NCBI RefSeq assembly: GCF_013623775.1
Contig: NZ_JABFAM010000010.1
Coordinates: 62,001 to 126,000 of the forward strand
Origin: Rufibacter sp. XAAS-G3-1
GTDB taxonomy: Bacteria > Bacteroidota > Bacteroidia > Cytophagales > Hymenobacteraceae
DNA: 64,000 bases
Direction: 5' to 3'
A program made the translations under genes and the position numbers. This document shows positions 1-64,000 of the stretch, piece by piece (position 1 is the first letter of the stretch; each line of letters opens with the position of its first letter). The notes beneath the pieces are model-generated. The model ran no database searches, was not told the DNA's origin, and saw nothing but the letters and a program-made list of their open reading frames with translations.

Positions 1-42
1 GGGGAATACGCCTTCGCCGGGGATTACATTTTTGGAAAGATA

Positions 43-345
43 GGAATGCGTGGCAGTGACAAGGCAGTACCTAGTCTCTACAGGTTCTATCATCACCACT
101 ATTGCTACTTCTTCCAGTTCCAGTCTTCCCCGAGCGCGCCTCGCTTTTGGCCCTGAACAGACACCAACTAAGAGCGAATATCTTCTCAGGCCGAAAGGGC
201 AGTGCGAGAGGGGAAGACGGGGCCCCGCGGCCGTGAGCGCATACCGCCAAAGATGAAACAATACAGTACTTGCACCCACGCAAAAGCAGCCATGCCAAGG
301 GAACAGCAAAAGGCGTGCACCCACCAATACCCACGCAAAAGCGGG
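43..345 (+). repeat. Dispersed ~250-bp structured repeat, copy 1 (R1)
   Basis: This is the first of five copies of one intergenic element. The core begins with CCAGTTCCAGTCTTCCCC, runs through GCGCGCCTCGCTTTTGGCC, has a short variable stretch, then GGCCGAAAGGGCAGTGCGAG, GGGGAAGACGGGGCCCCGCG and ends near ACTTGCACCCACGCAAAA. The 5' AGTCTTCCCC and the later GGGGAAGACT/G are complementary, so the core can close into one long hairpin. Copies 1 and 2 share an additional 5' extension (GGAATGCGTGGCAG...ACAGGTTCTATCATCACC). Bases 1-25 (GGGGAATACGCCTTCGCCG) match the flank seen beside copies 3-5. The rest of 346-570 shows no convincing gene. Confidence 0.85.
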
Positions 346-570
346 CAAGCCAAGACAACACCGTAAGGCGGGCCCCACCAATCTCCCTAATGAAGCCAGC
401 CCCGGGCAAAAGCCAAAGTGCAGAAAGAAACCGACAAGGGTCTAAATCGGCTTTTGAAACCCTAAACAGGTTAGTTGCTGATTCCTACCCTACAAAACCT
501 GAGCCTAACAGCAGTGGCTTATCAGCCTTTAGATATATATTTTACACCCTGTAGAGACCACATGAAGCCG

Positions 571-617
571 GTAGGGCCACCCACTTGCTTAAACTATAAG
601 CAAGTGGGTGGCCCTAC
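571..617. terminator. 21-bp perfect hairpin downstream of the L,D-transpeptidase
   Basis: Arms at 571-591 and 597-617 (GTAGGGCCACCCACTTGCTTA and its exact complement) enclose a 5-base loop. It lies 25 bases past the stop of the minus-strand L,D-transpeptidase gene, so it probably ends that transcript. It lacks a long T tract, so a repeat-type hairpin is an alternative. Confidence 0.6.
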
Positions 618-641
618 TGGTGGTACCTGACTTCAAGTAAC

Positions 642-2315
642 TTATCTAAAATAAGCCATCTCTAAGTCACGGTCATGGTTGTAGATATCATCGCGGAAGT
701 GGATAGCACCGTTGTCATCTACCCATGCCGTGAAATACACAATGTACACCGGCACTTTGGCCGAGAGGTTCACATACTTCTCTTGCCCGCCGTGCATGGC
801 CGCTTGAATAGCAGAGGGTGTCCACTGTTTCTGGTCTTTCAGCAGGTACTGGGCCATCTCAAAAGGCTTCTCAATCCTGATACACCCGTGGCTGAACCCA
901 CGCTCCGTTTGGTTGAACAAATGGTCTGCAGGCGTATCATGAAAGTACACGTTATGCTCATTGGGGAAGATAAACTTCACGAATCCCAAGGGGTTCTTAC
1001 TGCCCGGACGCTGCCGCACCCTGTATTTGAACTTCTCATCTACGGAGTACCAGTCCACCGATGACGGGGAAAGCACTTCTACTTTATTATTGCCAATGTC
1101 TTTCACCAATTCCATGTCATTACTGGCTAAGTAATTGGGGTTTCTGGCTTGGGCTGGAGCTATTTCTTCGGCCAGAATCTGGGGAGTGACGTTCCAGTAA
1201 GGGTAGAAAACAATGTACTCCAGTTTGTCACTGAAGACGGGCGTGGCGTGCATTTCTTTTCCTACCACCACTTTCATACTCAGCACTTCCTTCTCTTTCT
1301 CATACACGTGCAGCATGTACTCCGGAATATTGATGAACACATACTTGTCTTCAAAGCGCTTGGGCACCCAGCGCCAGCGTTCCATATTGATGATGATCTG
1401 GTCAATCCGTTCCTCAATGGGGATATTCATCACCCGCAACGTCTCTCCGCCCACTACGCCGTCAGGTTTCAGGCCATGGCGTATCTGGAAGCTTTTCACC
1501 GCCGTAGCCAAGGCAGGGTCATAGATTCTGCTCTGGGGAGAGTTGTCACCCGGTTTACCAAGTATTCTGTGCCGAAGCGTCAAAACCGCCGTGGCAGAGT
1601 CGCCGGGCTTTAGCATTTTAGTTTCAAGCTGAACCTTGGGCCAGCCCCCCTGTTGCTTGACCAGTCTGTACTGCTTCAACGCTTCGCGTAAACGGATGTA
1701 CCCCGTGTGCAACGCCTCAAACTCATAGTAAGGGTAGCGGCTTTCCCGTTCCTTGAGAATGGTTTGCAGGGCCTTATGCAACTTTATTTTGTTTTTCTTT
1801 ACCGCCCAATCAATATTATCTACGCTGCGCGGATCTACCGTTCCGCGGTAAAAGTCACTGGCGTAATTGAAATAGGAAGCGGTTAAGGTCACATCCAGTT
1901 CTTCCTGCAGTTTGTGGCGCACAGAATCACCCTTGGCCTGCTCCAGCGCCTGAAACATTTGTGTAAGATCCTTTCTGACATAGTCCTTGGGGTCTAACCC
2001 TTCTTCGTGGGCTCTTTTGATCACTTCCACAAATTTGAAGGCCTGGGGCACCAGCTCACCGTCTTTAAACCAGGCGAAACGGTATTGCCGTTCCCGGTAA
2101 AACAGTTTCATCAAGTCCAGGTGTTTCTTGAACGCAGGATCGCTTTTGGTGAACGTCACCACGTAGACACTGTCGGTCTGCTGGGGAAACTCTTTGGACG
2201 CCGCCAACGCTATTTTCTTTTGTTGCTTATCGCCAGACTTCGCGCAGGCCGTCACCAGCACCAAGGTCATCATCAAAAGCAGGAGAAGAGGAAAAAGTGA
2301 TCTATTTGATTTCAT
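642..2315 (-). CDS. L,D-transpeptidase lipoprotein (YcbB/LdtD type)
   Basis: Predicted to form 3-3 cross-links in peptidoglycan in the periplasm. The ATG at 2315 gives a short basic stretch (MKSNRS), a hydrophobic run and a lipobox LVTAC, so the protein should be lipid anchored; an ATG six codons upstream is a worse fit. An N-terminal scaffold region is followed by a peptidoglycan-binding helical domain (AVKSFQIRHGLKPDGVVG, around residue 280), then the YkuD catalytic domain ending in the signature SHGCIRIEKP, with the catalytic Cys in SHGC. Length (557 aa) and domain order match the YcbB family. It is transcribed alone, convergent with the repeat region and divergent from the aminopeptidase. 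Function is family-based; the individual in vivo role is unknown. Confidence 0.9.
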   Translation of the reverse strand: MKSNRSLFPLLLLLMMTLVLVTACAKSGDKQQKKIALAASKEFPQQTDSVYVVTFTKSDPAFKKHLDLMKLFYRERQYRFAWFKDGELVPQAFKFVEVIKRAHEEGLDPKDYVRKDLTQMFQALEQAKGDSVRHKLQEELDVTLTASYFNYASDFYRGTVDPRSVDNIDWAVKKNKIKLHKALQTILKERESRYPYYEFEALHTGYIRLREALKQYRLVKQQGGWPKVQLETKMLKPGDSATAVLTLRHRILGKPGDNSPQSRIYDPALATAVKSFQIRHGLKPDGVVGGETLRVMNIPIEERIDQIIINMERWRWVPKRFEDKYVFINIPEYMLHVYEKEKEVLSMKVVVGKEMHATPVFSDKLEYIVFYPYWNVTPQILAEEIAPAQARNPNYLASNDMELVKDIGNNKVEVLSPSSVDWYSVDEKFKYRVRQRPGSKNPLGFVKFIFPNEHNVYFHDTPADHLFNQTERGFSHGCIRIEKPFEMAQYLLKDQKQWTPSAIQAAMHGGQEKYVNLSAKVPVYIVYFTAWVDDNGAIHFRDDIYNHDRDLEMAYFR

Positions 2316-2596
2316 AAGGGTTGATTCTATCATAGAGATGTGGTACTTATACCTTCAAAGACCTAAAAAAGTTAAGTGACAGCAAGAGGATATAATTGGA
2401 CTAAAATAATAATTCCTGTAGCTACACTCAACCAAACGCAAGAGGAGGATCTCTTAAGCCAAAACGATGCCAGACATGTGACTGAAGCACAGAAACCTTT
2501 CTTTTCAAAAGTTTTATTCTTGCCTCTGCTTCCGTGTCAGCTTAGTTCTCTCCTGTAGGGCTCTACCTCTATGATCGCTCACTTAATTTAATTAAA

Positions 2597-4396
<1,800 letters not shown>

Positions 4397-4404
4397 AGGA
4401 TTTG

Positions 4405-4465
4405 GCCGTCTTGGGAAAGTAATGGTAAACTAAAACAGAACACTCGCCAGAGGCGAGCGAGTGAA
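4405..4465. repeat. Short hairpin repeat, related to 26462-26552
   Basis: Contains TTGGGAAAGTA, then GAACACTCGC and CAGAGGCGAGCGAGTG. The same blocks recur in a different order at 26462-26552, and a diverged GCTCGCG/CGCGAGC hairpin is at 31791-31815. A small dispersed intergenic element. Confidence 0.55.
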
Positions 4466-4500
4466 ACCATTGCTTTTTAAGGGTTACCAAGAAAATCCCT

Positions 4501-4551
4501 GTAAAGCAGAACAGCCCGTCAGTATTTACCTAACGGGCTGTTCTGCTTTAC
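4501..4551. terminator. 19-bp perfect hairpin after the M1 aminopeptidase
   Basis: Arms 4501-4519 (GTAAAGCAGAACAGCCCGT) and 4533-4551 are exact complements around a 13-base loop. It separates the M1 gene from the cyanophycinase and may act as a terminator, though a T tract is lacking. Confidence 0.6.
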
Positions 4552-4736
4552 AGGAGGAATGGATTAATGATTTTCGGCTTTTCTGTTTACTGTGGTTTCC
4601 GCAATCATGGTCAGCTTTTCGTCGGTCATTTTCTCCTGGTTCAGGATTTCTCCTATTTATCTTTCTCCCGCGGGTTGATCCGTAAGGGCCGTTTATGCCG
4701 TATAAAAAGCATTTCAGGCAAAAAGCAGTAGCGTAC

Positions 4737-5618
4737 ATGACCAAATTTGAGCTGGCCCCCAAAGGCATTCTCATCGCCGTAGGCGGAAGCGAAGACAAAG
4801 GCACCTTCCCTAGAGCTAAAAAACGATTCCACTTAAGTTTCTTTGAATTGGGCATTCTCAGGCGCATCATAGACGCCATGGGCGGAAGCAACGCGCGGGT
4901 AGAAGTCATCACCACTGCTTCCATGATTCCGGAAGAGGTAGGGGCTCTGTATTTGAAGGCGTTTGAGGCCCTTGGGTGCAAGCAGGTGGGCATTGTGGAC
5001 ATCAGGGAAGAGGCCGATGCCCTGCGCCCAGAATACCTGGAGCGTTTACGGCAAGCCAGCGGCGTGATGTTTACCGGCGGAGACCAATCCCGGCTGTCCC
5101 GGATTTACTCGGGCACGGCCTTTCACCAGATTCTGCTAGACCGCTACCAGCACGAAGAAGGTTTTGTGATTGCCGGCACCAGCGCGGGCGCCATGGCCAT
5201 GTCTGATACCATGATCAAAGGAGGCAGCAGCCAGCACTCGTTACTGAAAGGGTCGGTGAAGCTGGATCGGGGCCTGGCCTTCCAGGAGAACGTCATCTTT
5301 GACTCCCATTTTGTAAAAAGAGGCCGTTTTGGAAGATTGATGGAAGCCGTGGCCACGCACCCCTATCAAATAGGCATTGGGCTGGGGGAAGACACCGGCG
5401 TGATGATTACCCAGGGGAATTTCATTGAAACCATAGGCTCTAACCTGGTGATTGTGGTAGACGGTCACCACATCAAACACAACAACACCTCCTACGCCGC
5501 CCCCGGCACCCCACTCTCCATTGAGAACTTCAAGATGCACGTACTGGCCTTCGGGAATTACTATGACATTAGAGAACGCAAGTTCTGCGTGGGTGTCAAA
5601 CAGGCTTTATTGGAGTAA
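4737..5618 (+). CDS. cphB: Cyanophycinase (peptidase family S51)
   Basis: Cyanophycinase cuts the storage polymer multi-L-arginyl-poly-L-aspartate to beta-Asp-Arg dipeptides. The sequence shows the S51 serine nucleophile elbow GTSAGAMAMS, the glycine-rich GVMFTGGDQSRL stretch, and an N-terminal LIAVGGSEDKG motif typical of the family. I chose the ATG at 4737 (MTKFELAPKG), which gives a family-like 293-aa protein; an ATG at 4695 would add 14 basic residues. No signal peptide is seen, so it should act on intracellular polymer. About 760 bases downstream and convergent lies an isoaspartyl peptidase, which would finish the degradation. No cyanophycin synthetase (cphA) is in this window. Confidence 0.88.
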   Translation: MTKFELAPKGILIAVGGSEDKGTFPRAKKRFHLSFFELGILRRIIDAMGGSNARVEVITTASMIPEEVGALYLKAFEALGCKQVGIVDIREEADALRPEYLERLRQASGVMFTGGDQSRLSRIYSGTAFHQILLDRYQHEEGFVIAGTSAGAMAMSDTMIKGGSSQHSLLKGSVKLDRGLAFQENVIFDSHFVKRGRFGRLMEAVATHPYQIGIGLGEDTGVMITQGNFIETIGSNLVIVVDGHHIKHNNTSYAAPGTPLSIENFKMHVLAFGNYYDIRERKFCVGVKQALLE

Positions 5619-5743
5619 TTCCTATTTAAAGCGTTACTGCGTCCTACTTAATTTACATATTAATTTATATGTTGAATCTGTTTAGAGTTTTTCATTAACA
5701 AGCTTTAAAGCAATTCCTCTGAGGCAAGTGCCCGCTTTTACTG

Positions 5744-5960
5744 TCGTTTTTAGGCTGTTTTTATGAAAACAGGCCAAAAACAAGAGGTGTCTGTACACTG
5801 CCGCAGGCATCTGCTTGTACTGTCGTTTTTAGGCTGTTTTTATGAAAACAGGTGTAAAACTCTAAACAGCTTCGTTTGCTGCAAATGAAACCAAACTACT
5901 TAACAATCATTCATTTGTATTGAGGTTTAGGGCTATTTTCAAGAAAACAGGTGGTAAACA
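5744..5960. repeat. Three copies of a ~37-bp palindromic repeat
   Basis: Copies at about 5744-5784, 5824-5860 and 5926-5960 follow the pattern TTTTAGGCTGTTTTT...GAAAACAGGCC.AAAAC. This is the most abundant short repeat in the window, with further copies near 18416, 20290, 20554, 29071, 37091, 42973, 44199, 48399, 55408, 59060, 59125 and 59273. The flanking 5619-5743 shows no gene. Confidence 0.75.
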
Positions 5961-6032
5961 GCAATAGAAAAGAACCCACCCTTACCCTCCGACGAGGGGA
6001 ATCTTGGAGGGGAAAATTAGAAGGTTTATTCT

Positions 6033-6100
6033 ATGGCGCGGAAGTTACTTCCGAGGCTTTCCTAGAATCCCCAAAGTCACGGAAGTAACTTCCGCGCCAT
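6033..6100. repeat. 21-bp inverted repeat built of nested palindromes
   Basis: Arms 6033-6053 and 6080-6100 (ATGGCGCGGAAGTTACTTCCG and its complement) are perfect. Each arm contains its own 15-bp palindrome CGGAAGTTACTTCCG. A related element with 29-bp arms is at 36618-36692. Confidence 0.8.
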
Positions 6101-6138
6101 TGTACATTGTAGAAGTTGATTTATTTTGTTTGCTCTTT

Positions 6139-6256
6139 CGGATTTATCAATCCAAACGTACTCTGTCGGGGATTTCCTAATCCCCGCATCTACTCAACCT
6201 GCGCGAAGGGGATTCATAAATCCCTGGCAGAGTGGTTCGGGATTAAAAATCCCGAA
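6139..6256. repeat. Array of four GGGATT/AATCCC palindromes
   Basis: Four short palindromes sit at 6139-6158 (CGGATTTATCAATCC), 6168-6187 (CGGGGATTTCCTAATCCCCG), 6208-6227 and 6236-6256 (TTCGGGATTAAAAATCCCGAA). Stems are conserved, loops and spacers vary. They fill the gap between cyanophycinase and isoaspartyl peptidase and resemble REP/BIME arrays. Confidence 0.75.
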
Positions 6257-6376
6257 CAGCGTAAAAAACCAAACAGCGAAGCCAGCAAAAGTTCTCCTAC
6301 TCCAACAAGGTGTGCTGCTGGGAATTAGAACTCAATAACTCCCTGCAGCACCGCTCCGCAAAGTTAAAGCAACTTC

Positions 6377-7321
6377 CTACTCCTCATAAATCGCCACCAC
6401 AGGTTCTTGCCCTGAAACCCAGCTGGCGCGGTACATTCCTTCAGAATTGAAAGGCATGGCTACTTCGGCGTTGAAATCTACGGCTACCAGGCCACCTTCG
6501 CCCCCTTGCTCTTTCAGTTTATGGTGCACCACCAATGCTGAGGCTTCTGATAAGGACAGGCCTTTGTATTCCATGAGGCAGGAAATGTCATAGGCAACCA
6601 CGTTTCGCATAAAGTATTCGCCGTGGCCGGTGCAGGAGATGGCGCAGGTGCGGTTGTTGGCGTAGGTGCCCGCGCCAATGATGGGCGTGTCTCCAATGCG
6701 GTTGTAGTTCTTGTTGGTCATGCCGCCCGTGGATGTGGCGGCGGCCAGATTTCCCTGCAAGTCCAGGGCTACCGCTCCCACCGTCCCGAACTTCTTATCC
6801 ATTGCCTCCGAAGAATGATCCAGCATGTAGGTGTCAGAATCGCGGAGGGCCTGCCACTGGTCATAGCGTTGCTGGGTGAAGAAATAGTCATCGGGTTCAA
6901 AGGAGAGGCCGTGGTTGCGGGCAAATTCTTCGGCGCCTTGCTGGCAAAGAAACACATGGTCTGAATGGTGCAACACCTGGCTGGCTAATAGAATAGGGTT
7001 CCGGACGTTTCTGACCCCGGTCACCGCCCCCGCTCCCAGGTTTTTGCCGTCCATGATGGCGGCATCCATCTCATGGGTTCCCCTTTTGTTGAACACCGAA
7101 CCTCGGCCCGCATTAAACAAAGGGCAGTCTTCCAAGGAAACCACGGTGGCCTCCACCGCGGCCAGTGACGTTCCGCCTTGCTGCAACACCTGGTAGCCAA
7201 CGCTTAGCGCCTGTTGCAGCGCCTGCCGGTACGCGTTGTCCATTTCAGGGGTGAGAGAGGCTCTGGTGATGGTTCCGGCCCCTCCGTGCAGGGCAAGGGC
7301 AAAACAAGGCTCATTCTTCAT
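6377..7321 (-). CDS. iaaA: Isoaspartyl peptidase / type 2 L-asparaginase (Ntn hydrolase)
   Basis: A 314-aa Ntn-hydrolase precursor that self-cleaves before a threonine and then hydrolyses beta-aspartyl dipeptides and asparagine. The cleavage site GTVGAVALD has the nucleophilic Thr at about residue 180; downstream TSTGGMTNKNYNRIGD is the family substrate loop, and the N-terminus carries LALHGGAGTI. The ATG at 7321 is preferred to the GTG two codons upstream. No signal peptide. Together with the convergent cyanophycinase it can take cyanophycin to Asp and Arg. It may also simply clear isoaspartyl dipeptides from damaged proteins. Confidence 0.92.
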   Translation of the reverse strand: MKNEPCFALALHGGAGTITRASLTPEMDNAYRQALQQALSVGYQVLQQGGTSLAAVEATVVSLEDCPLFNAGRGSVFNKRGTHEMDAAIMDGKNLGAGAVTGVRNVRNPILLASQVLHHSDHVFLCQQGAEEFARNHGLSFEPDDYFFTQQRYDQWQALRDSDTYMLDHSSEAMDKKFGTVGAVALDLQGNLAAATSTGGMTNKNYNRIGDTPIIGAGTYANNRTCAISCTGHGEYFMRNVVAYDISCLMEYKGLSLSEASALVVHHKLKEQGGEGGLVAVDFNAEVAMPFNSEGMYRASWVSGQEPVVAIYEE

Positions 7322-7463
7322 ATTCACAGGAACAATTTCTACCAGGTTAGGCCTTAGCCACTTAAAACAAAAGCGTTTGAGCCGCTAGCCGGGCATCTTG
7401 AAAAAGGGCTGGTTGGAAATAAATTTAAGTCTGTCCGGGGGAATCTTAACCCTCTATTCTTTG

Positions 7464-7471
7464 TATATTTG
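7464..7471 (+). promoter_or_regulatory. Bacteroidota -7 promoter box (TATATTTG)
   Basis: Exact match to TAnnTTTG, 37 bases before the DUF3127 start. No clear -33 partner was seen. Confidence 0.5.
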
Positions 7472-7507
7472 TAGAGTTTACTTTACTAATCTTTAAAAAT
7501 AGCACCT

Positions 7508-7897
7508 ATGTCTTTTGATGTACAAGGAAGATTGCACGAAATCTTTGACGAAACCCAAGTGAGCGAGAAATTCCGTAAACGCGAATTCGTTTTGGAAATC
7601 CCAGACGGCTCTTATACGCAATATGCCAAGTTTCAGCTTACCCAAGACAAGTGCGGCATTCTTGACAACTACAAAACAGGCGATGAAGTGAAGGTGGCCT
7701 TCAACCTGAGCGGAAAACCATTCACCAAGAACGGTACTACCATGTACTTCACCAACCTGCAGGCCTGGAGAGTAGAGCATGCCGGTAACGCGTCTCAGCC
7801 CCAAGCAGCCGGTGGCAACCCGTATGCCGCCCAGCAGCCGGTGAAATCCAGCTCTTCGTTCATCAGCGATGACATGGACAACGACCTGCCTTTCTAA
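7508..7897 (+). CDS. DUF3127 domain protein, possible single-strand nucleic acid binder
   Basis: A 129-aa protein. Residues 1-95 form a compact beta-rich DUF3127 domain (MSFDVQGRLHEIFDE..., then QLTQDKCGILDNYKTGD), followed by a Gly/Ala/Gln linker and an acidic tip ending SSFISDDMDNDLPF. A flexible linker plus an acidic C-terminal DNDLPF tip is the layout of bacterial single-stranded DNA-binding proteins (DDDIPF), which suggests an SSB-like protein that recruits partners through its tip. That link is inference from layout. It is monocistronic, with a -7 box upstream and a clear intrinsic terminator downstream. Confidence 0.85.
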   Translation: MSFDVQGRLHEIFDETQVSEKFRKREFVLEIPDGSYTQYAKFQLTQDKCGILDNYKTGDEVKVAFNLSGKPFTKNGTTMYFTNLQAWRVEHAGNASQPQAAGGNPYAAQQPVKSSSSFISDDMDNDLPF

Positions 7898-7922
7898 GTT
7901 CTGATTTTCCTTCTTTTTTATA

Positions 7923-7957
7923 AAATGCGGCCAAAAACAGGCCGCATTTTTTTTTGC
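7923..7957 (+). terminator. Intrinsic terminator of the DUF3127 gene
   Basis: Hairpin AAATGCGGCC / GGCCGCATTT (7923-7932, 7940-7949) followed by a run of T. Confidence 0.85.
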
Positions 7958-8045
7958 CTTTTCTGGAAGCATCACGTGCAAGACAGCGAAAAATGCAAAA
8001 TTTGCGTAGTGCCCAATAGCCAGACTCACTGGAGCAGCACAGTAC

Positions 8046-8894
8046 ATGAAAACAGACAAAGCAGGAAAGATAATGGTGGTCACGGGCGCAAGCTCGGGCA
8101 TAGGCAAAGCCACCGCGCAGGCCTTGGCCAACGGGGGAGCACAGGTAGTGATGGTGTGCCGAAACGAGCGGAAAGGATTAGAGGCCATAAAAGAAATAAA
8201 GCAGAAAGTACCGGAAGCCACCCTCAAGCTCCACTTAGCAGATTTATCTTCCCTCCAGGAAGTAAGAAAGGTAGCCGCCGAGCTGAAGGAAAACTACCCG
8301 GTCATTGATGTGCTCATCAACAACGCCGGCCTTATTCCGGGTGTCATGCAAACCACGGCAGACGGCTGGGAACTGGCCTGGGCCACCAATCACCTCGCCC
8401 CTTTCCTGCTCACCAACTTACTCATGGAGCCATTGCTGGCCTCAGAACAGGGGCGGGTCATCAATGTCACCTCAGAGGCGCATAGATTAGGGCAAATAGA
8501 TTTTGAGCATGCCGGTAAGCCGCAGAAATACAGTGCCATCACGGCTTACGCCGATTCCAAACTGGCCAACATTCACTTCACGTATGAACTGGCCCGCCGT
8601 ACGGAATTTACCAATCTGACGGTGAACTGCCTTCATCCGGGCGTAGTGGGTAGTAGCTTCGGGAGCAACAGCAATTTTTTCATTAGAGAATTTTTCCGGT
8701 TAGCCCGCTTTTTCATGAAAACACCCGAGAAAGGCGCAGAGACGCCAGTGTATCTGGCTACTTCTCCTCATTTGAAGTTCATAAGTGGCAAATACTTCAA
8801 GAACGCCAAGCAAGCGAACTCCGCCGCAGACTCCAACAACGCGCACGTGGCCCGCCGCCTGTGGGACATAAGTGCCGAGCAAACCGGTTTCTAG
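8046..8894 (+). CDS. Short-chain dehydrogenase/reductase (retinol dehydrogenase-like)
   Basis: An NAD(P)-dependent oxidoreductase of 282 aa. The cofactor motif TGASSGIGKATAQ is at about residue 12, NNAG at about 90, and the catalytic Tyr-Lys pair reads YADSKLAN, with a Ser about 22 residues before it. The CRNERKG turn after beta-2 suggests NADP preference. The long SDR form with a C-terminal tail resembles retinol dehydrogenase/WW-oxidoreductase-like bacterial proteins; the substrate cannot be predicted. It is followed after 39 bases by the AlbA_2 gene on the same strand, so they may be cotranscribed. Confidence 0.88.
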   Translation: MKTDKAGKIMVVTGASSGIGKATAQALANGGAQVVMVCRNERKGLEAIKEIKQKVPEATLKLHLADLSSLQEVRKVAAELKENYPVIDVLINNAGLIPGVMQTTADGWELAWATNHLAPFLLTNLLMEPLLASEQGRVINVTSEAHRLGQIDFEHAGKPQKYSAITAYADSKLANIHFTYELARRTEFTNLTVNCLHPGVVGSSFGSNSNFFIREFFRLARFFMKTPEKGAETPVYLATSPHLKFISGKYFKNAKQANSAADSNNAHVARRLWDISAEQTGF

Positions 8895-8933
8895 CCTCTT
8901 TTTCAGAAAACACCGCCAAAACCAGACTCCAGC

Positions 8934-9557
8934 ATGCAAGAAATGTATCTGTTGATTTTACAGGGCGAAAGCGAAACGCTGGAATTCAAGAAGACCATCA
9001 CCCATCCGGCCCGCATTGCCCGCACCTTGGTCTCCTTCGCCAACACCCGCGGCGGACAGATACTGGTGGGCGTGCAGGACGACGGCACCATCTGCGGCGC
9101 AGACCCCGAGGAAGAGAAATACTCCCTTGACATTGCCATCTCTACTTTCTGCGAACCGCCCGTGCGGGTCATTTACCAAGAAGTGGAGATGGACGAAGGC
9201 ACCATCCTGAAAGTGATTATTCCCGAAAGCGGTACCAAGCCCCATTTGGCAAAAGTGAAAGAAGACGATTGGCGCAGCTACATCAGGGTGAAAGACGAGA
9301 GCGTGCAGACAAGCAAACTGGTAGAGAAGTCGCTCACGCTGGAACCCGCCGCCGAGACCCTGGAAGAGAAAGTAGACCACCAGCAGGAACGCATACTGGA
9401 ACTGCTGCGGAAGTACCGCAAATTGACCATCAAAGATTTCATGCACCTAGCCAATCTCTCCAAACAGAGAACCAAACGCTTGTTGGTGTACATGGTACTG
9501 CAAGGCCAGATTAGAATGCATGACAAAGAGAAAGAACCGTACTACACGTTAAGCTAA
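8934..9557 (+). CDS. AlbA_2 (Schlafen-like) domain protein with C-terminal winged helix
   Basis: A 207-aa protein. Residues 10-120 match the AlbA_2 putative DNA/nucleotide-binding domain: ESETLEFKKTI, FANTRGGQILVGVQDDG and a late SYIRVKDESV strand. Residues 140-205 look like a helix-turn-helix or winged helix (KYRKLTIKDFMHLANLSKQ then YMVLQGQIRM). Such proteins are usually annotated as transcriptional regulators or ATP-binding proteins; function is unproven. ATGs at 8934 and 8943 are both possible starts. It lies just downstream of the SDR gene. Confidence 0.8.
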   Translation: MQEMYLLILQGESETLEFKKTITHPARIARTLVSFANTRGGQILVGVQDDGTICGADPEEEKYSLDIAISTFCEPPVRVIYQEVEMDEGTILKVIIPESGTKPHLAKVKEDDWRSYIRVKDESVQTSKLVEKSLTLEPAAETLEEKVDHQQERILELLRKYRKLTIKDFMHLANLSKQRTKRLLVYMVLQGQIRMHDKEKEPYYTLS

Positions 9558-9573
9558 AAATCTTAGCACTAGC

Positions 9574-9759
9574 TTACGGCCACAGGTACAGAATTTTTGA
9601 AAGTGCCTTTTCCTCTTCCACGTTTTGGGTGGCTGCCTGGTACATCACTTCATTCACTTTCAGTTGGTGTTGCTCCAACGCCAACTGTCCTTCTGCGTCC
9701 CAAACCGCAGTAGCCCAGCCCAAAACGGATCCTAAAGCAATAGTGAATATAATCTTCAT
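9574..9759 (-). CDS. Small hypothetical protein with N-terminal hydrophobic segment
   Basis: 61 aa. A short signal-like segment (MKIIFTIALGSVLGWATAVW) is followed by a polar helical region with many Gln and Glu. It lies 43 bases downstream of the ABC permease on the same strand, so it could be the last gene of the exporter operon. No family is recognised; it could be a spurious ORF. Confidence 0.45.
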   Translation of the reverse strand: MKIIFTIALGSVLGWATAVWDAEGQLALEQHQLKVNEVMYQAATQNVEEEKALSKILYLWP

Positions 9760-9802
9760 AAAATACTGTTTATAAGCTATTTTTGCTAAACCACCTCTAA
9801 AA

Positions 9803-10576
9803 CTACTGTATCTGTTTTCGGCAGGAATCCCACAGTCCTAGCAGGAAAAGCACCAGGCTCCCGGCAAGGCTGTATCCCATCTGCGGCACAAAAACTTGGG
9901 CTTCTTTCAGGTTATAGGCGGATGAAAAGTAAGGCCAACTGTACGGGTAGTAGCCAATGTGCTCCCAGCGAGACCCAATGAGGAAGGCTAGGGTGAACAG
10001 AATTCCCAGGCCAATACTCAGGGCAATGCTCTTGAACCGGAAGCTGATGCAGAACTGCAGCGTGAAGATGAAGAGCGAACCCACCAAGATGCGGAAGGCG
10101 TTCAGGCTGATGCTCTGCACATGGTGGAAGTGCTGAAACCCCAAACCCGGGCGCACCAGCCCTAACAGGTAACCACCGGCCAACACTCCCAGCCAGAAAA
10201 CCACATAGGCCAGCAGCATCAGCCCGAACTGCAAAAGGAACTTGTTCAGAAACACCCACCACCTGGGCACCGGCAACGCATACAACTGCTTCCACCCGCC
10301 GCTTTGATGCTCGGTGCCGTTCACCAGGGCGGTGATTAAGGCCAGATACAGCGGCACCAACAACTGAGCCGTGGCCGCAAAGTTATTCCCCGCCCACATC
10401 ATCCACGGGTCGGTACCCGGCTTCAGCATCAGGTGCCCTTTGAAAAAGAAAACCAGAAACGTCATTCCAATACTAGAAAGCGGCGCCAGCACAGACAGCC
10501 ACAAAGCCCAGGTGTTTTTGATTTTCAAGGCTTCCGCCGAAACTCCCCGGCCCAAGTACGTTATAGCTGCGTTCAT
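9803..10576 (-). CDS. ABC-2 type transporter permease (lantibiotic/bacitracin immunity-like)
   Basis: A 257-aa membrane protein with about six hydrophobic helices, including LWLSVLAPLSSIGMTFLVFF, LLVPLYLALITALVNG, LMLLAYVVFWLGVLAGGYLL and the final SLAGSLVLFLLGLW. The pattern fits ABC-2 permeases of the MutG/EpiG/BcrB immunity type. The ATG lies 4 bases after the ATPase stop, so the two are translationally coupled. The ATPase plus single permease would export a peptide, lipid or drug-like substrate. The substrate is unknown. Confidence 0.82.
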   Translation of the reverse strand: MNAAITYLGRGVSAEALKIKNTWALWLSVLAPLSSIGMTFLVFFFKGHLMLKPGTDPWMMWAGNNFAATAQLLVPLYLALITALVNGTEHQSGGWKQLYALPVPRWWVFLNKFLLQFGLMLLAYVVFWLGVLAGGYLLGLVRPGLGFQHFHHVQSISLNAFRILVGSLFIFTLQFCISFRFKSIALSIGLGILFTLAFLIGSRWEHIGYYPYSWPYFSSAYNLKEAQVFVPQMGYSLAGSLVLFLLGLWDSCRKQIQ

Positions 10577-10580
10577 CTTT

Positions 10581-11540
10581 TTAGGCGTTTAATGACAGGT
10601 GAGGAATAGTTTCAGTCAAAGCAGGTAAAGTGTTTTGCGTTAAAGACAGGAAAACCTCCTCCAGGCTTTGGCTCGCATAAGACAAGCCAAACACCAATAC
10701 TCCGCCCAGCACCAGGCTTTGGTTAAGAAGGGCTGCTTCTTCTTTTTCCTGCACTGCCACCCGCAAACAACAACGGCTCACCCGCTCTACCGCGTGCCCG
10801 TTGGAAAGCAATATCTCTTTTGCCAGCAGCACGTTATCTACTTCCACTTCAATAGTTTTTGCCTGCATGGTGACCTCCTGCAATTCCTGCACCTTGCCCT
10901 GAAAAGACAGTTGCCCCTGATGGATGATGCCCACGTGCGTCACCATTTTCTCAATTTCGCTTAAAAGGTGACTGGAGAGGAAGATGGTTTTGCCTTGTAC
11001 CTGGTTCAACTCTTTGAGTAACTCCCGCATCTCCCTAATGCCGCTGGGGTCTAAGCCATTGGTGGGCTCGTCCAGCATGAGCAATTCTGGGTCAGAAAGC
11101 AATGCCAGCGCAATGCCCAGCCGCTGGCACATGCCCAGGGAATACTGTTTCACCGGCCGGTGCGCGTCACGCTGCAGTTGCACAATCTCCAGCACCTCGC
11201 CTACCCGTTCTTTCTCTACGCCCAGCATCCGGCCCAGCACCTCCAGGTTGTCTTTCCCAGACAGGTGCCGGTACAGGCTGGGCGTTTCAATCAAGGCCCC
11301 CACCCGTTGCAGAATAGGCACCCGTTGCGCCTGCAATTCTTGCCCGAAGAGCCGGATGTTTCCGTTGGAGGGTTTCAGTAAACCTAATAGCAACCGGATG
11401 GTGGTAGTCTTTCCGGCCCCGTTTGGCCCCAGAAACCCATAGATGCTGCCTTGGGGAATTTCCAGGTTCAGGCTTTTTAGAATTTCCTGGGAGCCGTAGC
11501 GGTAAGTAAGCTGATGGGTGGAGATAAGAGGTGCTTTCAT
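10581..11540 (-). CDS. ABC transporter ATP-binding protein (bacitracin/lantibiotic export type)
   Basis: Energises the adjacent permease. Walker A GPNGAGKTTT, Q-loop, signature YSLGMCQRLGIA, Walker B LLMLDEPTNGLD and switch His in LSSHLLSEIE are all present, followed by a C-terminal extension of about 100 aa typical of BcrA-like ATPases. The ATG at 11540 (MKAPLISTHQLTYRYG) is preferred; an upstream ATG at 11579 would add 13 unrelated residues. Divergent from it lies a LytS/LytTR two-component pair, a common arrangement for cell-envelope stress exporters, so that pair probably controls this operon (inference). Confidence 0.9.
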   Translation of the reverse strand: MKAPLISTHQLTYRYGSQEILKSLNLEIPQGSIYGFLGPNGAGKTTTIRLLLGLLKPSNGNIRLFGQELQAQRVPILQRVGALIETPSLYRHLSGKDNLEVLGRMLGVEKERVGEVLEIVQLQRDAHRPVKQYSLGMCQRLGIALALLSDPELLMLDEPTNGLDPSGIREMRELLKELNQVQGKTIFLSSHLLSEIEKMVTHVGIIHQGQLSFQGKVQELQEVTMQAKTIEVEVDNVLLAKEILLSNGHAVERVSRCCLRVAVQEKEEAALLNQSLVLGGVLVFGLSYASQSLEEVFLSLTQNTLPALTETIPHLSLNA

Positions 11541-11579
11541 GGCGTTTGGGGTTGGATGAATCAAAAGAACAGCTTCCAT

Positions 11580-11747
11580 CCCCGTGCCGCAACTAAACTA
11601 GACCAACCCTCGCTTCTTCCAGACAAAACCCGTTTCCGCCCCCATTAACCCGTTCGTCGATACAATTTGCGGCTTGGTCTATTTCCTGCGGTTTCTGCGC
11701 CGGAACCTGCCCTTAATGCTTAGTTTTGGCTTCATTTCTGGAAAACG
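11580..11747. promoter_or_regulatory. Divergent promoter region between exporter and two-component system
   Basis: 168 bases between two divergent operons. A split inverted pair, AGACCAA near 11598 and TTGGTCT near 11674, is the only symmetry seen and could be a regulator site. No confident promoter box was found. Confidence 0.3.
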
Positions 11748-12797
11748 ATGAAAAAACACGTCCCGCTATTATTGCACATTCTGCTGTGGCTTGCCTTGCT
11801 GGCGTTCTCGCTCTGGGTTCATTTTAGCGTAGAACGCACGAAATTACCCTTGACGTGGGTAGCCCTGGACGTGGCGCAGACCTTCGCGTTCCACCTGGCC
11901 TTATTTTACTTTAACTGGTTTGTGCTGCTGCCCCGCCTGCTGGCCAGAGGAAATGTGCTGGGGTACGCGCTGGCCGTGGTGGCTACCTTAGCGGTTTTCG
12001 CGGCGGTGCGCAGCCCTATTGAGATTTTCCAAACCAAACAACAAGCAAGTGCTATCCCCCAAATGGCAGAACAGATCGCCAAACACCCCAATAGCCTGGA
12101 ATTGAAAAATGTCATGATCCCGCTGGTGATAATGGGAATAATGAACATCTTCCTGAGCTCTTCCTTGAAAGTCACCGGCGATTACCTCCGCAATGAACGC
12201 AGGCGCAAAGAACTGGAACTACAGCACACCACCACTGAACTGGAATTGCTGAAGGCTCAGGTAAACCCACACTTCCTATTTAACACGTTAAACAACATAT
12301 ATTCACTAGCTTATCAAAACGCACCAACTACCGCAGATGCTATCTTAAAACTCTCTCTCCTGCTGCGTTACCAATTGTATGAAACCAACACCAACGTGGT
12401 GCCGCTGGAGCGCGAGGTGGAACACTTGGAGCACTTACTGGACTTGCACCGCCTTCGCCTGACAGACCCGTCTTTGCTTACGTCTCAGGTAGACGGTAAC
12501 ATCAGCGGCCTTTCCATTCCCCCCATGCTGCTGATGCCGCTGGTAGAGAATATGTTCAAGCACGGCCTTACTTCGGCTCCCATGCACGTGCACGTCTCCA
12601 CTTTAGATGGCGCACTCACCTTCACCACCCAAAACCGCCTGAAACCCGGAAGTGGCAGTAAAGATTCCTACGGCGGCATTGGGTTACAGAACCTGAAAAG
12701 ACGGCTGGAACTTCTTTACCCTAGCGGCTATACGTTTTCTACCCGGCACCAGGAACAGGATTTTATCGCGACGCTCACCTTGACCAGACGTTCCTAA
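11748..12797 (+). CDS. Sensor histidine kinase, LytS/YehU family
   Basis: A 349-aa membrane sensor. Three to four transmembrane segments fill roughly residues 5-160, with no recognisable extracytoplasmic sensor domain. A short coiled coil (RRRKELELQHTTTELELLKAQ) leads to the phosphoacceptor box QVNPHFLFNTLNNI, the hallmark of the His_kinase (PF06580) family, then an ATPase domain with PPMLLMPLVENMFKHG and GGIGLQNLKRRLELLY. The response regulator starts 17 bases downstream. Sensing inside the membrane is typical of kinases paired with peptide-exporting ABC transporters, which is the divergent neighbour here. Confidence 0.9.
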   Translation: MKKHVPLLLHILLWLALLAFSLWVHFSVERTKLPLTWVALDVAQTFAFHLALFYFNWFVLLPRLLARGNVLGYALAVVATLAVFAAVRSPIEIFQTKQQASAIPQMAEQIAKHPNSLELKNVMIPLVIMGIMNIFLSSSLKVTGDYLRNERRRKELELQHTTTELELLKAQVNPHFLFNTLNNIYSLAYQNAPTTADAILKLSLLLRYQLYETNTNVVPLEREVEHLEHLLDLHRLRLTDPSLLTSQVDGNISGLSIPPMLLMPLVENMFKHGLTSAPMHVHVSTLDGALTFTTQNRLKPGSGSKDSYGGIGLQNLKRRLELLYPSGYTFSTRHQEQDFIATLTLTRRS

Positions 12798-12814
12798 ACG
12801 CTTACCTTCACCAG

Positions 12815-13543
12815 ATGCAACTGACCTGCCTCGCCATTGATGATGAACCGCTCGCGTTAGACATCATGCGCGCTTACATCAGCAAGATTCCGTTCCTGCA
12901 ACTCATCCAGACCTGCTCCAGCGCCTTGGAGGCCATGACCATTTTGCAGCGGCAGCCAGTAGACCTTTTGTTTCTGGACATTGAGATGCCTGAGATTACC
13001 GGGGTTCAGTTTGTGCAGTCGCTCTCCCATCGGCCCGCCATCATCTTCACCACCGCCTATCCGCAGTACGCGCTGGACGGTTTTACCTTGGATGCCGTAG
13101 ATTACCTGCTCAAGCCCATTCCCTTCGACCGCTTTTTCAAGGCTGTGAACAAAGTCTACGAACGGGCGCAACTCCAACCTAATCCTATGCCGGTTTCGCA
13201 GCCCGCCCAACCTCCGGCTGACAGCGAGGATTTCATTTTTGTGAAGGCCGATTACAAAACTTTGCGGGTAAACCTGAAGGATATTCTCTTCATTGAAGGC
13301 TTAAAGGACTACGTGATTATCCATACCACTACTAGAAAGATTATCACGCTGTTATCAATGAACAAAATCATTGAGAAACTACCGGAGCAGGAGTTCGCGC
13401 GGGTGCATCGCTCTTACATTGTGTCGCTGGCCCACATAGACAGTATTGAGAAAGGCCGCATCAGAATAAAGGAGCAGGAAGTCCCCATTGGCGACAGTTA
13501 CAAAGAGTCTTTTATGCGCTGGGTGGAAAGCAAAAATATTTAG
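12815..13543 (+). CDS. LytTR-family response regulator
   Basis: 242 aa. The receiver domain has the acidic pocket AIDDEP and the phosphorylated Asp in LLFLDIEMPEITG (about residue 54), with the conserved Thr/Lys region FTTAYPQYAL and LLKPIPFDRF. After a Pro/Gln linker the C-terminal LytTR DNA-binding domain shows DILFIEGLKDYVIIHT and the ending FARVHRSYIVSL. Partner of the kinase just upstream; its likely target is the divergent ABC operon. Confidence 0.92.
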   Translation: MQLTCLAIDDEPLALDIMRAYISKIPFLQLIQTCSSALEAMTILQRQPVDLLFLDIEMPEITGVQFVQSLSHRPAIIFTTAYPQYALDGFTLDAVDYLLKPIPFDRFFKAVNKVYERAQLQPNPMPVSQPAQPPADSEDFIFVKADYKTLRVNLKDILFIEGLKDYVIIHTTTRKIITLLSMNKIIEKLPEQEFARVHRSYIVSLAHIDSIEKGRIRIKEQEVPIGDSYKESFMRWVESKNI

Positions 13544-13751
13544 CCCTGAGGACTAAGTTCTGAGTCTTGGGTCAAGAGATTTGTACCATCCCGTTTCACG
13601 TCTCTTTTTCCAAAATCAGCCCCAAAGCAAAACTTTCAAGTCTTTTCAATAAGTTCTTTGGATCATCCACCTCATAACCGAGGGAAAATTTAGTTTCAAG
13701 AACCTCCATAACAAACGTTTGTCATGCTCACCAACTAATAGGGCAAATCCG

Positions 13752-13759
13752 TATCTTTG
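13752..13759 (+). promoter_or_regulatory. -7 promoter box (TATCTTTG) of dapA
   Basis: Exact TAnnTTTG match 29 bases before the dapA ATG. The rest of 13544-13751 shows no gene. Confidence 0.55.
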
Positions 13760-13788
13760 GAAGATAAAAATTCATCAAAAGAACAGAC

Positions 13789-14667
13789 ATGCAAGCATTA
13801 AGAGGAACAGGTGTGGCCTTGGTAACTCCTTTCAAAGCCGACCTTTCCGTTGACCTGGAAGCTTTTGGCCGCTTACTTGATTTCAACCTGGATAATGGCG
13901 TTGATTACCTGGTGGTAAACGGCACCACCGGCGAGTCGGTGACTACTTCCCCTGAAGAAAGAACTCTATTATTAGCCTTCGCGAAAGAGCGGGTGGCAGG
14001 CCGAAAACCTATTGTGTACGGCTTGGGTAGCAATGACACCAACTATGTGCTGGAACAAATCAAAAAGCTGGACTTTACCGGGATTAACGCCATTCTTTCG
14101 GTTTGCCCTTACTATAACAAGCCTTCGCAGGAAGGTGTTTTTCTGCACTACACGGCTATCGCCGATGCCTCGCCGGTGCCGGTGATTCTGTACAACGTGC
14201 CGGGCAGAACCGGTATTAACATGACGGCGGCTACTACTTTGCGGCTGGCCCAACACCCCAACATCATCGGCACGAAAGATGCCTGCGCTAACATGGAGCA
14301 GTACATGAGCATTTTGGAGGAAAGACCTAAAGGGTTCCTGGTGATCAGCGGCGATGACATGCACACGGTTCCTCTGGCCTCCGTAGGGGGTGACGGGATC
14401 ATTTCGGTGTTAGCCAATGCGTTTCCGGCGCGGTTCAGCCGCATGACGCGCTTGGCGCTGGAAGGAAACTTTACAGAGGCGGGTGCCCTGCAACGCTCCT
14501 TCGGGAAGATCAACCCGTTGATGTACGAGGAGGCGAATCCGGTGGGTGTAAAACTAGCCCTGCAACAAGCGGGTATCTGTGAACCGTACGTGCGGTTGCC
14601 GCTGGCCCCCGCTTCGGCCAGTCTGGTGCAACGGGTAAAAGAAGCCGCGGCTCCGCTGTTGGCGTAG
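13789..14667 (+). CDS. dapA: 4-hydroxy-tetrahydrodipicolinate synthase
   Basis: Condenses pyruvate with aspartate semialdehyde at the entry to the lysine/diaminopimelate pathway in the cytosol. The 292-aa sequence shows GTGVALVTPF at the N-terminus, the GTTGES motif, the catalytic Tyr in VILYNVPGRTG and the Schiff-base Lys in IIGTKDA, followed by VISGDD. Length is standard. The hydrolase gene begins 31 bases downstream, so cotranscription is possible, with one copy of the short palindromic repeat between them. Confidence 0.95.
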   Translation: MQALRGTGVALVTPFKADLSVDLEAFGRLLDFNLDNGVDYLVVNGTTGESVTTSPEERTLLLAFAKERVAGRKPIVYGLGSNDTNYVLEQIKKLDFTGINAILSVCPYYNKPSQEGVFLHYTAIADASPVPVILYNVPGRTGINMTAATTLRLAQHPNIIGTKDACANMEQYMSILEERPKGFLVISGDDMHTVPLASVGGDGIISVLANAFPARFSRMTRLALEGNFTEAGALQRSFGKINPLMYEEANPVGVKLALQQAGICEPYVRLPLAPASASLVQRVKEAAAPLLA

Positions 14668-14698
14668 ATTCGTTTTAGGCCTCCCTTTATAAAAACAG

Positions 14699-15658
14699 AT
14701 GAAAAACAGAATTCTCTTCCTGCTCCTTGTCTGCCTTGCGGCGAGGCTTACTACGCTGGCCCAAACGACCAACCCGTCCGCCGGCGCCCCCATAGATCTG
14801 GCTACCCAGAAAGGGACGATCAAGGGCACCCTGCTTCTGCCAACCTCAGCGGGGAAAGTGCCAGTGGTACTCCTCCTCTCGGGCTCAGGCCCCACTGACC
14901 GGGACGGGAACAACCCCATGATGAAGAACAACAGCCTCAGAATGGTGGCCGAGGAACTGCACGCGCAGGGAATTGCCTCTGTGCGGTTTGACAAACGCGG
15001 CATTGCCGAAAGCCAAGGCGCGGCCATGTCAGAGTTTGATCTTCGGTTTGACCATTACGTACAGGATGCCGCCGCCTGGGTTCAGAAATTGAAGAAAGAC
15101 CCAAAATTCAGTAAAGTGGTGGTGCTAGGCCACAGCGAAGGTTCTTTGATTGGCATGATCGCGGCGCGGCAGGCGCAGGCAGACGCGTTTATCTCCGTAG
15201 CCGGGGCCGGACAGTCCGCTGATAAAATCATCCGGCAGCAACTCCAGATGCAGCCGAAGGTAGTGACCGATGCCGCTTTCCCTATTCTGGATCAATTAGT
15301 ACAAGGGAAAGCGGTAGCGGAGGTAAACCCCATGTTAGCTTCTCTGTTTCGGCCGAGTGTGCAACCGTACCTCATTTCCTGGTTTAAGTATGATCCGCAG
15401 GCAGAGATCCGGAAACTGACCATTCCGGTATTGCTTGTACAGGGAAATCAGGATTTGCAGGTGAGCATGCAGGAAGCCCAGTTACTGGCAGCCGCAGCGC
15501 CTAAAAGCAAACTGGTGGAGGTTGAAAATATGAACCATATACTCAAGGAAACTTCTTCTGACCGGAACGCCAACTTCAGCACGTACTCCAATCCCACGCT
15601 CCCGTTGGCAAGCCCATTGATGCCCGCGGTGGTGACGTTCGTAAAGTCTGTCAAATAG
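14699..15658 (+). CDS. Secreted alpha/beta hydrolase (serine aminopeptidase S33-like)
   Basis: A 319-aa protein with a signal peptide (MKNRILFLLLVCLAARLTTL...AQT). The hydrolase core shows the oxyanion strand LLLSGSGPTDRDGN, the nucleophile elbow GHSEGS, and later a LLVQGNQDLQV acid region and a final NMNHIL with the catalytic His. The overall pattern matches periplasmic esterase/peptidase-like proteins of Bacteroidota. The substrate is unknown. Located directly after dapA. Confidence 0.85.
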   Translation: MKNRILFLLLVCLAARLTTLAQTTNPSAGAPIDLATQKGTIKGTLLLPTSAGKVPVVLLLSGSGPTDRDGNNPMMKNNSLRMVAEELHAQGIASVRFDKRGIAESQGAAMSEFDLRFDHYVQDAAAWVQKLKKDPKFSKVVVLGHSEGSLIGMIAARQAQADAFISVAGAGQSADKIIRQQLQMQPKVVTDAAFPILDQLVQGKAVAEVNPMLASLFRPSVQPYLISWFKYDPQAEIRKLTIPVLLVQGNQDLQVSMQEAQLLAAAAPKSKLVEVENMNHILKETSSDRNANFSTYSNPTLPLASPLMPAVVTFVKSVK

Positions 15659-15689
15659 GTCTTACCTACAAGCAAATTCGTACACCTTT

Positions 15690-15985
15690 GAAGCAGAAGG
15701 GAATGCGTGGCAGAGACAAGGCAGTGCCTGGTCTCTACAGGTTCTATCATCACCGCTGCCATTACTTTCCCCAGTTCCAGTCTTCCCCGAGCGCGCCTCG
15801 CTTTTGGCCTTAGATAGACGCCCACTAAGAGGAGCAAACGGGTCAGGCCGAAAGGGCAGTGCGAGAGGGGAAGACTGGGCCCCGCGGCCGTGAGCGCTTA
15901 CCGGAAGCTATGAAACAATACAGCACCTGCGCCCACGCAAAAAGCGGGCAAACCAAGGGAACAGCAAACGGCATGCACCTATCAT
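15690..15985 (+). repeat. Dispersed structured repeat, copy 2 (R1 family)
   Basis: Same element as 43-345, including the extended 5' part GGAATGCGTGGCAGAGACAA. Here the two stem arms match perfectly: CCCAGTCTTCCCC at about 15775 and GGGGAAGACTGGG at about 15868. The whole gap between the hydrolase and the LutA-like gene is this repeat. Confidence 0.85.
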
Positions 15986-16015
15986 CAAAGCAACAGATAA
16001 ACGAATCCCCTTAAC

Positions 16016-16753
16016 TTACCATCCACTCGCCAACACATCAGCAATGTGCAGCACTTTAATGGGTTTGTTCTGTTTCTTGCTATAGGCGTCCAGGTGCATG
16101 AGGCAGCTGGTATCGGTGGAGACAATGTATTCCGCGCCGGTGCTTAGGGCGTTTTCAACTTTCTGCTCGGCCATGGCTACGGAAATGGATTCAAACTTGG
16201 CGGCAAACGTACCCCCAAATCCGCAGCAGGTTTCAGTATCCCGCATCTCCACCAGTTGCAGGCCCTCTACCATTTCCAGCAATTTGCGCGGGCCTTCTTT
16301 GATGCCGCATTCCCGCAGGGCACTGCAAGAATCATGATACGTCACCTTGGCGTTGAGGCGGGCACCGGGAATCTGTTTTACCTGGAGCACATCGGTCAGG
16401 AATTCTGTCAATTCCAGCATTTTGCGTTCCATGGCCCGGTAGCGCACAAAGTTGGAGGACGTCACAAAGATAGTGGAATAGGCGTTCCGGATCATGCCCA
16501 CGCAGGAGGCCGAGGGGGCCACAATGTAGTCGCTGTCTTCAGAGGAGAAATCTTCCAGGAATTTATCGGCGACCTGGCGGCATTCCTGCTGGAACCCGGC
16601 GTTGTAGGCAGGCTGTCCGCAGCAAGTCTGGCCTGTGTTGTAGCGCACCTTGCACCCCAGAGACTCTAACAGTTTTACCATGTTCCAGGCCGTCTGCGGA
16701 AACAGTTGGTCTATGAAACAGGGAATAAATATATCAACTACCGGCTGTGGCAT
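16016..16753 (-). CDS. LutA/YkgE-type (Fe-S)-binding protein with two CCG domains
   Basis: 245 aa. Two cysteine-rich CCG repeats are visible: a first with CFIDQLFPQTAW and TGQTCCGQPAYNAG, a second with YHDSCSALRE and ETCCGFGGTFA. This is the LutA/GlpC/HdrB-type module that binds an iron-sulfur cluster or passes electrons, and LutA acts in lactate oxidation with LutB and LutC, which are not present here. The ATG at 16753 overlaps the end of the HMG-CoA lyase gene by 16 bases, so they form one transcription unit. The precise redox partner is unknown. Confidence 0.85.
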   Translation of the reverse strand: MPQPVVDIFIPCFIDQLFPQTAWNMVKLLESLGCKVRYNTGQTCCGQPAYNAGFQQECRQVADKFLEDFSSEDSDYIVAPSASCVGMIRNAYSTIFVTSSNFVRYRAMERKMLELTEFLTDVLQVKQIPGARLNAKVTYHDSCSALRECGIKEGPRKLLEMVEGLQLVEMRDTETCCGFGGTFAAKFESISVAMAEQKVENALSTGAEYIVSTDTSCLMHLDAYSKKQNKPIKVLHIADVLASGW

Positions 16754-17610
16754 CTGTTTAAAAGGGAATGGAATACGTGAGAGGCCTGTTGTAATGAGCG
16801 GGAAAGCGCCTCTTGGTTCAAGCCCAAAGGTACGCCTTTCTCCTGTAAATAAGAGAGCATTTTCTCGGTGGGCATGTTGCCTACCAGCTCGTCTTTGGCC
16901 ATGGGGCAACCGCCGTACCCCAGCAAAGCGCCGTCCATACGGCGGCAACCACTTTCATAGGCCGCGGCTACTTTCTCGCGCCAGGTGGAAGGGCTGGTGT
17001 GCAGATGCGCCCCAAATTCTATGTGCGGGAACGCTGTTATCAGGGTAGAGAATAAGTCTTGGATGGTGGCGGGATTAGAAACCCCGATGGTGTCTGACAG
17101 GGAGATGACTCTGATGCCCAGCGCGTCCAGTTGCCGGGTCATCTCCCCGGCCAGCGCGGGTTCCCAGGGCTCTCCGTACGGATTCCCGAATCCCATGGAA
17201 AGGTACAGCACCAGCTCTTTGTTGTGTTGCCCGCACAGTTCCTGCATCTGCGCCACTTCGGTGAGGGCTTCAGCGATGCTTTTATTCGTGTTCCGCTTCT
17301 GGAACTCCTCAGACAAAGACAGGGGAAAGCCGATGTACCGGATTAATGCCTGCTCCGCGGCTTGCTGCGCCCCCCGTACATTCGCCACAATCGCCAGTAA
17401 CTTGGTAGCTGAGACGGTGGTATCCAGTTGGGCCAACACCTGGGCGGTATCGCGCATCTGCGGAATGGCTTTAGGAGACACGAACGAGCCGAAATCAAGG
17501 GAATCAAAACCCACTTCCAGCAGGGTCTGTAGATATTTCACCTTTTGCTCCGTAGGCACAAACTCCGCTAACCCTTGCATGGCATCGCGCGGACACTCAA
17601 TTATTTTCAT
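16738..17610 (-). CDS. Hydroxymethylglutaryl-CoA lyase
   Basis: Cleaves HMG-CoA to acetoacetate and acetyl-CoA, the last step of leucine breakdown. The 290-aa DRE-TIM-family protein has the N-terminal ECPRDAMQGL (the family's E-x-x-R-D-G/A-x-Q catalytic stretch), VGFDSLDFGSFVSPK, the metal-binding HLHTS and the lyase signature GYGGCPMAKDELVGN with the catalytic Cys. Overlaps the start of the LutA-like gene. No other leucine-degradation genes are in view. Confidence 0.92.
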   Translation of the reverse strand: MKIIECPRDAMQGLAEFVPTEQKVKYLQTLLEVGFDSLDFGSFVSPKAIPQMRDTAQVLAQLDTTVSATKLLAIVANVRGAQQAAEQALIRYIGFPLSLSEEFQKRNTNKSIAEALTEVAQMQELCGQHNKELVLYLSMGFGNPYGEPWEPALAGEMTRQLDALGIRVISLSDTIGVSNPATIQDLFSTLITAFPHIEFGAHLHTSPSTWREKVAAAYESGCRRMDGALLGYGGCPMAKDELVGNMPTEKMLSYLQEKGVPLGLNQEALSRSLQQASHVFHSLLNRCHSR

Positions 17611-17766
17611 GTAGTTCGTTTTGATTCAATTTGTCAATGATCATAACTCTATTCCGTATGCATGTAGTTGTGGTCGTAAAGTACTAACTTTTGCCATTCC
17701 CGTTTTGGCGTGGCCGGAGAAAAACAAAGCAGAAACGCCATTCATCTACCTTATCATTCCTACGTT

Positions 17767-18384
17767 ATGGCTACCTCACATGCTGCACTCTTTTTGCCAG
17801 ACCCGGTTCTTTCCCAATTGGTGCTTCATGCGCCTGAGCTAAAGGAAACTGCCGTGACCAGACCCATTTACGAGGCCCTGGTCAGTTCGGTCATCTCGCA
17901 GCAGTTATCTGTGAAGGCGGCGGCTACCATCAAGGGGCGGTTTTTGGCCTTGTTTCCCGAAAATTACCCCGAACCAAAGATAGTGCTTTTGATGGCTCCT
18001 GAGGAAATGCGCGCGGTGGGTTTGTCTCGCCAGAAGATAAGCTACCTCCAGAACATTGCCGAACACAAAGCCGCCGGAAAATTGGAAGACGCGCAACTGG
18101 CCCATTTACCAGACGAAGAGTTGATAGCGCAACTGGTGCAGATAAAAGGCATCGGCCGCTGGACAGCTGAGATGATTCTGATGTTTGCCCTGCACCGGCC
18201 AGATGTCATGCCGCTGGATGATCTGGGTATTTACAATGCCATGAAACGCCTGTACCAATTTGAGGAAACGCACAAGGCCGCCAAACCGAAGATGCTTTCT
18301 TTCTCTGAAGCCTGGCGCCCGCACCGCACGCTCGCCTGCCGCTATCTGTGGCAATCATTGGACAATTCCCCGGTGGCGAATTAG
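17767..18384 (+). CDS. DNA-3-methyladenine glycosylase II (AlkA-like, HhH-GPD)
   Basis: Base-excision repair enzyme that removes alkylated purines. In 205 aa it shows the helix-hairpin-helix LVQIKGIGRWTAEMI followed by the catalytic Asp region DVMPLDDLGIYNAM. It lacks an N-terminal AlkA domain, like the shorter archaeal/bacterial forms. I chose the ATG at 17767 (MATSHAALFL) over an upstream in-frame ATG at 17710 that adds an unrelated stretch. Monocistronic, convergent with the DUF58 gene. Confidence 0.9.
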   Translation: MATSHAALFLPDPVLSQLVLHAPELKETAVTRPIYEALVSSVISQQLSVKAAATIKGRFLALFPENYPEPKIVLLMAPEEMRAVGLSRQKISYLQNIAEHKAAGKLEDAQLAHLPDEELIAQLVQIKGIGRWTAEMILMFALHRPDVMPLDDLGIYNAMKRLYQFEETHKAAKPKMLSFSEAWRPHRTLACRYLWQSLDNSPVAN

Positions 18385-18449
18385 TCCTGAGTCATGGGTT
18401 CTGAGTCTTGAGTTTTAGGGCTACTTTCTGAAAAATACACCTAAAACGC

Positions 18450-19367
18450 CTAGCGCACTTTCTGGCGTTTTACAAGGTAGGCTTGCAGTACTTTGTCAAT
18501 GGGCTCGCGCAGATCTACTGAGACCAGGTCTATGCGGTATTGGCCGCAGCGCAGCTTTAACTCGTTTTTGAACTGCTGCATGGCCTTCACGTACTCTTCC
18601 CTTATTTCGGCGGGCTGCACTTTTATCTTTTCGCCGTTCTCCAGGCTGTGGAACATGAAAGGCTTGTCGGGGAAACGGAATTCCTCTTCGGTCTCGGCGT
18701 GGGTAAGATGGAATAACAGGATTTCGTGCTGTTGGTGCCGCAAGTGCTGCAAGGCCAGGAAGATCTCATCCAGCTGTTCGTACTGGCTTAGTAAATCGCT
18801 GAAGAGAATCACCAATGAACGTTTGGGCAACTGCTGCGCGATGTGGTGCAGCATGGAAGCCACCCGGGTTTCTTTCTGCGGCGGGGCCGGGTTCTGTAGT
18901 TGCTGTTGCAACGCCAGCAGCAGCGTATGCAAATGGGCACCGGTAGACTTGATGGGCGTCTGTAGTTCAATCTGGTCTGAGAAGGTGGTCAGACCCACCG
19001 CATCGCGCTGTTTTTGCAAAAGCGTGGCCAGAGCGGCGGCGCTTAAGACGGCATAAGCAAGTTTCCCGTAGTTGTGCGTGGGATAATACATGGAACCGGA
19101 CACGTCCAGAATCAATTGGCACCTTAAGTTAGTTTCCTCTTCATACCGCTTCACAAACAATTTCTCGGTACGGGCGAAGACTTTCCAGTCCATGTGGCGG
19201 GTGCTCTCACCGGAATTATAAAGCCGATGCTCCGAAAACTCCACCGAGAAACCATGGTACGGCGACTTATGCAAGCCCGTGATAAACCCCTCTACCATTC
19301 GCTTGGCCAGAAACTCCAGGTTCTGGATGTTCCGGACACTGTCTAAATCAACGGTTATCCTGCTCAT
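18450..19367 (-). CDS. DUF58 domain protein
   Basis: 305 aa. The DUF58 core GFSVEFSEHRLYNSGESTRHMDWKVFART-type region lies near residues 40-70, followed by a von Willebrand A-like fold with the MIDAS start LILDVSGSMYY. Such proteins usually accompany MoxR ATPases and act in cell-envelope or chaperone roles; no MoxR gene is next to it here. Its start overlaps the end of the RlpA gene by 20 bases, an unusual coupling. Function is unknown beyond the family. Confidence 0.88.
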   Translation of the reverse strand: MSRITVDLDSVRNIQNLEFLAKRMVEGFITGLHKSPYHGFSVEFSEHRLYNSGESTRHMDWKVFARTEKLFVKRYEEETNLRCQLILDVSGSMYYPTHNYGKLAYAVLSAAALATLLQKQRDAVGLTTFSDQIELQTPIKSTGAHLHTLLLALQQQLQNPAPPQKETRVASMLHHIAQQLPKRSLVILFSDLLSQYEQLDEIFLALQHLRHQQHEILLFHLTHAETEEEFRFPDKPFMFHSLENGEKIKVQPAEIREEYVKAMQQFKNELKLRCGQYRIDLVSVDLREPIDKVLQAYLVKRQKVR

Positions 19368-19761
19368 GGGCTTTGCTTGCCTTCCTGTAAAACGCGAGGG
19401 CGGTTTCTTTGTCTACTTTGGTGAGGGTTACTTTCCCAGAGCCAGCCCCTACTATGCCCAGTTCCCGGGCGGCTTTCTTGGAAACGTCAATCACATAACG
19501 TGATTTGCGGCTCATGCGGTCATTTATCCTTACCACCACGCTGCGCCCGTTCCCCAGGTTATGCACCTGCACATAAGAATGCATGGGCAAGGTGGCATGG
19601 GCGGCGGTCATTTCATTGGGGTTATAGCGTTCGCCGCTGGTGGTTTTATGGCCTACGTGGGACTTGGCGTAATACGTGGCGTTTCCCTTTTGGGGCGTGG
19701 TTTGGGCAAAACTAACCCAGGGCAAAAGGCAGAGAAAAAGGCAGAATAGTTTTATTCTCAT
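19348..19761 (-). CDS. RlpA-like double-psi beta-barrel protein (septal ring lytic transglycosylase family)
   Basis: 137 aa with a signal peptide (MRIKLFCLFLCLLPWVSFAQ). The mature part is a DPBB domain: GNATYYAKSHVGHKTTSGE, NEMTAAHATLPMHSYVQV and VVRINDRM with the catalytic-type Asp and the later DVSKKAARELG. RlpA proteins cut denuded glycan strands in the periplasm; activity of this short form, which lacks a SPOR domain, is not certain. Overlaps the downstream DUF58 gene by 20 bases. Confidence 0.9.
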   Translation of the reverse strand: MRIKLFCLFLCLLPWVSFAQTTPQKGNATYYAKSHVGHKTTSGERYNPNEMTAAHATLPMHSYVQVHNLGNGRSVVVRINDRMSRKSRYVIDVSKKAARELGIVGAGSGKVTLTKVDKETALAFYRKASKAHEQDNR

Positions 19762-19887
19762 GTAGTTTTGTTTTTTACAAACATTAGTACATTGTAATTT
19801 AACTATTAAAATTAATCTTAAAAATTTTTAGATGTGAATCTCTTCCTTTAAATTGGCTACTTCAAATAAATAAGGAACCTTCAAGTT

Positions 19888-20223
19888 ATGGTGGAAGAGA
19901 ACAACGACAAAGCAGAAATCTACTCGCAGAGAGTAAGGGCAGGAAAGCGCACCTATTTCTTTGATGTGAAGTCAACCCGCTCCAATGATTATTATCTGAC
20001 AATCACAGAGAGCAAACGGAAATTCAAGGACGACAACTACTCTTACGAGAAGCACAAGATTTTCTTGTACAAAGAAGACTTTGCCAAGTTCATGGAGGCG
20101 TTGCAGGATACCGTTAACCATGTAAAAGGTGAGTTATTGTCTGAAGAGGCACTGGCGGAACTTGAGCGCTTAGACCATGCGCCAGCAGAAGCAGCGGTGG
20201 ACGAAGAACTGAAGTGGGAATAA
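19888..20223 (+). CDS. DUF3276 / PUR-alpha-like nucleic acid-binding protein
   Basis: 111 aa. The region IYSQRVRAGKRTYFFDVK and DYYLTITESKRKF matches the Bacteroidota DUF3276 family, which shares the PUR-repeat fold that binds single-stranded DNA or RNA. The tail is acidic. Monocistronic with a clear intrinsic terminator downstream. A regulatory or RNA-binding role is inferred from the fold only. Confidence 0.88.
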   Translation: MVEENNDKAEIYSQRVRAGKRTYFFDVKSTRSNDYYLTITESKRKFKDDNYSYEKHKIFLYKEDFAKFMEALQDTVNHVKGELLSEEALAELERLDHAPAEAAVDEELKWE

Positions 20224-20244
20224 CCTCCCGTATTCAACTCCCCC

Positions 20245-20272
20245 AAGCTCATGCCTCGCGTGAGCTTTTTTT
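20245..20272 (+). terminator. Intrinsic terminator of the DUF3276 gene
   Basis: AAGCTCA / TGAGCTT hairpin (20245-20251, 20261-20267) followed by T residues. Confidence 0.8.
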
Positions 20273-20368
20273 ATGCCTTTCTATTTTCTGTTTTAGGGCT
20301 GTTTTCAGAAAAGGAGCCTAAAAACGCCTCCCCTATTGCTCTCTAATTAACAGCTGTTTCTTGTTCAT

Positions 20369-20520
20369 AGAGCATGTTTAAAATTTGTCTTTGGTGCTGC
20401 AACAGGCCATAGCAAGAACCTGAGTTGGCACTTTATATCGCCTTCGTAGCGCTGCTACGAGGCTCTAAAACTGCTTTCTCAGAACCTTACTCCTGCCAAT
20501 CCAAAATTTAAACATGCTCT
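20369..20520. mobile_element. MITE-like inverted-repeat element, copy A (152 bp)
   Basis: Ends are AGAGCATGTTTAAA and TTTAAACATGCTCT. Internal blocks (GCTGCAACAGGCCATA, CGTAGCGCTGCTACG, CAGAACCTTACTC) match copies at 22547, 26596, 31583, 59866 and 60122. It has no coding capacity. The remainder of 20273-20677 holds only two short palindromic repeats. Confidence 0.8.
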
Positions 20521-20677
20521 TATTTCACACGGCGTAAACGTACTCAGCACCGCTGTTTTGAGGCCACTTTCTGCGAAACAGGCCAAAAACCTAACCCAAT
20601 GCAGGTTACTGAGTAGCAGGGCGAAAATAGTTTGCTAAATACATAAGCTCTATTATCCTAAACTCACTCCTGCGTCT

Positions 20678-21421
20678 CTACCCATCTGGCAGAAACAATT
20701 GCTGGCATTTCTCGCAGAAATAAGAAGACCTGCCCCACTTGCCTATTTTGGCTTTCAGTAAGGGAATATGGTCTCTGGGACATTCCTTCCGTTTATAGAC
20801 TAGCCAGTGTTCCTCAGCCCTGCCTTCCCTGATCCAGTCCAGGTACTCAAAACTGAATGAGGTACAGGCAGCTATGAGCCTTCGTACCTCTGGTTCAGGA
20901 ATCTCCCCCACCAGGCTTTCAGGATGAATCCGGTTCCTGAACAGCACTTCGTTTTTGATCCCGTTCCCCACGCCCGCCAAGATTGTCTGATCCAGCAGCG
21001 CTTCGCCTATGATCCGGTTGGGCTTACGGCACAGTTTTTCCAAGGCTTTATCCGTATCAAAGGAGGCGTGCAGCACATCGGTGCTCCAGTCATAAAGGCT
21101 CTCCAGGGGTTCCTGCATGAACCGGCAACCACAGGCATAGAAGTTGATTTCCCCGTTGTCAAAGGCCAGGCCCAACCTGAGCTCCCGGTTCAGTTTCCCG
21201 TTTATGGCATACTTCCCGAAAAGCAGGAGGTGAACCCGAACGGCAAAGCCCGGAAAGCAGAACAGGAGCTCTTTGCCGAACGTCTGGATGCTGGTCAGTT
21301 CCTGATTCTTTAGTCGGTCAAAAGGAAAACCTCTTGCACTTCCCTCTGCTCTCATCACCGGCTGACCGAGAAATTGCTCGGCTTGTTCTTTCAGGAAAAC
21401 CATTTCTGGGCCTTCGGGCAT
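20678..21421 (-). CDS. Fpg/Nei family DNA glycosylase/AP lyase
   Basis: 247 aa. The start MPEGPE provides the N-terminal Pro nucleophile and catalytic Glu of the Fpg/Nei family, with the Nei-type PEGPE variant. Other elements are a lysine in QTFGKELLF, the H2TH motif ILAGVGNGIKNEVLFR and a C-terminal zinc finger CPRDH...FCEKCQ that includes the conserved Arg in KWGRSSYF. One zinc ligand is His rather than Cys, a variant of the usual four-Cys finger. It should remove oxidised bases; purine versus pyrimidine preference is unclear. Confidence 0.88.
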   Translation of the reverse strand: MPEGPEMVFLKEQAEQFLGQPVMRAEGSARGFPFDRLKNQELTSIQTFGKELLFCFPGFAVRVHLLLFGKYAINGKLNRELRLGLAFDNGEINFYACGCRFMQEPLESLYDWSTDVLHASFDTDKALEKLCRKPNRIIGEALLDQTILAGVGNGIKNEVLFRNRIHPESLVGEIPEPEVRRLIAACTSFSFEYLDWIREGRAEEHWLVYKRKECPRDHIPLLKAKIGKWGRSSYFCEKCQQLFLPDG

Positions 21422-21533
21422 CGTAGTATAAGGTGTAGAAAATACAAGATAAAGTTGCCGCTTCTATTGTTCCCAAGAAACAACGCGCGCGGCAACTTTC
21501 TTAATCAGTGTTTATAAGTACAGCCTTATTTCA

Positions 21534-22520
21534 TCAAACATTCAAATTGCCCATCTGCGGAGCGGCATAACGCTGGCCTGCAGCAACACCTTTTGGGGCA
21601 ATAAACTCAATCTCTTCTAGTTCTTCCATTGTTAATGGAACCTGCATCGCTCCTACGTTTTCTTCCAGGTATTTTCTTCTCTTGGTACCCGGGATTGGAA
21701 CAATGTCTCCGCCCTGGGCCAACAACCACGCCAAGGCCAGTTGAGAAGCCGTGCAACCTTTCTTCGCGGCCATTTCTTCAATCTTCTTTACCAAATCCAG
21801 GTTCTTCTGGAAGTTCTCGCCCTGGAAACGGGGCGAATGCCTTCTGTAATCATCTTCGGGAATATCTTCCAGGGTTTTGAACTGCCCCGTCAGGAAACCT
21901 CTTCCCAAGGGGCTGTAGGGCACAAAGCCGATCCCTAATTCACGGCAGGCGGGCAGAATCTCATCTTCCACGTCGCGGCTCCAGAGTGAATATTCTGTTT
22001 GCAGCGCGCTGATGGGGTGCACGCGGTGGGCTTTGGCAAGCGTGCCCGCCGAGGCTTCTGACAGACCCAAGAACCGCACCTTGCCTTCTTTCACCAGTTC
22101 GGCCATGGCCCCCACGGTTTCTTCAATGGGGGTTTGTTTATCTACCCGGTGTTGGTAGTATAAATCAACGTGGTCTACGCCTAAGCGTTTCAGGCTGGCT
22201 TCACAGGCTTTCCGCACGTATTCGGGCGTGCCGTTAATGCCCATGAAGTTGCCTTGCTCATCGCGCACGTTCCCGAATTTGGTTGCTAATACCACTTGGT
22301 CGCGCCGGTCTCTAATCGCTTTCCCCACCAGTTCCTCGTTGGCCCCTACCCCGTACATATCGGCGGTATCCAGAAAGCCGATGCCCAGATCAAGGGCGTG
22401 GTGAATGGTGGCAATGGATTCCTGGTCATCGCGGTTGCTGTAGAAATCTGACATGCCCATGCAGCCTAATCCTAACGCCGAGACGGTTAACCCTTGGGTT
22501 CCAAGTTTTCTTTTTTCCAT
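21534..22520 (-). CDS. Aldo/keto reductase (AKR13-like)
   Basis: A 328-aa NADPH-dependent carbonyl reductase. [11 protein letters not shown] near the N-terminus, the catalytic Asp/Tyr in [16 protein letters not shown], the Lys in LATKFG and YYQHRVD are all present, with the C-terminal cofactor site [13 protein letters not shown]. The sequence is of the widespread YakC/AKR13 type. No operon partner; substrate unknown. Confidence 0.92.
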
Positions 22521-22546
22521 AAGTACACTTGCTTGTTATTATTATA

Positions 22547-22708
22547 AGAGCTTGTTTACATTTGAGGTTTGCTGGCTCAACTAACCAGAGAAAGGTTCTG
22601 CGGAAGCGTTTTTGGAGCAGCGTAGCAGCGCTACGGTGCGAGAAAAAGGTGAACGCAGGTTCTTTTTATGGTCGTTTGTAGCGCAAAGATGAAATTTAAA
22701 CAAGCTCT
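22547..22708. mobile_element. MITE-like inverted-repeat element, copy B (162 bp)
   Basis: Ends AGAGCTTGTTTACATTT and AAATTTAAACAAGCTCT. The interior is nearly identical to copy F (60122) in the same orientation and to copy D (31583) in the opposite one. It lies 26 bases upstream of the aldo/keto reductase start. Confidence 0.85.
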
Positions 22709-22884
22709 AAGAGCCAGGTTTATTTTTCTGTACGAGTCCTTCTCATTTGTGGCTGCTTTTCCAAAAAGAGGCTCTAAACCAAATATTGATGTGTCATGGA
22801 AAGTAAGTCACGTGAAAAGGAGTAGCCTTTGCTCCTGAGTTAGAAGCCCTTTACTATTATGGCGGTAGACCGCTCAGGATTGCG

Positions 22885-22892
22885 TATATTTG
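22885..22892 (+). promoter_or_regulatory. -7 promoter box (TATATTTG) of ychF
   Basis: Exact TAnnTTTG match, 86 bases before the ychF start. Confidence 0.45.
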
Positions 22893-22978
22893 CACCCGCT
22901 TCTAAAAATGGGTCTTGGAAATTCCCGAAAGACCGGAAGCAGCTACATCAACCTTGATTTTAGACCAACCTTATTTAT

Positions 22979-24076
22979 ATGGGACTTCGTTGTGGAATAG
23001 TGGGATTGCCAAACGTAGGTAAATCTACGCTGTTCAATGCCTTGTCAAATGCCAAAGCAGAATCGGCTAACTACCCTTTCTGCACCATTGAACCCAACGT
23101 GGGCGTGATTACCGTGCCAGATGAGCGCCTGCAGATTCTGGAAGAGCTGGTGCACCCAGAGCGCGTGCTGCCTACCGTGATGGAGTTCGTAGACATTGCC
23201 GGTTTGGTGAAAGGCGCGAGCAAAGGCGAAGGCTTGGGCAACAAGTTCCTGGCCAACATAAGGGAAGTAGACGCCATCATCCACGTGATCCGGTGCTTTG
23301 ACGACCCTAACATTGTGCACGTGGCCGGCGGCGTTGACCCCGTGTTTGACAAAGACGTGATTGACACCGAGCTTCAGTTGAAAGACCTGGAGTCCATTGA
23401 CAAGAAGATTGCCAAGGTAGAGCGTACCGCCAAGTCTGGCGATGCCAAAGCCAAGAAAGAGTTTGCGAGCCTGCAGCGTTTCAAAGACCACCTGGAAAGC
23501 GGCAAGAACGCCCGCTCCCTTGATTATACCGAAGAAGACCTGGAGTCTGTGGAAGACCTGCAGCTGTTGACCATCAAACCGGTGATCTACGTAGCCAACG
23601 TAGACGAAGCGTCTATCCAGACGGGCAACAAATTCTTGGATGCCCTCAAAGAGCACGTGAAAGACGAGAAAGCCGAGGTGGTGGTTATTTCCGCCGCCAT
23701 TGAAGAGCAGATCGCCGATTTCACCGAGCCAGAGGAAAAAGAAATGTTTCTGGCAGAATATGGCTTGCAGGAATCTGGCTTGAACCAATTGATCAGAGCC
23801 TCCTATGCCCTGCTGGATCTGGTGACGTATTTCACCGCTGGGGTGAAAGAAGTACGCGCCTGGACTATCCGGAAGGGCTGGAAAGCGCCGCAGGCCGCTG
23901 GGGTCATCCACACAGACTTTGAGAAAGGTTTTATTAGGGCAGAGGTCATCAAGCTGAAGGATTATGTGGAGTATAAAACCGAAGCCAAGATAAAAGAAGC
24001 CGGTAAAATGGCCCTGGAAGGCAAAGATTACGTGGTGCAAGACGGTGACATCATGCACTTCAGGTTCAATGTATAA
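22979..24076 (+). CDS. ychF: Redox-regulated ATPase YchF (Obg-family P-loop NTPase)
   Basis: A universally conserved ribosome-associated P-loop ATPase. It shows G1 GLPNVGKSTLFNAL, G3 DIAGLVKGASKGEGLGN, the NVDE-type G4 (YVANVDEA, which favours ATP over GTP), and the C-terminal TGS-like domain with AWTIRKGWKAPQAAG and HTDFEKGFIRAEV. 365 aa is standard. Monocistronic, with a strong terminator right after the stop. Confidence 0.97.
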   Translation: MGLRCGIVGLPNVGKSTLFNALSNAKAESANYPFCTIEPNVGVITVPDERLQILEELVHPERVLPTVMEFVDIAGLVKGASKGEGLGNKFLANIREVDAIIHVIRCFDDPNIVHVAGGVDPVFDKDVIDTELQLKDLESIDKKIAKVERTAKSGDAKAKKEFASLQRFKDHLESGKNARSLDYTEEDLESVEDLQLLTIKPVIYVANVDEASIQTGNKFLDALKEHVKDEKAEVVVISAAIEEQIADFTEPEEKEMFLAEYGLQESGLNQLIRASYALLDLVTYFTAGVKEVRAWTIRKGWKAPQAAGVIHTDFEKGFIRAEVIKLKDYVEYKTEAKIKEAGKMALEGKDYVVQDGDIMHFRFNV

Positions 24077-24095
24077 CTGATTTACAGCATTTTAC

Positions 24096-24128
24096 AAAAA
24101 AAGGAGAGCCATTCGCTCTCCTTTTTTT
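24096..24128 (+). terminator. Intrinsic terminator of ychF
   Basis: A7, GGAGAGC, CATTC loop, GCTCTCC, T7: a symmetrical bidirectional-type terminator 20 bases past the stop. Confidence 0.9.
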
Positions 24129-24352
24129 GTAACTACATCGCCCTACCCTTCTATCACTTTTAAAAGCGAAGGGCCCTGCTTGAAGAAGAATTCTGTATGG
24201 GAAGTAGAATAATTATAACTTTTATGAAAAATAATCGTCTGAATATGTGCGTGTTACCTAACATAAGAATTCCTTTTTATTTGGAACAGGCAACATTTTA
24301 TCGTAAAAGCTGTAAATATGTGCAGATTACTATATTACAACTCTTAAAAACT

Positions 24353-25864
24353 ATGAAAAAAACAGTACTTAAGGCTTCTGTACTCGGCGCGTGGCTGCTG
24401 TCTATGGTTGCTCCATCAGAAACAATGGCCCAGTCCGCTGATAGACCGTGGGGGTTATCTATCTATGCGAACGCCATCCAGGCCCGGACTAACATGCGAA
24501 ATGATATCTGGGATATGAGTAACTCATCTTGGGGCGGAGGTTTAGGTATTAACCGCTATCTCTCTCCCACGTTTGACGTGGCGTTGCAGTTAAACTATTT
24601 CAACCTGAAGCAGGATGCCAACCCCGTAACCTACAACGTGACTGGGTTTGGCGCGGGCAGTTTTGATGACGAAATCGGGACTGCCAACCTGGGGCTGAAA
24701 CTGAAACTGAACAACGGCAAAATCCTGAGCGAGACTGCTTTCTTACAGCCGTACCTGATTGGTGGTATTGGTGCGCAGTACGCCAGCGTGGAAGCTTACC
24801 TGCCGGTAGCGAGAGCCGCCACCCCTACCAGACCAGGTGGAACCGATCAGTTCAAGTATGACGAAGGCATTCTTCGCATGAACTACTTTGGTGGTGCCGG
24901 TATCGGGTTCAAAATCACCGAAGGAATCAGCCTGTTCGCGCAGACCACCTTCAACTACCCATCTACCAACCTGATTGACGGTATCAAGCCGGGCAATTCA
25001 GATGAGTTGAACGACCGCTACCTACAGCACCAGTTTGGTTTAACCTTTGGGTTAGGCAAAGCCACTGACACAGACGGTGACGGTGTTTCTGACCGCCGCG
25101 ACAAGTGTCCAGACACTCCGGCCGGGGTACAGGTTGACAAAACCGGTTGCCCATTAGACGGTGACGGTGACGGCGTGGCCGATTACCTTGACAAATGTCC
25201 TACTGAGGCTGGTACTGCCGCTTTGGAAGGCTGCCCAGACAGAGACAATGACGGCGTACGTGACTCAGAAGATGAGTGTCCAGACCAAGCCGGCCCTGCC
25301 GCAACCAGAGGTTGCCCAGATGCAGACGGTGACGGTGTAGCTGACAAAAACGACACATGCCCCAACACCCCAGCCGGTACCCGCGTGGATGCCAGCGGTT
25401 GCCCAGTGGTGGTTGACCGTGACAATGACGGTGTAAATGATGACGTTGACCGTTGCCCAGATGTAGCTGGTTCTGCCGCTAACATGGGTTGCCCAGGCTT
25501 AGACGTAGAGGATAGCACCTACATGGCCCGCGTTCCTAAGATTGAGTTTGAGTTCAACAGAGCCGTTCTGAAGAGAACTTCTTACCCAACTCTGGACAGA
25601 ATGTCAACCATGTTGTCTAAATATCCGCACTACAACCTGCGTATCTCTGGCCACGCTGACCACATTGGTTCAAACGAGTACAACCAGGAGCTTTCTGTTC
25701 GCAGAGCAGACGCCGCTAAGTCTTACTTGACAAACCAAAAAGGAGTAGCATCTGACCGTATCATCACCGAAGGTTTCGGCGAAGAGCGTCCGGTTGCCCC
25801 TAACACCACCAACGCCGGCCGTGCCAGAAACCGCCGCGCTGAGTTCCGTCTCTTCATTCAATAA
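24353..25864 (+). CDS. OmpA family outer-membrane protein with thrombospondin type-3 repeats
   Basis: 503 aa. A signal peptide (MKKTVLKASVLGAWLLSMV, cut near AQS) is followed by an eight-strand-like beta-barrel domain (residues about 27-235), a run of calcium-binding thrombospondin type-3 repeats (DTDGDGVSDRRDKCPDTPAG and four more D-rich repeats, residues about 240-385) and a C-terminal OmpA peptidoglycan-binding domain (ISGHADHIGSNEYNQELSVR). It should anchor the outer membrane to the wall. The ATG at 24353 was chosen because it directly precedes the signal peptide. An earlier in-frame start at 24197 would bury it. Confidence 0.93.
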   Translation: MKKTVLKASVLGAWLLSMVAPSETMAQSADRPWGLSIYANAIQARTNMRNDIWDMSNSSWGGGLGINRYLSPTFDVALQLNYFNLKQDANPVTYNVTGFGAGSFDDEIGTANLGLKLKLNNGKILSETAFLQPYLIGGIGAQYASVEAYLPVARAATPTRPGGTDQFKYDEGILRMNYFGGAGIGFKITEGISLFAQTTFNYPSTNLIDGIKPGNSDELNDRYLQHQFGLTFGLGKATDTDGDGVSDRRDKCPDTPAGVQVDKTGCPLDGDGDGVADYLDKCPTEAGTAALEGCPDRDNDGVRDSEDECPDQAGPAATRGCPDADGDGVADKNDTCPNTPAGTRVDASGCPVVVDRDNDGVNDDVDRCPDVAGSAANMGCPGLDVEDSTYMARVPKIEFEFNRAVLKRTSYPTLDRMSTMLSKYPHYNLRISGHADHIGSNEYNQELSVRRADAAKSYLTNQKGVASDRIITEGFGEERPVAPNTTNAGRARNRRAEFRLFIQ

Positions 25865-25888
25865 TAGAATAAGAGAATAGATCATAAG

Positions 25889-25916
25889 AAATGCCCGGTC
25901 AATTGACCGGGCATTT
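25889..25916. terminator. 28-bp perfect palindrome after ompA-like gene
   Basis: AAATGCCCGGTCAA with its exact complement, no unpaired loop in duplex DNA. Probable terminator between the OmpA and DinB genes. Confidence 0.75.
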
Positions 25917-25945
25917 CTGTTTTAGCGCTAGTTTATAAAAACAAC

Positions 25946-26461
25946 ATGGAAAACGAACAGAAACTGGAAGTCTGGCTAAGAGGCCCCCTGCCCAATGTTC
26001 CTGCCTTATTGCAACCAATTGCCCATGCCCTATTGCAAGCGGTGGAAGAGGTGGAGTCAAATCTGCTCGGTTTCCCGGAGCATCTGCTTTGGGAAAGACC
26101 GGCGGGTGTGGCATCCGTAGGTTTCCATTTGCAGCACCTCACAGGCGTGTTGGATCGGCTGTTCACCTATGCCCGCGAAGAAGCTTTGTCACCAGCGGCA
26201 CTCTCCTATTTGAAAGGCGAAGGTGCCCCTCCAGCAGCCGGCACTTCCGTCCCAGAACTGGTAAGGGCTTTTGTGGAACAGGTTGCCAAAGCCATCGGCC
26301 AACTTAAGAGAACTGACCCAGAAACCCTCCCAGAGACAAAAGGCGTAGGCCGAGCGCAGATTCCTTCTACCGTGGGAGGACTTCTCTTCCACGCTGCAGA
26401 ACACACGCAACGCCATGTAGGGCAACTCTTGGTCACCGTAAGAATTCTGCAGGCAGGATAG
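25946..26461 (+). CDS. DinB-like family protein
   Basis: 171 aa. A four-helix DinB/YfiT-like fold is suggested by RPAGVASVGFHLQHLTGVLDR-type and LFHAAEHTQRHVGQLLV segments, which place three His residues as a metal triad. Related proteins are metal-dependent thiol transferases or hydrolases; the substrate here is unknown. The start at 25946 follows an A-rich leader. Confidence 0.85.
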   Translation: MENEQKLEVWLRGPLPNVPALLQPIAHALLQAVEEVESNLLGFPEHLLWERPAGVASVGFHLQHLTGVLDRLFTYAREEALSPAALSYLKGEGAPPAAGTSVPELVRAFVEQVAKAIGQLKRTDPETLPETKGVGRAQIPSTVGGLLFHAAEHTQRHVGQLLVTVRILQAG

Positions 26462-26595
26462 TCATTGAAAAGTAGTGAAAGGCTAAATCAGAACACTCGC
26501 TCGCCTCTGGCGAGGGAGGTCATTACTTTAAAGTACTTTCCCAAGCTGAAAAATAATTAGACCGTTTTCAAGGCGTTTTAACCAAAACAGCCCTT
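26462..26595. repeat. Short hairpin repeat, related to 4405-4465
   Basis: Carries GAACACTCGC, GCCTCTGGCGAG and ACTTTCCCAAG, the last in opposite orientation to the copy near 4411, followed by a copy of the short TTTTAA/AAAACAG palindrome at about 26563-26595. No gene. Confidence 0.55.
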
Positions 26596-26693
26596 AGAGC
26601 ATGTTTAATTTTCATTTTTGCGCTACAAACGGCCATAAAAAGAACCTGCGTTCGCCATTTTCGCCGACAAACCTGAAATTTAAACAAGCCCTT
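26596..26693. mobile_element. MITE-like element, copy C (internally deleted, 98 bp)
   Basis: Starts AGAGCATGTTTAATTTTC and ends AAATTTAAACAAGCCCT. It keeps GCGCTACAAACGGCCATAAA and the CCTGCG block but lacks the central GTAGCGCTGCTAC part found in the full copies. Confidence 0.75.
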
Positions 26694-26739
26694 AAACAGA
26701 AAATGCCTGACGTTGAGCAGGCATTTTCTGTTTAAGGGC
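26690..26739. terminator. 21-bp perfect hairpin between convergent dinB-like and M49 genes
   Basis: Arms 26690-26710 (CCCTTAAACAGAAAATGCCTG) and 26719-26739 are exact complements with an 8-base loop. Likely a bidirectional terminator. Confidence 0.75.
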
Positions 26740-26821
26740 TTTTTTCCAAAAAAGAAAGCAAAAACAGGAGATTGTACAACTAGTATGTAACCAATGGTGG
26801 AAGATACTTTAGGTGATTGGG

Positions 26822-28975
26822 TTAGTTGTAATGCGGCAGCAAGTTGTACACCTCGCCGTACTCCAGCATCTGCTGCGTGAAGTTGTCTGGGTACACCAGC
26901 AGTACGTCTACAATTTTACCGTCCTTCACCACCGGAGTGAGTTTAGGCTGAATGAAGCCGTTATACGGAGCAATGTTTAGTTTGCTGTACCGCTGCAAGA
27001 CTTCCTTGTGCAAGGCCTCATCTACGTTCACCCCGTAGGTTTCCACCAGCTTCTCGGCGGCCTTGAAGTCACCTTCAGAGGTAATGCGTTGGGTTTCGCG
27101 CAGCAACTGCCCGAAGAGTTCTCTCAGTTTCTGGTAGTCATTGACCCTGAAGTAGGTCTTGCCCTGGCGGGTAACACGCTCAATCACGTTGTCTTTCTTG
27201 CCTTTCTCAAACGCCCAGGCGGCCACCATCTGCCGGTTGCGCATGTGGTCTTCCTCAATCTTTTCGCCGGGAGCCAGACGCGAAAGCTGGGTCATCAGCC
27301 CGTTCCGGATGTAGGCATCGTATTCGGCTTTGCCGGCGTCTAAAGAAGGCATGACGCCTATCTGTACCAGCTTAGGATCCATTGCGTAATAAAGCGCCAC
27401 CAAATCGGCGCGGCCTTCTTCCATGGTGCTGGCGTAGTTTTTCAGGGTCTGCTTGGGCGTTCCCACGCCCGGATTGATCTGGCCTGAGGCGTGCCCGATC
27501 ACTTCGTGCATGTCGGTATGCAGGTCGCTGGCCAGGGAACCGTACTTTTTGGCGCGGTCAATCTCCTCCTGGCTGAAGGCGAACTCACTCAGCGCGCTTC
27601 CGCCCGTGTTCGCCGATTCATTGTACGCGTGGACGATGTTGCCCAGGTTCACCGATTTGGAGCCATGTTCTTTTCTGATCCAGTTCGCGTTGGGCAGGTT
27701 GATTCCTATCGGCGTAGCCGGCGCCGCATCGCCGCCTTCCACTACGGTGGTAATCACTTTGGCCGTGATGCCTACCACGTTCTTTTTCTTGTGCTGCGGC
27801 AGCAACGGCGAGTTATCCTCAAACCACTGCGCCTGGTCGCCAATGGCTTTGATGCGCTTGGTAGCCTCTTCATCCCTGAACGACACCACCGATTCATAGG
27901 AGCCTTTCAGCCCCAGCGGGTCATCGTACACCTCTATAAAACCGTTCACCACGTCAATCTGCGAGTTCACGTCTTTCACCCAGGCAATGTTGTATTCGTC
28001 AAACGTCTTCAGGTCACCGGTGCGGTAAAACTCGGCTAGTTTCTGGAGCGCGAGGCGTTGTTGGTCGTTTTCGGCAACGGTTATGGCTTTGTCTAACCAG
28101 AACACGATGCGTTCAATGGCCGGGCCGTACATGCCGCCCACTTTCCAGACCTTCTCGGTGATCTGTCCGTTCTCTTTGACTACTTTGGAGTTCAAGCCAT
28201 GTGATACCGGTCGCGGGTCGTTCTTGTTGTCTTTTTTCGCATAGAAGGCTTCTACTTCTTTCTGGGTTAAACCTTCATAGAAGTTCACGGCCGAGGTCTT
28301 GATCAGGTCTTCGCCGGAGGCTTTGTTCACCTGTTTGGCGTCCAGCTTGGGGTTAAACAGAATCGGCGTGAGCCATTTGATGAAGCTTTCTACACTCTCG
28401 CCTTGCTTTAGCGGCAATTTGGAAGCCGGTACCCGGCGGATGGATGCGGCCAGATACTCTTGGCTGAACTCGGGCAGCATCTTGTTGGCGGAGTAATGGT
28501 GATGGATGCCGTTGGCGAACCACACGCGCTTGGTGTACTCCATGAACTTCTCCCAGTCGGGCGACGTGGATTTATCCCGCTTGTTCTGCACCACCGCATC
28601 TAGCGTGCGCCGGATGCGCAGGTTGTGCTTGTAGTTCTGGTCATAGATAATGTCCCGGCCCGACAAGGCCGCCTCATAAAGGTAATACAGCAGCTCCTTC
28701 TGCTTGGCAGACAAGTTCTCGAAACCCGGTACGCGGTAACGCAGAATGCGCAGATCGGCGAATTGCTCGGTCACGTAGTTGAAAGCGGAATCTCCTTGGA
28801 GCACCTGCGGGGGCGATACCTGGGTCACGTTCACTACATCCTGGTTTCTGACCGCGCTGGCCTCGCCGGGCATCATGGAAGCGGTAGAGGCAGCAGTGGT
28901 CGTTTTTTTCGTACAGCTGCCCGCCAGCAAGGAAGCCAGCAAAAGCGCCGATACGGCTATGGGTGTTTTCTTCAT
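26822..28975 (-). CDS. Dipeptidyl-peptidase III-like lipoprotein (peptidase family M49)
   Basis: 717 aa. Zinc-dependent exopeptidase that removes dipeptides from N-termini. The M49 signature HEVIGH has H490, E491 and H495; the second motif EEGRAD (E519/E520) supplies the third ligand, with Gly where most members have Cys (EECRAE). The ATG at 28975 gives MKKTPIAVSALLLASLLAGSC, a lipoprotein signal, so it should sit in the cell envelope, as in other Bacteroidota. Homologues are sometimes mislabelled as dihydrofolate reductase. An upstream in-frame start at 29071 is rejected because it would precede the signal peptide. Confidence 0.9.
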   Translation of the reverse strand: MKKTPIAVSALLLASLLAGSCTKKTTTAASTASMMPGEASAVRNQDVVNVTQVSPPQVLQGDSAFNYVTEQFADLRILRYRVPGFENLSAKQKELLYYLYEAALSGRDIIYDQNYKHNLRIRRTLDAVVQNKRDKSTSPDWEKFMEYTKRVWFANGIHHHYSANKMLPEFSQEYLAASIRRVPASKLPLKQGESVESFIKWLTPILFNPKLDAKQVNKASGEDLIKTSAVNFYEGLTQKEVEAFYAKKDNKNDPRPVSHGLNSKVVKENGQITEKVWKVGGMYGPAIERIVFWLDKAITVAENDQQRLALQKLAEFYRTGDLKTFDEYNIAWVKDVNSQIDVVNGFIEVYDDPLGLKGSYESVVSFRDEEATKRIKAIGDQAQWFEDNSPLLPQHKKKNVVGITAKVITTVVEGGDAAPATPIGINLPNANWIRKEHGSKSVNLGNIVHAYNESANTGGSALSEFAFSQEEIDRAKKYGSLASDLHTDMHEVIGHASGQINPGVGTPKQTLKNYASTMEEGRADLVALYYAMDPKLVQIGVMPSLDAGKAEYDAYIRNGLMTQLSRLAPGEKIEEDHMRNRQMVAAWAFEKGKKDNVIERVTRQGKTYFRVNDYQKLRELFGQLLRETQRITSEGDFKAAEKLVETYGVNVDEALHKEVLQRYSKLNIAPYNGFIQPKLTPVVKDGKIVDVLLVYPDNFTQQMLEYGEVYNLLPHYN

Positions 28976-29199
28976 GTTGTTCTGATAGGTAAGATCCCTT
29001 AAAATTAAGGAATAAGTGAATGGATGGCAAAAACCACACCGTTTGTAAGCGAGACAGGCCTTCACGCCCATTTTAAGCCTCTTTTGTGAAAATAAGCCCT
29101 AAAACGCAGAAGCTGTAAGTTAAACGTTCTGGCACCTGTGGCTTCTTGGAGAAAACACACTGAAAACCCATAACCAATTAAACACCAATACCTTTTATC
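28976..29199. other. Intergenic stretch before the palindrome at 29200
   Basis: Holds the presumed M49 promoter region and one short palindromic repeat at about 29071-29106. No gene was seen. Confidence 0.5.
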
Positions 29200-29295
29200 A
29201 TTTTGTCCTCCTGAAAGGATCTTGTGGGCGAACTAGAAAAGCTTCTGAAGAAGCGTAATTACCCTTCGCCACCAAGATCCTTCCAGGAGGACAGA
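29200..29295. repeat. ~95-bp inverted repeat (GTCCTCCTGAAAGG family), copy 1
   Basis: TTTGTCCTCCTGAAAGGATC...GGGCGAACTAGAAAAGCTTC then GATCCTTCCAGGAGGACAGA. Matches copies at 34917 and 48480. The flanks are near-perfect complements, so the whole unit can fold into one hairpin. Confidence 0.8.
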
Positions 29296-29398
29296 GAGGG
29301 GGTCGTTTAAACTAATTTAGTCTTGCTACTAAGAAAGAAATATCTTTAAATCTAAAAGCACTTTGGCAGAGAGAAAACCTTCCTGCTTCACACTAAAA

Positions 29399-30907
29399 AT
29401 GACGATCCGGACAAACCTTTTCTTACAGAGCCGTCTTCTTCCGCTCTCTATTATAGTTGTTTTGTTTTTGGTCTACGCCTTGTTCCCTACCCAGAACCCC
29501 ACCTCAGATGCCTATGATTATGCGGCGTGTGTGCGGTGGCAAGTTGATTTGTGGCAGCCGCACCATTTGCTGTACAACATCACCGGCTTGGGTATTTACA
29601 CGCTTCTGAAGGAATTTAAGATGCATGTGCCGCCGCTGGAAGTAATGCAGTTCTTGAACAGTGTCTTTGCAGGCGCAAGCCTTTTGGTTCTTTGGCGCAT
29701 TCTGGCCCAATTGCAAAAAGAGGGGAAGGTACAGGCTGGTTTGCTTTTGTTGGCGGGTGCCAGCCTGGGAACCATGCGGTACGCCACCGAAAATGAAACG
29801 TACATCATCCCTCTCTTCTGCTCTTTACTTGGTTCTTATTTTTGGCTGCGTTTTCATCTAAACGGCCAGAAAACGGATGTCCTTTGGGGCGGTTTCTGGG
29901 CGGCTTTCGCTTGTCTGTACCATCAGGTACATTTCTTTTGGTGGCTGGGTTTATCCCTTTCTTTCCTGCTTTCTCCCCAGCAGAATGGAAAGCAGCTTCT
30001 TTGGTTTCTGCTGCCCGCGTTGGTGGTGCCGCTGGGCTATGCAATAGTGTTGTACCTCCAGCACATCCCCTTCTCGCAGGCGCACCGTTTCGTTTTCCTG
30101 GACTTTTACAAAGGCGAAGTTGAAACCACTATTACTTCCAGGCACTTCCTGCTCACGGGTATCTCTTTCCTCAGAACGTTTCTGGAAGTACACGGCCGCC
30201 TGTATTTTCTGGTAAAGCAGCACATACTTTACATAATTCCTGCAATAATTACCTTTACAGTGTTGTTTATACCCTGCCGGAACCTTCTTTTAAACTGGAA
30301 GAACACTTTCCTACAACACAAGGCTGTTTTCAGGACGTTTGCCTTCATTCTGGTGCTACAGGTACTGTTTGCGTGGTATGCGGTGGGCAACGCGGAGTTC
30401 ATGGTCATGGTGCCGGTACTCACGGCTATTCTGGCCGGGTGTTTTACCTACCGCAGCAGCCAGTATTTGTTTCTGGCAGGTGCGGGGCTTTTCGTGTGGA
30501 ATACGGTGTACGCAGTGCTGCCCAATTACTTTTCTACCTATACCAACCATGCCTGCGTTCTTAGGCTGGTGCAGCAACAGCCTACCGCCGTTCTTTTGCT
30601 GCAGGACAAGAATGCGTTTGATGCTTACCTCTTCTATCACACCGGCCAATATCATTCCAACGCCTATGAGATTACCGCCAAGCCACAGGTTCTAACCAAG
30701 GCCATTACTCAGGCCCAGACGCGTCAACAACCCATTGTGACAGATTTCTCAACCGGGGCAGCAGTCCTAAACCGCGCCTGGTTCCTGAATGACAGTTCCC
30801 CCAGTCAGTTCTTTCGGCAGTTCCAACTTCAGCCCATTACCTCTTGTCCTACTTTCTATGGTGAAAAGGAATTGAAATCAATTTCCGTTCTCCCGGGTGC
30901 CCATTAG
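29399..30907 (+). CDS. Multi-pass membrane protein, GT39/PMT-like glycosyltransferase candidate
   Basis: 502 aa with about 10-11 hydrophobic helices (first LLPLSIIVVLFLVYALF). The first external loop carries PTSDAYDYA and a short way on HHLLYN, and the layout (acidic loop 1, many helices, soluble C-terminal third) resembles the GT-C fold glycosyltransferases of the GT39/ArnT type, where an Asp in loop 1 is catalytic. Family assignment is tentative. I chose the ATG at 29399, which puts the first helix near the N-terminus. Monocistronic. Confidence 0.65.
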   Translation: MTIRTNLFLQSRLLPLSIIVVLFLVYALFPTQNPTSDAYDYAACVRWQVDLWQPHHLLYNITGLGIYTLLKEFKMHVPPLEVMQFLNSVFAGASLLVLWRILAQLQKEGKVQAGLLLLAGASLGTMRYATENETYIIPLFCSLLGSYFWLRFHLNGQKTDVLWGGFWAAFACLYHQVHFFWWLGLSLSFLLSPQQNGKQLLWFLLPALVVPLGYAIVLYLQHIPFSQAHRFVFLDFYKGEVETTITSRHFLLTGISFLRTFLEVHGRLYFLVKQHILYIIPAIITFTVLFIPCRNLLLNWKNTFLQHKAVFRTFAFILVLQVLFAWYAVGNAEFMVMVPVLTAILAGCFTYRSSQYLFLAGAGLFVWNTVYAVLPNYFSTYTNHACVLRLVQQQPTAVLLLQDKNAFDAYLFYHTGQYHSNAYEITAKPQVLTKAITQAQTRQQPIVTDFSTGAAVLNRAWFLNDSSPSQFFRQFQLQPITSCPTFYGEKELKSISVLPGAH

Positions 30908-31044
30908 TTAGATAGAACTTCCGGTTGGCTGTTGGCTTGTTCTGATCTACAAAGCCAAAATGCGGACATGTCTTAAAGTAAAATACTAAGTACAAGCTAT
31001 TAACTTCATGTAACAGAGCCCATAGGTTGAAGTATAAAAGAGAC

Positions 31045-31512
31045 ATGGCTGCTATCCAACACCTGCTAGACGTGTACGCCGAGAGCCACCGCAACGGCAC
31101 CCATAAACTCATTCACCTGCTCTGCGTTCCGGCCATCATGACCAGTCTGGTGAGCTTGATCTGGGCTATTCAGGTGCCGGAGTTCTTCCAGAACCTGCTT
31201 TTCGTTTTCAACTGGGGAATTCTGTTTGTGCTGCTGCGCATGGCCTATTCCGTGGCCCTCTCCAGGCTGGCCCTGGGCATGATCCTGGTCACCTAGTTTT
31301 TCCTTTGGATTGTGTAGCAGTTAGATCAGGTACAACAACTGCCGCTTTGGGTTTTATGCCTGCTCATTTTTGTGGTGGCCTAGGTAGGGTAGTTTATAGG
31401 GCACAAGATGGAAGGCGAGAAACCTTCGTTTTTAAAAGACCTCCAGTTTCTGCCCATCGGCCCGGTGTGGCTGCTAAGCTTTATCTACCAGAAAATAGGA
31501 ATCAGGTATTGA
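31045..31512 (+). pseudogene. DUF962 / Mpo1-like protein interrupted by four in-frame TAG codons
   Basis: One continuous reading frame from ATG 31045 to TGA 31510-31512 (155 codons before the stop) encodes a complete DUF962 (YGL010w/Mpo1-like) membrane protein: MAAIQHLLDVYAESHRNG at the start, FIGHKMEGEKPSFLKDLQFL and WLLSFIYQKIGIRY at the end. It is interrupted by TAG at 31294-31296, 31315-31317, 31381-31383 and 31390-31392 and by no frameshift or other stop. The third and fourth fall in the conserved AWxGQFIGHK segment, where Trp (TGG) and Gln (CAG) would be expected. TAG is an ordinary stop for other genes here (dapA, SDR, M1), so a decaying pseudogene is the simplest reading. Confidence 0.8.
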
Positions 31513-31582
31513 GTTTGCCTGAATTCAGCCTAGTTTTAGTAAAACAGCCATAAAACGAAGCTTCTTCCTGTCAGATTATCTT

Positions 31583-31744
31583 AGAGCTTGTTTAAATTTC
31601 ATCTTTGCGCTACAAACGACCATAAAAAGAACCTGCGTTAACCTTTTTCTCGCACCGTAGCGCTGCTACGCTGCTCAAAAAACGCTTCCGCAGAACCTTT
31701 CTCTGGCCGTTTTCGCCAGCAAACCTCAAATTTAAACAAGCTCT
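31583..31744. mobile_element. MITE-like inverted-repeat element, copy D (162 bp)
   Basis: AGAGCTTGTTTAAATTTC at the left and AAATTTAAACAAGCTCT at the right. The internal CGTAGCGCTGCTACG palindrome and the AGAACCTGCGTTAAC block match copies B and F. The rest of 31513-32073 has only small hairpins (GCTCGCG/CGCGAGC near 31795) and no gene. Confidence 0.85.
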
Positions 31745-32073
31745 TAAATCATCTACAAGTTGTTTGGTTGTCCTGGAAAAGAATTTGTTTTACTCGCTCG
31801 CGTCCCGCGAGCGTGATTCTGGTTTAAGGTTTTTTTTTCTTCACTAAGGCTTATTGTTTTTACTTGAATATCAGCTTTTTACTTTCTGGTTTTCAACCTC
31901 ATTTCATGAAATATGATTAAGAAACCGGAAATACGTTTCCTAACCCATTGAGCAGGTTTGAAGACGATAACCATGGGATAGAAATTCAGATTTATATCGC
32001 TAAATGTCTTCGGCCAGCGTTCTCATGAAACAAAATCTTCGCAATTCCATAATAGAGTTAGTTCCCGGGTTAC

Positions 32074-32081
32074 TACCTTTG
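32074..32081 (+). promoter_or_regulatory. -7 promoter box (TACCTTTG)
   Basis: Exact TAnnTTTG match 16 bases before the 32098 gene, placing the transcript start close to its initiation codon. Confidence 0.45.
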
Positions 32082-32097
32082 CGTTGCCGTTAAACCC

Positions 32098-32472
32098 TTG
32101 AAGAGATTTGCCACCATATTGCTTGTAGGCCTGATGCTGACCACGGCGTTCAGCAAAATCTTTATTGTGCTGGATTATGAGGCAAACAAAGATTTCATTT
32201 CAAAATTTCTTTGCATTAACCGTGCAACTCCCAAGCTGCAATGCAACGGGAAGTGCTACCTCGTTAAAAAAATGAAGAAGGCAGATCAGGACGGAAGTTC
32301 TTCTGCCAAAGACCAAAAAGAGAAGCAGGTAATTACCCTGTTCTATCAGCCGCTGGCAAGCCCAGGCGCAATTCCGCGAATTCCCCAAACCATTTCCTAT
32401 GCGGTTTCACCGGAAGACCGTCCGGTTGGAGTGCCGCTCTCCATTTTCCATCCGCCAAAGCCTACGGTATAG
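32098..32472 (+). CDS. Small exported protein with CINR...CNGKC cysteine motif
   Basis: 124 aa. A signal-like N-terminus (MKRFATILLVGLMLTTAFSK) is followed by FLCINRATPKLQCNGKCYLV, a three-Cys motif, a Lys/Asp/Glu-rich linker and a C-terminal Pro-rich tail. The start is a TTG at 32098; the next ATG would remove half the signal segment. Similar small proteins are common just upstream of TonB receptors in Bacteroidota. The Cys spacing suggests metal or thiol chemistry (inference). It sits 105 bases before the TonB receptor, with two short hairpins (GTGGGT/ACCCAC, CGGGGT/ACCCCG) between. Confidence 0.75.
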   Translation: MKRFATILLVGLMLTTAFSKIFIVLDYEANKDFISKFLCINRATPKLQCNGKCYLVKKMKKADQDGSSSAKDQKEKQVITLFYQPLASPGAIPRIPQTISYAVSPEDRPVGVPLSIFHPPKPTV

Positions 32473-32577
32473 GGTGAAGTGAACGTGGGTGTAACCCACC
32501 CAGGCGCTAGCTGCTACGGGGTATTTCACCCCGCAAATACGGCTGCACTTGCTTTTTACAACCGTCAAGGCTTTTCT

Positions 32578-34869
32578 ATGCAAAAATTTATATCAGGATT
32601 CATCCTCTGTGTGATGTTGTCCTTCCATGCGCACGCCCAATTCACGGTGAAAGGGCGGGTAATAGACGCGTATACCAAAGAAGCGCTGGTGGGTGCTTCC
32701 GTCTCTCTAAACCAAAGCACCACGGGTACCGTCAGTGGCCGTGATGGCAGTTTCACCGTTTCTACCAGCCAGCCGCCAGCCTCTCTGCTGGTTTCTTATC
32801 TGGGGTACATCACCCAGGAGATGCAGGTGAAGGGGGAATTTGTGCTGGTGTCACTGGTGCCCTCGGCCAACCAGCTGAACCAGGTGGTGGTGTCGGCCAG
32901 CCGGGAGGCGCAGGTTCGTACCCAGACTCCGGTGGCCATCAGTTCCATCTCCAGCCAGGTGCTGCATGACACCAAGGCCACCACGCTAGACCAAGTCCTC
33001 AACAAGGTGAGCGGCGTGTACATGGTGAACCTGGGCAACGAGCAGCACACCATGGCCATTCGGCAACCCATTGGCTACAAAAGTCTGTTCCTTTATTTGG
33101 AAGACGGCATTCCCATCCGTACCTCCGGCGATTTTAACCACAACGCACTCATTGAAATCAACATGGCGGCCTTGAAAACCATTGAGGTGATCAGGGGGCC
33201 GGCTTCGTCGCTGTACGGGAGTGAGGCCATCGGCGGAGCCGTCAACTTCATCACGCAGGCCCCGGCCTCGGTGCCCACCGCCAAAGTACAACTGGAAACC
33301 AGTAACCAGGGCTACCGAAGAACCGATTTCAGCGCCTCCAACACCTTGGGGAAAGTGGGAATTTACGCCGGGGGCTATTACGCGGCGCAGCGCGACGGCA
33401 TCATCAGCCACAGCGATTTCGATAAACTGGCTTTCACCCTGCGGGCCGATTACCGCATCAATGACCGCAGTAAATGGGTCACCTCGGCCACACTGGTAGA
33501 CTACCAAACCGACCAGACCGGCGGATTGGACAGCACCCGTTTCTTCCGGAAGGAATACAGCAGCCAGCAGACGTTCACGTACCGCAAGGTGAACGCCCTG
33601 CGCCTGAGAAGCACGCTGGAGCACGCCTGGGATGCCACAAACCACACCCAAGCCACGCTGCTTTTCCGGCAGAACGCCATTGGGCAGAACCCGTTTTACG
33701 CCATTTCCAATGTGCGGGGTAATCCCCTGAAAGCGACCGGCGAGATCAATGAAGATGCGTTTGCCAGCTACGGGTTTATTGCCCAGCACCGCAAATCGTT
33801 TCCGTTTCTGAACGCCTCGCTCATTGCCGGCCTTTCCGCCGATTATAGTCCGGCCACCTACACTGCTCGTTTCATTGACGTAGACCGCAGCGAAGCGGGC
33901 GTTTACACCGGCTTTACGGCTAGTGACTCGCTGCTCACCCACTACGCCGTAGATTTGCTGAACACTGCCCTCTACACCCAGGCCGAGATTTCACCGGTAG
34001 ACCAGTTGAAACTGGTGGCGGCCCTGCGGTACGACCGGCTGGATTACACGTTCAACAATTACCTGCCGCCCTCGGCGTTTACCGGCGCGCCAGACGAAAA
34101 GAATGGCTACAAGCAGTTCTCGCCCAAGCTGGGCCTCACCTATGATTTCGGGAAGAGCAACGGGGTTTACGCCAACTACAGCCTGGGTTTTGCGCCGCCC
34201 CAAATCACCGAACTGTACCGCGGCGTACAAGTGCCCACGCTCCAGCCTTCAGACTACCGCAGCTACGAAGTGGGCGGCTGGTGGAGTTTTCTGCAGCACA
34301 AAGCCTACCTGGACGTGAGCGTCTACCAAATGGAAGGCACCAATGAAATTATATCGGTACGGCTGGACGATGGCTCTTACCGAAACCAAAACGCCGGCAG
34401 TACCCGCCACCGGGGCGTGGAATACACGCTGCACTACACGCCCCTGGAAGCGCTTTCCCTCAGAGGCAGCGGCACCAACGCCCGGCACTGGTTTCTGGAG
34501 TATGTAGAAAGAGGGGCAAATTACTCGGGCAATGAAATGGCCACCGCGCCCAACTTTATCTGTAACGCCGAGGTGACCTACAAGCCCGGTTTTCTGAAAG
34601 GCCTACGGCTTAACCTGGAGTGGCAACGCGTTGGCGAATACTTCATGGACGCCGTTAACAGCGAATCTTACAAGGGCTACCATCTGTTCAACGCCCGGGT
34701 GGGCTACACGTTCCGGGGGTTTGAGGCCTGGGTGAACGCCATCAACCTCTCCAACGAACTCTACGCCACCACCGTGGACAAGTACTCCTATGGCAAAAGC
34801 TACCGACAGGGTATTCCGCGCACGTTCAATGTGGGCATCGGTTACCAGTTCACTGCTAAAGGACAGTAA
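32578..34869 (+). CDS. TonB-dependent outer-membrane receptor with carboxypeptidase-like N-domain
   Basis: 763 aa. Signal peptide (MQKFISGFILCVMLSFHAHA), then a CarboxypepD_reg-like domain (VKGRVIDAYTKEALVGASV), a plug domain (TTLDQVLNKVSGVYMVNLG, with VIRGPASSLYGSEAIGGAVN at about residue 210) and a 22-strand-type barrel ending in a terminal YQF-like strand region. A single gene without a SusD partner suggests uptake of a metal complex, siderophore or cofactor rather than a glycan. Flanked by the small Cys protein and the BNR-repeat lipoprotein, with which it probably forms a locus. Confidence 0.93.
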   Translation: MQKFISGFILCVMLSFHAHAQFTVKGRVIDAYTKEALVGASVSLNQSTTGTVSGRDGSFTVSTSQPPASLLVSYLGYITQEMQVKGEFVLVSLVPSANQLNQVVVSASREAQVRTQTPVAISSISSQVLHDTKATTLDQVLNKVSGVYMVNLGNEQHTMAIRQPIGYKSLFLYLEDGIPIRTSGDFNHNALIEINMAALKTIEVIRGPASSLYGSEAIGGAVNFITQAPASVPTAKVQLETSNQGYRRTDFSASNTLGKVGIYAGGYYAAQRDGIISHSDFDKLAFTLRADYRINDRSKWVTSATLVDYQTDQTGGLDSTRFFRKEYSSQQTFTYRKVNALRLRSTLEHAWDATNHTQATLLFRQNAIGQNPFYAISNVRGNPLKATGEINEDAFASYGFIAQHRKSFPFLNASLIAGLSADYSPATYTARFIDVDRSEAGVYTGFTASDSLLTHYAVDLLNTALYTQAEISPVDQLKLVAALRYDRLDYTFNNYLPPSAFTGAPDEKNGYKQFSPKLGLTYDFGKSNGVYANYSLGFAPPQITELYRGVQVPTLQPSDYRSYEVGGWWSFLQHKAYLDVSVYQMEGTNEIISVRLDDGSYRNQNAGSTRHRGVEYTLHYTPLEALSLRGSGTNARHWFLEYVERGANYSGNEMATAPNFICNAEVTYKPGFLKGLRLNLEWQRVGEYFMDAVNSESYKGYHLFNARVGYTFRGFEAWVNAINLSNELYATTVDKYSYGKSYRQGIPRTFNVGIGYQFTAKGQ

Positions 34870-34916
34870 TACTACACAGCCCTAAACAGCTATGCAGCCA
34901 TTCCCCTAATCCAGCA

Positions 34917-35000
34917 TTTTGTCCATCCTGAACGTATCTTGTGGGCGAACTAGAAAGACATCAAATAAATGCCTTTGCCGTTCGCTCACAAGTTCTTCAA
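34917..35000. repeat. ~95-bp inverted repeat (GTCCTCCTGAAAGG family), copy 2, diverged
   Basis: TTTTGTCCATCCTGAACGTA...TTGTGGGCGAACTAGAAAG with a decayed right arm ending near CACAAGTTCTTC. Compare 29200 and 48480. Two short palindromic repeats follow up to 35095. Confidence 0.7.
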
Positions 35001-35133
35001 AATAAAAAAATGGGTTTATGGGCTGTTTCTCTGATTTTAGGGCCAAACAGCACCAACCGGTTTTAGGCCTCTTTTCCCAAAAACAGCCCTTAAACGAATT
35101 TCTCCAACAAAAAACCTTTCCGTTAAGACACGC

Positions 35134-36381
35134 ATGAAATCATTTTGTATCAAGCCAATTGCCTTTTTAAGTGTACTCGTTCTTTTACTAACCGGCTGCC
35201 AGCCGAAGCCTGCGGAGGAGGAACTAACGGTGAAAAGGATTTCCCTGGCGAACCTGAAAGCCTCCTGCCCTTACCTCACCAAAGACCACCAAGGCAACCC
35301 GGTGTTGTGCTGGGTGCAGGCGCAGGACACGACGGGGAACTTTCTGTTGATGTACGCCCGCTCCGCGGATGGCGGCAAAACCTTTGGGCAGGCAACAGCC
35401 ATTCCTACCTCTGTCGGCGTTTATCCGCACGATGAGAATCTATCCAAGCTGCTGTTCAAACCCAACGGCGACCTGCTGGCCATGTTTGCCGTGCAAAATC
35501 CGAACCCCGAGAACACCTACGCCGGTCTGGTGAAATACTCCCAGTCTTTTGACGGCGGAAAAACCTGGACGGCAGCCCGCCAATTGGCGCAGGATGCCCA
35601 GAACAGCATTGATGAACGGTACTTTGACATCGCCCTGCTGCCCACCGGCGAAGTGGCCGCCATCTGGCTGGACTCGCGCAAGAACACGCCCAAAGAAGGC
35701 TCCAGCCTTTATTTCTCCAGCACCAGCGGCCGCCACGGGTTTACCTATGAGAAAGTGATTGACCAACAGCTCTGCCAATGCTGCCGCACCGATTTGTTTG
35801 TAGACGGAAACGGCCAGCTTCACGCCGCCTACCGCGCCATCCTCAACGACAGCATCAGAGACATGATGCACCTGGTTTCGGCTGATAACGGCCAAACCTT
35901 CATGCCGCGCGAGCGCATCAGCCCAGACAATTGGGTGATTGATGGCTGTCCGCACACCGGCCCTACGCTGGCCTGGAACCAGAATGGCTTGCATGCCGCC
36001 TGGTACACCATGGGCGGGGGCAGGGGCGTGTTTTACAGCCATAAAAACGGAGAAGCCCCGTTCGCCCCGCGCGAGGCCGTTAGTCAGTTGCCCTCGGCCA
36101 AACACCCGCAACTCACCAGTTACGGCGAGAACCAACTGGCCTTGGTGTGGGATGAACAGGTACCTACCCCCGGCAAATTCAGCAGCCGGATTGGGTTACA
36201 ACTCAGAGACACCTCGGGCAAACCCATCAAACATGCATACCTCACGGCTGACTCCACCAACACCACCCACCCCGTCATTCTGGGCCTGGACAATGCATCT
36301 ATCCTGGTAGCCTACACCCAGAAGCAGGAGAAAAACAGTGAAGTTTGGTACCAGGTAGTAAAGCACGAAAAAACCAACTAA
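35134..36381 (+). CDS. Sialidase-fold (BNR-repeat) lipoprotein with Cys cluster
   Basis: 415 aa. Lipobox LLLTGC places it in the envelope. Asp-box/BNR repeats are clear: SADGGKTFGQA, SFDGGKTWTAA and SADNGQTFMP, so it is a six-bladed propeller. Automatic annotation would say exo-alpha-sialidase, but a cluster QLCQCCRTDL followed by DGCPHTGP is atypical of true sialidases and gives four to five cysteines and a His near one another. Located downstream of a TonB receptor and a small CNGKC protein; metal or cofactor binding is an inference. Catalytic sialidase residues were not identified. Confidence 0.75.
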   Translation: MKSFCIKPIAFLSVLVLLLTGCQPKPAEEELTVKRISLANLKASCPYLTKDHQGNPVLCWVQAQDTTGNFLLMYARSADGGKTFGQATAIPTSVGVYPHDENLSKLLFKPNGDLLAMFAVQNPNPENTYAGLVKYSQSFDGGKTWTAARQLAQDAQNSIDERYFDIALLPTGEVAAIWLDSRKNTPKEGSSLYFSSTSGRHGFTYEKVIDQQLCQCCRTDLFVDGNGQLHAAYRAILNDSIRDMMHLVSADNGQTFMPRERISPDNWVIDGCPHTGPTLAWNQNGLHAAWYTMGGGRGVFYSHKNGEAPFAPREAVSQLPSAKHPQLTSYGENQLALVWDEQVPTPGKFSSRIGLQLRDTSGKPIKHAYLTADSTNTTHPVILGLDNASILVAYTQKQEKNSEVWYQVVKHEKTN

Positions 36382-36409
36382 TCCTTTCCTCAACTTCCTT
36401 CTGAAAGCA

Positions 36410-36455
36410 AGAGCGTTTCAAGTCTGTTTTTTGGAAAACAGACTTGAAACGCTCT
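36410..36455. terminator. 21-bp perfect hairpin after the BNR lipoprotein gene
   Basis: Arms AGAGCGTTTCAAGTCTGTTTT (36410-36430) and its complement (36435-36455), 4-base loop. Confidence 0.75.
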
Positions 36456-36539
36456 TTGGGTAAATAGTAGTCATACCTCTATTTATTGAATGAGTGAATG
36501 AATGAGTGAATGGAGTGCGTTGGAAAGAGTTGGTGGAGC

Positions 36540-36985
36540 GTCAGAACCCACCCCCACCCCTCCGAGGAGGGGAATACGCCTTTGCTGGGGAATAGCGGCA
36601 TTACAATTAATAACCGCTACTACGGCGCGGATTTACTTCCGTGACTTATGGAAGCATTATCGAAAGTCACGGAAGTAAATCCGCGCCGTAGTGCCATAGA
36701 AAAAGGGTTTTTCACTTACTTTCCCCAGTTCCAGTCTTCCCCGAGCGCGCCTCGCTTTTGGCCCTAGATAGACAAAATAGAAGAGAGACAAACCTTTCAG
36801 GCCGAAAGGGCAGTGCGAGAGGGGAAGACGGGGCCCCGCGGCCGTGAGCGCTTACCGCCAAAGATGAAACAATACAGCACTTGCACCCACGCAAAAAGCG
36901 GAAAAGCCAGGGGAACAGCAAGAGGCGTGCACCCACCAATACCTACGCAAAAAGCAGACAAGCCAGGGGAACAGCAAACTGCATA
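36540..36985 (+). repeat. Dispersed structured repeat, copy 3, with flanking CCCCTCC/GGAGGGG hairpin
   Basis: Begins GAACCCACCCCCACCCCTCC with the GAGGAGGGGAATACGCC flank, contains the 29-bp inverted repeat at 36618-36692, then the R1 core (CCAGTTCCAGTCTTCCCC at about 36724 to CACCCACGCAAAAAGC at about 36900). Together with 36382-36539 and 36986-37133 this fills about 750 bases without a gene. Confidence 0.85.
36618..36692. repeat. 29-bp perfect inverted repeat
   Basis: Arms 36618-36646 and 36664-36692 (ACTACGGCGCGGATTTACTT... and complement), related to 6033-6100 by the GGCGCGGA.TTACTTCCG core. Confidence 0.8.
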
Positions 36986-37133
36986 CACCTATCTCTCCAA
37001 GGAAGCCAATCCCAGGCAGAGGCTAAACCGCAGAAATAAACCCATAAAAGTATAAAGAGCTTACTAAAGCAGGCCCTTCACCTTTTGCACTTCTGGCCTG
37101 TTTTTCAGAAAACAAGCCAAAAACAGGCTCCCA

Positions 37134-39671
37134 CTACCCTTCAGACCGCAGCACTTCCAGCGGTGACCGGTTCACCACGGCTCGGCTGTTGAACAGCCCA
37201 ATGAATACCGTTAGAGAGGAAATGAGCAGGAATAACAAAAGCACCGGCCAAAGTTCAGGCGTAAACGTGGTCTCAAAACTATACTTTGCCAGTGCCCAAC
37301 TGCCAATCAAAGACAGGACAATGCCCGTTCCGGCAGCCAGGCCCCCTAAAAAGAAGTACTCCAGAGCGGTGATAAGGAAAATCTGTTTGCGGTTGGCGCC
37401 TAAGGTGCGGAGCAAGACACTTTCCTGCCTGCGCTGGTACTTGCTGATGAGCACCGAGGAAATGAGCACCACCAGTCCGGTAATGATGCTGAACCCGGCC
37501 ATAAACCTGATTACAAAGCCAATCTTATCCAGCAGTTCATCCATCACACTCAGAATCAGTTCCAGGTCAATGATGGAAATATTGGGGAATTGCCGTACCA
37601 CCGCCTGCTGAAATCTTGCCGAAGTTTCAGCGGTGGGCACTTTGGTCATGAGCACATGGAACTGTGGGGCGGCTTCCAGCACGCCTATTGGGAAAATCAC
37701 CCTGAAATTGGTTTGGATGCGGTTCCAGTCTACTTCCCGTAGACTCCCTACCACCGTGGGAATAAGTGCGCCTTGCACGTTGAACACAATTTTATCGCCC
37801 ACCTCTACCCTAATCCGCTCGGCGTAATTCTGGTCTAAGGAAACGTAGACGGTGTCTTCCGGGGAAAGTACTTTGCCGTGCCAGGTTCCTTCCACCACCC
37901 TTTCGGCATTAGTGAGAGTACTTCTAAAAGTAGATCTAATTTCGCGCTGGAAGGCCCGGGGGGAAACGCCGGCGGTGCTGTCTTCTTCCACCTGGTCGGC
38001 CGTGAGGCCGTTGATTTCCTCCATGCGCATGGTCACAATGGGCACCTCCTGCAGTACCGGCAATCCCTGTTGTTTGGTGAGCGCGGCTACGGCTTCCCGC
38101 TGCCCCTGCTGGATGTCAAACAAGACCATGTTGGGCTGGTTCTCGCGGGCCGACAGCGTCACTTGGTTCAATAAAATAGTTTGCACAAAATACAGCGTAC
38201 TGATGAAGGCGGTGCCCAGCCCGATGGAAACAATAAGGATCAGCGTCTGGTTATTGGGCCGGAACAGGTTCGCCAGCCCCTGCCGCCAGAGGTAACTCCA
38301 CGACTCGGGAAAGAACCGCCGCACCGTCCACATCAAGCCCCAAGCCATTCCGGTCAGAACCAGAAATCCGGCCAGAACACCTAAGGTAAAGTAAGCCGCC
38401 TCTCTCAGTTTTTCGGTCTGCAGGTACGTGAACCCGAAGATGAACAGCAGAATAAGGCCATATACCAACCATTTCAGCGGGTCTCTGAACATGCCGGTAC
38501 TCTCCAATGACAACCGCAGTGTATTGAGCGGCGACACGTTTCTGATGCTTACCAGCGGCAGTAGCGAGAACAACAAGGAGATCATCAGCCCCAGTCCGAT
38601 GCCCTGCAGAATGGCCAGCCACGAGATGGCGACGGTGATCTTAATGGGTAACATATCTTGCAACACCTGCGGCAACAACTGCTGCACCAAGGTTCCCAGC
38701 GCGGCCCCCAGTATAGACCCCAGCAACCCGATGCCCAGTATCTGAATCACGTAAATCAGGAAAGCCTGCGTGGCACTCACGCCCAGGCACCGCAGAATGG
38801 CAATGGAACGCAGTTTCTCCCTGATGTACACGTGAATGGCACTCGCCACGCCAATACTGCCCAACAGCAAAGCAATGAACCCTACCAAGGCCAGAAAACT
38901 GGTGAGATCCTTGAAAGAACGGCCCATGTCTTCGCGCTGCGTCTCAATGGTTTCGGTGTTCAGGGCTTCTTTCTCCAGCCGGGGCTCCAGCTTGTCTACC
39001 AGTTGCTTGATATTTGTGGGTGTATCATACTTGTAGTAGAAGAGGTAATTGATGCGGCTGCCCTTCTGTTCTAATCCCGTTTGCGGCAGAAAACGCAGTG
39101 GAATATACACCGCCGGAGCCACCGTGGCCGAAATGCCCGTCTGCCCCGGCGCTTTGTTCAGGATGCCGGCAATCTGGAACGTCACCTCGCCCACTTTGAT
39201 GGAATCGCCAATCTGGGCATTAAACTGAAGCATAAGGGTTTTGTCTACCAGCGCCTGTTGTCCGTTCCGGAAGCTTTGGGCCGCAGAGGCGGGTACCGTC
39301 TCCAAGGCTCCGTAGTAGGGGAATTGACCTTCCAACGCCCGTATCTGCACCAATCTGGTGCCCTGACTTTTGGGGAACAGAATCATGGAGGCGAAGCTCC
39401 GTTCTCTGGAGCGGCGGTTGCCCAAGGAGTCTAGCAGCGGCAACATCTTAGGATCAACCGGCCGGTTACTCGATATCACCAGATCGGCCCCGATCAATTC
39501 CTTGGCCTGGTTGTCAATATCTGCGCGCAGGTTGTAGCCAAACGAGAAGATAGCCACCAACGCCGCTATGCCCAGTATGATGGACGAGATGAAAAGAAAC
39601 AGCCGTGAACGGTTCCGGCGGCTATCTCGCCACGCCATCTGCACCAGCCACGGAAAATTGAGTTTATACAT
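37134..39671 (-). CDS. FtsX/MacB-family ABC permease, YbbP-like
   Basis: 845 aa. An N-terminal helix and a long periplasmic MacB-PCD-like domain (residues about 20-250) are followed by paired FtsX transmembrane blocks (FLALVGFIALLLGSIGVASA near 270 and a second set near 750-840 with VLISKYQRRQESVLLRTLGA). The duplicated FtsX layout of about 850 aa matches E. coli YbbP. The ATPase begins upstream on the same strand and a TesA-like esterase is divergent, the same gene trio as ybbP-ybbA-tesA. Probably exports or moves a lipidic substrate. Confidence 0.9.
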   Translation of the reverse strand: MYKLNFPWLVQMAWRDSRRNRSRLFLFISSIILGIAALVAIFSFGYNLRADIDNQAKELIGADLVISSNRPVDPKMLPLLDSLGNRRSRERSFASMILFPKSQGTRLVQIRALEGQFPYYGALETVPASAAQSFRNGQQALVDKTLMLQFNAQIGDSIKVGEVTFQIAGILNKAPGQTGISATVAPAVYIPLRFLPQTGLEQKGSRINYLFYYKYDTPTNIKQLVDKLEPRLEKEALNTETIETQREDMGRSFKDLTSFLALVGFIALLLGSIGVASAIHVYIREKLRSIAILRCLGVSATQAFLIYVIQILGIGLLGSILGAALGTLVQQLLPQVLQDMLPIKITVAISWLAILQGIGLGLMISLLFSLLPLVSIRNVSPLNTLRLSLESTGMFRDPLKWLVYGLILLFIFGFTYLQTEKLREAAYFTLGVLAGFLVLTGMAWGLMWTVRRFFPESWSYLWRQGLANLFRPNNQTLILIVSIGLGTAFISTLYFVQTILLNQVTLSARENQPNMVLFDIQQGQREAVAALTKQQGLPVLQEVPIVTMRMEEINGLTADQVEEDSTAGVSPRAFQREIRSTFRSTLTNAERVVEGTWHGKVLSPEDTVYVSLDQNYAERIRVEVGDKIVFNVQGALIPTVVGSLREVDWNRIQTNFRVIFPIGVLEAAPQFHVLMTKVPTAETSARFQQAVVRQFPNISIIDLELILSVMDELLDKIGFVIRFMAGFSIITGLVVLISSVLISKYQRRQESVLLRTLGANRKQIFLITALEYFFLGGLAAGTGIVLSLIGSWALAKYSFETTFTPELWPVLLLFLLISSLTVFIGLFNSRAVVNRSPLEVLRSEG

Positions 39672-39788
39672 TCAGATAAGATCCTAATTACTAACTTACT
39701 ACTTTGCAGCAGCACTTTAGCTTTTTTAATTTACAACGTTAATATTTAACCGCCAGAAGAAAGACTTTCTAATGCCTCACAAAAGGCA

Positions 39789-39830
39789 GCATCTTCAAAT
39801 CTCCTAATTTTCAAATCTTCAAATTTACAC
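39789..39830. repeat. AAATCTTCAAATC-type repeat
   Basis: CATCTTCAAATCTCCTAATT then TTCAAATCTTCAAATTT, related to the inverted repeat at 45540-45650. A widespread sequence type in Cytophagales intergenic DNA. Confidence 0.45.
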
Positions 39831-40511
39831 CCCAGTCAGTTCATCAGACACCAGCTTACCGCCTTTTACCCGCAGAATGCGTTGGGTTTTGGAGGCTAGC
39901 TCAGCGTCATGGGTTACTAAGACCAGGGTGGTGCCCGCTTCGCGGTTGAGGTCGAAGATGAGTTTGACTATTTTCTCGCTCGTCTCGGCATCCAGGTTAC
40001 CGGTGGGTTCATCGGCGAAAAGGATTTTGGGTTTGTTGGAGAAAGCCCGGGCCAGCGACACCCGCTGCTGCTCGCCACCCGATAGTTGGGAGGGATAATG
40101 GTGGGCCCTATCCGTCAGGCCTACTTTGTCCAGCAGTTCCAGGGCCTGGGGTTTGATGTTCTTCTCCCCCCTGAGTTCCAAGGGCACCATCACGTTTTCC
40201 AGGGCCGTGAGGGTGGGCAGGAGTTGGAAGTTCTGGAAAATAAAGCCCACGTATTGGTTTCTGACCTGCGCGCGCGCATCTTCACTGAGGGTGTCTAACC
40301 GGATGCCATTTAGCTCCACCAACCCTGAACTGGAACGATCCAGCCCCGCACACAAGCCCAACAGTGTGGTTTTCCCGCTGCCCGATGGCCCCACTATAGA
40401 GATGGTGGCTTTTTCCTCTACGCTGAAGTTGATGTTGTCCAGTACCGTTAAGGTGTGGCCGGTACTTTGGTAAGTTTTGGTAAGATCCTGAATATGCAGA
40501 ATGGGTGTCAC
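39825..40511 (-). CDS. ABC transporter ATP-binding protein, YbbA/LolD type
   Basis: 228 aa with a likely GTG start at 40511 (no ATG precedes the domain; a TTG at 40568 is the other option). Walker A GPSGSGKTTLLG, signature QLSGGEQQRVSLARA and Walker B ILFADEPTGNLD, with switch VTHDAE. The LSGGEQQR signature places it with LolD/MacB/YbbA ATPases that work with FtsX permeases such as the downstream gene. Confidence 0.92.
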   Translation of the reverse strand: MTPILHIQDLTKTYQSTGHTLTVLDNINFSVEEKATISIVGPSGSGKTTLLGLCAGLDRSSSGLVELNGIRLDTLSEDARAQVRNQYVGFIFQNFQLLPTLTALENVMVPLELRGEKNIKPQALELLDKVGLTDRAHHYPSQLSGGEQQRVSLARAFSNKPKILFADEPTGNLDAETSEKIVKLIFDLNREAGTTLVLVTHDAELASKTQRILRVKGGKLVSDELTGV

Positions 40512-40666
40512 AAGCAATGGTTTGAGTAAGGATAAGATTAGTTCACTTGCCGTACAAGCAAACGGCAAATTACAGAACAGGATTTAAAATCCTTTGTTTA
40601 AAACCCAAACGGCAGAAACTAGTTATAAAGTACTTTCTTTGCTTGTGAACAAGAAAACGAAGCAAC

Positions 40667-41350
40667 ATGTATAAACCAACTTTCATTTACCTGCTGCTCT
40701 TAGTTTGGTGGGGTACTGGCTGCGCCGAAAAAGGCAACACGCAGGACAAAACGAACCCCGGAACCAATCAGGAAACCACTAACAAGGCCCCTCAAGCTAT
40801 GAAAAATATCCTCTTCTTCGGTAACAGCCTCACCGCCGGGTACGGCCTTAACTCGTCTACAGAGTCCTTTCCGGCTCTTATTCAGAAAAAGATAGATTCG
40901 CTGGACTGGCCGTACAAAGCCATCAACGCGGGCTTAAGCGGCGAAACCTCGGCGGGCGGCAAAAACCGGATCGACTGGCTTCTACGCCAACCGGTAGATG
41001 TATTTGTGCTGGAATTGGGGGCCAATGACGGACTTAGAGGTATCCCTCCCTCAGAAACGAAGAAGAACCTGCAAGCCATTGTAGACAAGGTACGCGCCAA
41101 ATACCCCGAGGCCAAGTTGGTCATGCTGGGCATGGAAGTGCCCCCCAGCATGGGCGGTGCTTACGCGGGCGAGTTCCGGGTGATTTTCCGGCAATTAGCC
41201 AATGAAAACAACATGGCCCTGGTGCCTTTCCTGCTGGAAGGCGTGGGCGGAGTCCGCTCCCTGAACCAACCAGACGGCGTACACCCCACCGCCGCCGGAC
41301 AGAAAATCCTGGCCAGCAATGTGTGGGAAGTACTGAAAGACGTACTGTAA
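40667..41350 (+). CDS. Arylesterase / lysophospholipase, TesA-like SGNH hydrolase lipoprotein
   Basis: 227 aa with a lipoprotein signal (lipobox WGTGC). SGNH blocks: FFGNSLTAGYG (catalytic Ser), GLSGETSAGG, ELGANDGLRG (Asn) and DGVHPTAAGQ (Asp-x-x-His). It matches the tesA/arylesterase family. Divergent from the ybbA/ybbP-like genes, a pairing kept in many bacteria, so a shared lipid role is plausible. Followed by a 72-bp perfect palindrome. Confidence 0.92.
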   Translation: MYKPTFIYLLLLVWWGTGCAEKGNTQDKTNPGTNQETTNKAPQAMKNILFFGNSLTAGYGLNSSTESFPALIQKKIDSLDWPYKAINAGLSGETSAGGKNRIDWLLRQPVDVFVLELGANDGLRGIPPSETKKNLQAIVDKVRAKYPEAKLVMLGMEVPPSMGGAYAGEFRVIFRQLANENNMALVPFLLEGVGGVRSLNQPDGVHPTAAGQKILASNVWEVLKDVL

Positions 41351-41361
41351 CGTACTTGCAT

Positions 41362-41433
41362 CCCATACAAAGCCCTTCCGTTTAGAGGCTGATTTCATGA
41401 AATCAGCCTCTAAACGGAAGGGCTTTGTATGGG
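41362..41433. terminator. 72-bp perfect palindrome after the TesA-like gene
   Basis: Every base from 41362 to 41433 is self-complementary about the centre 41397/41398, with no spacer: CCCATACAAAGCCCTTCCGT... to its mirror. Twelve bases past the stop, it should act as a terminator. It includes the TTTAGAGGCTGATTTC motif of the short repeat family. Perfect palindromes this long with no spacer are usually unstable in replication. Confidence 0.9.
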
Positions 41434-41625
41434 TACTTTTTAGAAAATCCGTTGAAAAGGGAACTGCTTTATTGTCTAGTCCATAAAACCTTTAAATTGA
41501 AACGGAAAGTGTAAAGCTTTAAAGTATTATTGCAGAAGTAAAACACCCCTATTTTTTATAATCCCGTCAAAGTGCAGATAACCGGAGGTGGTATGTTTAT
41601 ATTGTAGTTGGTGGTAATTTAAAGA

Positions 41626-42099
41626 ATGAAAGAAGCCCATATTAGCTTTCGGGATTGGAAGCTTAATGCAGACAAAGAACTGACCGCACAAACCTACTTG
41701 GAATTTGAACATTCCAGTGCTGAAAGTTGCGGCTGTGATTACTGCAAGAATTTCGTAGAGCAAAGAGAACAGATTTTCCCCGAAGAAGTGAAAAAGCTGT
41801 TCTCAAATCTTGGGATAGACTTTAAAAAGGAAATAGAAGTAAGTGAGTTCGCAAAGCTTGAGAACGGACTACATTATTACAGCGGCTGGTTTCATTTCAA
41901 AGGCGACTTTGAAGGGAAAGACTGTACTGTGCCTCTGCAAAACGGCGGACACACACTCGAATTAACAAGTATCACGGAGAACTTCAGCATCGGATTCCGT
42001 CGCGACAGCGCATTGACACCTTTTAAGGACACTGACAGAATAGTTCAGATTGAGTTTGACTGTAACATTCCTTGGGTCTTGTCAAATGAGCCGGAGTAA
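41626..42099 (+). CDS. Hypothetical protein with CGCDYCKNF motif
   Basis: 157 aa, cytosolic, no recognised domain name. Distinctive parts are CGCDYCKNFVEQREQIFP (a C-x-C-x-x-C cluster) and a late hydrophobic/acidic C-terminus. Similar proteins occur as lone accessory genes in diverse Bacteroidota. A/T-rich codon use compared with the neighbours and an imperfect inverted repeat after the stop suggest recent arrival. Confidence 0.65.
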   Translation: MKEAHISFRDWKLNADKELTAQTYLEFEHSSAESCGCDYCKNFVEQREQIFPEEVKKLFSNLGIDFKKEIEVSEFAKLENGLHYYSGWFHFKGDFEGKDCTVPLQNGGHTLELTSITENFSIGFRRDSALTPFKDTDRIVQIEFDCNIPWVLSNEPE

Positions 42100-42109
42100 A
42101 AAGAAAAAC

Positions 42110-42187
42110 TAATGCCAACGCCTGGTATAAAAGTCAGCATCGGCCGACGGCCTAGCACGTTTTTTATACTAACCATTGGCGGCATGT
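42110..42187. repeat. Imperfect inverted repeat after the 41626 gene
   Basis: AATGCCAACGCCTGGTATAAAA (42111-42132) is complementary, with bulges, to TTTTATACTAACCATTGGCGGC (42162-42183), enclosing an inner GGCCGaCGGCC. The bulged asymmetry recalls a cassette recombination (attC-like) site, but canonical core bases are not present. Confidence 0.5.
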
Positions 42188-42234
42188 AAATCATAAAAAG
42201 AAAGATAAATATTCTTTACGAGACAGAATTACTC

Positions 42235-42490
42235 TTAATAGAGAGAGCTACAAAAGTTGCTTCCTCCGTGGCCCAAAGGTTTTCTTGATCCTTGCTCCAT
42301 AAAAGCCTCAAAAAGCACTTGCCGGTCAGGCCTTGGCAGTGCCATGACAGCAGTTTGAGCTCTATTCGGGGTGAAGCGCAGCAGTTTCGGCAGGTTGTAG
42401 GCCGCAGCGCTAACTGCATTCCTTTCTGTGCCTGTCTGATGCCCCTGGTGTTGATCTTCGCAACAGCGGCCGAAGTGGCAAAAGATACTC
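42235..42490 (-). pseudogene. Transposase C-terminal remnant (IS1182-like)
   Basis: Minus-strand reading gives VAKINTRGIRQAQKGM, then after a one-base frameshift near 42416 AVSAAAYNLPKLLRF, ending at a TAA at 42235-42237. The AAAYNL-KLL block is the typical end of IS1182/IS4-type transposases. Only the last 80 or so codons survive, with no terminal repeats seen. Confidence 0.6.
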
Positions 42491-42535
42491 TACTCGCCCT
42501 TTAAGGGTCATAAAACAAATTAAAAGTTCATAAAC

Positions 42536-42868
42536 ATGAGCAAACTTACCTTGATTCCTGTTTTAATTTTTGCATTAACCTCTTGCAAGGATGACGAGAT
42601 AGAAACATACGAGACTACGATGCGGGTGAACTCCTATAGACAAGCCTGCCAAGCAGTTGGTGAGATGAATTGCTATCTGGTACAAGAAGGCAATCAAATA
42701 GGAACTAGCGACTGGAGCCTTTTTTATAACGGGATAGTAGGCTTTCAGTATGAAGAAGGTTTCATCTACACTTTGAAAGTAAGAGTTGAAAAAGTGGAAA
42801 ACCCACCTGCTGATGGGTCAAGCCGCGGGTATACGCTTATAGAAGTTATATCTAAGGAAAAGGTATAG
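42536..42868 (+). CDS. DUF4377 domain lipoprotein
   Basis: 110 aa. Lipobox LTSC, then the DUF4377 domain: MNCYLVQEG, SLFYNGIVGFQYEEGF and VRVEKVENPPADGSS. The family is common in Bacteroidota and in META-domain heat-shock proteins; its function is unknown. It lies beside the transposase remnant. Confidence 0.8.
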   Translation: MSKLTLIPVLIFALTSCKDDEIETYETTMRVNSYRQACQAVGEMNCYLVQEGNQIGTSDWSLFYNGIVGFQYEEGFIYTLKVRVEKVENPPADGSSRGYTLIEVISKEKV

Positions 42869-43055
42869 TTGACTCAGGAACATATTTCCATTCTGTTTTT
42901 CTGAAATTAAGGCAAAACCAGATGCGTCCTTGTCCTTACATTCAAGAAGAAGAACAGATGGCGCTGGAAACTCTTTTTCGAGCTCTTTTCCTGAAAACAG
43001 GCCAGAAACGAGAAAAACTGCACGATCATTGCAGAAGAAAAACTAAACTTAGCTT

Positions 43056-43095
43056 CGTGTAAGCGGCAGCTACGGCCTCCACCGCCGCTTACACG
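43056..43095. repeat. 12-bp hairpin CGTGTAAGCGGC
   Basis: Arms 43056-43067 and 43084-43095. Lies between convergent DUF4377 and the hydroxylase-like gene. A short palindromic repeat at about 42973-43010 also lies here. Confidence 0.5.
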
Positions 43096-43154
43096 ATAGC
43101 CTCAACTTTCTTGAGGCCATCGTCTTACTAAAAAGCTATACTTCAACTAAGCTA

Positions 43155-43910
43155 CTAACTGGCCACCAACTGCCAAGAGGCCGGAATCTCCGCTACCGGT
43201 AGTCCTTCTCTTTCCAGTTTATCCACTAAACGGGTCAAATCTGAGAAGCTTTCCAGCACGAAGTAGGCCTCCGGTGTTTCTCCGGCTTTGTATGGCTGTC
43301 CTAGTAAGTCTTCCAACACCATAGGTCTCCAGGCGTATTCGCTTTTCATGGCTAATTCGGCTACCGGGGCGTTTGAAAGTAAGTTGGCACCAAACAAGGT
43401 CACCTTTCCGTGTTCATCGCGCAAAAGTCCGTTGCCCAGAACATGCTGCGCCAGACGCCATAGCAGGTCAGTAACGGTAGGGTCTTTGTGCGGTAAAGAC
43501 AACTGTCCCAACCGCTGCATGAAATCGGCTACCTCGGGCTGAAGAAGCCAAGGCAAATGGCTGAACAAATCCTGGAACATATCTTTCTCGCCCTGCAAAC
43601 GCAAATCCACGTCTGGGTGCACGCGCAGCGAAGTGACCGCCGGAAACTTCTGCCTGGCCCATCTTGCTAATACTTGTCTCGGGCGCAAAGGCTCCTCTAC
43701 TGCCACCAACTCCCATTCGGTGAGCCGCCGTAAGTGAAAGTTCACCTTAGTGAATTCAGGAATAAAATAAGCCTTCAGTTCCAGCGCGTTGACCCCGTTC
43801 CAAAAAGGCGCGGAGACCGCGGCAGAAAGTGCTTCTGCCCGCTTGGTGTACAAGATGTTCCAGGTTTGCTGCTGCCGGATGGTGTACTGGTGGTACTGTT
43901 GCTGATACAT
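43155..43910 (-). CDS. Phenylalanine-4-hydroxylase-like protein lacking two iron ligands
   Basis: 251 aa. The aromatic amino acid hydroxylase fold is recognisable from YHQYTIRQQQTWNILYTKR, IPEFTKVNFHL, TEWELVAVEEPL, EKDMFQDLFSHLPWLLQ, ADFMQRLG, KVTLFGANLLSN and EAYFVLESFSDL. In active enzymes the segment reads xFHDxxGHxPLL, with both His binding iron, plus a Glu about 40 residues later (TVEFGL). Here the first His is Gln (Q113), the second is kept (H118), and the Glu is Gly (G159). It should therefore not bind iron normally, so it is probably not a working hydroxylase; an amino-acid-binding or regulatory role is inference. Preceded by a terminator-like hairpin 13 bases before the start. Confidence 0.75.
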   Translation of the reverse strand: MYQQQYHQYTIRQQQTWNILYTKRAEALSAAVSAPFWNGVNALELKAYFIPEFTKVNFHLRRLTEWELVAVEEPLRPRQVLARWARQKFPAVTSLRVHPDVDLRLQGEKDMFQDLFSHLPWLLQPEVADFMQRLGQLSLPHKDPTVTDLLWRLAQHVLGNGLLRDEHGKVTLFGANLLSNAPVAELAMKSEYAWRPMVLEDLLGQPYKAGETPEAYFVLESFSDLTRLVDKLEREGLPVAEIPASWQLVAS

Positions 43911-43921
43911 GGCGTTGGTAC

Positions 43922-43962
43922 ATAAAAAAAGCCTGGTTCCGTTTACCGGAACCAGGCTTTAT
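43922..43962 (-). promoter_or_regulatory. Terminator-like hairpin directly before the hydroxylase-like start
   Basis: On the minus strand AAAGCCTGGTTCC...GGAACCAGGCTTT is followed by T7, ending 13 bases before the ATG. A partial complement to its 5' arm, ACCGGAGCAAGG, lies at 44013-44024, so an alternative fold is possible. No leader peptide was convincing. Confidence 0.55.
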
Positions 43963-44283
43963 AGTGGGTTATATTCTTTCTAAGTCATTCAGTTAGAAGT
44001 AGCCCATACAGTCCTTGCTCCGGTACGCGGCGCGTACGGTTTGCAATTGACCATAATGAGTGAAAGGGCTAATGTTCTCATAACTGAAACTAATATAGAG
44101 ACTTTCCTTTATAAAAGCAATAGTTTTTACGAATATTTTGAATTTGGGTTCAAGCCAGTCAGTAAAGAAGCAAGGCATTTCATCTCAACGGCTTCTGCGT
44201 TTTAGGCCCGTTTTCCCTAAAACAGGCCCTAAACGCGTCAGAAAACCTCCCCTCTCTGCGGGAGCGCATTTCTTTGCTTGCTG

Positions 44284-44409
44284 TTCGGGAGTTCTACTCC
44301 CGAACCTACCTGCTGCGGAGTGGAACTCCACCAGGAGCCACGGGCAGGTGTCGCATAAAAAGGAGAGTAGAACTCCCCGGCAGGTTGCTTCCGGAGTTCC
44401 ACTCCGGAA
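44284..44409. repeat. Array of four GGAGTT/AACTCC palindromes
   Basis: TTCGGGAGTTCTACTCCCGAA at 44284-44304, GGAGTGGAACTCC at 44317, GGAGAGTAGAACTCC at 44361 and TTCCGGAGTTCCACTCCGGAA at 44389-44409. Short palindromic repeats sit at 44199-44236 and 44425-44460. Same design as 6139-6256 but a different core. Confidence 0.75.
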
Positions 44410-44495
44410 GAGCAGTTCCCGCGTTTACGGCCTGTTTACCTCAAAAGAGCCCCTAAACGCATCTGCAGGCTGGGGTGAGATATGATCAAAATTGC

Positions 44496-45509
44496 TTAGG
44501 CCAGTTCTTTCCTAAGCGCAAACGTTTTCCGCATTTTCTTGATCAGGCGCTCAGATTCCGTGAAACTGAGGGTCTGGGCTCCGTCTGAGGCGGCTTCTTC
44601 GGGCTTCTCGTGGGTTTCATAGATGATGCCATCGGCACCGGCCATGATAGCCGCCAAGGCCATCGGCTCCACATATTCCCTTATGCCGATGCCGTGCGAA
44701 GGATCAACAATCACCGGTAAGTGGGTTTTCTCTTTCAGGATGGGAATAGCGTTCAAGTCCAAGGTGTTGCGGCTGGCGGTTTCGTAGGTTCTGATGCCGC
44801 GTTCGCAGAGCATCAGCTTTTCGTTGCCGCCGGAGAAGATGTATTCCGCGGAGTACAGCAGTTCATCAATGGTACCCGAGATGCCGCGCTTCAGCAAGAC
44901 CGGTTTGTCCACTTTTCCCAGTTCGTCCAGCAAGTTGAAGTTCTGCGTGTTGCGGGCTCCCACCTGGAACACATCGGTGTACGGTTCCATGTCGGCAATC
45001 TGTGACACCTGCATGACCTCGGTGACAACCTTGATGCCTTGGGCCCGGCACATGTCATAAAATAACTTCAGGCCTTCAATCCCGAGTCCGCGGAAGGAAT
45101 ACGGCGACGAACGGGGCTTGAACACGCCGCCGCGCATGAAACGCACGTTGTTGGCCACCAAATGCTGAATGGTTTTCTCAATCTGGGATTCGTTTTCAAT
45201 GGAGCACGGGCCGGCCATGATGGTAAAATCGCCTTCCTGCACCTTCAGCCCATCGCCAAAATCAATAACGGTGGGGTTTACCTTCCATTTTCTGGAAACC
45301 AGCCGATAATCATCAGAGACAATGTGGATGTCTTTGATGCCCCGCAAATTCCCGATGGCCCGCACGTCAAACTCGGCTTTGCCGGTACCCACCAGGTAAT
45401 GCCCCGCCTGGGTCACCACCTCAGTGGTTTTGTACTTCAATTCTTGGGCCTTGTGTACAATGGCCGCTTTGTCCTCGGGACGTATATCTGAATGTAGTTG
45501 GATTAACAT
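44496..45509 (-). CDS. aroF: 3-deoxy-7-phosphoheptulonate (DAHP) synthase, type I-beta
   Basis: First enzyme of the shikimate pathway: phosphoenolpyruvate plus erythrose 4-phosphate. 337 aa: an N-terminal ferredoxin-like regulatory domain (residues 1-70) and a barrel with MAGPCSIEN, RGGVFKPRSSPYSF, VFQVGARNTQNF, LLKRG and VDPSHGIG. The extra N-terminal domain is the Thermotoga-type regulatory extension. It is the last gene of the trp operon, 139 bases after trpA, so aromatic precursor supply is linked to tryptophan synthesis. Confidence 0.93.
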   Translation of the reverse strand: MLIQLHSDIRPEDKAAIVHKAQELKYKTTEVVTQAGHYLVGTGKAEFDVRAIGNLRGIKDIHIVSDDYRLVSRKWKVNPTVIDFGDGLKVQEGDFTIMAGPCSIENESQIEKTIQHLVANNVRFMRGGVFKPRSSPYSFRGLGIEGLKLFYDMCRAQGIKVVTEVMQVSQIADMEPYTDVFQVGARNTQNFNLLDELGKVDKPVLLKRGISGTIDELLYSAEYIFSGGNEKLMLCERGIRTYETASRNTLDLNAIPILKEKTHLPVIVDPSHGIGIREYVEPMALAAIMAGADGIIYETHEKPEEAASDGAQTLSFTESERLIKKMRKTFALRKELA

Positions 45510-45539
45510 TTTTGTTGATTTGGAGATGAGGTGATTTGA

Positions 45540-45650
45540 AGATGTGAAGATTGGGTAATGAGGAGATTTGAAGATGTGGAAATTTGAAGATTACAATAAA
45601 TACATCAACTTCTCATTTCCAAATCTCCTCATTACCCAATCTTCACATCT
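45540..45650. repeat. 31-bp perfect inverted repeat overlapping the trpA stop
   Basis: Arms about 45540-45570 and 45620-45650 (AGATGTGAAGATTGGGTAAT... and its complement). The right arm overlaps the trpA stop codon (TAG at 45651-45649). It lies inside the trp operon, between trpA and the DAHP synthase, and could attenuate or process the transcript. Confidence 0.8.
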
Positions 45651-46425
45651 ATTTAAGTGTTTTTAGGAAAGAACGGACGTTTTCGCGCACTTCCTGGGGT
45701 TGCTGCAAGGCCTTGATGAAGGCGCTGCCGATGATGGCGCCGTGGGCGGAAAGGCAGGCCATTTCAAACGAAGGCTTGTCGCTGATGCCAAAGCCAATGA
45801 GCAACGGGTTTTTCAAACCGAGCTTCTGCACTTTGGAAAAGTACGCTTGCTGCGAATCGCTGGCTTGCACCTGACTGCCGGTGGTGCTGGCGCTGGACAC
45901 CATGTAAATGAAGGAGTTGGTGAGCGCGTCTATCTGCCGGATTCTCGCCTCTGAGGTTTGCGGGGTAATCAGGAAGATGAGGCTGAGGCCGTGTTTCTCC
46001 AGAATGGGCTTGTATTCTTCCTCGTACTCGGCAAACGGAAGGTCGGGGAGAATGAGGCCGTCTACGCCAACGCGGGCGGCGTCTTCGCAGAAGCGCTCGA
46101 AGCCGTACTGCATCACCGGGTTCAGGTAGCCCATGAGAATAATGGGGAGCGTTACCCTTTCTCTGACTTGCTCTAATTGCTGCAATAACTTCTTGATGGA
46201 CATCCCGTTTTCCAATGCCACCTGATTGCTGGCTTGAATAGTGGGCCCATCGGCGAGCGGGTCTGAGAAGGGCATTCCGATTTCCACCAAGTCTGCGCCA
46301 GCGGCTTCCAGTTCTTCCAGAATAGTCATCGTATCTTCCAGTTTAGGATAACCGGCGGTGAAGTAAATATTCAGTAGATTTCCGCTTTTCTCCTGGAACA
46401 GGCGCGTGAGTCTATTTTGAGGCAT
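45649..46425 (-). CDS. trpA: Tryptophan synthase alpha subunit
   Basis: Releases indole from indole-3-glycerol phosphate and passes it to TrpB. Catalytic Glu in [19 protein letters not shown] and the second Asp in [11 protein letters not shown] (Asp60-type loop) are seen, with a phosphate-binding GFGIS. The ATG at 46425 overlaps the trpB end by 14 bases; an upstream TTG adds four residues. Confidence 0.95.
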
Positions 46426-47608
46426 CTTGTTGTTCAAAGTAAGTGAGAATGGTACTAAGGTCTTTGTCGCCGCGGCCCGAGAGGTTCAGCACGACTACGT
46501 CATCGGGGCCCGCCTGTACTTCTTTCAATGCCGCTAAGGCGTGCGAGCTTTCAATGGCGGGGATAATTCCTTCCAGACGGCTTAACTCACGCAGGGCTTC
46601 CATGGCATCGGCGTCGGTAATGGCAATGAAACGGGCACGTCCGGTTTGGGCCAAATGCGCGTGCTGCGGGCCAACGCCCGGATAATCCAGTCCGGCGGAA
46701 ATGGAATACGGCTCGGTAATCTGACCATCGTCGGTTTGCATGAGCAGGGTCTTGCTGCCGTGAATAATGCCCGTTTTCCCTAAAACAGAGGTAGCCGCCG
46801 AATGACCGGAATCCACGCCCAAACCAGCCGCTTCTACGGCAATTAATTGCACACTTTGTTCATCCAGGAAATGGTAAAAGGCACCGGCCGCGTTGGAACC
46901 ACCGCCCACGCAGGCCACCACATAATCGGGCAACTCGCGTCCCTCCTTCTCCAGCAGCTGTTTTCTAATCTCTTCTGAAATAACGGACTGGAAACGGGCC
47001 ACCATGTCGGGGTACGGGTGGGGGCCTACGACGGAGCCGATGATATAATGCGTGTCCTCGGGATGGTTTATCCAGTCGCGGATGGCTTCGTTGGTGGCGT
47101 CTTTCAGGGTTTGGGAACCGGAAGTGACGGGCACCACGGTTGCTCCCAGCAGGCGCATTTTCTCCACGTTGGGGCGCTGCCGCTCGGTGTCTATCTTGCC
47201 CATGTACACAATGCACTCCAGCCCGGCCAAAGCGCACACCGTGGCCGTAGCCACGCCGTGCTGACCGGCTCCGGTCTCCGCGATGATGCGGGTCTTGCCC
47301 AGACGTTTGGCCAGCAGAATCTGACCCACCGTGTTGTTGATTTTATGGGCGCCGGTATGGTTCAGGTCTTCCCGCTTCAGGTAAATTTTGGTGTTGTACT
47401 TTTCAGAAAGGCGCTTGGCGTGGTACAAGGGCGTGGGTCTGCCCACGTAATCCCGCAGGAGTTCCTGCATCTCCTCCTGGAAGGCAGGTTCCTGAATAAT
47501 GGTAAGGTATTTTTCCCGCAGTTCTTCTACGTTAGGGTACAGCATTTCCGGGATGAAAGCCCCTCCAAATTGGCCATAGTAGCCGCGTTCATTTACTCCG
47601 TATTCCAT
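46412..47608 (-). CDS. trpB: Tryptophan synthase beta subunit
   Basis: PLP enzyme that joins indole and serine. 398 aa. The PLP lysine is in [11 protein letters not shown] and GGGSNAAG is the phosphate-binding loop. Start at 47608 ([16 protein letters not shown]) is preferred over an ATG 15 codons upstream. A piece of the short palindromic repeat (CCGTTTTCCCTAAAACAG) lies within the coding sequence at about 46768-46790. Overlaps trpA by 14 bases. Confidence 0.95.
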
Positions 47609-47678
47609 TCCTTTGGTTTTAAGTTCTGAGGTGCCTTCCCATGAAAAAAACATCTCTTAACTTGTTGTACAATAAAGG

Positions 47679-48314
47679 TTAACCTCTTATCTCTTCTATA
47701 AACAGTTTCAGTCGGTTCATGTCTTTTAAGCCCGGCTGAATCTCAAACTTACTGTTCAAATCAAGGCCGTGCAGTTGCGGCAAGCGCAAGGCTTTTATCT
47801 CCTCCACATGCTCCAGGTCAATGCCGCCGCTCAGGAAAAAAGGAACATCCAGGGTGTAGTTTTTCAGCACTTCCCAGTTAAACCGAACGCCGTTGCCGCC
47901 GGGGTTAGCGCCGCTGGCATCAAACAGGAAGTAATCACAATCATGCGCGTACTGCTGCAATTGCCCGAAGTCAAAATCCTCGCCTACCCTAAACGCTTTC
48001 ATCACGGTGAGGCCGGTTTCTCTCACTTCCATGCACAGTTCCGGCGATTCATGCCCGTGCAGCTGCACCATGTCTAAGCCCAACTCCGTGGCTTTCTGCA
48101 AAACCCCTTCAGCGGTCTCGTCCACAAACACGCCCACTTTTCGGGTTGTTTTCGGGAAAACAGACGCAAAAACCGCCCACTGCGTGGTGATGAACCGGGG
48201 CGACTTTTCATAAAAGATAAACCCCACGTAATCTGGTCTCAGTAACAGGAGTTCTTCAATGTTCTCGCTGTACTTCATGCCGCACACTTTTATCTTAAGC
48301 GAATTTTCTGACAT
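47679..48314 (-). CDS. trpF: Phosphoribosylanthranilate isomerase
   Basis: Isomerises phosphoribosylanthranilate in tryptophan synthesis. The start region KIKVCGMKY holds the catalytic Cys, FDASGANPGGNG the C-terminal Asp region, and FFLSGGIDLEHV the phosphate loop. I chose the ATG at 48314 (MSENSLKIKVCGM); another at 48338 is possible. A short palindromic repeat is embedded in the coding sequence at 48138-48173. There is a 310-base gap to trpC that contains a repeat element. Confidence 0.92.
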   Translation of the reverse strand: MSENSLKIKVCGMKYSENIEELLLLRPDYVGFIFYEKSPRFITTQWAVFASVFPKTTRKVGVFVDETAEGVLQKATELGLDMVQLHGHESPELCMEVRETGLTVMKAFRVGEDFDFGQLQQYAHDCDYFLFDASGANPGGNGVRFNWEVLKNYTLDVPFFLSGGIDLEHVEEIKALRLPQLHGLDLNSKFEIQPGLKDMNRLKLFIEEIRG

Positions 48315-48479
48315 TTTATCTGTACTAATAAGCTGCATTTCTGAAAAAGACAAAGAAAGAGAATGACTCAGAAAATGTCGTTTGTTCGCGTGTGCGTTCT
48401 CGGCTCGTTTTCCTGAAAACAGGCTTAAAGCGACGTAACATCCTTTTAATTATTTGGACAGGAAGGACTATCTCCTCTC

Positions 48480-48571
48480 TTTGTCATCCTGAAAGGAACT
48501 TGTGGCGAACTAGAAAAGCTTTAAACAAGCGCAATTACTGTTCGCCCACAAGTTCCTTTCAGGATGACAAA
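48480..48571. repeat. ~92-bp inverted repeat (GTCATCCTGAAAGG family), copy 3, inside the trp operon
   Basis: TTTGTCATCCTGAAAGGAAC...GGCGAACTAGAAAAGC then GTTCCTTTCAGGATGACAAA, a near-perfect hairpin. It sits in the 309-base trpF/trpC gap, so it may attenuate or stabilise the transcript there. Another short palindromic repeat at 48399-48433 precedes it. Confidence 0.8.
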
Positions 48572-48623
48572 ATGATAGTTGCATTTGTTCTGCTCCTTTT
48601 AGCAAATTTACGCTATAAACCAC

Positions 48624-49451
48624 TTACTTAGAAAAACTTACCTGATTAACGGCACTCAGTTTCTTTAACTCTTCCACAAACGCCAGACAAGCTTTTTCGG
48701 GGCGGCTGTGGCGCATGAAGGTCTCTCCTATCAGGAAGCCTTCATAGCCGTGTTCCCGAAGTTCCAGAATGCTTTTCGCCTCGCTTAACCCGCTCTCAGA
48801 TACTTTCACGAAGTCATTGGGAATGTACTGGGCTAGGTCAATGGACGTTTGCAGGCTCACCGAGAAATCATGCAGGTTGCGGTTGTTCACACCAATCAAA
48901 TCTACGTGCGGCGTGACGGTGCGCTCCAGTTCCTCGCGGTCATGTACTTCCAACAACACTTCCAAACCCAGCGAATGGGCAAACTGCGCCAATTGGCTTA
49001 CCTCCTCTTTAGAAAGCACCGCCGCAATCAACAAGATGGCATCAGCCCCAATGGATTTGGCTTCCAGAATCTGATATTCCTCCACCACGAAATCTTTCCG
49101 CAGGATGGGGCAAAAATTGAATTTACGGGCGGTAGTCAGGTCTTCGTTCTTCCCCCCGAAGAAATTAGAATCCGTCAGGATAGACAAGGCCGAAGCGCCC
49201 GCCTGCATGTACCCGATGGAAGTGCGTTCTACCGGCGCATACGCGTTGATGGTTCCTTTGGAGGGCGACTTCCGTTTGAACTCGGCAATGATGCCGGTCA
49301 GATCGGGGCGCTGCACATACTTGCGGAGCGATACCGGCTGCGAGCCAAAATAAATGCTGCGCTCCAACAAAGCGGTAGGCACCAGAGTTTTGCGATCAGC
49401 TACTTCCTGCCGCTTGTGGGCGATGATTTTATCTAAGATGGTGGATGACAT
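48624..49451 (-). CDS. trpC: Indole-3-glycerol phosphate synthase
   Basis: Closes the indole ring. 275 aa. The substrate Lys is in EFKRKSPSKG, a second Lys in FCPILRKDFVV, and the catalytic Glu region in LEVHDREELE and SESGL. Eight bases separate it from trpD. Confidence 0.95.
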   Translation of the reverse strand: MSSTILDKIIAHKRQEVADRKTLVPTALLERSIYFGSQPVSLRKYVQRPDLTGIIAEFKRKSPSKGTINAYAPVERTSIGYMQAGASALSILTDSNFFGGKNEDLTTARKFNFCPILRKDFVVEEYQILEAKSIGADAILLIAAVLSKEEVSQLAQFAHSLGLEVLLEVHDREELERTVTPHVDLIGVNNRNLHDFSVSLQTSIDLAQYIPNDFVKVSESGLSEAKSILELREHGYEGFLIGETFMRHSRPEKACLAFVEELKKLSAVNQVSFSK

Positions 49452-49459
49452 ATAAGGGG

Positions 49460-50446
49460 TTAAGCTAATAAGGTTCTAAATGTTTTCAGGGCCAGGCCGG
49501 TATCTAGCGAATGCCGGGCCTTTTGCAAAGCCTCCTGCAAGGAAAGACGCTCATCTGAGCAGTAAATCCCCAGTCCGGCGTTGGCGATGACGGCATCCTG
49601 TTGGGCAGCTGTTCCGCGGCCTTCCAGCACGTTCATGAAAATCGCCGCAGAATCTTCCACGGTGTTGCCGCCGGCCAAGTCACTTTCCTGGTAGGTAGGC
49701 AAGCCTAAGTCTGACGGCTGTAGAATCTGCTCACCTTCTGGCGTAACCATTTTAAACGGCCCGGTGAGGGAAACCTCGTCATACCCATCCAGCGCGTGCA
49801 GCAGCACAAAGCGTTTGCCGGTCTGTTGGTAAAGGTACGTATACAGACGCAACAGTTCTAAACTGAAAACCCCTACCATCTGGAAATGCGGCTTAGCCGG
49901 ATTTATCATGGGCCCCAGCATGTTGAAGAACGTTTTCACGCCCAAATCCTTCCGGATGGGGGCCACTTCTTTCATGGCCGGGTGAAACAGCGGGGCATGC
50001 AGAAAGCAAATGTTAGCCGCTTCCAGTTTGTTTCTGAGTGCGGTGCTGTCATTGGTAAACGAATAACCCAAATGCGCCATCACGTTAGACGAGCCGCAGA
50101 TAGAGGAAACGCCGTTGTTTCCGTGTTTGGCTACTTTGTAACCCGCTCCCGCTACCACAAAAGACGCCAGCGTAGAGATGTTGAAGGTGTCTTTGCCGTC
50201 GCCGCCGGTGCCGCAGAGGTCAATTACCTGGTCGGTGCCCAGTTCGGGGAGCAGGCACAGTTCCAGCATGGCTTCCCGGAAACCTTCCAGTTCGTGCACG
50301 GTGATGTTGCGCATGAGGTACACGGTCATGAAAGCGGCCATTTGGCTGGTGTTGTACTGACCCCGGCCAATATTGATAAGCACCTGTTTGGCGGTGTCTT
50401 TGGAGAGCGCTTTGTGCTCAATCAGTTGTTGCAGTACTTGTTTCAT
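49460..50446 (-). CDS. trpD: Anthranilate phosphoribosyltransferase
   Basis: Transfers phosphoribose to anthranilate. 328 aa. Glycine-rich substrate loop DLCGTGGDGKDTFNIST and VAKHGNNGVSS, with the family KxGN motif in AKHGNNG. The ATG at 50446 overlaps the trpG stop by four bases (ATGA), so translation is coupled. Confidence 0.95.
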   Translation of the reverse strand: MKQVLQQLIEHKALSKDTAKQVLINIGRGQYNTSQMAAFMTVYLMRNITVHELEGFREAMLELCLLPELGTDQVIDLCGTGGDGKDTFNISTLASFVVAGAGYKVAKHGNNGVSSICGSSNVMAHLGYSFTNDSTALRNKLEAANICFLHAPLFHPAMKEVAPIRKDLGVKTFFNMLGPMINPAKPHFQMVGVFSLELLRLYTYLYQQTGKRFVLLHALDGYDEVSLTGPFKMVTPEGEQILQPSDLGLPTYQESDLAGGNTVEDSAAIFMNVLEGRGTAAQQDAVIANAGLGIYCSDERLSLQEALQKARHSLDTGLALKTFRTLLA

Positions 50447-51066
50447 AGGGCAAGGGAGGCGGCAAAAGTAGTCCACTGGTTCACGCGCTTGGTGGGGTTC
50501 TGCAACCAATTGTTCAGCATTTCTTTGCCGAACTCGGTGAGAATGGATTCTGGGTGAAACTGCACGCCGCACACATCATACTGGCTATGCCGAATAGCCA
50601 TCACTTCGCCAGTTTCATCTACGGCCGTGATTTTGAGAGCCGCAGGCACTGACTCGGGCACGACCGTCCAGGAATGGTAGCGAGCCACGCTAAAAGTAGT
50701 AGGCAATTGCTTGAACATCGGCTCATTGGTATTCACGACCCGCATGGTGGAAGACACGCCATGAAACACCTCCTTCAGGTTAGACAACTCCGCCCCGAAG
50801 GCTTCGGCAATGGCCTGGTGCCCCAGGCAAACCCCCATGATGCGCTTGGTGGGCGCATATTTCTGCAGCAACGCAGGCATGATACCGGCCTCGCTAGGCA
50901 CTCCCGGCCCCGGCGAAAGCAGAATCACATCATACTTCTCCACCTCTTCCAAACTGATTTGGTCGTTGCGGAATACTTCCAGCTGTTTTCCGTAACCCAG
51001 TTCCCGGAGCAACTGCACCAGGTTGTAGGTAAAGGAATCGTAGTTATCTAAGACAAGAATTTTCAT
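50443..51066 (-). CDS. trpG: Anthranilate synthase component II (glutamine amidotransferase)
   Basis: Supplies ammonia to TrpE. 207 aa class-I amidotransferase with LLSPGPG, the nucleophile Cys in MGVCLGHQAIAEAFG and the His-Glu pair in GVQFHPESILTEFG. Coupled to trpD by ATGA overlap. Confidence 0.96.
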   Translation of the reverse strand: MKILVLDNYDSFTYNLVQLLRELGYGKQLEVFRNDQISLEEVEKYDVILLSPGPGVPSEAGIMPALLQKYAPTKRIMGVCLGHQAIAEAFGAELSNLKEVFHGVSSTMRVVNTNEPMFKQLPTTFSVARYHSWTVVPESVPAALKITAVDETGEVMAIRHSQYDVCGVQFHPESILTEFGKEMLNNWLQNPTKRVNQWTTFAASLAL

Positions 51067-51164
51067 GACGGTAAAGGATTTGTCTGGGCTCTGGTTCAGT
51101 TCTTCTGGTGGGTGTTTCAGGCCTTCTTTGCTGTAAATAGGCGTAAAACAGCTTTTATCTTTCT

Positions 51165-52577
51165 TTAGATAGTGGCGGCTTTTTCCAAGGCCTTCCGCAG
51201 GGCGGCCAGTTTGTGGTGCACTTCGTTCAGTTCGCTTTGGGTGTCTGACTTGGCCACCACCCCAGCCCCGGCCTGGAAATACAGGGTATTCTTCACGCTC
51301 AGGAACGACCGAATCATGATGGCATGGTTGAAATCTCCGCCGAAGCCCAGGTACCCGATGCAGCCGCCGTAATAACCCCGGCCCGTAGGCTCTAGTTCAT
51401 CAATCAAGGTGAGGGCGCGGTGTTTGGGAGCGCCCGACAAGGTACCGGCCGGAAACGTATCTGCCACCATCTGCACCGAGCCGTGCGCCTGCGGCAGGTT
51501 GGCGGTCACTTTGGAAACCAGGTGAATCACGTGCGAATAGTACTGCACTTCTTTGAACACCTCTACCTGCACGTGGTCGCCGTGGCGGCTGAGGTCGTTG
51601 CGGGCCAGGTCTACCAGCATCACGTGCTCTGAGTTCTCCTTGGGATCGTCATAGAGTTTCTGCGCCAGTTCGGCATCGGCGGCGTCATTGCCGGTGCGCT
51701 TGAACGTGCCCGCAATGGGGTAAATGGTGGCTACGTCGTTCTTGATGGTTAACTGCGCCTCGGGCGAAGACCCGAAAATCTTGAAGTTGCCGTAGTCAAA
51801 GTAGAACAGGTATGGTGATGGGTTAATAGACCTCAAGGCGCGGTACACGTTGAACTCATCGCCCTGGAACGACTGCGAAAACCGGCGCGACAACACAATC
51901 TGGAACACGTTGCCCAGGTGGCAGTGGCGTTTGCCCTCTTCTATGATGCGCAGGAACTCTTCATCGGTCTGGTTCGTGGTTTCCTCCCCGGCCGTAGCGA
52001 AGTGGAAGGCCGGGAAGTTCTTGTTTTGAATAAGCGTCTCCAGTTCATCCAAGCCGTCGTTTTGGGGCTGATTTCCTGAAAAGTGCTCAAAAATGTACAG
52101 CTCGTTTTTGAAATGGTCAATGGCAATCACAAACCGGAAAGCCTGGTACAGAATCTCGGGCATCTCGGCGTGCGCCGATTCTTTCTCTTGTAATTCCAGC
52201 GTCTCAAAGTATTGCACCGCCTCAAACGACATGTACCCGAACAACCCGTTCTGGATAAACCCGAACGGCCCGGCCTCCGCCTTAAACGACTCGCAATACG
52301 TTTGGAGCAGATGCACCGCATCGCGCTTCTGCGCCAATACCTGTTCTTCTACCGTGCCGTCTGGGTAAGAGCGGCGCAGCACGTTGTCTTTCAGCCGGAA
52401 CTCCGCGATGGGTTCGCAGCAGATGTAGGTGAAACTGTTCTCCTGGCCGTGGTAGTCAGAGCTTTCCAGCAGCAGGCAGTTGCGGTACTTGTCGCGGAGT
52501 TGCAGGTAAATGCCCACCGGGGTCACGGTGTCGGCGAGGAGTTGGCGGTATTGCGTTTGTAGGGTGTAGGTCTTCAT
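51165..52577 (-). CDS. trpE: Anthranilate synthase component I
   Basis: Makes anthranilate from chorismate with TrpG ammonia. The start at 52577 (MKTYTLQTQYRQL) follows the attenuator; an earlier ORF start at 52619 is inside the hairpin. LLLESSDYHG is the Trp feedback site, and PAGTLSGAPKHRA and GGCIGYLGFGGDFNHAI are catalytic segments. A piece of the short palindromic repeat at 52057-52093 encodes part of a variable loop near residue 170. First gene of trpEGDCFBA-aroF. Confidence 0.96.
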   Translation of the reverse strand: MKTYTLQTQYRQLLADTVTPVGIYLQLRDKYRNCLLLESSDYHGQENSFTYICCEPIAEFRLKDNVLRRSYPDGTVEEQVLAQKRDAVHLLQTYCESFKAEAGPFGFIQNGLFGYMSFEAVQYFETLELQEKESAHAEMPEILYQAFRFVIAIDHFKNELYIFEHFSGNQPQNDGLDELETLIQNKNFPAFHFATAGEETTNQTDEEFLRIIEEGKRHCHLGNVFQIVLSRRFSQSFQGDEFNVYRALRSINPSPYLFYFDYGNFKIFGSSPEAQLTIKNDVATIYPIAGTFKRTGNDAADAELAQKLYDDPKENSEHVMLVDLARNDLSRHGDHVQVEVFKEVQYYSHVIHLVSKVTANLPQAHGSVQMVADTFPAGTLSGAPKHRALTLIDELEPTGRGYYGGCIGYLGFGGDFNHAIMIRSFLSVKNTLYFQAGAGVVAKSDTQSELNEVHHKLAALRKALEKAATI

Positions 52578-52584
52578 AAAAGGA

Positions 52585-52622
52585 ATAAAAAAAGGCTTAC
52601 TGTTTTGGTTGAACAGCAAGCC
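52585..52622 (-). terminator. Second trp attenuator terminator (T2)
   Basis: Minus-strand hairpin GGCTTGCTGTT / AACAGTAAGCC (11 pairs counting one G-U, 7-base loop) followed by T7, eight bases before the trpE ATG. Its 5' arm, extended as AAGGGCTTGCTGTTC (52611-52625), can instead pair with GAACAGCAGGCCCTT (52653-52667), which starts in the stop codon of the second leader peptide. Confidence 0.85.
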
Positions 52623-52665
52623 CTTTAAGGTATAGGCAAGTTTAGATTAGGCAAGGGCCTGCTGT

Positions 52666-52725
52666 TCACACATTTTCCAATGGGTGCCACCAACACATCA
52701 TTCCGCTAATCATTTCTCGTTTCAT
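52666..52725 (-). CDS. trpL2: Second trp leader peptide (Trp-Trp codons)
   Basis: 19 aa, MKREMISGMMCWWHPLENV, with two adjacent Trp codons (TGG TGG, codons 12-13). The TGA stop overlaps the antiterminator arm at 52653-52667. If charged tRNA-Trp is scarce the ribosome stalls about 20 bases upstream, leaving the arm free to block T2; a ribosome reaching the stop would cover the arm and let T2 form. In-frame ATGs at codons 5, 9 and 10 are alternative starts. Confidence 0.78.
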   Translation of the reverse strand: MKREMISGMMCWWHPLENV

Positions 52726-52754
52726 TCTGCTCTTTTATTAGTTGTTCTGAACGC

Positions 52755-52794
52755 GTTAAAAACACCAAAGGCCCGGGTGAATCCGAGCCTTTGG
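52755..52794 (-). terminator. First trp attenuator terminator (T1)
   Basis: Minus-strand CCAAAGGC.CGG / CCG.GCCTTTGG hairpin (52765-52776, 52783-52794), then TGTTTTTAAC. The loop and 5' arm (CGGATTCACCC, 52775-52785) can instead pair with GGGTGAACCG at 52820-52829 just after the first leader stop. Confidence 0.83.
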
Positions 52795-52830
52795 TTATGG
52801 TACATTTCTGCACAGCAAGCGGTTCACCCA

Positions 52831-52884
52831 TCAGTTTTGACGTGCGTGCCACCAGGCGTTGTGCGAAAATTGTGTCTTGTTCAT
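52831..52884 (-). CDS. trpL1: First trp leader peptide (Trp-Trp codons)
   Basis: 17 aa, MNKTQFSHNAWWHARQN, with Trp codons 11 and 12. Four bases after a -7 box (TACATTTG), so the message may be leaderless or nearly so. Its stop lies 1 base before the GGGTGAACCG antiterminator arm, the same design as the second leader. Two WW leaders in series before one operon is the unusual feature here. Confidence 0.8.
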   Translation of the reverse strand: MNKTQFSHNAWWHARQN

Positions 52885-52888
52885 GTTG

Positions 52889-52918
52889 CAAATGTAGGAG
52901 CCAGAAAATGATTCGCAA
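52889..52918 (-). promoter_or_regulatory. trp operon promoter
   Basis: Minus strand: TTG (52918-52916), 19-base spacer, TACATTTG (52896-52889): the Bacteroidota TTG-N19-TAnnTTTG consensus. The transcript should start near the trpL1 ATG. Confidence 0.65.
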
Positions 52919-52989
52919 GAAAAGTGTCAAAAAAAGATGCACTTTCTCAAAAATAGGCTAAAAACCTACTATTTCCGTACTTTTAACCT

Positions 52990-53931
52990 GTGTTGCACTC
53001 CTCTGCCTTTCGGTCTTTCTTCCTGTTCCTGCTGGTTTTTCAATTAGGACTTACTCCTTTCAAGACGAAGGCGCAGTCTACCTATACCCATGAAACGGAG
53101 GCCGCGGCTGACACCCTCAACCAATTCAGCCGCCGTCTGCCGTGGCTGGCCGCCGGGGGCGCGACCGTTTACGTGGGCGGCTTGGCCCTGCTGAACCACG
53201 CCTGGTACCAGGAAAACAAGCAAACTAGCTTCCATTGGTTTAATGATGCCCACGAGTGGAAGCAACTGGACAAAGCTGGTCATTTCTGGGGTGCTTTCCA
53301 TGAAAGCCGCCTGGGCGTAGATTTACGGCGGAAAGCGGGCGTGCCCGAAAAGAAAGCCATCTGGTACGGCGGTGCCCTGGGCTTCGTGCTGCAAACCCCC
53401 ATTGAATACTTTGACGGCCGCTCCCCCGCTTACGGTGCCTCCCTCACCGACATTGCCGCCAACGCAGCCGGTTCTTTGGCGGTCATCACGCAGCAACTGG
53501 CGTGGGGCGAAATCCGGCTTACGCCGAAATATTCCTTTCACCGCACCCACTACGCTCCCCTGCGCCCCAACGTGCTAGGCAAAGGCGCCACTGAGGAGTT
53601 CCTGAAAGACTACAACGGGCACACGTACTGGCTCAGCGTGGACTTGGCGAAGTTCCTCTCCCCTAAGAGCCGGTTCCCCAAATGGCTAAATCCCGCCCTA
53701 GGTTATGGGGCCGAAGAAATGGTGTACAATGATGTGGATGCCAACCGCGCCCTAGGCTTACACGCCTACCGGCAATATTACCTCAGCGTAGACCTAAACT
53801 GGCAGGCCATTCCCACCCGCAGCAAGTTCCTGAAGAGCGCCTTTTATGTCTTGTCCATCTTCAAGTTTCCCGCTCCGGCGTTAGAGTATAACAGAAAGCA
53901 GGGCTGGAAGATGCATGGGGTGTATTTTTAG
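52990..53931 (+). CDS. DUF2279 (YfiM-like) predicted periplasmic protein
   Basis: 313 aa. GTG start at 52990 (a TTG follows it); then a signal-like segment (FRSFFLFLLVFQLGLTPF). DUF2279 features include WFNDAHEWKQLDKAGHFWG, YGASLTDIAANAAGS and membrane-like GGALGFVLQTP. The family is predicted periplasmic, function unknown. Divergent from the trp leader, with only about 100 bases between their starts. Confidence 0.82.
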   Translation: MLHSSAFRSFFLFLLVFQLGLTPFKTKAQSTYTHETEAAADTLNQFSRRLPWLAAGGATVYVGGLALLNHAWYQENKQTSFHWFNDAHEWKQLDKAGHFWGAFHESRLGVDLRRKAGVPEKKAIWYGGALGFVLQTPIEYFDGRSPAYGASLTDIAANAAGSLAVITQQLAWGEIRLTPKYSFHRTHYAPLRPNVLGKGATEEFLKDYNGHTYWLSVDLAKFLSPKSRFPKWLNPALGYGAEEMVYNDVDANRALGLHAYRQYYLSVDLNWQAIPTRSKFLKSAFYVLSIFKFPAPALEYNRKQGWKMHGVYF

Positions 53932-53969
53932 ATTGCTAGTTTAAAGTTAGCAGTAGGTTAAATCCCTCT

Positions 53970-54005
53970 ATACCGCAAGTTTAGCGCAGCGGTAACTTGC
54001 GGTAT
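53970..54005. repeat. 11-bp hairpin ATACCGCAAGT
   Basis: Arms 53970-53980 and 53995-54005 around AGCGCAGCGGTA. Between convergent DUF2279 and hicB, possibly a terminator. Confidence 0.55.
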
Positions 54006-54014
54006 GATTAGCTA

Positions 54015-54233
54015 TTAAGCATACATTAATTTCCCCTTTGGTTTAGGAATTTCCCGGCCAAGAGCCTTAGCTGTTTCAATCCACTCCTGTATTACAATTC
54101 GTACCTGTTGTAAGGCTTCTTCATAGGTCGCACCATCAGCCATGCAACCCGCCAGTTCAGGCACTTCTGCGATGACCGCATTGTCTTCCTGACTCCAATA
54201 CATGATAATTTCGTATTTAGGATTCATCTTCAT
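54015..54233 (-). CDS. hicB: HicB-family antitoxin
   Basis: 72 aa. The HicB RNase-H-like half-fold is seen in AVIAEVPELAGCMADGATYEEAL, followed by a helix. It is short and has no C-terminal DNA-binding domain, as in the compact HicB forms. The start overlaps hicA by 17 bases. It should neutralise HicA; autoregulation is uncertain without a DNA-binding domain. Confidence 0.85.
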   Translation of the reverse strand: MKMNPKYEIIMYWSQEDNAVIAEVPELAGCMADGATYEEALQQVRIVIQEWIETAKALGREIPKPKGKLMYA

Positions 54234-54483
54234 GTTTGGCTAATTTATATTTGAGCAGAATGGCTCTTACCTGTTTTACTTGATAAGGTTTGGCCTTACT
54301 TTCTTTCGTTTGAATATTAATAATTTCCTCAATTCCCTCACGATGAAAAATATGATGGCTCCCGCCGGTCATTCTTTCAGTGAAACCTAGGGTAAGTAAA
54401 AAATTTCGCAGTTCATCAAATCCAATATTGGTATCTGAAGTTCCAGACAGAATTTTTAAAAGAAGCTTTTCATATTTACTCAT
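54217..54483 (-). CDS. hicA: HicA-family mRNA interferase toxin
   Basis: 88 aa. The dsRBD-like HicA fold carries the active His in TGGSHHIFHR (residues 43/44), preceded by LLTLGFTERM. HicA toxins cleave mRNA. This gene is upstream of and overlaps hicB, the classical hicA-hicB order. The N-terminal LLLKILSGTSDTNIGFDELR stretch is an extension seen in Bacteroidota forms. Confidence 0.87.
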   Translation of the reverse strand: MSKYEKLLLKILSGTSDTNIGFDELRNFLLTLGFTERMTGGSHHIFHREGIEEIINIQTKESKAKPYQVKQVRAILLKYKLAKHEDES

Positions 54484-54582
54484 TCGTTACACGATGGCAT
54501 TAAACTTAACCTAGTGAAGATAAGCAATTTCTTTTATCTACAAACGGGAAGAAAGCTTATATAATTGCCTATTTCAACTAAT

Positions 54583-55236
54583 TCACAAGACTTCCGCCAC
54601 CGGAAACATCATCTTGAAATCATTCAGTGCCACTGTGGCTAAAGGTTTCAATTGCTGAACAGGGGGAAAAAAATGTGCTTCACTGCTGATGTTTTCCGTG
54701 GAAGCCAATTGCGCGTGCCCGCTGGCTTCTGGTTGGGTGAGGAGTAATTTACCTTGGTGCTGTTGCACAATCCTGTTCATTGGTAAAACCTTGGTAGTGA
54801 AAGGGAATCTGGGGCCCCAGGGTTTTACCTGCGCCGTGAAGAACGTCTGACCGTCGCGGCTTACCTGCACATGGGTAGTCCCATCTGGTTGGGTAAGAAT
54901 GTTGAAATTGGCTAGTTCTTTGGGAATGCCCCAGTTCTCGCGGCCGTTCCAGGCACTTTCGTGGGTGGACACGTAGATTTTGGAGATGGAAAAAGCGAGC
55001 TTCTCCTTTACTTTAAAGAGGGCCGGAATAAACAGCAACTCCTGGTAGGGGCCCACCTCAGCAGTCTCGTAGTTCATCAGCAGCACGCCTCCCATTCCTG
55101 CTTCATAGGAGTTTTGCTGAAAATCGGCTAGAAACCCGAAGTTATAACTGAAAGCTTTGGGAATTTTGTAGAGCCAAACAATTCCGTTGCCGGTTAAACT
55201 CCAGGGGGCCGGGGCAATGAGCGAGGGAGGCTGCAT
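54583..55236 (-). CDS. Acetoacetate decarboxylase-fold protein
   Basis: 217 aa. The ADC superfamily fold is suggested by PYQELLFIPALF, YVSTHESAWNGRENWGIPKELANF and VQVSRDGQTFFTAQV. In acetoacetate decarboxylase the catalytic pair reads PKK; here WGIPKELA has the first Lys but a Glu in place of the second. The enzyme is therefore probably not an acetoacetate decarboxylase, but a family member of unknown substrate. Monocistronic, divergent from the Smr gene. Confidence 0.7.
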   Translation of the reverse strand: MQPPSLIAPAPWSLTGNGIVWLYKIPKAFSYNFGFLADFQQNSYEAGMGGVLLMNYETAEVGPYQELLFIPALFKVKEKLAFSISKIYVSTHESAWNGRENWGIPKELANFNILTQPDGTTHVQVSRDGQTFFTAQVKPWGPRFPFTTKVLPMNRIVQQHQGKLLLTQPEASGHAQLASTENISSEAHFFPPVQQLKPLATVALNDFKMMFPVAEVL

Positions 55237-55393
55237 ACGGTTGGTCTTTGGTTTGCTTTTTTCAACGATTCCTACTCGGCTCAGTTGCTTTAGGTTTCAA
55301 ACTTCCCGCTGCCGGGGTTTAGCTTTTCGTCGCCAGAACCATTGCGCCGAGGCACGGCCTTTGAACTCTTCGCCCTCCTCCCTTGCTTTTGCG

Positions 55394-55401
55394 TATCTTT
55401 G
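55394..55401 (+). promoter_or_regulatory. -7 promoter box (TATCTTTG) of the Smr gene
   Basis: Exact TAnnTTTG match 52 bases before the start. Confidence 0.45.
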
Positions 55402-55453
55402 TGCAAAGGCAGGTGTTTTTAGCCTGTTTTTGCCAAACAAGACCTAAAACGAT

Positions 55454-56416
55454 ATGAATATAGGAGACCGCGTGCGCCTCATGCACGGCCGAGAGCAAGG
55501 CGTGATTACCCGCTTTCTGGATAACAACCTGGTGGAAGTAGCCATTGACAATGATTTCACCATTCCGGTCATGCGCCGCGAGGTGGTGGTGATCGCCCCC
55601 GAGGAAGCGGAAATGTTCCGTACCGGCCCGGCCGCACCTGAACCTTCCAAGAAAAAGGAGGCTCCCGTGGTTCCGTCCACGGCCGTGGCGGGCATTTACA
55701 TTACGCTGGTGCACCAGACGCCCGAATTGCTGGCGGTGCACATTGTGAATAATTCCGATTTCGATTTATTGTTCACCTACGGTGAGGAAACCGAGAAAGG
55801 CTACAAGGCCCAGCACAACGACAAACTGACCCCGAAGAAAACCAAACCGGTAGCCCACCTGCACCTCAACGATTTCGAGAAGTGGCCTGATTTGGTAGTG
55901 CAGTACCTGCAGCACAAAACCGGTTCCAATGCGCTGCTGGAACCGGTTACCCGCAAACTCAAGTTCAAGGCCTCGTCCTTTTACAAGAGCAAGAAAACGG
56001 CCCCGGTGTTGCAAAAGGAAGGCTACGTGTTCCAACTAGATTCAAAGCCTTCCTTGGTAAACCCAGACCAGATTCAGGAACAGTTGATTGAGTCATCGGC
56101 GCAGGCCGAGAATAACAAAGTGGCCGTTCCGCACCACGAGGTAGACCTGCACATTGAGAAACTGCTGCCCAACGAAGACCCCAAACAGATGAGCAACTCT
56201 GAGATTCTGCGTCAGCAACTCAGCGTTTTCCAGGACAACCTGGACAGGGCTATTGCCGCCAACATGCACGAGATTATCTTCATCCATGGCACCGGTAACG
56301 GCGTACTGAAGAAGGAAATCCAGAAAGTGCTGAGCCGGAACCCACACATCAAGTTCTATGAAGATGCCCGCAAGGAGAAATTCGGGCATGGGGCTACCAA
56401 GGTTTCTTTGAAGTAA
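55454..56416 (+). CDS. DUF2027 / Smr-domain protein
   Basis: 320 aa. An N-terminal KOW-like domain (MNIGDRVRLMHGREQGVITR), a central DUF2027 domain with IYITLVHQTPELLAVHI and a C-terminal Smr nuclease-type domain: HHEVDLHIEKLLPN (the DLHxxx motif) and MHEIIFIHGTGNGVLKKEI with the HGxGxG loop. Smr domains cut or bind branched DNA or stalled-ribosome mRNA in other bacteria; this class is undetermined. Monocistronic. Confidence 0.88.
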   Translation: MNIGDRVRLMHGREQGVITRFLDNNLVEVAIDNDFTIPVMRREVVVIAPEEAEMFRTGPAAPEPSKKKEAPVVPSTAVAGIYITLVHQTPELLAVHIVNNSDFDLLFTYGEETEKGYKAQHNDKLTPKKTKPVAHLHLNDFEKWPDLVVQYLQHKTGSNALLEPVTRKLKFKASSFYKSKKTAPVLQKEGYVFQLDSKPSLVNPDQIQEQLIESSAQAENNKVAVPHHEVDLHIEKLLPNEDPKQMSNSEILRQQLSVFQDNLDRAIAANMHEIIFIHGTGNGVLKKEIQKVLSRNPHIKFYEDARKEKFGHGATKVSLK

Positions 56417-56434
56417 CCCCTCAGAAGGAGACGG

Positions 56435-56820
56435 TAAAGCGCCAGAACCCACCCCTACCCCCCCGAGGAGGGGAATACGCCTTTGCGTGGGATGGAAATG
56501 TGTGATCGGCAGGTGTTAACATCCCCCCTTCGCCCCCTTCAAAGGGGGAGTATCTGCTTTAGAGGGCAGAAGTACTGAATTGGCAGATATAGCTTCTGCA
56601 ACTTTCCCAGTTCCAGTCTTTCCCGAGCGCGCCTCGCTTTTGGCCCTAGACAAACATCAGCTAAGAGAGACAGACTTCTCGGGCCGAAAGGGCAGTGCGG
56701 GAGGGGAAGACGGGGCCTCGCGGCCGTGAGCGCATAGCGGAACAGATGAAACATTACAGCACTTGCACCCACGCAAAAAGCAGCCAAACCCAGGGAACAG
56801 CGTAAGGCGTGCACAAACTA
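56435..56820 (+). repeat. Dispersed structured repeat, copy 4 (R1 family)
   Basis: Flank CAGAACCCACCCCTACCCCC with GAGGAGGGGAATACGCC at 56440-56485, then the core TTCCCAGTTCCAGTCTTTCC to CACCCACGCAAAAAGCAGCC. The whole 56417-56977 gap is repeat plus about 150 bases of gene-free A-rich sequence before the pyruvate kinase stop. Confidence 0.85.
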
Positions 56821-56977
56821 ATATCCAAGCACTAAGCAGCCAAGGCAACAGCATATTCCATGCACCTTCCAATCTAAAAATCTGACGAACATGCCCCTTC
56901 CAAGAGCTTATTCCCTTTAAAAATAAGCGAAACTACAAGCAAGAGAAACAACCCGCATCAAGTCCTCCAAGCGCAAC

Positions 56978-58882
56978 TCACTCACTCAGTTCTCCATCCA
57001 AATCAGAGACCTGGAGCATGCGCAGCAGGGAGGTTTTTTTGTATTGGTGTTCCTGCATCCGCTTCATGATGTCGTCCAGCATGGAAATGGATTTCAGGAT
57101 GTGAGGGCCTTTGTTCAGCATGACGCAGTCGGCGCGTTGGGCCATGGCGGCATCGGTGATTTCGGCGCGGGACGGACGGCCTTTTTTGGTGAGTTTCTCC
57201 AGTACCTGGGTGGCCCAGACTACCGGCAGATGGGCGGCTTCGGTGATCCAGAGGATTTCCTCCTGTACTTCGGCTAGCCGCTGCCAACCTAGTTCCACGG
57301 CCAGGTCTCCGCGCGCGATCATGATACCGGCGGGGTGTTGCCGCATTAAGGTGAGCAGCAGGTGGGGCAGATTGCTGAAAGCGGCCTTGGTTTCAATCTT
57401 GAGCATGATACCAATGTGCCCGGCCTGGTGTTCTCTCAAAGCGTGCTGCAACTCCTCCACCATCTCGGGGCGGCTCACGAAGGAAAGGTTCACCACATCG
57501 GCGTGCTGCACCACAAAGGCCAGGTCTTCGCGGTCTTTCTTGGTTAGTTTGTGCAGTTGCAGGCCACTTTCCGGCAGGTTAATGCCTTTGTCTGCGCGGA
57601 GTTTGCTTCCGGCCTCATCGGCGGCGGTGATCTTCAGGCGCAGAAAATCTGGGGTTACTTCTTCAATCACGCCTTCTATCTCGCCATCGTCAAACAAGAT
57701 GGGCTCACCTTTCTTTACCCTTGTAAAAATCTCGGGCAAGGTGCAGGAGATATGCGCGGCCTCTACTTCGTTTCCTTCTTTGTCAAAGCGGGCGGGCGCG
57801 CCCGGAATGTTTTTGCGGTGCAGAAATAACTCCTGCCCTACTTTCAGGTTCAGCGGAATGACCATGGGGGGCAAGGTGCCTATCTTCTCCTTGAACTCCT
57901 CGCCAGATTTATGGATCAGGGTCAGCTCGGTACCGGCGCTGAGATACGCCGATTTTAGAAGTTGCACCAGCACGCCGCCGCCTTTTTTCTGCAAAACGGT
58001 AAAGGTTCTTTTTCTTCGGCGGGTGTCTTTGAAGGTAATCTCGTCGCCTTTTCGCGCGTGCTTCACCCACTCGGCCGACACCCTTAACGTAAGGTCTACC
58101 CGTTCTGGGGCAGGAATATCTTTGGGGGCCAGCCACGCTTTGGCCGGAGCCAGTATTTCGCCCAGTTCATCAATCTTGGGGTGAATGGACACTACCCGGG
58201 GGCCGGGTTGGATTGATCCGGTGCGGAGTTTAGGGCCCATCAGGTCAAACAGAATCATGCATCTGCGTCCCAGTTCCTTTTCGGCCTTTTTGATCTGCCG
58301 CACCATTTTCGCCCACACCGTTTTATCGTCATGGGCACAGTTCAGGCGGGCGCAGTTCATACCGGCTCTCATGAGATCCCGCACCATTTCGTAGTCGTCG
58401 GCCATGTCTGAGGAAAACGTAACCATGATGCGACCCTCCCGGTTGGGCGACGGTTCTCCCAGCAAGGCGGTGATGTTGGGTTTGAGGCTGGAGAGGGCCG
58501 GAAGGAAAGGAACCACCGCTGGAGATGAGTCACTGGTATGCACCAGAAGTAATTGCAGTTGATTTTTAACCGCCGTGAGGTTGGCCACCACATTGCCTTC
58601 GGCGCGGCCCAAAGAGGAAAGCCCCAACCCAGACAAAGCTCTCTGAAGTGCCCGGATGTCCTGTTTGCGGAGGGCCAGGTAGTGCAGCAGGTTTTTGCTG
58701 CCCGCTGTAAACGCCGGATGCACCTTGCTGATCTGGGCGGCATAGGTTTTCTCCAAAGCCTGCCCCTGCTGCAAAAGTTCTTCCACCTGGTGGATGAGCT
58801 TGACCAACGTTGTTTTAGGAGGGAATTCCCCCCTTGACACGTTGCCTTCTTCACGGGCTGCGCGTAAGGAATCTTTTTTCAT
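56978..58882 (-). CDS. Pyruvate kinase-like protein, atypical long form
   Basis: 634 aa. The N-terminal ~145 aa are a helical extension with no recognised domain. A TIM-barrel kinase core follows: IMVTFSSDMADDYEMVRDL, AGMNCARLNCAHDD (the RxNxSH-type substrate loop), CMILFDLMGPKLRTG, IMIARGDLAVELG (the PK signature MARGDLG) and ITDAAMAQRADCVMLNKG. The barrel is interrupted by a long insert (residues about 255-430) and the usual C-terminal allosteric domain is missing. The barrel suggests phosphoenolpyruvate plus ADP to pyruvate plus ATP, but the altered loops leave the true activity open. Confidence 0.8.
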   Translation of the reverse strand: MKKDSLRAAREEGNVSRGEFPPKTTLVKLIHQVEELLQQGQALEKTYAAQISKVHPAFTAGSKNLLHYLALRKQDIRALQRALSGLGLSSLGRAEGNVVANLTAVKNQLQLLLVHTSDSSPAVVPFLPALSSLKPNITALLGEPSPNREGRIMVTFSSDMADDYEMVRDLMRAGMNCARLNCAHDDKTVWAKMVRQIKKAEKELGRRCMILFDLMGPKLRTGSIQPGPRVVSIHPKIDELGEILAPAKAWLAPKDIPAPERVDLTLRVSAEWVKHARKGDEITFKDTRRRKRTFTVLQKKGGGVLVQLLKSAYLSAGTELTLIHKSGEEFKEKIGTLPPMVIPLNLKVGQELFLHRKNIPGAPARFDKEGNEVEAAHISCTLPEIFTRVKKGEPILFDDGEIEGVIEEVTPDFLRLKITAADEAGSKLRADKGINLPESGLQLHKLTKKDREDLAFVVQHADVVNLSFVSRPEMVEELQHALREHQAGHIGIMLKIETKAAFSNLPHLLLTLMRQHPAGIMIARGDLAVELGWQRLAEVQEEILWITEAAHLPVVWATQVLEKLTKKGRPSRAEITDAAMAQRADCVMLNKGPHILKSISMLDDIMKRMQEHQYKKTSLLRMLQVSDLDGELSE

Positions 58883-59347
58883 GGTGTCTTACTTGTTCTG
58901 GTCAAACGTGACGCTCTGTTTCTGGCAATCAACTCATGTCACATACGTTTTGTTTGGCTTCTTAGCATGGGTCAATCCCTTAAATAAATGATTTCATGAT
59001 GAGGCCTCCTGGTGATTCCACTCCTCTGGGCAAGACTCAGACTATGTTCATGGTTCTGTTTTAGGCTTGTTTTCACGAAAATGATTCAAAAACAAGCTCA
59101 TGCTACCACACTTGCGCCCGTGTGGTTTTAGGGCTGATTTTCCAAAAACAGGCAAAAAACGTTTCCTCCTACAAAGGCGTTGCTTTCATAAAAAATAGCC
59201 GGGCAAGACAGAAAAGCAAGGTTTGGCAGAACTGCTATTTGACGCTTGAAACCAATTTGCCTTCCAACACCCGTTTTGAGCCTGTTTTCAGAAAAATAGC
59301 CCTTAAACGATGGTGAATTCAGCACCCCATTTCCCGGGAGAAAGCCG
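58883..59347. other. Gene-free stretch upstream of rnpB
   Basis: Contains the pyruvate kinase promoter region and three copies of the short palindromic repeat (59060-59098, 59125-59160, 59273-59310). No gene recognised. Confidence 0.6.
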
Positions 59348-59355
59348 TATCTTTG
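59348..59355 (+). promoter_or_regulatory. rnpB -7 promoter box (TATCTTTG)
   Basis: TAnnTTTG match 6 bases before the RNase P RNA 5' end. Confidence 0.65.
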
Positions 59356-59361
59356 TAAAAA

Positions 59362-59818
59362 ATCAGTGAGCCGGCTTATCGCTGCGCCTTTGGGCGGAGA
59401 GGAAAGTCCGGGCAACGCAGAGCATCCTGCTTCCTAACGGGAAGGCACCTGGCGGGAGACGGCCAGGTGACAGCCAGTGCCACAGAAAATAACCGCCCGT
59501 TTTTAGTTGTCAGTTTTTAGTTATCAATTGTTAGAAAACTAAAAACTGATAACTAAAAACTGACAACTAAAAACGGGTAAGGGTGAAAAGGTGCGGTAAG
59601 AGCGCACCAGCGGCTAGGCGACTAGTCCGGCTGGGTAAACCTCAGGAGTTGAAAGACCAAATAGGCTGACAGCGCCTCGCCTTAAGGGGAGGCTAAGGGC
59701 TGCTCGTCCGATGTCAGCGGGTAGGTTGATGGAGCCCCTCCGTGAGGACGGGCCTAGATAAATGATAAGCCATCTGCCCCAGGGCGGAGGACAAAACCCG
59801 GCTTACAGGCTCATTGGT
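59362..59818 (+). ncRNA. rnpB: RNase P RNA (class A)
   Basis: Catalytic RNA of tRNA 5' processing. Hallmarks: P1 ends GUGAGCC and GGCUCAUUGG, the universal GAGGAAAGUCCGGGC at about 59397, the ACAGAA motif at 59482, the GGUAAGGGUGAAA(A)GGUGCGGUAAGAGCGCACC block and the CAUAAAUGAUAAGCCAU-like 3' segment, then CCGGCUUACAGGCUC. A 31-bp palindrome is inserted in the P12 region at 59496-59577. A T-rich tract follows the 3' end. Confidence 0.95.
59496..59577. repeat. Palindromic insert in the P12 helix of rnpB
   Basis: Perfect 31-bp arms CCCGTTTTTAGTTGTCAGTT... (59496-59526) and complement (59547-59577), with internal TTTTTAGTT repeats. An A/T-rich hairpin within a G/C-rich RNA, most likely an inserted repeat that extends P12. 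Confidence 0.88.
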
Positions 59819-59865
59819 TTTTTTTTATTTTTCCCTTCCTTTTTTTTTGCCAATCTTCTTTGGGG

Positions 59866-60005
59866 CCTGTTTAAACTTTGTCTTTCGTGCTGCAAACGAC
59901 CATAGAGAGAACCTGCGTTCGCACTTTTATCGCCTTCGCAGCGCTGCCACGAAGCTCAAAAACCAATCTGCAGAACCTCACTCTTGCCACTTTCGCTTAC
60001 GACCC
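59866..60005. mobile_element. MITE-like element, copy E (partial, diverged)
   Basis: CCTGTTTAAACTTTGTCTTTCG with GTGCTGCAAACGACCATA, GAGAACCTGCGTTCGCAC and TTCGCAGCGCTGCCACG; no recognisable right end. An old copy directly after rnpB. Confidence 0.65.
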
Positions 60006-60121
60006 CGTGACGGCCATCGCCCGAACCGTTGAGATCAACATCTGGCAATTGCTGGGCGAAAAAGATGTACCGGCGCCTCTGCCTTACAACGGCTTTTAAT
60101 ATTTTCTAGCAACATTACCTT

Positions 60122-60283
60122 AGAGCTTGTTTAAATTTGAGGTTTGCTGGCGAAAATGACCAGAGAAAGGTTCTGCGGAAGCGTTTTTTGAGCAGCGTAG
60201 CAGCGCTACGGTGCGAGAAAAAGGTGAACGCAGGTTCTTTTTATGGTCGTTTGCAGCGCAAAGATGAAATTTAAACAAGCTCT
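60122..60283. mobile_element. MITE-like inverted-repeat element, copy F (162 bp)
   Basis: AGAGCTTGTTTAAATTTGAG left, AAATTTAAACAAGCTCT right, nearly identical to copies B and D. It ends 12 bases before the carbonic anhydrase ATG. Confidence 0.85.
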
Positions 60284-60295
60284 TATTCCTTACCC

Positions 60296-60922
60296 ATGCA
60301 CACCCAATCAAAGGAAACCCAGCGCCAATTAACCCCAGACTTGGCCTTCCAACTTCTGAAAGAAGGAAATGCCCGTTTCATCAACAACTTAAAGTCTCAC
60401 CGTAACCTGCTGCAACAGGTCAATGAAACAAAAGAAGGCCAGTTCCCCTTCGCCACCATTCTGAGTTGCATGGACTCCAGAACCTCGGCCGAACTGATCT
60501 TTGACCAGGGCCTGGGCGATATCTTCAGCATCCGGATTGCCGGCAACGTCCTGAACGAAGACATTTTGGGCAGCATGGAATACGCCACCCAGCTAGTGGG
60601 CACCAAAATTGTACTGGTGCTAGGCCACACCCGCTGCGGGGCAATCATGGGCGCGTGCGACCAAGTGGAACTAGGCTACCTGACGGGGCTGTTAAATAAA
60701 ATAAAACCGGCCATTGCCAGTGAGAAAGCAACAACCCAGAACCGAACCAGCCAGAATCTTTCCTTTGTGAGTAATGTTACCGAGATGAACGTGCATTTAA
60801 CGCTGGAGCGAATCAGGACGGAAAGCCCCATCATCTCTGCCTTAGAAACCCGGGGAGTGATAAAGGTTGTAGGCGGAATTTATGACGTGGAAACCGGTTT
60901 GGTGCAGTTTTTTGAGAAATAG
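60296..60922 (+). CDS. Beta-class carbonic anhydrase
   Basis: Interconverts CO2 and bicarbonate. 208 aa. Zinc ligands are Cys58 (CMDSR, with Asp60 and Arg62), His111 and Cys114 (HTRCGA). No signal peptide, cytosolic. A MITE ends 12 bases upstream and may supply or disrupt the promoter. Followed after 68 bases by a START-domain gene on the same strand. Confidence 0.93.
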   Translation: MHTQSKETQRQLTPDLAFQLLKEGNARFINNLKSHRNLLQQVNETKEGQFPFATILSCMDSRTSAELIFDQGLGDIFSIRIAGNVLNEDILGSMEYATQLVGTKIVLVLGHTRCGAIMGACDQVELGYLTGLLNKIKPAIASEKATTQNRTSQNLSFVSNVTEMNVHLTLERIRTESPIISALETRGVIKVVGGIYDVETGLVQFFEK

Positions 60923-60990
60923 GCGCTAAACCGGCGGCTAATCTGTTGCGCTTTGGGATTCCGGGTAAACAGTTCAATCAAACCATAAGA

Positions 60991-61632
60991 ATGAAGAGAC
61001 CTACATTATTTTTGCTGTTGCTATGGCTTGGTCTGGGCGACAGCCCCGGTGCGTTGGCGCAGGAAAACTGGGAATTGCAGAAAAACCAGGATGGCATTGC
61101 GGTGTACACAAAGCAACTGGAGAACGCATCTGTGAAGCAAATCAAAGTGGTGTGTGAACTGCCGGGCACTACCGCCAATTTGGTGAACCTACTCAAGAAT
61201 GTGGAGCACCATTCAGATTGGGTATACCTGAACCGGAAAACGACGCTTCTGAAACGGAAGAGCGAAAACGCCCTCATCTACTACACCGAAGCAGACATGC
61301 CCTGGCCACTTGACGACCGCGACCTGGTGGTAGAAGCCACCTTCTCTCCCATCACCAAAAACAACACGGCCCGGGTAGAAGTAAGAAGTTTATCCGGTTT
61401 CCTGCCCGTTAAGAAAGGCTTCGTGCGGATTCCTTCTTCCCTGGCCACCTGGGAGATAACCCAACTACCCGGAAACAAAATCAAGGTGGAATACCTGTTC
61501 ACGGTAAACCCGGGTGGTTCTGTACCCGCCTGGCTCGTGAATGCCACCGTAGCCGTAGGCCCCCATAAAACCTTCCAGAATCTACGAGGCATATTGGCCA
61601 AAATGGCGAAAGAACAGGCTAAGCAACTCTAG
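60991..61632 (+). CDS. Secreted START/Bet v1-like domain protein
   Basis: 213 aa with a signal peptide (MKRPTLFLLLLWLGLGDSPG, cut near AQE). START lipid-binding fold: WELQKNQDGIAVYTKQLENA, YYTEADMPWPLDDRDLVVEA and LPGNKIKVEYLFTVNPGGSVPAWLVN are family hallmarks. Probably binds a hydrophobic ligand in the periplasm. The ATG at 60991 was chosen, since an earlier start at 60946 would lie before the signal peptide. Confidence 0.85.
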   Translation: MKRPTLFLLLLWLGLGDSPGALAQENWELQKNQDGIAVYTKQLENASVKQIKVVCELPGTTANLVNLLKNVEHHSDWVYLNRKTTLLKRKSENALIYYTEADMPWPLDDRDLVVEATFSPITKNNTARVEVRSLSGFLPVKKGFVRIPSSLATWEITQLPGNKIKVEYLFTVNPGGSVPAWLVNATVAVGPHKTFQNLRGILAKMAKEQAKQL

Positions 61633-61759
61633 ACTACAACTCTGGTTTCAAGCCAATTCCTCTAAAAGAGCCTCTAAATGGCTTCCGCTCACTTCCATTC
61701 TGAAGAAAGGAAATTTAAATCACCCCTGAATGATTGGTGTATCTTAGAAGGAGACGAGT

Positions 61760-61878
61760 GGGGAACCAGAACCCACCCCTCCCAGAAACTAATCTTGTAA
61801 GGAAACTTTAGCTAACGGCACAATTTGGGATTTATCAATCCGAAAGAGCTGGAAGGATAAATCCGCGCCATAGAGGGG
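61760..61878. repeat. Partial repeat flanks
   Basis: A CCAGAACCCACCCCTCCC fragment and a GGGATTTATCAATCC palindrome beside GGATAAATCCGCGCCAT, remnants of the families at 6033-6256 and 36618. No gene in 61633-61880. Confidence 0.55.
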
Positions 61879-61879
61879 A

Positions 61880-62245
61880 AAGTAGAACCCACCCCTACCC
61901 TCCTAGGAGGGGAATACGCCTTTGCAGGGAATACAGGTAATCCAACCAGTAACCGCTACTACATTTACTACTTTCCCCATTTCCAGTCTTCCCCGAGCGC
62001 GCCTCGCTTTTGGCCATAGATAGGCAAAACTAAGAGAGACAGACTTCTCAGGCCGAAAGGGCAGTGCGAGAGGGGAAGACGGGGCCCCGCGGCCGTGAGC
62101 GCTTACCGCCAAAGCTGGAACAATACAGCACTTGCACCCACGAAACGAACAGAGTAGCCAAGGGAACAGCAAAGGCGTGCACCTACTCATATCCACGCAA
62201 AAACAGCTAAGGGAACACCGTGAGGCATGCACCTACCATTACTCT
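61880..62245 (+). repeat. Dispersed structured repeat, copy 5 (R1 family)
   Basis: GAACCCACCCCTACCCTCCT then GGAGGGGAATACGCC flank at 61882-61925, core from CCATTTCCAGTCTTCCCC at about 61977 to CTTGCACCCACG near 62140. Ends about 160 bases before the phe promoter. Confidence 0.85.
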
Positions 62246-62401
62246 AAAGCCCAGTTCTAAACGCAGAAATGAACCAGTAGGGGTATTAGTCCCAGATAGG
62301 CAAAACAAGCCCATTCTTCCAAACAACTGTTTGCTTATACTTTATTTTTATCAAACTAACAAGCGTTTTATTGCTATTTTTCAAAAATTTATTCCAAAAA
62401 A

Positions 62402-62433
62402 TTTGGAAGTAAATAGAGCAGCCCGTATGTTTG
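62402..62433 (+). promoter_or_regulatory. phe leader promoter
   Basis: TTTG (62402-62405), 20-base spacer, TATGTTTG (62426-62433): a good Bacteroidota promoter match. It overlaps an ATG at 62427, which is therefore not the leader start. Confidence 0.65.
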
Positions 62434-62453
62434 AGCATCCTTACAGCAAGACA

Positions 62454-62522
62454 ATGATTCAGCGTAATTCTTACTTTTATGGTTTTTACTTTTTTGGACT
62501 CCAGCCGGGGCTCAACAGGTAA
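62454..62522 (+). CDS. pheL: Phe/Tyr-rich leader peptide of pheA (pheL)
   Basis: 22 aa containing SYFYGFYFFG, that is 5 Phe and 3 Tyr within 9 residues, then LQPGLNR and TAA. Starvation for Phe or Tyr should stall ribosomes here. The antiterminator arm GCCGGGGCTC (62504-62513) is inside the last codons, so a ribosome that completes the peptide would cover it. Start chosen downstream of the -7 box. Confidence 0.83.
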   Translation: MIQRNSYFYGFYFFGLQPGLNR

Positions 62523-62556
62523 GACTTTGCGTTAAAAAACAATAAGAAAACCCTCA

Positions 62557-62583
62557 GAGCCCCGCCGAAAGCGGGGCTTTTTT
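62557..62583 (+). terminator. pheA attenuator terminator
   Basis: AGCCCCGC / GCGGGGCT hairpin (62558-62565, 62571-62578) followed by T6. Its 5' arm GAGCCCCGCC pairs equally well, 10 of 10, with GCCGGGGCTC at 62504-62513. The T tract ends 5 bases before the pheA ATG. Confidence 0.87.
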
Positions 62584-62587
62584 CGTT

Positions 62588-63481
62588 ATGAACAGAGCCC
62601 TAAAAATCGCCATTCAGGGAGGCCCCGCGTCTTTCCATGAAACTGCCGCCAAACAACTGTTTCCGGCTTCTTCCATCAGTACGCTCTCCTGCGCATCCTT
62701 CCCAGAGTTGTGCGAGGCGCTGGAATCTGGCTTGGTAGACTTCGCGGTCATGGCCGTGCAGAATTCCCTGGCCGGGCCATTGTTGCCCAACTATGGCCTC
62801 ATGAACCAGCACGGACTCTCCATTACGGCGGAGCGTTGGCTGCTGCTAGACCAAACCCTCATGGCCTTGCCGGGCCAAAAGCTGGAAGACATTCAGGAGA
62901 TCTGGTCGCACCCTATTGCCCTGCTGCAGTGCTGTGATTACATTGAAAGCCACCCCGGCGTAAAAACCAGAGAGACAGCAGACACCGCAGACACCGCCCG
63001 TCTGTTAAAGGAAGGCCAGATCAAGGGAGTTGCCGCCATTGCCAGCCGCAAAGCCGCCGAACTGTATGGCTTGGAGGTGTTGCATGACAACGTGGCCAAT
63101 GCCGAGGAGAACTACACCCGTTTCGTGGTGCTTTCGCGGGAGAAAACCACCAAGGCGGCCAATAAAGCGACCTTGCTTCTACCCTATCCGGTGGTGAGGT
63201 TCTCGCTGGAAAACGTGCTGGAGAAATTAGACCAGGAGCTTCTGGAATTGACCATGCTGCAGCCGCTTCCTTCTAGTAACCCGGGCCAGCCCGCACAATG
63301 GGTGCTGGAACTGGAAGGCGAGCAGGCCGCCTGCATCACCCAGGCCTTAGCTGCGCTAAGGACGGTGGCCCCCAAGCACACGGTATTGGGTTTGTACCCT
63401 AAAGCCGAGGCTCCGCTGCCGCAAGACCGTTTGGCCGGTTGCCTGTCCTCTATTCTGACCGCTAAGTCTGAATTGGTATGA
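62588..63481 (+). CDS. pheA: Prephenate dehydratase
   Basis: Converts prephenate to phenylpyruvate for phenylalanine. 297 aa. IAIQGGPASFHE at the start, the catalytic loop AVMAVQNSLAGPLLPNYGLM (with Asn-Ser) and a DTADTARLLKEG region, then a C-terminal ACT regulatory domain beginning near VVRFSLENVLEKLD. Lacks a chorismate mutase domain. Controlled by the leader upstream; overlaps the aminotransferase start by four bases. Confidence 0.93.
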   Translation: MNRALKIAIQGGPASFHETAAKQLFPASSISTLSCASFPELCEALESGLVDFAVMAVQNSLAGPLLPNYGLMNQHGLSITAERWLLLDQTLMALPGQKLEDIQEIWSHPIALLQCCDYIESHPGVKTRETADTADTARLLKEGQIKGVAAIASRKAAELYGLEVLHDNVANAEENYTRFVVLSREKTTKAANKATLLLPYPVVRFSLENVLEKLDQELLELTMLQPLPSSNPGQPAQWVLELEGEQAACITQALAALRTVAPKHTVLGLYPKAEAPLPQDRLAGCLSSILTAKSELV

Positions 63482-64000
63482 TCATCTCCAGCGCCCAACG
63501 ACTAGAACACGTGCAGGAGTACTACTTCTCCCGCAAACTGGCCGAAGTGAGGGCCCTCAACGCCCAGGGCCGCAACATTATCAACCTGGGCATAGGTGAC
63601 CCCGACATGGCTCCTTCAGAGGAAACCATTGAGGCCTTGGTCTCCACGGGCAGAAAACCCGGTGTGCACGGCTATCAACCCTACAACTCCATCGCTCCGC
63701 TAAGAGAGGCCATTGCCAATTGGTACCAGCGCACCTACTTGGTTGAACTGAACCCCGAGCAGGAAATACTGCCGCTCATGGGCTCCAAGGAAGGTATCTT
63801 CCACGTGTCTATGGCGTTCCTGAACCCCGGCGACAAAGTGCTGGTGCCCAACCCCGGCTATCCGGCGTATGCCGCGGCCGCAAAACTGGTGGGCGCTGAC
63901 CCCGTTTTTTACACCTTAAAAGAAGAAAACGGCTGGCTCCCAGATTTCCAGGAACTGGAAACGTTGCTGCAAGCCGGAAACGTAAAACTCATGTGGGTGA
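63478..64000 (+). CDS. Class I/II aminotransferase (aspartate/aromatic type), partial
   Basis: Starts at ATG 63478 (ATGA overlap with the pheA stop) and runs off the window end. 174 codons seen: INLGIGDPDMAPSEET, YNSIAPLREAIANWY, PLMGSKEGIFH and LVPNPGYPAYAAAAK, all conserved fold-type I PLP features. Position after pheA suggests transamination of phenylpyruvate or hydroxyphenylpyruvate, in line with the pheA-aminotransferase-tyrA order of Bacteroidota. The catalytic Lys lies beyond the end. Confidence 0.88.
   Translation, partial: MIISSAQRLEHVQEYYFSRKLAEVRALNAQGRNIINLGIGDPDMAPSEETIEALVSTGRKPGVHGYQPYNSIAPLREAIANWYQRTYLVELNPEQEILPLMGSKEGIFHVSMAFLNPGDKVLVPNPGYPAYAAAAKLVGADPVFYTLKEENGWLPDFQELETLLQAGNVKLMWV

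Follow-up and report, generated by a model that had tools for sequence, protein, structure and literature searches.

Upstream of trpE, the first gene of the trpEGDCFBA operon in Rufibacter (Cytophagales, Hymenobacteraceae), two short reading frames with adjacent Trp codons lie one behind the other on the minus strand. We asked whether these frames belong to two complete attenuators, and whether the two would act in turn on a single transcript in response to the same amino acid. The window analyzed is a stretch of 64,000 nucleotides, and the leader of interest was compared with the trpE leaders of related genomes.

Anatomy of the trpE leader

The trpE and trpF genes score under the curated cut-offs of their models, and the other five genes of the operon each have a match above such a cut-off. 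The leader contains one promoter-like box, two Trp-Trp (WW) leader ORFs and two hairpins resembling intrinsic terminators, in the order box, leader 1, terminator T1, leader 2, terminator T2, trpE (Table 1). Both units follow one plan: a WW leader ORF, a protector hairpin, an antiterminator arm and an intrinsic terminator. A His codon directly follows the WW codons in each, and the protector hairpin starts at the first base of this codon in unit 2 and at its third base in unit 1. The antiterminator arm overlaps the 3' half of the protector hairpin, and its partner is the loop or the 5' side of the terminator. In both units the first base of the arm is the 20th nucleotide past the second Trp codon (52849 to 52829 in unit 1; 52687 to 52667 in unit 2).

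Table 1. Features of the trpEGDCFBA leader and operon in the window, in the direction of transcription
Feature	Position	Strand	Observation
Promoter -7 box TACATTTG (consensus TAnnTTTG)	52889..52896	-	4 nt ahead of leader-1 AUG
Leader peptide 1 ORF MNKTQFSHNAWWHARQN	52831..52884	-	Aligned ATG and WW invariant, 15/15 Rufibacter
Outer protector helix GCACA (52864-52860) / TGTGC (52814-52810)	52810..52864	-	Flanks Trp codons; 90.7% of cells paired
Leader 1 Trp-Trp codons	52849..52854	-	Invariant, 15/15 Rufibacter
Protector hairpin 1 (1:2)	52825..52846	-	Overlaps antiterminator arm; 95.0% of cells paired, n = 15 Rufibacter
Antiterminator arm 1 GGGTGAA	52823..52829	-	Complement of TTCACCC at 52781-52775; 98.1% of cells paired
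Terminator T1 hairpin	52764..52795	-	13 pairs, TTTTT next, T tract 52762-52758; 91.3% of cells paired
Leader peptide 2 ORF MKREMISGMMCWWHPLENV	52666..52725	-	Aligned ATG and WW invariant, 15/15 Rufibacter
Leader 2 Trp-Trp codons	52687..52692	-	Invariant, 15/15 Rufibacter
Protector hairpin 2 (1:2)	52667..52686	-	88.3% of cells paired, n = 15 Rufibacter
Antiterminator arm 2 GAACAGCAGGCCC	52655..52667	-	Complement of GGGCTTGCTGTTC (52623-52611), one G-U; 89.7% of cells paired
Terminator T2 hairpin	52590..52626	-	15 pairs, T tract to 52587; 99.1% of cells paired
trpE	51165..52577	-	First gene of trpEGDCFBA; ATG at 52577
trpA	ends at 45649	-	Last gene of trpEGDCFBA

A preliminary description of this DNA had reported the two minus-strand WW ORFs and two hairpins with T tracts. 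Both ORFs read as stated, terminator-like hairpins are found at both places, and the coordinates given were correct to within a few bases. It had further described an arm complementary to the 5' side of the following hairpin in each unit: complementarity is found for both arms, but in T1 the partner is not the 5' side; it consists of the loop plus the two bases that open the 3' stem. The presence of two complete predicted Trp attenuators in series ahead of trpE is confirmed.

The sequence features expected of a leader-peptide attenuator are found in each unit. Both ORFs are short and carry consecutive codons for the end product of the operon in 15/15 Rufibacter, T1 and T2 both lie ahead of the first structural gene, and mutually exclusive antiterminator and terminator structures switched by ribosome position are obtained in silico.

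Proposed mechanism

We consider it likely, with a probability of roughly 0.87, that one transcript carries two ribosome-mediated Trp attenuators in series, both reading charged tRNA-Trp. A single transcript would start at or beside the leader-1 AUG and meet the two attenuators in turn. At each of them, a ribosome held at the Trp-Trp codons would break the protector hairpin and free the arm, which could then pair with the loop or 5' side of the incoming terminator, so that polymerase would continue; a ribosome reaching the stop codon would cover the arm and the terminator would form. The operon would be on only if both gates were passed, readthrough being the product of two Trp-dependent probabilities, and this product would give a steeper and wider response than one gate. 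The evidence consists of anatomy, conservation, geometry, model detection and folding in silico, from which we infer promoter use, ribosome stalling, termination and serial multiplication. Sequential gating by one signal, as the preliminary description had interpreted the locus, would be the best reading of the sequence and is supported by what follows.

Conservation of the two units in Rufibacter

Every Rufibacter genome in which trpE was matched at E <= 1e-50 (n = 15) keeps both units. Two complete units per leader, each comprising a WW ORF, a terminator and a complementary arm, are found in 15/15 Rufibacter and in 0/1100 dinucleotide shuffles of the trpE leaders fetched. Hairpins alone prove nothing, since the number of terminator-like hairpins in the 1-kb region (2) is within the range obtained in shuffles of that region (1.3, sd 1.4).

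In the alignment of the 15 leaders, gaps between ATG and WW measure 3 nt in leader 1 (L015 and L017) and 6 nt in leader 2 (L010), with no other lengths. The inter-unit spacing, on the other hand, is spread over the three frames, with 4, 6 and 5 genomes respectively. The frame argument for the ATG-to-WW stretch rests on this alignment, the lengths returned by the detector being multiples of three by construction. Past the Trp codons of leader 2, L005 and L006 have a common deletion of 1 nt that places the stop 18 nt farther downstream; in these two leaders, three Trp codons take the position occupied in most others by Cys-Trp-Trp.

Pooled over the 15 genomes, the protector, terminator and small accessory helices are paired in 93.3% of cells. 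Nine pairs in these helices have changed on both sides, versus 3.5 in shuffles, with 0/500 shuffles as high, a comparison to be read with the caveat that kinship among sequences can beat shuffles even without structure. A control in which the helices were slid by -3 also contains nine such pairs, but only 33.5% of its cells are paired. Changes on both sides affect one pair in protector hairpin 1, two pairs in the outer protector helix and four in protector hairpin 2. The number of pair types in protector and terminator helices does not exceed that in shuffles (103/500 reaching it). The antiterminator helices are paired in 92.7% of cells and are nearly invariant, so that covariation is silent about them (score reached by 429/500 shuffles). 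The preliminary description had looked to relatives for conservation of both WW peptides and both alternative pairings, with covariation. Both peptides and both terminators are indeed present in all 15 genomes, with the pairings in most cells; pairs changed on both sides outnumber those of shuffles in the pooled protector and terminator helices, and covariation gives no signal in the antiterminators.

We also considered a cross-pairing between the unit-1 spacer (GCTTGCTGT) and the unit-2 arm (ACAGCAGGC), which forms in 91.1% of cells but has a covariation score reached by 142/500 shuffles. It was dropped; the outer protector helix explains the conserved spacer at least as well.

In G063, the sixteenth Rufibacter genome, trpE gives no match at E <= 1e-50 and only weak ones to the C-terminal half (E 2.5e-36). 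The same is observed in two genomes of genus g2 (G001 and G007; no match at E <= 1e-50, weak C-terminal-half matches at E about 1e-34 to 1e-36). These three strains may be Trp auxotrophs, or their assemblies may have gaps.

Detection by covariance models

For model R2 we used 37 units from genera other than Rufibacter and Adhaeribacter. It recovers both units at all 15 Rufibacter loci, the downstream unit at E 2.8e-11 to 1.8e-7 and the upstream unit at E 6.5e-6 to 8.4e-4; all such E-values are rough, given the short calibration of the models. When R2 is run on the window, the two units are found at E 7.4e-10 and 5.6e-5, and the next best match is at 0.063. R2 also matches the opposite strand at palindromic terminators; these matches are weaker and, in Rufibacter, lie on the T2 palindrome.

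Unit 2 outscores unit 1 under R2 at each of the 15 loci (49-68 versus 30-41 bits) and, like the single unit of many relatives, adjoins trpE. One may thus imagine that the downstream unit alone regulates, the upstream unit being a relic or a constitutive damper. However, unit 1 keeps its WW codons, frame, protector, arm and terminator in 15/15 genomes, with 8 of the 13 T1 pairs never varying; it also lies nearest the predicted promoter and is similar to the only unit present in Adhaeribacter. A regulatory role restricted to unit 2 therefore appears unlikely.

No Rfam family reaches its cut-off within the window leader. The Trp_leader family RF00513 (gathering cut-off 41 bits) aligns weakly with unit 1 (12.8 bits, E 8.5), over the whole length of the model, and has no match listed on unit 2. 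No T-box covariance model appears among the gathering matches in the window or in a scan of positions 52570-52930 at E <= 10. This type of trp leader is widespread, yet it has no Rfam match in the window or in the eight relatives' loci scanned.

Over the order, model R1 matches at least 271 of 390 genomes at E <= 0.01, not all of these matches being trp leaders. Nine stretches with R1 matches away from trpE were fetched and seven examined (L278 and L280 were left out). Three of the seven lie ahead of trpB-trpA (L272, L273 and L275) and two ahead of trpG (L274 and L277), followed in one case by trpD and trpC, the genes being named by eye; the remaining two have no trp gene downstream and are probably ordinary terminators, to judge by their appearance. 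Leader peptides at these loci carry WW or, instead, WHW, WFW or similar codons.

Predicted promoter and initiation

In 15/15 Rufibacter, the motif TAnnTTTG is separated from the leader-1 ATG by exactly 4 nt. In Flavobacterium psychrophilum, the available text of PMC9723704 places the -7 box at -12 to -5. By this rule, transcription is predicted to start at or next to the A of the leader-1 AUG, which would make the first leader ORF leaderless; leaderless mRNAs are a small minority (5.5%) in F. psychrophilum, according to the same text. No TAnnTTTG is present in the 60 nt ahead of leader 2 in any of the 15 genomes, so the simplest reading is that ribosomes initiate internally at leader 2, on the RNA that also carries leader 1. 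Messenger RNAs of the phylum are said to be without Shine-Dalgarno sequences (PMC9723704), and a double leader in such a phylum raises a question about coupled translation. Of the 184 distinct WW leaders in the whole sample, 123 have the box no more than 45 nt from an in-frame ATG, the spacing being variable.

The trpL leader RNA of Sinorhizobium acts in trans. We may hypothesize that unit 1 constitutes a small RNA gene of its own, producing such a trans-acting leader RNA, with unit 2 under its own promoter. The RNA terminated at unit 1 would be about 125 nt long, and a trans-acting trp leader peptide has been reported in Sinorhizobium (PMC7298713, available text). Against two separate genes stand the 0/15 count of boxes ahead of leader 2, which concerns this box type only, and the WW codons and single architecture common to both units; we hold this arrangement to be quite improbable. 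A role of unit 1 in trans would in any case be compatible with its role in cis.

Folding with and without a ribosome

Leader RNAs were folded under a masking model in which the 3' edge of the ribosome is assumed to lie 17 nt past the first base of the P-site codon. With this footprint, the 5' half of the protector is hidden by a ribosome on the Trp codons and the arm stays accessible, whereas a ribosome on the stop codon hides the arm. As long as arm 4 has yet to be transcribed, the median probability of the antiterminator over the 15 genomes is 0.98 (unit 1) and 1.00 (unit 2) with a ribosome at WW, versus 0.25 and 0.23 with a ribosome at the stop codon, a contrast that is partly built in, as the detector requires arms. 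The highest values with the ribosome at the stop are 0.58 in unit 1 and 0.92 in unit 2 (L013). With no ribosome, the medians are 0.11 and 0.72, respectively. In unit 1 of the window, P(2:3) is 1.00 when the ribosome is at the Trp codons and the RNA ends at 52773.

Once the whole hairpin is made, the terminator wins at equilibrium in all states in the median of both units (1.00 with a stalled ribosome), the window's own unit 2 being an exception with a stalled ribosome. The switch must therefore be kinetic, with a commitment made co-transcriptionally. Masked folding had been put forward as a check in the preliminary description: the expected switch is obtained before arm 4, but equilibrium on the full hairpin favors the terminator.

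The same contrast is observed in 132 single-unit leaders from outside Rufibacter (including a few duplicates), where the antiterminator exceeds 0.5 in 127 leaders with a stalled ribosome versus 28 with the ribosome at the stop. The distance from WW to a GTGAAC-like motif has a median of 19 nt in the 99 of 157 distinct units from the sampled leaders in which the motif was found. We also examined whether a first gate off by default and a second gate on by default could be a general arrangement. It was rejected: this order is seen in the window but in only 10/15 Rufibacter, and the median order is reversed in six tandem leaders of genus g108.

Finally, 9 nt separate the end of the T2 T tract from the trpE AUG, as might suit a downstream unit acting mainly on trpE translation rather than transcription, but T2 has at least five consecutive T in 15/15 Rufibacter, as expected of an intrinsic terminator, and the stretch before the AUG is A/T-rich, which leaves translational control very improbable.

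Distribution across relatives

We collected 236 trpE leaders, chosen by trpE similarity and genus, and retained 221 distinct leaders after removal of 15 duplicates; this is a sample rather than a full survey and includes some other orders of the phylum. A single unit is the commonest arrangement (132 leaders). A further 46 leaders have a WW ORF with no detected unit, 21 have no WW ORF, and 22 were called with at least two units. One tandem call (L210) was not counted, its first ORF being a stray GTG-started, GC-rich match. One leader (L089/L294), called single by the detector, has two units by model.

After these corrections, tandem units amount to 22 leaders, 15 in Rufibacter and 7 in a distant genus of Fulvivirga type, g108. 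Tandem units in two genera only among 221 distinct leaders agree with the preliminary description, which had called a duplicated attenuator rare. The 14 readable g108 genomes divide equally, 7 with tandem units and 7 with one; a further genome is cut by a contig end. Fulvivirga marina (L071) and one g108 genome (L288) have identical proximal leader stretches. Many of the 46 leaders with a WW ORF and no called unit come from Hymenobacter, where the probable arm falls within the ORF and absence of a second unit is thus less certain. Hymenobacter leaders L026-L032 and L037-L049 encode WWWP peptides with a conserved C-terminal part (SGRDNLCVR), and a likely antiterminator arm, TCCGGACGGG, was recognized by eye inside the ORF.

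We searched 395 genomes of the class for two TGGTGGCA sites separated by 130-160 nt. The pattern matched 74 of them, the window's included; its backward control also matched many genomes. Tandem copies elsewhere in the class were not retained: among the 30 pattern loci listed, only the window's locus has two units, and two others have one stray unit each.

Origin of the two units

Mean identity between unit 1 and unit 2 is 0.45 (5 and 6 sequences), lower than that between unit 1 and Adhaeribacter units (0.54) or between unit 2 and other units of the Cytophagales type (0.56). We therefore rejected a recent duplication of one unit inside Rufibacter. Unit 1 most resembles the sole unit of Adhaeribacter, with which it groups in a FastTree tree of a short alignment; unit 2 most resembles the common Cytophagales type. 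The leader-1 peptide has 17 residues in 13/15 Rufibacter, the length found in 8/8 Adhaeribacter, and the single Adhaeribacter unit has a promoter box just upstream. Two histories could account for this: loss of the second unit in Adhaeribacter from an ancestor with both, or gain of a unit in Rufibacter.

In four of the eight Adhaeribacter genomes (L018-L021), a conserved short ORF occupies the place of unit 2 between attenuator and trpE. It ends in FRTNYYW(Q/R)G, is rich in Phe, Tyr and Trp, and is followed by no clear terminator; it may represent an additional aromatic sensor or the decayed remains of unit 2.

Comparison with known systems

The trpL leader of E. coli is a single leader-peptide trp attenuator. 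The Rufibacter units share with trpL and RF00513 the adjacent Trp codons, the 1:2, 2:3 and 3:4 pairings and a T-tract terminator ahead of trpE, but there are two in series and the first ORF is predicted to be leaderless. T-boxes bind tRNA directly, whereas the sensor proposed in Rufibacter is ribosome stalling on leader ORFs. Tandem T-box riboswitches nevertheless offer the same serial, same-signal transcription gates ahead of trp operons; the available text of PMC12452182 describes them as exclusive to Bacillota, and predicts that riboswitches in tandem respond pseudo-cooperatively when their ligands are identical. In the Salmonella mgtCBR leader, two short ORFs also lie in tandem within one leader RNA but respond to different signals, ATP and proline, a case termed a singular example (PMC3641672, available text); both Rufibacter ORFs carry Trp codons, each with its own terminator. 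These two systems, one with the same signal and another sensor, the other with leader peptides and different signals, are the closest parallels already known. Within the same phylum, strong clues for leader-peptide attenuation ahead of amino-acid operons have been presented for F. psychrophilum (PMC9723704); tryptophan and trpE are absent from the main text of that article, and no tandem case was found in its available text. In the literature searched, with thin coverage of subscription journals, we found no report of same-signal leader-peptide attenuators in series, nor of a duplicated attenuator in this lineage, of which the preliminary description knew none either.

Serial trp attenuators reading one signal might be a recurrent solution, reached at least twice in Cytophagales through ribosome stalling (in Rufibacter and in the Fulvivirga-type genus) and in Bacillota through T-boxes, with a first Cytophagales gate served by a leaderless 5' AUG and a second by internal initiation. 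We propose this tentatively, at somewhat worse than even odds. If it is true, the unit pair would also compare two modes of initiation. The proposed double gate would itself mean that stacking in response to a single signal, known for T-boxes, extends to leader-peptide attenuators, and the locus would offer a natural case for testing if a second gate multiplies the range or makes the response sharper.

Elsewhere in the window, positions 59363-59821 on the plus strand match the bacterial RNase P RNA class A (273.8 bits).
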